Below are positions 1 through 18,526 of a stretch of DNA of 18,526 bases, piece after piece. Source of the DNA: Candidatus Eiseniibacteriota bacterium (GTDB lineage Bacteria > Orphanbacterota > Orphanbacteria > Orphanbacterales > Orphanbacteraceae); contig JAJRWB010000058.1 of NCBI GenBank assembly GCA_024276995.1, positions 1 through 18,526 of the forward strand. Direction: 5' to 3'. The notes beneath the pieces were generated by a model, which searched no databases, had not been told where the DNA came from, and was given only the letters and a program-made list of their open reading frames with translations. The position numbers and the translations under genes are program-made. How positions within the stretch are numbered: the first letter of the stretch is position 1; each line of letters opens with the position of its first letter.

Positions 1-265
1 GCGCCATGTAGGAGCGGGTGTATCCGTTCTCGGCGTCGAGATATTCGAGCACGCCCTTCGTGTCGCGTTCGCGCATCCAGTAGTATTCGTCGGTTCTCGT
101 TCTTCCATGCTCATGAAACACGGTGGGAACCTTCTTCGCCACGGGAGGGATCGGGCACGCCCCTTTCCCTCCATCGGAAAAGGCGGGACATGCCAGGGCG
201 AGCGCCGCTCCCGCCGCGAATACCGGAATGAGCCGCGCGATACTCCCTCTTCGCTTCGCTTTCAC
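1..265 (-). CDS. S9-family prolyl oligopeptidase / oligopeptidase B-like protein, exported, N-terminal fragment
   Basis: The minus strand reads in one open frame from a GTG at 265 to the window edge, giving 88 codons of an unfinished protein. A GGGAGG ribosome site lies about 9 bases before the GTG. Residues 1-30 form a signal peptide with a basic start (VKAKRR) and a hydrophobic core ending near PAFS. The mature start PPVAKKVPTVFHEHGRTR, followed by DEYYWMRER and a YLDAENGYT segment, matches the N-terminal opening of S9A oligopeptidase B/protease II, where the pattern is typically 'H G x x R x D xY W L R'. These enzymes are serine peptidases that cut short peptides after basic or prolyl residues. 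The propeller and catalytic Ser-Asp-His lie outside the window, so activity cannot be judged. The family call is fairly secure; the exact subfamily is not. Confidence 0.72.
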   Translation of the reverse strand, partial: MKAKRRGSIARLIPVFAAGAALALACPAFSDGGKGACPIPPVAKKVPTVFHEHGRTRTDEYYWMRERDTKGVLEYLDAENGYTRSYMA

Positions 266-295
266 TTTGATTTTCCTCCCGGTGAACGGTTGCGA

Positions 296-325
296 TTCCG
301 ATTATAGCACCCACTCTGGTAGAAT
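296..325 (+). promoter_or_regulatory. Possible sigma-70-type promoter for the 378-6294 operon
   Basis: TAGAAT at 320-325 is preceded by TG at 317-318, making an extended -10 element. A weak -35-like TTCCGA lies at 296-301 with an 18-base spacer. It sits about 50 bases before the first gene of the plus-strand operon, in the gap between divergent genes. The -35 match is poor, so this is a tentative call. Confidence 0.35.
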
Positions 326-377
326 GTTTCGCGGCTTCGACCCGCCGCGCGACGCGGCGCCAAGGGGGGGAGAGCGT

Positions 378-869
378 ATGAAATGGAACAGGCGGATCGT
401 GCTGATCGCGGCGACTCTGATCGCCTTCGCCGCCGCCGCCTTCGCCGCGACGCAGCTCACCGTGCAGGTGAGCAGCACCCGGATCCGGAAGGACGGCGTC
501 TTCTGGGCGCCGTCGGTGGCGAAGGTCGGTGCCGGCGAGCGGCTCACCGAGTTGAGCCGAAAGGGAGACTGGATCGAGGTGCGGACCTCCGCGGGAGAAC
601 GGGGATGGATCCATTCCACCGCGGTGACGACGAAGAAGGTGACTCTCGGAACCGGCTCTTCTTCGGCGTCGAGCGGCGTGTCGGCGGACGAAGTGTCGCT
701 CGCGGGGAAGGGATTCACCGAAGACGTGGAAAAGGAATACAGGAAGGAGAACGCCGATCTCGATTTCGACGCCGTCGACCGGATGAGCGGCATGATCGTT
801 TCCGATGACGAGCTCATCGCCTTCTTGAAAGAGGGGAAGCTGGCGGAGTGGGGAGGTAAGGGAAGATGA
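378..869 (+). CDS. Exported SH3-like domain protein
   Basis: This 163-residue protein starts at ATG 378 after a G-rich ribosome site (GGGGGGAGAG). An in-frame ATG at 123 is rejected because it lies beyond the divergent gene and would add a non-signal-like leader. Residues 1-24 form a Sec signal peptide (MKWNRRIV, then an Ala-rich core ending AFA). Residues about 28-88 look like a bacterial SH3 domain: an RIRKDG strand, a KVGAGERLTELSRKGDWIEV core and a GERGWIHSTAV end. Such domains usually bind peptidoglycan or proteins in the periplasm. The rest (about 90-163) is Ser-rich and then acidic/charged, with no recognised domain. It overlaps the next gene by ATGA, so it is probably translationally coupled to the M48 lipoprotein and may act with it at the envelope. 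Confidence 0.8.
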   Translation: MKWNRRIVLIAATLIAFAAAAFAATQLTVQVSSTRIRKDGVFWAPSVAKVGAGERLTELSRKGDWIEVRTSAGERGWIHSTAVTTKKVTLGTGSSSASSGVSADEVSLAGKGFTEDVEKEYRKENADLDFDAVDRMSGMIVSDDELIAFLKEGKLAEWGGKGR

Positions 870-1795
870 GGCCGAAGAAGCGGACGGCGATCGCGGCGCG
901 GGTCGGTATCGGGCTTCTCGCCGCGCTGATCGGGGGGTGTACGGGGGCGCTCACGAAGCTCGGCACCAACATCGCCGCGGAGAAGGGTTATATCAGCGAG
1001 GAACAGAAAGACGCGATCGTCCACACGGAAGAAGCGTTCCGGAAGAGCTTCGAGGAGTTGAGCGAACAGGAGGAGTACTATATCGGCCGCGCCGTGGCCG
1101 CCACGATCCTCTCCCGCTATGATGTGTACGAGAATGAAGAACTCACCCGTTATGTCAACCGTGTCGGGCGCGCGGTCTCCCTCGCTTCCACCCGCCCCGA
1201 GATCTACAACGGCTATCACTTCCTCCTGCTCGACACCGGCGAAGTGAATGCATTCGCCGCGCCGGGAGGGTTCATCTTCATCACCCGGGGCATGCTCGAA
1301 CTCACACCCGACGAGGAGTCTCTCGCCGCAGTGCTCGCCCACGAAGTGGGCCACATCGCCGGCCGTCACGGCCTGGCGGCGATCAAGAAGAGCCGTCCCA
1401 TCGAGGCGTTCGCCATCCTCGGGAAGGAAGCGGGCTCGGCGTGGAACCGGAAGGACCTGGTGAAACTGACCGAGCACTTCGACGGCGCCGTGGGCGATGT
1501 GGTCCGCGCCCTCATCGAAAAGGGATACAGCCGTTCGCAGGAAGAGGAGGCGGATAATTCCGCCGTCCGCTTCGCCGCCGGCATCGGTTACCGGGCGGAT
1601 GGATTGACGGAGTTTCTCGTGAAGATGGATGGGGCGCCGGGAAGCTCGGGGAGCGGTCCGGGGATGCTGAAGACCCACCCGTCGGCGAGGGACAGGATCC
1701 GGTCGGTGGAGGAGACGGTGAAGAACCTTATGTCCGAAGGAACGGATCCCGCCGCGAGGAACCGGCGTTTTGCGAAGGAAACGGCGGCGAGCTGA
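866..1795 (+). CDS. M48-family zinc metalloprotease, lipoprotein
   Basis: The 309-residue product starts in an ATGA overlap with the SH3 protein. The N-terminus has a basic region, a hydrophobic stretch and a lipobox LIGGC with Cys25, so it should be a lipid-anchored periplasmic protein. The peptidase domain has the zinc motif HEVGH at 159-163. The third zinc ligand is likely Glu226 in the EEEAD segment (226-230), and the usual THPS motif is at 270-273. FAAPGGFIFITRGML at about 130-144 is the characteristic strand-helix before the active site. Family members related to BepA/LoiP act in outer-membrane protein quality control. The C-terminal TPR of BepA is absent here. The gene ends 3 bases before the cyclase gene, so all are probably on one transcript. 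All catalytic residues appear present. Confidence 0.9.
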   Translation: MRPKKRTAIAARVGIGLLAALIGGCTGALTKLGTNIAAEKGYISEEQKDAIVHTEEAFRKSFEELSEQEEYYIGRAVAATILSRYDVYENEELTRYVNRVGRAVSLASTRPEIYNGYHFLLLDTGEVNAFAAPGGFIFITRGMLELTPDEESLAAVLAHEVGHIAGRHGLAAIKKSRPIEAFAILGKEAGSAWNRKDLVKLTEHFDGAVGDVVRALIEKGYSRSQEEEADNSAVRFAAGIGYRADGLTEFLVKMDGAPGSSGSGPGMLKTHPSARDRIRSVEETVKNLMSEGTDPAARNRRFAKETAAS

Positions 1796-1798
1796 GCG

Positions 1799-3832
1799 AT
1801 GAAAGGTGTCACGGCGAGAGTGGGGGCGGGGCTCTTCTCCGCCGCCGCGGCGCTCCTCCTTTCCGCTTCCGGAGTGCTTCGACCGCTCGAGTGGAAGAGC
1901 TACGACCAACGGCTCCGATCGAGCGCCGCCGATTCCCGGAGCGTGGAGAACACCGCCCTTCTCCTCATCGACCAGAAGAGTCTCGACTACATGGAAGAGG
2001 AGGAGGGGATCGGCTGGCCGTGGCCGAGGTCGATCTACGTCCCGGTGATCGAGTATTGCCGCGCCGCCGGGGCGAAGGGCGTCATCTTCGATGTGCTTTT
2101 CACCGAGTCTTCCGTATACGGCACGGATGACGACGCCCAACTCGCCGACGCGATGTCGGCGAAAGAAGATATCCTCCTCGCGGTGCACGTCTCCTCCGGC
2201 GATCGGAAGACGTCGTATCCGATCGACACGCTGCGCGATGCCGCAGCGGGCGTCGGCAACGTTTCCTTCGAACCGGACGACGACGGCATTTTCCGCACCG
2301 TCCCTCTATCGGCCCTCACCAGCGGCGAAACGGTTCTCACCCTTCCCTTCGCCGCCCTCTCACGGCTCGCCGACGGTGCCGTGGAGCGCGGCGACGATGG
2401 TACGATCACGGCCGCCGGCCACGCTGTTCCCCTCGATGACAACGGAGAGATGCTCATCCACTACCTCGGACCGGCCGGCACGATTCCCTCCTACTCGATC
2501 GCGAGCGCCATACAGTCGTACGTCCGTTCGCAGTACGGCGGCGAGATCACCCTTCCCCCGGGGCGGTTGAAGGATCGCTACATCTTCGTCGGCATGAGCG
2601 CCCCCGGACTGATGGACCTGAGGCCGACACCGTTCAGCCCGGTCTATCCAGGCACCGAGGTGCACGCGACGGTGTTCGAAAACCTCCTCTCCGGCGACTT
2701 CATCCGCGTTGCTCCATGGTGGGTCGAACCGCTCCGCTGCGTCGTGCCGGCGCTGCTCCTGGCGCTCCTCCTCGGCGTCGTCCGGGGCGCCTGGAAAGGC
2801 GCACTCCTCCTTCCCCTTTTCGCCGCCGGCCTCGTCACGACCGCCCATGTCGCGTTCCGCCTCGGATGGAACGTACCGTTCGTGTCGCCCCTCGTGGCCG
2901 TATCCCTCGCCTTCCTCTCGGTGCGTACCGTCGAGTACGCCACCGAGGGGAGGAAGAAGCGCTTCTTGAAGCACGCTTTCCGGCACTATCTCAGTCCCGG
3001 CGTGATCGACGAGATCGTGAGCGATCCGTCGCGTCTCTCCCTGGGCGGGGAGAGGAAGACGCTCACCCTCTTCTTCTCCGACCTGGCGTCGTTCACCACC
3101 CTTTCGGAGAAGCTCGAACCGGAGCGGTTGACCCATCTTCTGAACCGCTATCTCACCGAGATGACCGGCGTGATCCTCGGCGAGGGAGGTACGGTGGACA
3201 AGTTCGAAGGGGACGCGATCATCGCCTTCTGGAACGCCCCGGCCGACCAGGCCGACCACGCCGAGCGGGGACTTCGCACGGCGATGCTCTGTCTCGAGAA
3301 GCTGAAGGAGATCAATCCCGAGATGAAGGAGATCTGCGGCTCGCCTCTTGCGATGCGGATCGGGATGCACACCGGGCCGGTGGTGGTGGGGAACATGGGG
3401 TCGAACGATCGGTTCGATTACACCGTGCTCGGCGACGCGGCGAATCTCGCATCGCGTCTCGAAGGACTCGGCAAGGTGTTTCGCACGCCGATCATCGTCT
3501 CGGAAGCGACGTGGAAGGCGGGAAAGGGCGCCGTGGATGCGAGGGAGATCGGTATGGTCCGCGTGGTGGGACGCAAGGAGGCGACGCGGATATTCCAGCC
3601 GACGGTGCGCCGCGGCGACATGCCGTTCTTCCGATGGTGGAGAAAGGACGATCCGACGTTCGCCGCCGCGCTCGCGGCGTACTACCGGGGCGAAATCGCC
3701 GCCGCCCTCGAGAAGTTCTCCTCCCTCGGCGACGATCCGGTCGCCGGCGTCTACCGTGAGCGGTGCGAAGAGTTTTCGGGGAAACCTCTACCCGATGGGT
3801 GGGACGGCGTATGGACGATGGGTGCGAAATGA
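1799..3832 (+). CDS. CHASE2-domain membrane adenylate cyclase (class III)
   Basis: This 677-residue protein has an N-terminal signal anchor (about 8-28) and an extracytoplasmic CHASE2 sensor domain (about 30-305, with ALLLIDQKSL and the FDVLF / YPGTEVHA signatures). Three membrane spans follow at about 313-328, 333-352 and 358-377, then a cytosolic cyclase domain (about 418-600). Catalytic residues are visible: metal-binding Asp428 (FFSDLASFT) and Asp472 (KFEGDAIIAFW), purine-selecting Lys468, Thr542 in DYTVLGD, and Asn549 and Arg553 in NLASRLE. The Lys/Thr pair is that of class IIIb adenylate cyclases rather than guanylate cyclases. It converts ATP to cAMP in response to an unknown periplasmic signal. 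The next two genes encode an MBL hydrolase and a cyclic-nucleotide-binding channel, which fits cAMP as the product. About 75 C-terminal residues after the cyclase fold have no clear family. Confidence 0.93.
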   Translation: MKGVTARVGAGLFSAAAALLLSASGVLRPLEWKSYDQRLRSSAADSRSVENTALLLIDQKSLDYMEEEEGIGWPWPRSIYVPVIEYCRAAGAKGVIFDVLFTESSVYGTDDDAQLADAMSAKEDILLAVHVSSGDRKTSYPIDTLRDAAAGVGNVSFEPDDDGIFRTVPLSALTSGETVLTLPFAALSRLADGAVERGDDGTITAAGHAVPLDDNGEMLIHYLGPAGTIPSYSIASAIQSYVRSQYGGEITLPPGRLKDRYIFVGMSAPGLMDLRPTPFSPVYPGTEVHATVFENLLSGDFIRVAPWWVEPLRCVVPALLLALLLGVVRGAWKGALLLPLFAAGLVTTAHVAFRLGWNVPFVSPLVAVSLAFLSVRTVEYATEGRKKRFLKHAFRHYLSPGVIDEIVSDPSRLSLGGERKTLTLFFSDLASFTTLSEKLEPERLTHLLNRYLTEMTGVILGEGGTVDKFEGDAIIAFWNAPADQADHAERGLRTAMLCLEKLKEINPEMKEICGSPLAMRIGMHTGPVVVGNMGSNDRFDYTVLGDAANLASRLEGLGKVFRTPIIVSEATWKAGKGAVDAREIGMVRVVGRKEATRIFQPTVRRGDMPFFRWWRKDDPTFAAALAAYYRGEIAAALEKFSSLGDDPVAGVYRERCEEFSGKPLPDGWDGVWTMGAK

Positions 3833-4653
3833 GAAGGGGCGACCTTCTCCTCCTCGGCACCAGGGGAAGCCGCCCCGTGCCGGATGCTTCGTTCCTCCGC
3901 TACGGCGGCAACACCCTCTCCGCCGCGCTCCCCCTCGAGAGCACGACGCTCATTATCGACGGCGGGACGGGGATCGTCGATCTCGGCGAAGCGCTCGCAC
4001 GCGACCGTTTTGCGCCCGGCGCGATCGATCTTCTCTTCACCCATTTCCACCACGACCATCTCTGCGGTCTTCTCTCGTTTCGTCCTTTGTACATGAAGCG
4101 GTTCGACGTGACGATCCATCTCGCCCCCGATGTGATCGATACAGGGAAGAACGCTCTTCGAACGCTCTTCGCCGCGCCCTTCCGCCCGGTCGAATGGGAC
4201 AATCTCGCCGCCGCGATCTCGTTCCGGGAAGCGCCGGAGGAACTTCGCTTCGGCGGCGTCGCCGTGCGCCGGCATCCCCTGCGTCATCCGGGCGGATCGT
4301 ACGGCTACCGTCTCGCCGCCGCGGCCGGTTCGGTCGTCCTGGCGTGGGATAACGAACATCCTCCCGGCGGCGTGGACGACGGCCTCGCAGGATTCTGCCG
4401 GGGCGCCGGCGCGATTCTGTATGATGCGCAGTACACGCCGGACGAATACGAAGCGCATCGCGGGTGGGGGCACGGAACGTACGAGGCGGGCGCCCGGCTG
4501 CTCCACGATTCGGGCGCAAAGCGGCTCGTCCTCGTTCATCATGAACCGGCGAGAAACGATGACGGCATCGACACCCTTCTCGCCGAGGCCCGCCGGCTCG
4601 AACCACGGATCGACGCGGGCCGGGAAGGGATGTCCTTTCCGGTCGGGACGTAA
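3829..4653 (+). CDS. MBL-fold metallo-hydrolase, candidate cyclic-nucleotide phosphodiesterase
   Basis: The 274-residue protein starts at ATG 3829 in an ATGA overlap with the cyclase; a frame extension to 3763 is not needed. The metallo-beta-lactamase motif HFHHDH is at 72-77. Other likely metal ligands are His153 (LRHPGG), Asp174 (AWDNE) and one of His215 or His237/238 (VLVHHEP). The early GSRP, RYGGNT and IIDGGTGI segments and the YDAQYTPDEY stretch (198-207) are typical of the RNase Z-like/PhnP-like branch of the fold, which includes phosphodiesterases. No signal peptide is seen, so it should be cytosolic. Its position between a cAMP synthase and a cAMP-binding channel suggests that it hydrolyses cAMP. 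That is inference from context; another phosphodiester substrate is possible. Confidence 0.85.
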   Translation: MRRGDLLLLGTRGSRPVPDASFLRYGGNTLSAALPLESTTLIIDGGTGIVDLGEALARDRFAPGAIDLLFTHFHHDHLCGLLSFRPLYMKRFDVTIHLAPDVIDTGKNALRTLFAAPFRPVEWDNLAAAISFREAPEELRFGGVAVRRHPLRHPGGSYGYRLAAAAGSVVLAWDNEHPPGGVDDGLAGFCRGAGAILYDAQYTPDEYEAHRGWGHGTYEAGARLLHDSGAKRLVLVHHEPARNDDGIDTLLAEARRLEPRIDAGREGMSFPVGT

Positions 4654-4658
4654 GGAGG
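4652..4658 (+). promoter_or_regulatory. Ribosome binding site deciding a GTG start
   Basis: AAGGAGG lies 4 bases before GTG 4663. The ATG at 4661, two bases earlier, hits a stop after five codons, so the channel gene must start at the GTG. Confidence 0.7.
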
Positions 4659-4662
4659 CGAT

Positions 4663-6294
4663 GTGGAAAACCAGGTGACGGACGTTCTTCAGCAGGCGAT
4701 TCCCCCTTACGAACAGGCGATCCACTTCGTGGTCATCCTGCTCGCCGCGCTGGTGATCGATCTTGCGATCCGGAACGCGGGAAAGATGGCGAGGGCGGTC
4801 GCCTTCCCCCTATCCGTGATCGGCCTGACTTTCGCCGGGACGTTTCTCGCGCCGCCGTGGGGGATCGCCGCGGGCGCGGACGCCGCCGCCGGCCGCAGGA
4901 TCACGGCGTGGTTTCTCTTCTGGGCGGTGGTTCTCGCCGTCCGCTTCATCGACGCGCTCGCCGGCGCGATCTGCGAGCGGCGAAAGACGCCCTTCCCGAT
5001 CCCGATCCTCCTGCGCCGTTCGATCGTGGCGGCGATCTACCTGGTCGCCGCCTTCGCCACGATGAAATATGTCCTCGGCGTCGACATCACCCCGTTTCTC
5101 GCCACGTCCGCCATTCTCACCATGGTGATCGGCCTCGCGCTGCAAGGTGTTCTCGGTAACCTTCTCTCCGGCATGTCGCTCAACCTCGTTCGCACCGTAG
5201 AGACGGGGAACCTGATCCGCGTGGGCGACGATGAGGGCATCGTGGTACACACCAACTGGCGCGAGACGGTGATCCGGACGCGGAACGACGACTACATTCA
5301 CGTACCGAACACGCTTCTGGCATCCGGCATGATCACCAACTTCTCCAAGCCGGCGCAGGCGCACATGCACTCCCTCGATGTGGGCGCGAGCTACTCCGAC
5401 GCGCCGGCCGACGTGATCGACGCCCTTGTAGAGGCGGCGCGCGAAGCGACTCTCACGCTCGACCATCCCGCGCCGACGGCGGAACTGATCGCGTATCTCG
5501 ATTTCGGCATCAACTATCGTCTCTTTTTCTGGTCGAAGAATTACTGGTCGAAGAGCCGTGTCGAAGGGGAAGTGGGGAGGCTGATCTGGTACAAGTTCAA
5601 GCGCCGGGGGATCGAAATCCCCTTCCCGATGAGCGATCAACTCCTCAACGACTTCATGGCGGTAGTCTACAACCAGCGTCGCCTTCCGCCGGACGGGGAA
5701 GAGACGGAGCGCATGGCGCGTCTCCTCGGGAGGAGCGCCTTCCTCCGACGTCCGGCGGCGGAGGGAGAAGAGGCGTCGCCGCTCCTCGACGACGACGCCC
5801 TACGGCGTCTCGCCCGGTCGTGCCGGATCGTCCGGTTCACGAAGGGAGAGACACTCTGCACGCAAGGAGAGGTGGGGGAGAGCTGCTACGTCGTGGCGCG
5901 CGGTTCGATCGACGGTTCGATCGAGTACCGGGAGAAGGGGCGGACCGAGAGATTCACCTTCAAGGCGAAGGAGGGAGACCTGTTCGGCGAGATGTCGCTC
6001 TTCACCGGGATGGCGCGCACCGCCACGGGGAGGATCACCGAGGAGACGGAACTCGTGGAAATCCCGGGTGATGCGTTCGCGCGCCTCCTCGCCGAGAGGG
6101 AAGAGGTGATGGAAGAGATCGCCTCGATGGTGGCGCGGCGGAACGAGGAGAACGAGGTGTTCCTCGCGAAGATCGAATCGATACCCGAGGAGGTGCGCAC
6201 CGCGGGCCGCGATTCGAATGTCGTGCTGAAGCGGCTTCGCCGCCTCGCCGCGTGGGGGAAAAAGCTGCTCGACGGCGACAGTAAGAAGAAGTAG
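4663..6294 (+). CDS. MscS-family channel with C-terminal cyclic-nucleotide-binding domain (bCNG type)
   Basis: The 543-residue protein has membrane spans at about 19-36, 45-62, 81-104 and 120-138. The MscS pore helix and beta domain occupy about 145-230 (GLALQGVLGNLLSGM, then NLIRVGDDEGIVVHTNWRETVI, then DDYIHVPN). An alpha/beta cytoplasmic region runs to about 340. Residues about 375-480 form a cyclic-nucleotide-binding domain with the phosphate-binding cassette FGEMSL (441-446) and Arg452-Thr-Ala. The Arg is the phosphate-contacting residue, and the Thr that follows is compatible with cAMP. Known bCNG channels have this MscS-plus-CNB layout and conduct ions in response to cyclic nucleotides instead of tension. 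It follows the cyclase and hydrolase directly, so it is the likely effector of the pathway. The start is GTG 4663. The last 45 residues are charged and probably helical. Confidence 0.92.
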   Translation: MENQVTDVLQQAIPPYEQAIHFVVILLAALVIDLAIRNAGKMARAVAFPLSVIGLTFAGTFLAPPWGIAAGADAAAGRRITAWFLFWAVVLAVRFIDALAGAICERRKTPFPIPILLRRSIVAAIYLVAAFATMKYVLGVDITPFLATSAILTMVIGLALQGVLGNLLSGMSLNLVRTVETGNLIRVGDDEGIVVHTNWRETVIRTRNDDYIHVPNTLLASGMITNFSKPAQAHMHSLDVGASYSDAPADVIDALVEAAREATLTLDHPAPTAELIAYLDFGINYRLFFWSKNYWSKSRVEGEVGRLIWYKFKRRGIEIPFPMSDQLLNDFMAVVYNQRRLPPDGEETERMARLLGRSAFLRRPAAEGEEASPLLDDDALRRLARSCRIVRFTKGETLCTQGEVGESCYVVARGSIDGSIEYREKGRTERFTFKAKEGDLFGEMSLFTGMARTATGRITEETELVEIPGDAFARLLAEREEVMEEIASMVARRNEENEVFLAKIESIPEEVRTAGRDSNVVLKRLRRLAAWGKKLLDGDSKKK

Positions 6295-6312
6295 GCCGGG
6301 CAAACTCTCGTA

Positions 6313-7281
6313 TCAGGCGAGGCGTTCGAGCACGGCGTCGAGGTTCTCGACTTCCCGGATCGCGCCGAGGCTCTCGAACCGGCGGCGCGCGGTGTGGGCG
6401 GTGTCCTTCGCCTCCGCGCTCCGCCCCGTCTTCTCGAAAAGGAGCGCCAGATCCCTTTCGGCGAGCGCGCCGAGCGCCGGCCGCCGATGCTCCGTCGCCA
6501 GGTCGATCACGCGGCGGAGCATCTCCTCCGCCTCCGCGGTCCGCCCCCCGCCCGCCAGAGCGCCGGCGAGGATTCTCTCGTCCTCGGCGGCGCGCACCCG
6601 GTCGCTCATCTCCTCGTGGATCTCCTTCGCCCGCTTCGCTTCGCGCTCGGCGAGCTTCGTGTCGCCGCCGTGGATGCGGATCTCCGCGCGACCCGCGATC
6701 GCCTGGGCCATGAGGTTGAGGTTTCCCGCTTCCTTCGCCTCTTCCACCGCCCTGTTCGCCGCATCGAGAGCGTTGTCCACGTCGCCACGTTCCCTGTAGA
6801 TCATGCCGAGATTGTGATCGGTTTCCGCCACGCCGAGGGTGAGTCCCACTTGTTGAAACGCGGCGTGGGCTATCGTGTACGATCCGATCGCCCGTCCCAG
6901 GTCGCCGCGAAGGTAGTGGATATTGCCGAGGTTGTTCGAACAGCGGCCCACGGTGGCGCGGTCTCCCTCTCGCTCGGCGCGCGCGAGACCGCGGGTGAAG
7001 TACTCCGATGCCTCGTCGATGCGCCCCCCTTCATAGGCGATGGCGCCCCGCACGTTGAGGGCACGCAGCTCCACCGAGTGGTCTCCGCGGGCGCGGGCGA
7101 GATCGAGGGCGAGGGAGACCCACTTCACTCCTGTGTCGTGCCTTCCCATGCGCGCGTGGGCGATTCCCGCGAGGAGCGACAGCGTGGGCGAGTCGCTGAT
7201 CGCCCCGTCGCCCAGCCGACCGAGATACTCGAGCAGCCCGGCGAAGCGCCCTTTCTCCGCGAGCGCACGCGCTTCCTTCAT
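6313..7281 (-). CDS. Tetratricopeptide-repeat protein, cytosolic
   Basis: The frame is open further upstream, but the first plausible start after the preceding gene's stop is ATG 7281, giving 322 residues. The region before it overlaps the lipoprotein gene and reads as junk in this frame. The whole protein is helical TPR-like repeats with Ala/Gly/Leu spacing. The clearest are at about 75-105 (ALNVRGAIAYEGGRIDEASE), 115-145 (SNNLGNIHYLRGDLGRAIGSY) and 155-185 (DHNLGMIYRERGDVDNALDA). No signal peptide or catalytic domain is visible, so it is probably a scaffold or a partner of the upstream activator. TPR proteins next to sigma-54 activators occur in several bacteria, but the role here is unknown. 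It converges with the channel gene, with only 18 bases between their stops and no obvious terminator. Confidence 0.8.
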   Translation of the reverse strand: MKEARALAEKGRFAGLLEYLGRLGDGAISDSPTLSLLAGIAHARMGRHDTGVKWVSLALDLARARGDHSVELRALNVRGAIAYEGGRIDEASEYFTRGLARAEREGDRATVGRCSNNLGNIHYLRGDLGRAIGSYTIAHAAFQQVGLTLGVAETDHNLGMIYRERGDVDNALDAANRAVEEAKEAGNLNLMAQAIAGRAEIRIHGGDTKLAEREAKRAKEIHEEMSDRVRAAEDERILAGALAGGGRTAEAEEMLRRVIDLATEHRRPALGALAERDLALLFEKTGRSAEAKDTAHTARRRFESLGAIREVENLDAVLERLA

Positions 7282-7312
7282 GTTGACGATCGATGCCAGT
7301 GGAACAGCCCCC

Positions 7313-7999
7313 CTACCAGGACACGGCCACGTTCTCGAGGCGAACCAGGTTCGCGGCGAACTCCCTCGTCTCCACGAGATGGGCCGACGGAAGGAGCGTC
7401 CAGGGGACATTCGGCCCCGTTCTCGCATACGTATCGAGAAGGGTGGTACGGATCGTTTCGTCGTCCTGGTCAGCATCCCCGTCGCCGTCGAGATCGTCTT
7501 CGCTGTTCTCGTAGAACAGATTCAGTTCCACGGGAATCTGAGGATCGAATCGGAGTCCCGCCGGCGCGAGATGGATGAGGAAGTACACCGGGTCGACGGT
7601 GATCGTGATGTTCACCGTGTCCTTCTCGGTGATCGGCGTCCCGTCGGGCCAGGTAAGAAGCGAACCTTCGGGAATGACGATCTCCAGGAAATCGCTTCCT
7701 TTCACACCGGCTATTTCGTAATGGATTTCCCGCTTCACGTCGTCGTTTTTCGTGGCGGGGAAGGTGAGCGAATACGTTTCGAGAGAGGGAACCCCCATTC
7801 CCTGGGCGAGCATGTGGAGCGCCCCCCCCTTGCCTCCCATCGTTCCGTCCGGTTTCGTCTCTTCGGTCGAAACGTGCATTCGCGCCCTCTTTCCCGCTTC
7901 CACCGAAGCGCGGTCCGGCCCGACCGGCTTCGTTCCGTCCACACAACCGGCGGCGGCGAGAAGAACGGCCGCGATTGCGAGGTTCATTGATTTACCCAT
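7313..7999 (-). CDS. Small predicted lipoprotein with calcium-loop-like Asp-rich motif
   Basis: The 228-residue product starts at ATG 7999 after a GGGGGG ribosome site. The N-terminus (MGKSMNLAIAAVLL) leads to a lipobox AAAGC with Cys19, so it should be a lipid-anchored envelope protein. Residues about 75-165 alternate in a beta-rich pattern (EIVIPEGSLLTWPDGTPI, then NITITVD, then LRFDPQIPVELNLFYE) that resembles ZU5-like or similar sandwich folds. A DLDGDGDADQDD run at about 169-180 is a dockerin/EF-hand-type calcium loop. No enzymatic motif is seen. It overlaps the end of the activator gene by 8 bases and is followed 31 bases later by the TPR gene, so the three are probably cotranscribed. 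Function is unknown; an envelope sensor for the activator is only a guess. Confidence 0.75.
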   Translation of the reverse strand: MGKSMNLAIAAVLLAAAGCVDGTKPVGPDRASVEAGKRARMHVSTEETKPDGTMGGKGGALHMLAQGMGVPSLETYSLTFPATKNDDVKREIHYEIAGVKGSDFLEIVIPEGSLLTWPDGTPITEKDTVNITITVDPVYFLIHLAPAGLRFDPQIPVELNLFYENSEDDLDGDGDADQDDETIRTTLLDTYARTGPNVPWTLLPSAHLVETREFAANLVRLENVAVSW

Positions 8000-9353
8000 G
8001 GCTTTCCCCCCGTGTAACAGTGGATGACGACAGGTCGGGTCCAAGAAGGCGGCGGAGTCTCTTGCGCGAGATGTCGAGTCTTCTCGCCGCCTCGCTCCGG
8101 TTTCCCCTGCACAGTTCGACCATCGACCGTGCCGCCGCCGTAGTGATCGCATCGAGTCTCGCCGGGAAGGGAATCGGGCTTTCCTCCGATCCCTCCGGGT
8201 TGGTGAAAATCATCAGCTCCGCCGGGTCGAGTTCGCCCGGGGGCGAAAGGAGAAGAGAACGTTCGAGAGCGTTCTTCAGTTCCCGGATGTTGCCGGGCCA
8301 GTTGTGTCCGTGCAGGGCGCTGCGAACGGCGGCGCTCAGGTGGGGCGCCGGTACGCCGTGCTGTGCGGCGAGCTTCGCCAAGAGCGCACGGGCTATCGCG
8401 ATCACGTCGTCCCCCCTGTCGCGGAGCGGCGGAAGGGCGAGGGTGATCACGCCGATCCGGTAGTAGAGATCCTCGCGGAATGTTCCCGCCGCGATCGCTT
8501 CCTTGAGATCGCTGTTCGTCGCCGCCAGGATGCGGATATTCACATCCCTCGTGCGTGTGCCCCCCACGCGCCGGATCTTCCTCTCCTCGAGGGCGCGGAG
8601 GAGCTTCGCTTGGAGGTCCACCGGAAGCGTGCCGACCTCGTCGAAGAAGAGCGTCCCCCCGTCGGCGACCTCGAAGAGCCCCGGCTTCGAAGCGTGGGCG
8701 TCGGTGAACGCGCCCCGCTCATGACCGAACAATTCCGATTCGACGAGGTGCGCCGGAAGGGCGGAACAATTTATCGCAACGAACGGGGCGTTCCGGCGGG
8801 GGCCGCCCTTGTGGATCGCCTGCGCGAGAAGCTCCTTGCCCGTGCCCGTTTCGCCGACCAGGAGCGCTGTGGCGTCGCCGTGGCGAAGAATCCTCTCCGC
8901 CCTGGCGAGCACCGCCCGCAGGGCGGGACTGTCGCCCACGATAGTGGCGAAAGGATTCTCCTTCCTTCCCTCCCGCCCGGCGCGCCGGATCTCGTCGCTT
9001 CTTCTCCGGATCTCCGTGGCGAGAGAGTTTCTAAGGATCTCCACATCGCCGGGGAGGGCGAAATAGTCTTTCGCTCCCGCCCGGACGAGTTGCGCCGCGA
9101 TCCGGTGACCGGCATCGCTTCCCACGGCGAAGACGTCCGTCGCGTGCTGGCGCGATTCCCGTTCGAGCCACTCGAGAGCCTTGATTTCAACGCCGCCCGC
9201 CGAGAGAAGAAGAAGCGACGCGTCCCGGATCGATCCGGCGTTCTCACCGTCGCCCGCCACGCGAAACGGCACACCGAGGTCGGTTTCCAACTCCCGCCAT
9301 ATCGGAGAAAACTCCTTGCCCATTTCCACCACCCGGATGAACTGCCCTTCCAA
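7992..9353 (-). CDS. Sigma-54-dependent transcriptional activator (NtrC type) with degenerate receiver
   Basis: I chose TTG 9353 because AGAGGAGAGG lies just before it. GTG 9371 (six codons longer) and ATG 9323 are alternatives, but both have weaker ribosome sites. Residues about 1-120 look like a response-regulator receiver (a GAKDYFALP end is visible), but where the phospho-Asp should be it reads ASLLLLSAGG, so it is probably not phosphorylated. The AAA+ domain (about 135-370) has Walker A GETGTGKE at about 167-174, a GAFTDA sigma-54-contact loop at about 214-219 (usually GAFTGA), Walker B LFFDEVG at about 235-241 and FREDLYYR arginines near 292-299. A Fis-type helix-turn-helix (EAARRLDISRKRLRRLLG) lies near the C-terminus. 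It should drive ATP-dependent open-complex formation at -24/-12 promoters. Two such promoters lie in the gap upstream, pointing away from it. Confidence 0.93.
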   Translation of the reverse strand: MEGQFIRVVEMGKEFSPIWRELETDLGVPFRVAGDGENAGSIRDASLLLLSAGGVEIKALEWLERESRQHATDVFAVGSDAGHRIAAQLVRAGAKDYFALPGDVEILRNSLATEIRRRSDEIRRAGREGRKENPFATIVGDSPALRAVLARAERILRHGDATALLVGETGTGKELLAQAIHKGGPRRNAPFVAINCSALPAHLVESELFGHERGAFTDAHASKPGLFEVADGGTLFFDEVGTLPVDLQAKLLRALEERKIRRVGGTRTRDVNIRILAATNSDLKEAIAAGTFREDLYYRIGVITLALPPLRDRGDDVIAIARALLAKLAAQHGVPAPHLSAAVRSALHGHNWPGNIRELKNALERSLLLSPPGELDPAELMIFTNPEGSEESPIPFPARLDAITTAAARSMVELCRGNRSEAARRLDISRKRLRRLLGPDLSSSTVTRGESHG

Positions 9354-9472
9354 AGGTCCTCTCCTCTGCACGATCCGTGCCCGGTCGTGACAGCAATGAA
9401 ACGTTGATCCTCAACAGGTTGGATGGCTCAGTCAGAACATTGCGCCGGTTCGATTCGTTCCAGTCGACCCAT

Positions 9473-9493
9473 ATTGGACCAGTTTATTCCAAT
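9473..9493. repeat. Inverted repeat overlapping the activator promoter (possible operator)
   Basis: ATTGGA (9473-9478) and TCCAAT (9488-9493) are perfect 6-base inverted arms with a 9-base centre. The centre contains the -10 hexamer of the leftward promoter. Such placement suits autoregulation or repression, but no factor is known. Confidence 0.4.
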
Positions 9494-9509
9494 TCTGATA
9501 TGAAGTCAA
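9481..9509 (-). promoter_or_regulatory. Sigma-70-type promoter of the activator operon
   Basis: Read on the minus strand, TTGACT (9509-9504) and TAAACT (9486-9481) are separated by 17 bases. The match is 5/6 for -35 and 4/6 for -10. The start site would fall near 9474, giving a leader of about 120 bases before TTG 9353. Confidence 0.55.
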
Positions 9510-9647
9510 GAAAGTATTAATGTTTTGCTATTATTGCCGGGGATGACATGCAGGGAGAGGGTATCGATCGCTTCGGTTCCGGGGCGATCGATGTGGCCGG
9601 GTCGCGGTCGTGTTTCGGGGAATCACGGGATTCTCGAACGATTGTTC

Positions 9648-9665
9648 TCGATTCGATCGAATCGA
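9648..9665. repeat. Perfect 18-bp palindrome upstream of the first sigma-54 promoter
   Basis: TCGATTCGATCGAATCGA is its own reverse complement. It ends 7 bases before the -24 element, at about -51 to -34 relative to the predicted start. A TTCTCGA direct repeat (9631-9637 and 9645-9651) abuts it. Together they look like a protein-binding cluster; which protein is unknown. Confidence 0.55.
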
Positions 9666-9672
9666 TCCGACA

Positions 9673-9688
9673 TGGCACTCCGTTTGCT
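9673..9688 (+). promoter_or_regulatory. Sigma-54 (-24/-12) promoter 1, facing right
   Basis: TGGCACTCCGTTTGCT matches the consensus TGGCAC-N5-TTGCW at every defined position, with GG and GC at exact spacing. Only the optional G after TGGCAC is missing. The start would be near 9699. No convincing coding gene follows for hundreds of bases, so the product may be a non-coding RNA or a long leader of the redox operon. Confidence 0.7.
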
Positions 9689-9714
9689 ACACAGTTCGGT
9701 CAGAAGCCGATGAT

Positions 9715-9736
9715 CGTCCCGGAGTGTTCCGGGACG
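9715..9736 (+). other. Perfect 9-bp stem-loop just after sigma-54 promoter 1
   Basis: CGTCCCGGA (9715-9723) and TCCGGGACG (9728-9736) pair fully around a GTGT loop. It would lie about 16 bases into the transcript. The following bases (acggggctttctg) contain only a short T run, so a terminator or attenuator role is weak. A 5' stabilising hairpin or protein site is equally likely. Confidence 0.5.
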
Positions 9737-9909
9737 ACGGGGCTTTCTGAAAACTAAGCAGCGGAATGAGCCGGTGCCGGGCATGGAATCGCCGTCCTTC
9801 GGGGACTACCCTGGCTACCACGACGACAACCCGCTCTCCGGAGATCACGGCGTCGGCCTCCGGTGTTCGCGTACCGGCTCAGCCTTTCTGCCCTCCGTCT
9901 TCGTCGTCC

Positions 9910-10099
9910 AGGCGCGGCGTGGGGCTCATCTGCCGGGGGGGAGGTCGGGCGGACAACGATCGGGTTTTCACGGACAGGTGCCGGCGGACCATGGAGCACA
10001 TGCCGGTTTCCAACGCTGTCGGGGGGCAGTGACCTGTGAAGAAACCGCGTGAATCGCCGTCCCGACCCCTCCCGGATTCTTCGCGCCCGCCGCACGCCT
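9910..10099. repeat. Long imperfect inverted repeat / potential structured RNA
   Basis: The two halves of this roughly 190-base stretch are partly complementary along their length. The best segments are 9910-9918 with the cgcct-rich stretch ending at 10099, 9933-9954 with 10059-10075 (a run near GGTCGGG), 9961-9968 with 10041-10047, and ACAGGT 9974-9979 with ACCTGT 10032-10037. Inside, CCGGC/GCCGG and a CGCTGTC/GGCAGTG hairpin could form two branches. It may be an RNA structure on the transcript from promoter 1 or a decayed mobile repeat. GC-rich sequence makes chance pairing easier, so confidence is moderate. Confidence 0.4.
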
Positions 10100-10264
10100 C
10101 TTTTCGTTGTCCCCTTTTCGAGCGGTCGGCGCCTGTACTGAGCACCGTCTGAACACTCTCCCGCTCACGGTCGCCCATGCAGGAATCGCGGTGTCTGCCG
10201 AATAGAAGGATATGGATCCTCCCCGATAACAATTGACCGGAAGATAATTTTGGTCATTCAAGGG

Positions 10265-10280
10265 TGGCACGGGAATTGCG
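10265..10280 (+). promoter_or_regulatory. Sigma-54 (-24/-12) promoter 2, for the cytochrome operon
   Basis: TGGCACGGGAATTGCG matches TGGCACG-N4-TTGC perfectly with exact GG/GC spacing. Predicted start is near 10291, leaving a leader of about 77 bases before ATG 10368. The leader holds a small CCGTC/GACGG hairpin (10336-10349) just before the AGGAGG ribosome site (10355-10360). The activator gene diverges from this region and is the obvious candidate regulator. TGACC/GGTCA (10234-10238, 10252-10256) and AGGAT/ATCCT (10207-10220) inverted arms lie just upstream. Confidence 0.8.
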
Positions 10281-10367
10281 ATTCCATAGGCGGAGATTCT
10301 CAACACGCATCCGCGGGCCGGGGAAAGACCGACGCCCGTCAGGGGACGGACACCAGGAGGAAGGGCG

Positions 10368-11414
10368 ATGGGTCGGTCTGTCGATCTTCGTGAAGACGAA
10401 GCCGATCAGGCGGTGATCGACCAGGTGGAAGTGGTCGTGGAAACGATTCCCGCCGTCGCATGCAATCCGTCCGATGTGTCCGCGCGAACCCGGAGTGTGT
10501 CCGGCGGGACACGCGAACGCGGTGCGAAGCGGGCGAAGAAGAACCTGATCCGAAAATTGACCGTTCCTCCCGCGCTCCTCCTCGCGGCGGTGAACATCGC
10601 TGGCTTCTCCTACTACCGCCTTTCTCTCGCGGAGAGAGTGGTTCATCCCCTCCATGCGCTGCTGAAACCTTCGGGTCCGGTAGGCCAGGGCGCCGGCGTG
10701 ATCGCGTTCCTCCTCTTCTCGTTCCTCTGGCTCTATCCCGTGCGGAAGAAATACGGCTTTTTATCGTTCACCGGGCCGATCCCGGTGTGGCTCGACGTGC
10801 ATATCTCGGCGGGGCTGCTCATACCCCTTCTCGGCGCCACCCACGCCGGCTGGCGTTTTCAAGGACTCGTGGGGCTCGGGTATGCCGCGATGTTCCTCGT
10901 CTGTTGCAGCGGCGTGGCGGGCCGGTATCTCTATCTTCGCATCCCCAGGACGAAGGAGGGGGTGGAGATGACCCTCGGAGAGATCGACAGGAAGCGCGGG
11001 GAAATGCTCGATCGCCTCGCTTCCACTACCGGGATGCCGGCGGCCGACCTCGAGGCGATTCTCGCCGTGAAGAAGGGACGGTTTCGGGGATTGGGCGTGT
11101 TCGGTACGTTCCGAGCGCTCGTGAGGGATGATTTCGCGCGCCGGCGGGCGGTGGGAAGGTTGCTGAAAGAGTGGAACGCCCGGGACGGGGTGTCCGGAGG
11201 GGCGGGGAAGGAGGGGAAGCGGGCATTCAGGATGGCGCTCAAGCTGGCGCGAAGGCAGATGTCTCTCGACCAGCAGGTTCGACTTCTCGAATCGACACAC
11301 GCGGTGTTCCGGTTCTGGCACGCGGCGCACAGGCCGGTGGCGATCGTCTCGTTCGCCGCCGTCGTGCTTCATGTCCTCGTGGTGACGGCGATGGGAGCCA
11401 CCTGGTTCTGGTAG
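10368..11414 (+). CDS. Membrane b-type cytochrome-like protein
   Basis: This 348-residue protein starts at ATG 10368, 7 bases after AGGAGG. About 60 hydrophilic N-terminal residues precede the membrane part. Hydrophobic spans lie at about 65-85, 107-124, 140-158, 166-187 and 323-343. Between the fourth and fifth spans is a basic, helical cytosolic-looking loop (about 190-315). Candidate heme ligands are His93, His96, His145, His159, His318, His321 and His335, several inside or at the ends of spans, as in two-heme b cytochromes and ferric-reductase-like proteins. No CXXCH motif occurs. It is the first gene of the redox operon, so it most likely passes electrons across the inner membrane between the Fe-S flavoprotein and the exported c cytochromes. 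Heme content is inferred from the histidines and context, and the family name is uncertain. Confidence 0.7.
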   Translation: MGRSVDLREDEADQAVIDQVEVVVETIPAVACNPSDVSARTRSVSGGTRERGAKRAKKNLIRKLTVPPALLLAAVNIAGFSYYRLSLAERVVHPLHALLKPSGPVGQGAGVIAFLLFSFLWLYPVRKKYGFLSFTGPIPVWLDVHISAGLLIPLLGATHAGWRFQGLVGLGYAAMFLVCCSGVAGRYLYLRIPRTKEGVEMTLGEIDRKRGEMLDRLASTTGMPAADLEAILAVKKGRFRGLGVFGTFRALVRDDFARRRAVGRLLKEWNARDGVSGGAGKEGKRAFRMALKLARRQMSLDQQVRLLESTHAVFRFWHAAHRPVAIVSFAAVVLHVLVVTAMGATWFW

Positions 11415-11423
11415 AGGTTCGGC

Positions 11424-12896
11424 ATGGGAATGCTGATCGCCACGGCCGCCTTTCTGGCGGCCACTGTCGTGGCGGTTCTGATTCATCTCAGGGCCCGGGG
11501 AACGTCTACGCCCGCTTCCGCGCCCCCGGCCGGTCCTCCCTGCCCCCGGTGCGGCGAGCCGGTTCCCGCGTCGGCGACATTCTGCCCCGGCTGCGGCGTT
11601 CCGACCCAAGTCTACGAGGTCGTGGGGGCGCCGATTGCCGCGGACGCCGGCGCGGACGGCGGTGGGGGAGAGGAGGGCGAACCGAGGATGCACGCCGTAG
11701 TGCGCGCCGATCTTTGCGTCGGCTGCGGCGTGTGCGTCCCCGCTTGTCCGGTGGAAGGCGCGATTTACATGGAGGGGAAGCTCGCCGTGGTGAACCGCTC
11801 CTTGTGTGTCGGCCACGGGAAGTGCGCCGAGGCGTGCCCGGTAGGGGGAATCCTGATGGCGGCGGGCGAAGCGGTGCATCAAGTGGAGGTTCCCGACGTG
11901 AACGGCCGGTTCGAATCGAATGTGCCCGGCATTTTCATCACCGGCGAACTCGGCGGGCGGGGGCTGATCAAGAACGCGGTGAACGAAGGGAAACTCGCCG
12001 TCGAAAGCATTGCCGGGGGGCTTTCGAAGGACACGGCGGAAGAGGAGGGGAAGGATACGGCGGGGGAGGACGACGGCGTGCTCGACGTGATCATCGTCGG
12101 TTCCGGTCCCGCGGGGTTGAGCGCCGGCCTGGAGGCGCACCGGCGCAAGATGCGCTACGCCATTCTCGAGCAGGGCGACCTGGCGGACACGATCCGGAAG
12201 TATCCCCGCCACAAGCTCCTCCTCGCCGAGCCGGTGAAGATCCCGCTCTACGGGGATCTGTGGGTGGCGGATGCGTCGAAGGAAACGCTGATCAGCATCT
12301 GGGAGACGATTGTTTCCAATACGGGTCTCAAGATCGAAACGAGGCGCCGCGTGGAGAATGTGAAGAGAGAGGACGACCACTTCGTGGTGGAAGCGGGGGG
12401 GGAGACATACCGGGGAAAGCGAGTGGTGCTCGCCATGGGGAGGCGCGGCACGCCGCGGCGTCTCGGGGCGCCGGGAGAAGAACTCGAGAAGGTGTTCTAC
12501 GACGTGGCGGAGATGGAGGAGTTCAAGGGGAGAAAGGTTCTCATCGTGGGCGGCGGCGACAGCGCCGTCGAGTCGGCCATCGGCATGGCGAACCAGGAGG
12601 GGGCCGAGGTGACGCTCAGCTACCGCGGCGACGCCTTCAAGAGGGTCAAAGAGAGGAACCGGGAGCGCCTCGACGAGGCGGTGAAGCAGAAGAAGATCCG
12701 CCTCCTTCTCGGCAGCGAGGTGAAGGAGATCACCGAAGCGAAAGTCGTTTTATCTATGAAGGATGGAGAGGAGACCCTCGAGAACGACAACGTGGTGATC
12801 CGGATCGGCGGCGAACCGCCCTTCCCGTTCCTCGAGAAGATCGGCGTTCGGATGGTGCGCAAGACCGTTCCCATCCCGGGAAGCGACGGGGGATAG
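11424..12896 (+). CDS. Membrane-anchored 4Fe-4S / FAD / NAD(P) oxidoreductase (thioredoxin-reductase-like)
   Basis: The 490-residue protein has one N-terminal span (about 3-21) followed by HLRAR, so the rest should face the cytosol. Next come a zinc ribbon (Cys40, 43, 54, 57) and a two-motif ferredoxin region. Motif 1 has Cys98, 101, 104 and 108. Motif 2 reads CVGHGKCAEACP, so His131 takes the place of the second Cys. Residues 160-196 (SNVPGIFITGEL, then GLIKNAVNEG) resemble the FAD-contact end of thioredoxin reductases but stand before, not after, the FAD fold. The FAD GSGPAG motif is at 226-231 and the NAD(P) GGGDSAVES motif at 376-384. The redox CXXC of true thioredoxin reductases is absent. 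It should move electrons between NAD(P)H, FAD and Fe-S clusters next to the membrane b protein, whose stop is 9 bases upstream. Confidence 0.88.
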   Translation: MGMLIATAAFLAATVVAVLIHLRARGTSTPASAPPAGPPCPRCGEPVPASATFCPGCGVPTQVYEVVGAPIAADAGADGGGGEEGEPRMHAVVRADLCVGCGVCVPACPVEGAIYMEGKLAVVNRSLCVGHGKCAEACPVGGILMAAGEAVHQVEVPDVNGRFESNVPGIFITGELGGRGLIKNAVNEGKLAVESIAGGLSKDTAEEEGKDTAGEDDGVLDVIIVGSGPAGLSAGLEAHRRKMRYAILEQGDLADTIRKYPRHKLLLAEPVKIPLYGDLWVADASKETLISIWETIVSNTGLKIETRRRVENVKREDDHFVVEAGGETYRGKRVVLAMGRRGTPRRLGAPGEELEKVFYDVAEMEEFKGRKVLIVGGGDSAVESAIGMANQEGAEVTLSYRGDAFKRVKERNRERLDEAVKQKKIRLLLGSEVKEITEAKVVLSMKDGEETLENDNVVIRIGGEPPFPFLEKIGVRMVRKTVPIPGSDGG

Positions 12897-12900
12897 GGCG

Positions 12901-14751
12901 ATGTTTCTCGGCGGGGGAGAGATGTGCGCGCGGCCGGTGGTGTTCGCTCTTCTTCTCACCGCATGGTGCGTCGCGGCGGCGGCGGCCCACGCCCAGTTCG
13001 CCCCCGGTCCGTTGTCGAAAGCGCACCGCGAGCTCGACGGGACGCTGCGGTGCACGAAGTGTCACGCCGTGAAGCGGGGGAAGTCGATGGACGGAGAATG
13101 CCTCGCGTGCCATGACGGTATCCGCGCCCTCGACGAGGCGGGGCGGGGACTGCACGGAGAAAAAAAGCGGAAGGAGTGCGCCGCCTGCCACAAGGAGCAC
13201 GCCGGCGTCGATTTCGAACTGATCGACACGGCGTTTCTCGATCCATCATCATTTGATCATTCGATGACCGGCTGGAACCTTAGGGGGAAACATGTCGATG
13301 CGTCGTGCGAGAAATGTCACAAGGGCGAGTTTCTCACCGATGCGGTGAGGAGGCGTCTCCGGTCGAAGGGAGGAACGCGTGCTTGGATCGGTCTCGAAGG
13401 GAAGTGCGCCGTCTGCCACGACGATCCCCACTTGGGGAAGCTCGGAATCGACTGCGGTTCTTGCCATTTCGAGACCGGTTTCCACGATGTCGTGCGCGAC
13501 GGCTTCGATCATTCGAAGACCTCCTGGGCGCTTCGAGGGGCTCACGGCCGCGTCGATTGCGCCGCCTGCCATGATTCCACAAGCGCCTGGGGAGCGAGGC
13601 CGCCGCATGATCGGTGCGGCGTGTGCCACGTCGATCCGCACCGGGGGGCGGCGACGATCGCCGGCGCGGTCGTCGACTGCAACGCCTGCCACGACGAGGA
13701 GACTTTCCGCCCCTCGACGTACACCGTGGAGCGCCACCGGAACGCGCCGTTCCCTCTCGAGGGGAAACATGCGGCGGTGTCATGCGACCGGTGTCACACG
13801 CTCACGTCGCGCGGCTCGATCACCGTCGATCTCGCCGATGCCGGCGTTCTTCTTCGAAGGGAGCACGAACTTTGCTCCGACTGCCACGCCGATGCCCATA
13901 ACGGCCAGCTCTCCTCCCGGCGAGACGGGGGGGAGTGCGGGTCGTGCCACACCGTCGATGGGTGGAAGTCGACCACCGTTACGGTGGAGTCGCATTCGGA
14001 TTTCTCCTTTCCCCTCGTCGGGGCGCACGCCGATGCGAAGTGTTCCGCGTGCCACGGCCCGGACAGGCCGGGGCTCCCCCCCCTCCCCGGCACCGATCGA
14101 CTCGGACGGGCGAGGGTCGCCCTGGTTATCGAAAAGAAGAACTGCTCCGACTGTCACGTCGATCCTCACGACGGCCGGTACTCCGCCGGCGCGACCGGCG
14201 CGGGGGCCGGGAGGGTGGGTGGTTCGGCGGGGGGGGCGAAGAAATGCGGCGAATGCCATGGCTCGGACAGATTTCGTCCGGCGATGATCGGCGTGAACGA
14301 CCATGATACGTACGTCTTCCCGCTCAAGGGCGCTCATCGGGCCGTCCCCTGCTTCGAATGCCACAGGGAACTGATCAGGAGCAGCCGGTCCGGAACGCTT
14401 CTTCTCGCCGGGTGGACCGGCAAGGCGATCGACTTCCGCGGAGAATTCGGAAAATGCGACGACTGTCATGGCGATGCCCACGCCGGGCAATTCACATTGT
14501 CGTGCGACGGTTGTCACGGCCAAGACCGGTTTCGTCCGGCGGTGAATTTCGATCACGACCGGGATTCGACGTTTCCTCTCAAGGGCGGTCACGGGAAGGT
14601 GAAGTGCGAAAAATGCCACAGCCCGTTCAAGACGCCGGACGGGGAAACGATCATCCGTTACAAACCGTTGAGCCGCAAGTGCGAGAGCTGTCACGGCGAT
14701 CGCGAAATCGATCGCCTTGTCGCCGGCGATGAGATGGTTCGAAGGGATTAG
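12901..14751 (+). CDS. Exported 20-heme c-type cytochrome
   Basis: ATG 12901 gives 616 residues and has a GGGGGA ribosome site 7 bases upstream. ATG 12922 is an alternative that would trim seven residues from the signal peptide. A Sec signal ends near AAAHA-QF. I count 20 CXXCH motifs, and no other large domain is visible. Several heme sites are preceded by a recurring FPL-x-G-x-H or W-x-L-R-G-x-H element that supplies a distal histidine, as in cytochrome c3-like and outer-surface conduit cytochromes. The same FPL-x-G-H element recurs in the giant cytochrome downstream, so the two share a fold and probably an ancestor. It lies 4 bases after the flavoprotein stop. A role as a periplasmic relay between the inner membrane and the larger cytochrome is inferred. 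One insert near residues 390-460 is Gly/Ala-rich and heme-poor. Confidence 0.93.
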   Translation: MFLGGGEMCARPVVFALLLTAWCVAAAAAHAQFAPGPLSKAHRELDGTLRCTKCHAVKRGKSMDGECLACHDGIRALDEAGRGLHGEKKRKECAACHKEHAGVDFELIDTAFLDPSSFDHSMTGWNLRGKHVDASCEKCHKGEFLTDAVRRRLRSKGGTRAWIGLEGKCAVCHDDPHLGKLGIDCGSCHFETGFHDVVRDGFDHSKTSWALRGAHGRVDCAACHDSTSAWGARPPHDRCGVCHVDPHRGAATIAGAVVDCNACHDEETFRPSTYTVERHRNAPFPLEGKHAAVSCDRCHTLTSRGSITVDLADAGVLLRREHELCSDCHADAHNGQLSSRRDGGECGSCHTVDGWKSTTVTVESHSDFSFPLVGAHADAKCSACHGPDRPGLPPLPGTDRLGRARVALVIEKKNCSDCHVDPHDGRYSAGATGAGAGRVGGSAGGAKKCGECHGSDRFRPAMIGVNDHDTYVFPLKGAHRAVPCFECHRELIRSSRSGTLLLAGWTGKAIDFRGEFGKCDDCHGDAHAGQFTLSCDGCHGQDRFRPAVNFDHDRDSTFPLKGGHGKVKCEKCHSPFKTPDGETIIRYKPLSRKCESCHGDREIDRLVAGDEMVRRD

Positions 14752-14761
14752 GGGTGAAGTG

Positions 14762-17700
14762 ATGGGGAAGATGAGGAGTGGAATCGGGTGGTGTGCGGCG
14801 CTTCTATTCGTCGGGGTTCTTCTTCCGGAAGGGGCGGTCGCGGGAAACTACGTGAAAAACCCCCACGGAAGGGTCGGCGAGGAGTGCGTTATTTGCCACG
14901 GTCCGGAAGGGTGGACCCCTGCGAAGATCAGCGAACACTGGGATCACGACAAGTACGATTTCCCCCTCGAAGAAGGGCATAACGGCGTTCCGTGCAGGAG
15001 CTGCCACGAGTCGCTCGAGTTCAGTAAGGCGTCTACCGAGTGCGCCGGCTGTCACGCCGACGAGCATGGCGGAGAATTCGGCGACCGTTGCGGGGCGTGT
15101 CACACGACATCCTCCTTCTCGGACGAGTCGGCGTTCCGCCGGAGCCACCAGCTGACGCGATTTCCCCTCACAGGCGCCCACACGACGGCCGATTGCGAAT
15201 CGTGCCATCCGGCGGCGACCGGCGGAGAAGCGACGTACGTGAACACGCCGGACGAATGCAGTTCGTGTCACGGTGCCGATGCGCGCGCCGTGGGTGATCC
15301 GGATCACGGGTCGGCCGGATTCGGCGATGCGTGCGACGAGTGTCACGGCACGGCGAGTTGGTCCGGCGCTTCGTGGGAACATGACACATTTCCCCTCGCC
15401 GCCGGCCACGCCTCGCTCGAGTGTTCGCAATGCCACGCCGATGGAACGTACGCCGGCACATCGTCTGAATGCTACTCGTGTCACGGCGCCGATTATGACG
15501 CCGCCGTCGAGCCGCGCCATACCGACGGTTTCCCCCTCGACTGCACGGAGTGCCACGTAACGACCGCCTGGGAGGGGGCGGCCTTCGTACACGAGAAGTT
15601 CGAACTCACAGGCGGTCACGACGGCGTGACGTGCGGACAATGTCACAGCAACGGAGTTTATGAGGGTAGCGATTCGGACTGTTTCGCCTGCCATGCCGAC
15701 GATTTCCAGTCCACCCTCGATCCCGATCACGAGAAAGCAGATTTCGATATCGCGTGCCTCGAGTGTCACACCATGGACCGGTGGGAGGGAGTCGACTTCG
15801 AACACCCCTTCTTCGCCCTCGAGGAGGGACACGCCGGTCTCGAGTGCATCGATTGTCATGAAGCAGGGAGCTATCACGGCCTTTCCAGCGGGTGCTTCAC
15901 GTGTCATAAGAACGACTATGAGGGGGTTGTCGAGCCGGTGCACACCTCCGGTTTCCCCGAAGACTGCACCGAATGCCACTCCTCGGCTTCGTGGACGGAC
16001 GCATCGTTCAGCCACGACCGGTTCTCCCTGACGGCGGGTCATTCGGGTGTGTCGTGCGGCGCGTGTCACCAGGACGGTTTCTATTCCGGAACGCCGACCG
16101 ACTGTTTCTCGTGTCATGGCGATGACTACGCGGCTACCGCCGACCAGGTCCATGGCTCGGGATTTCCGACCGACTGCACGACCTGCCACAACACCGGCGG
16201 ATGGACGGGGGCGGCGTTCGATCACGGGTCGTTCCCCCTCGATCGGGGCCATTCGCAGCTCGAGTGCTCGGCGTGTCACGGCAACGGCGTGTTCGCCGGA
16301 ACGCCGGCCGACTGCTTCTCGTGCCACGAAACCGACTACGCCGGCGTTGCCGAACCTGATCACGGCGCGGCGGGCTTTACTACCGATTGCGCGATGTGTC
16401 ACACCGGCGACGACTGGACCGCGGCCGGTTTCGACCATACGTTCTTCCCCCTCACGGGCGGTCACGGGTCGTCGTCATGCTCGGCGTGTCACGGCGACGG
16501 CGTGTTCGCCGGAACGGCCAACGACTGCTATTCGTGCCATGTGTCCGACTACGCTGGGACCACCGACCCGGCGCATGGCGAGGGCTTCCCCACCGACTGC
16601 TCCCGCTGCCACGACACGGGAAGCTGGCGAGGTGCATCGTTCGAACACGGTTTCTTCCCACTCACCGGTGGCCATGGCGGTGTGTCGTGTTCAGCGTGTC
16701 ACGCCGACGGTGTGTACCAGGGAACGGCGGCGGAGTGTGTCGCCTGCCACCGGGGGAACTACGACGGTACGAACGATCCCGACCACGCCCTCGCCGGCTA
16801 CGGCACCGATTGCGCATCGTGCCATGGCACGGACGTGTGGGCGGAGGCGTCCGTCTCTCACGAGCGGTTCCCCCTTACGGGCGCTCATGCCGGAGCTTCC
16901 TGCGCGTCGTGCCATGGCGACGGCGTCTATGAGGGCCGTCCGTCCGACTGCTTCTCGTGTCACGGGGACGACTACGCCGGTACCACCGATCCGGCGCACG
17001 GCGACGGCTTCCCGAAAAGCTGCGCCACATGCCATGGGACCGACCAGTGGAACGGAGCCTCGTTCGCCCACGACCTCTTCAGCCTCGATGCGGGACATAG
17101 CGATGTAAGTTGTTCGCAATGTCACACCGGCGGCGTCTACGCCGGTCTTCCGAACGACTGTTTCTCGTGTCACGAAGACGACTACCGGTCGGTTTCGGAA
17201 CCGGATCACGCGCAGGCGTCGTTCAGCACGACGTGCACCGACTGCCATTCGATGAACGATTGGAGCGGGGCGACGATCGACCACGGTTTCTTCCCCCTCG
17301 AGGCGGGCCACTCCGGTCTCGACTGCGCGAGTTGCCATGCCGGCGGCGTCTACGCCGGTCTTCCGAACGACTGTTTCTCGTGTCACGAAGACGACTACCG
17401 GTCGGTTTCGGAACCGGATCACGTCGCGGCCGGTTTCCCGACCGACTGCACCGACTGTCACGATGCGGCGACCTGGTCTCCCGCCACGTTCGACCACTCG
17501 TTCTTCGATCTATCCGCCGGCCACGGCGGTCTTTCGTGCAACCGGTGTCACGACGACGGCGTCTACGCCGGAAGATCGACCGATTGCGCCTCGTGCCACC
17601 AGGCGGACTATAACGGCACCTCCGATCCGAACCACGCGGCGGCGGGTTTCTCATTGGACTGCAGTCGATGCCATACGCCGTCGGGCTGGACGCCTTCCAC

Positions 17701-18526
17701 CGTCGATCACGGTTTCTTCCCGACCGGAGGGGGGCATTCGGCCCTTTCGTGCGCCGACTGTCACGGCGACAGTCCGTACAACACCCTTTCGAGCGAATGC
17801 GCATCGTGCCACCAGGGAACCTACGATGCTACGACCGATCCGATCCATGCCGCCGCGGGCATTTCGAACGCCTGCGCCCAGTGCCATACGGTGAACGGCT
17901 GGGCCGGAGCCTCTTTCGATCATCGATTCTTCAAGCTCGTCGACGGTCACGGTGGTCTGTCGTGCAACACGTGCCATGTTGGGGGCGTGTACGAGGGGAT
18001 GGCGACCGACTGTTACTCATGCCATGGAAGCGACTACAACCGATCGAGCAATCCCGATCACGTCGCGGCCGGTTTCGGCACCGACTGCACCGGATGCCAC
18101 GGGATCACGTCGTGGAGCGACGGGCGGTACGACCACAACGCCTTCCAATTGAGCGGGGGGCATAGCGGCTTATCGTGCAACTCATGTCACGGGGGAGGAG
18201 TGTACGGAGGTGCGCCCGCCGACTGCTTCTCGTGCCACCAAGCGGACTACGACGGTACGACCGATCCGAACCACGGTGCGGCGGGTTTCCCGACCGACTG
18301 CACGCAGTGCCACACGGTGAACGGCTGGGCCGGGGCGAATTTCGATCATAACGCCTTCCCGCTGAACGGCGGACACGGCGGTCTATCGTGCGCGCAGTGT
18401 CACGCCGGCGGCGTCTACGCGGGGACATCGTCCGACTGCTTCTCGTGCCACCAAGCGGACTACGACGGCACGACCGATCCGAACCACGGTGCGGCGGGTT
18501 TCCCGACCGACTGCACGCAGTGCCAC
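14762..18526 (+). CDS. Giant repeat-built multiheme c-type cytochrome, at least 52 hemes, 3' end outside window
   Basis: From ATG 14762 (GGGGTGA upstream) the frame stays open for 1255 codons to the last base, so the protein is incomplete. I translated it throughout and found no stop. A signal peptide (MGKMRSGIGWCAALLF, cleaved near AVA-GN) directs it out of the cytosol. There are 52 CXXCH motifs, about one per 24 residues. They form 17 full three-heme units of about 70 residues plus the first site of an eighteenth. Each unit runs CXXCH, a Trp or Phe, an F-x-H element, an FPL-x-x-GH element, CXXCH, a GVY-x-G turn, CXXCH, DY, and D/E-P-x-H. The three extra histidines can serve as second ligands for the three hemes. 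No other domain is visible. It is most likely an electron wire or store in the periplasm or on the cell surface. The cell location and final length are unknown. Confidence 0.95.
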   Translation, partial: MGKMRSGIGWCAALLFVGVLLPEGAVAGNYVKNPHGRVGEECVICHGPEGWTPAKISEHWDHDKYDFPLEEGHNGVPCRSCHESLEFSKASTECAGCHADEHGGEFGDRCGACHTTSSFSDESAFRRSHQLTRFPLTGAHTTADCESCHPAATGGEATYVNTPDECSSCHGADARAVGDPDHGSAGFGDACDECHGTASWSGASWEHDTFPLAAGHASLECSQCHADGTYAGTSSECYSCHGADYDAAVEPRHTDGFPLDCTECHVTTAWEGAAFVHEKFELTGGHDGVTCGQCHSNGVYEGSDSDCFACHADDFQSTLDPDHEKADFDIACLECHTMDRWEGVDFEHPFFALEEGHAGLECIDCHEAGSYHGLSSGCFTCHKNDYEGVVEPVHTSGFPEDCTECHSSASWTDASFSHDRFSLTAGHSGVSCGACHQDGFYSGTPTDCFSCHGDDYAATADQVHGSGFPTDCTTCHNTGGWTGAAFDHGSFPLDRGHSQLECSACHGNGVFAGTPADCFSCHETDYAGVAEPDHGAAGFTTDCAMCHTGDDWTAAGFDHTFFPLTGGHGSSSCSACHGDGVFAGTANDCYSCHVSDYAGTTDPAHGEGFPTDCSRCHDTGSWRGASFEHGFFPLTGGHGGVSCSACHADGVYQGTAAECVACHRGNYDGTNDPDHALAGYGTDCASCHGTDVWAEASVSHERFPLTGAHAGASCASCHGDGVYEGRPSDCFSCHGDDYAGTTDPAHGDGFPKSCATCHGTDQWNGASFAHDLFSLDAGHSDVSCSQCHTGGVYAGLPNDCFSCHEDDYRSVSEPDHAQASFSTTCTDCHSMNDWSGATIDHGFFPLEAGHSGLDCASCHAGGVYAGLPNDCFSCHEDDYRSVSEPDHVAAGFPTDCTDCHDAATWSPATFDHSFFDLSAGHGGLSCNRCHDDGVYAGRSTDCASCHQADYNGTSDPNHAAAGFSLDCSRCHTPSGWTPSTVDHGFFPTGGGHSALSCADCHGDSPYNTLSSECASCHQGTYDATTDPIHAAAGISNACAQCHTVNGWAGASFDHRFFKLVDGHGGLSCNTCHVGGVYEGMATDCYSCHGSDYNRSSNPDHVAAGFGTDCTGCHGITSWSDGRYDHNAFQLSGGHSGLSCNSCHGGGVYGGAPADCFSCHQADYDGTTDPNHGAAGFPTDCTQCHTVNGWAGANFDHNAFPLNGGHGGLSCAQCHAGGVYAGTSSDCFSCHQADYDGTTDPNHGAAGFPTDCTQCH
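14885..18526 (+). repeat. In-gene tandem array of three-heme coding units, about 204-243 nt, settling at 213 nt
   Basis: Unit starts, taken at the first Cys codon of each triplet, are 14885, 15089, 15332, 15542, 15755, 15965, 16175, 16388, 16598, 16811, 17021, 17234, 17447, 17660, 17873, 18086, 18299 and 18512. Early units differ in length (204, 243, 210), the middle ones are 210 or 213, and the last seven are exactly 213 nt (71 codons). The array continues past the window. Confidence 0.93.
17127..17423 (+). repeat. 84-nt identical direct repeat, copies one unit apart
   Basis: Bases 17127-17210 and 17340-17423 are identical over 84 nt and 213 nt apart. A second pair, 18219-18313 and 18432-18526, differs at one base in 95 (ggt versus ggc, silent). 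Other units are clearly diverged, so these copies are recent duplications or gene-conversion tracts. Confidence 0.9.

Follow-up and report, generated by a model that had tools for sequence, protein, structure and literature searches.

PCC3 consists of four genes, which encode a porin, an outer cytochrome, a periplasmic cytochrome and an inner-membrane protein (He 2017, PMC5566968). The outer cytochrome has a median of 34 hemes, reaches 63 in Amphritea and 85 in Agromonas, and has 22 to 39 aa per heme; the periplasmic cytochrome has a median of 21 hemes (PMC5566968). The inner-membrane protein, of about 300 aa, carries an SGXXG motif and two WX3HX13H motifs, and was proposed to be a diheme cytochrome b with quinone as its partner; a 'molecular wire' hypothesis was published together with PCC3 in 2017 (PMC5566968). 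In the Gallionellaceae, PCC3 outer cytochromes contain 10–35 hemes and were modelled as long and linear (PMC10734462). PCC3 was initially proposed for Fe(II) oxidisers (PMC5566968), but both PCC3 clusters of Sideroxydans ES-1 are down-regulated on Fe(II) (PMC8788666), which does not support a role in Fe(II) oxidation.

The window analysed here (18,526 nucleotides) spans contig C40 entirely; the genome, G000, comprises 81 contigs with a total of 3.76 Mb and is 96% complete. A preliminary description of this DNA had noted a frame open from position 14762 to the last base, a signal peptide and 52 CXXCH motifs in 1255 residues, and had concluded that a giant multiheme cytochrome had 'no end in sight'. 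Translation of 14762–18526 (plus strand) gave 1255 residues free of stops, with 52 CXXCH motifs, and a signal-peptide-like N-terminus was seen by eye (MGKMRSGIGWCAALLFVGVLLPEGAVAG; residues 1–28, 14762–14845, no lipobox seen on inspection of the sequence). The frame stays open only because the contig stops there. The final 141 bases of the window (18386–18526) coincide exactly with one end of contig C53 (32781–32921, on its minus strand), the remaining matches in the genome being repeats at about 70%, and no such 141-bp overlap was found at the opposite end of contig C40. When the two contigs are joined, the frame continues for 84 residues to a TGA located 255 bases beyond the window (gene end at C53:32526, minus strand of C53), which gives a protein of 1339 aa with 55 CXXCH. 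The join is credible because the overlap is exact and end to end, the frame is kept, the protein then ends with a cap shared by most relatives, and 25 bp further on lies a barrel gene, again as in relatives. Extension downstream, here by contig overlap, located the stop and gave a total heme count on the direct path. The joined gene contains no 141-mer present twice; exact repeats of 60–84 bp are present, one of them spanning the break, so repeat copies may have been lost, and 55 CXXCH is the direct-path count and a minimum if the assembler dropped copies. In the relative G004 the gene is broken in the same part, and a 45-bp overlap would give 49 CXXCH, less certainly than the C40–C53 join.

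The giant cytochrome is real, and it is a series of three-heme units on one chain. Its 55 CXXCH motifs are distributed over an N-terminal module with seven (14846–15391, spacing 36-16-16-35-21-25, similar in most of 22 family proteins), 15 three-heme repeats of 70–71 aa (about 71 aa or 213 bp per unit; from 15392 to the window end at 18526, spacing 16-25-30) and a C-terminal cap with three; the last unit and the cap end on C53. The middle CXXCH step of the unit is 24 or 25, and the spacing after the array is 35-15-29. The cap (YFPIYSGKH...WNDCGDCH...FSCLGCH...ACLSCHPDGRE) is present in most relatives, exceptions with different ends including L016, L095, L099 and L105. In 2000 shufflings of the completed protein, CXXCH occurred 0.76 times on average and at most four times, versus 55 observed. 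All cysteines lie within CXXCH except C11, which is in the signal peptide, and 58 histidines lie outside these motifs, about one candidate distal ligand per heme.

A search against known multiheme cytochromes had been suggested. The protein matched Pfam Cytochrome_C7 (E 4e-67) and the NCBI domain model TIGR04257 nanowire_3heme (74.1 bits, curated cut-off 40), and its profile matched 3ov0, the solved structure of GSU1996, a single-chain triheme 'nanowire'. Judged from these matches, the repeat unit is c7-like. Fold prediction with measurement of heme distances had also been suggested; AlphaFold was run on a 10-heme repeat stretch, but its confidence was low (pLDDT 63.5, pTM 0.39), Foldseek gave no fold match with it, and the model was unusable for heme distances. 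The length per heme in GSU1996 is about 1 nm. If extended at about this value, 55 hemes would span some 50 nm.

The giant cytochrome gene is the fourth of a conserved set of five genes, encoding a membrane protein, an Fe-S/FAD/NAD(P) oxidoreductase, a 20-heme cytochrome, the giant cytochrome and an outer-membrane barrel. The three upstream genes are co-directional with it (plus strand), and the gaps from the membrane protein gene through the giant cytochrome gene are 9, 4 and 10 bp. The membrane protein (10368–11414, 348 aa) is inner-membrane b-type cytochrome-like: it carries two WX3HX13H motifs and SGVAG, as described for PCC3 (PMC5566968), and two WX3HX13H plus SGXXG were found in 10 of 10 aligned proteins, i.e. 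this protein and nine homologues. The oxidoreductase (11424–12896, 490 aa; Fer4 and Pyr_redox_3 matches, with corresponding motifs) has an N-terminal hydrophobic stretch. Its second Fe-S motif reads CxxHxxCxxxCP, with a histidine replacing the usual cysteine, in 21 of 22 flavoproteins of the family. The third gene (12901–14751) encodes the 616-aa cytochrome with 20 CXXCH, a predicted periplasmic partner. The barrel gene on C53 is homologous to the barrel gene downstream of the outer cytochrome in relatives. No Pfam family was matched by the barrel, hence no match to the MtrB family. In a five-sequence AlphaFold model of the homologue from L012 (pLDDT 71.5, pTM 0.56), about 22 long strands accompany a small beta domain; the top Foldseek hits of this model were outer-membrane porins (E 3e-9, low TM-scores).

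These features match those published for PCC3, to which we assign the cluster, proteobacterial PCC3 having been compared by description only. The membrane protein has both motif types, the inner cytochrome has 20 CXXCH versus about 21 and is predicted to be periplasmic, and the giant cytochrome, with 55 CXXCH and 15 repeats, has 24.3 aa per heme, within the range of 22–39, and is predicted to lie outside. A beta-barrel is encoded in the cluster, as judged from the L012 model and the homology of the C53 copy, and the order inner-membrane protein, periplasmic cytochrome, outer cytochrome, porin is that of Slit_1446-1449 (PMC12016527). Since the testable features of PCC3 were found and a flavoprotein is added, the giant cytochrome is of a known type and the five-gene cluster appears to be a PCC3 variant; the cytochrome is not without precedent, in view of the 63- and 85-heme outer cytochromes published in 2017 (PMC5566968). 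The suggestion that one such chain could be a covalent heme wire stands in part: a one-chain series of three-heme units is plausibly a wire, but the idea had already been published for PCC3 (PMC5566968). The present cluster differs from the published four-gene descriptions by the Fe-S/FAD/NAD(P) oxidoreductase, which is absent from them, and by its occurrence in the Bacteroidota, the Calditrichota and the phylum of the source organism; the extra flavoprotein and this spread both appear to be new.

The five-gene set was found in genomes G002 and G004, in Calditrichota (L012, L015), Bacteroidales (L013), Melioribacteraceae (L014) and Rhodothermaceae (L016), and on plasmid pEMTOL02 of an isolate of Emticicia oligotrophica (L068), where a 40-heme giant cytochrome is uninterrupted in the complete plasmid sequence. 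Genome G000 itself contains cytochrome c assembly genes and a second copy of the set (L010, with 19 + 19 hemes). The flavoprotein gene is located after the barrel gene in L010, L015 and L016. With a profile of the 20-heme protein, homologues were detected in 30 of 290 genomes sampled across bacteria. Of the 17 loci fetched after this search, 14 had a recognisable membrane protein, which in two of these is joined to the flavoprotein, and 12 had a recognisable flavoprotein; L098 has the membrane protein and no flavoprotein on its short contig, and neither flavoprotein nor outer cytochrome was recognised in the divergent loci L106–L109. L017 (Omnitrophica) was omitted, as it gave a weak multiheme match only (22%). 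Hits to the membrane protein on plasmids of Alteromonas and Methylophaga were considered as proteobacterial PCC3 and rejected on account of their different neighbours: they adjoin a 2Fe-2S protein and a small cytochrome (in Alteromonas also hydrogenase genes), which indicates another system.

The two cytochromes of the set vary to very different extents. Most clusters encode an inner cytochrome with 20 CXXCH; the number is 19 in L010, 23 in L068, in L110 and in one of the L013 copies, and 26–29 in the divergent L106–L109. The outer cytochromes have 9–76 CXXCH in total, with similar end spacings and a conserved repeat spacing; the 76 of L110 lie in a single frame of 1954 codons (frames in the family comparison were measured from stop to stop, so that lengths exceed those of the true proteins). 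Amino-acid identity among repeats is 0.47–0.52 within the same protein versus 0.33–0.46 to other proteins, and super-repeats of four units in L013 and of two units in L014 were observed. Repeats being more alike within than between proteins, together with the super-repeats, we infer that the array was lengthened or shortened by tandem duplication between conserved ends. A near-constant inner cytochrome, usually of 20 hemes, beside an outer one of 9–76 hemes with conserved ends seems to be new.

A divergent sigma-54 activator gene (7992–9371, minus strand; Sigma54_activat, E 5e-66) is separated from the cluster by 996 bp, and this gap contains two sigma-54-like -24/-12 sites, both oriented into the operon (plus strand). 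The first (9673–9688) has 11 of 11 consensus bases and the second (10265–10280, TGGCAC-N5-TTGC) has 10 of 11; the scan used the consensus TGGCAC-N5-TTGCW, for which the expected number of sites with at least 10 of 11 bases, over both strands of the window, is 0.38. An activator homologue (57% identical, L060:7498-8829) also lies beside the cluster in G004, and in G002 a 10/11 site lies near the start of the membrane-protein frame. Two candidate sites of this kind before the operon are apparently new for such clusters.

Other multiheme systems share part of this organisation. Geobacter GSU1996, GSU0592 and GSU2210 likewise carry c7-type three-heme units in series on one chain, as the 3ov0 and TIGR04257 matches reflect, but they have 12 or 27 hemes instead of 55, are described as periplasmic, and no porin or inner-membrane protein was reported with them (PMC10138318). 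MtrCAB and MtoAB also combine a porin with periplasmic and outer multiheme cytochromes; their subunits contain 10 hemes, their inner-membrane entry differs, and the present barrel does not belong to the MtrB/PioB family by Pfam. OmcS, OmcE and OmcZ are many-heme chains outside the cell, as predicted for the giant cytochrome, but they are polymers of small subunits and have no convincing sequence match to it: the repeat profile found no Omc filament protein at E<=0.01, and the 20-heme profile reached OmcS only at E 0.005. The preliminary statement that the protein has more hemes than OmcS, OmcZ and the Mtr proteins was borne out (52 in the window, 55 in the joined gene). By description, a similar arrangement of two large cytochromes before a porin is a Burkholderiales pair of 24- and 49-heme cytochromes before an OmbB-like porin, in which the heme number of the larger cytochrome differs among close relatives (PMC7399161).

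The five-gene set probably transfers electrons between the inside of the cell and its surroundings, as a transenvelope conduit of the PCC3 type in which the giant cytochrome is likely to be the outer component of variable length. In L105 and L110, flavoprotein and membrane domain are encoded in one open frame. This fusion suggests that the two proteins cooperate, with a donor of the NAD(P)H type supplying the electrons; its presence in two lineages would thus point to NAD(P)H, not quinone, as the electron source. An NAD(P)H- or ferredoxin-type donor would reduce the membrane-anchored Fe-S/FAD protein, which would pass electrons to the two b hemes of the inner-membrane protein; from there they would cross the periplasm through the 20-heme cytochrome and, via the outer-membrane barrel, reach the 55-heme cytochrome on the outside. 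The two conserved ends of this protein, the seven-heme N-terminus and the three-heme C-terminal cap, may serve for docking to the porin and to the tip or a partner, and the run of repeats between them would set the reach, which lineages may alter by tandem duplication.

Electrons might also travel through the same conduit inward, from Fe(II), minerals or a partner cell, the flavoprotein then making NAD(P)H, a reading that differs from the preferred one in direction only. PCC3 was after all first proposed for Fe(II) oxidisers (PMC5566968), and a flavoprotein that has an NAD(P) domain could work in reverse, but PCC3 is down-regulated on Fe(II) in ES-1 (PMC8788666), and uphill reduction of NAD(P) needs an energy input, none of which was seen in the cluster. 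We consider uptake possible but rather doubtful, and somewhat favour export, to minerals or partners, over it. The giant chain would be an electron store if it stayed in the periplasm and buffered electrons there, a role proposed for Geobacter GSU1996 and GSU2210 (PMC10138318). The c7-type units are of the same kind, and the signal peptide is type-I-like, with no lipobox; linkage with the genes for a barrel and for a second, near-constant 20-heme cytochrome in the clusters of many lineages argues against this role, as does the length of 55–76 hemes, which, if extended, would exceed the width of the periplasm. Periplasmic storage is thus unlikely. A false repeat array or C53 join would fit with the position of the break inside a repeat, with the break in the same part of the G004 gene and with the exact 60–84 bp repeats of the joined gene. 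It is nevertheless very improbable, since the cap and barrel gene were recovered as in relatives, and the same architecture is unbroken in single contigs, including the complete plasmid sequence (40 hemes) and the 76-heme frame.

Returning to the outward conduit, we tentatively propose that the cluster encodes an NAD(P)H-fed heme cable of tunable length, a PCC3 variant of wide distribution in which a flavoprotein–cytochrome b unit, sometimes a single polypeptide, would feed a periplasm-spanning cytochrome of near-constant length and, beyond it, an outer cable whose length would be set by three-heme cassettes between fixed end modules. PCC3, described in 2017, still awaits proof of its function and of the point at which electrons enter; a testable entry point is provided by the conserved flavoprotein, which two lineages have fused to the membrane protein. 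As the complete set is carried on a plasmid of the isolate Emticicia oligotrophica, the question is accessible at the bench. With an inner cytochrome of near-constant size and, between fixed ends, an eightfold range in the outer one, these clusters constitute a natural length series for relating the heme number of a single covalent chain to its reach, its storage and its current.

The flavoprotein (positions 11424-12896 of the window) and its homologues carry, in 21 of 22 cases, the second Fe-S motif CxxHxxCxxxCP, in which a His replaces one Cys; this motif perhaps holds a His-ligated cluster.

In a Bacteroidales locus (L013:2165-16139), three outer-type cytochromes with 61, 34 and 16 CXXCH motifs share one 18-kb stretch with two inner cytochromes (20 and 23 CXXCH), and the cap module is repeated internally in the 61-heme protein. 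Another locus (L110:11845-17706, genome G287) encodes a protein that has 76 CXXCH and 22 near-regular repeats and ends in an Arg/Ser/Pro-rich C-terminal tail devoid of heme sites. Several additional genes for multiheme cytochromes lie clustered (L062, L063, L064) on contigs C67 and C2 of the window's own genome, G000.

All five genes, with cytochromes of 23 and 40 hemes, are present on plasmid pEMTOL02 of the cultured Bacteroidota Emticicia oligotrophica (L068), accompanied by a cytochrome-assembly gene; this plasmid location of a complete cluster and an assembly gene suggests that the L068 cluster is mobile. Immediately after the Emticicia barrel lies a GW-dipeptide protein, noted here beside the SH3-domain protein encoded upstream in the window (123-869).

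In the divergent locus L106 (5489-7489), Fe-S cluster motifs, not a flavoprotein, precede the fused membrane-protein relative. On plasmids of Alteromonas (L112; hydrogenase genes also nearby) and Methylophaga (L111), the genes next to the membrane-protein relatives encode a small cytochrome and a protein of the 2Fe-2S type. These other partner genes on the two plasmids argue that the membrane module also serves systems other than the five-gene cluster.
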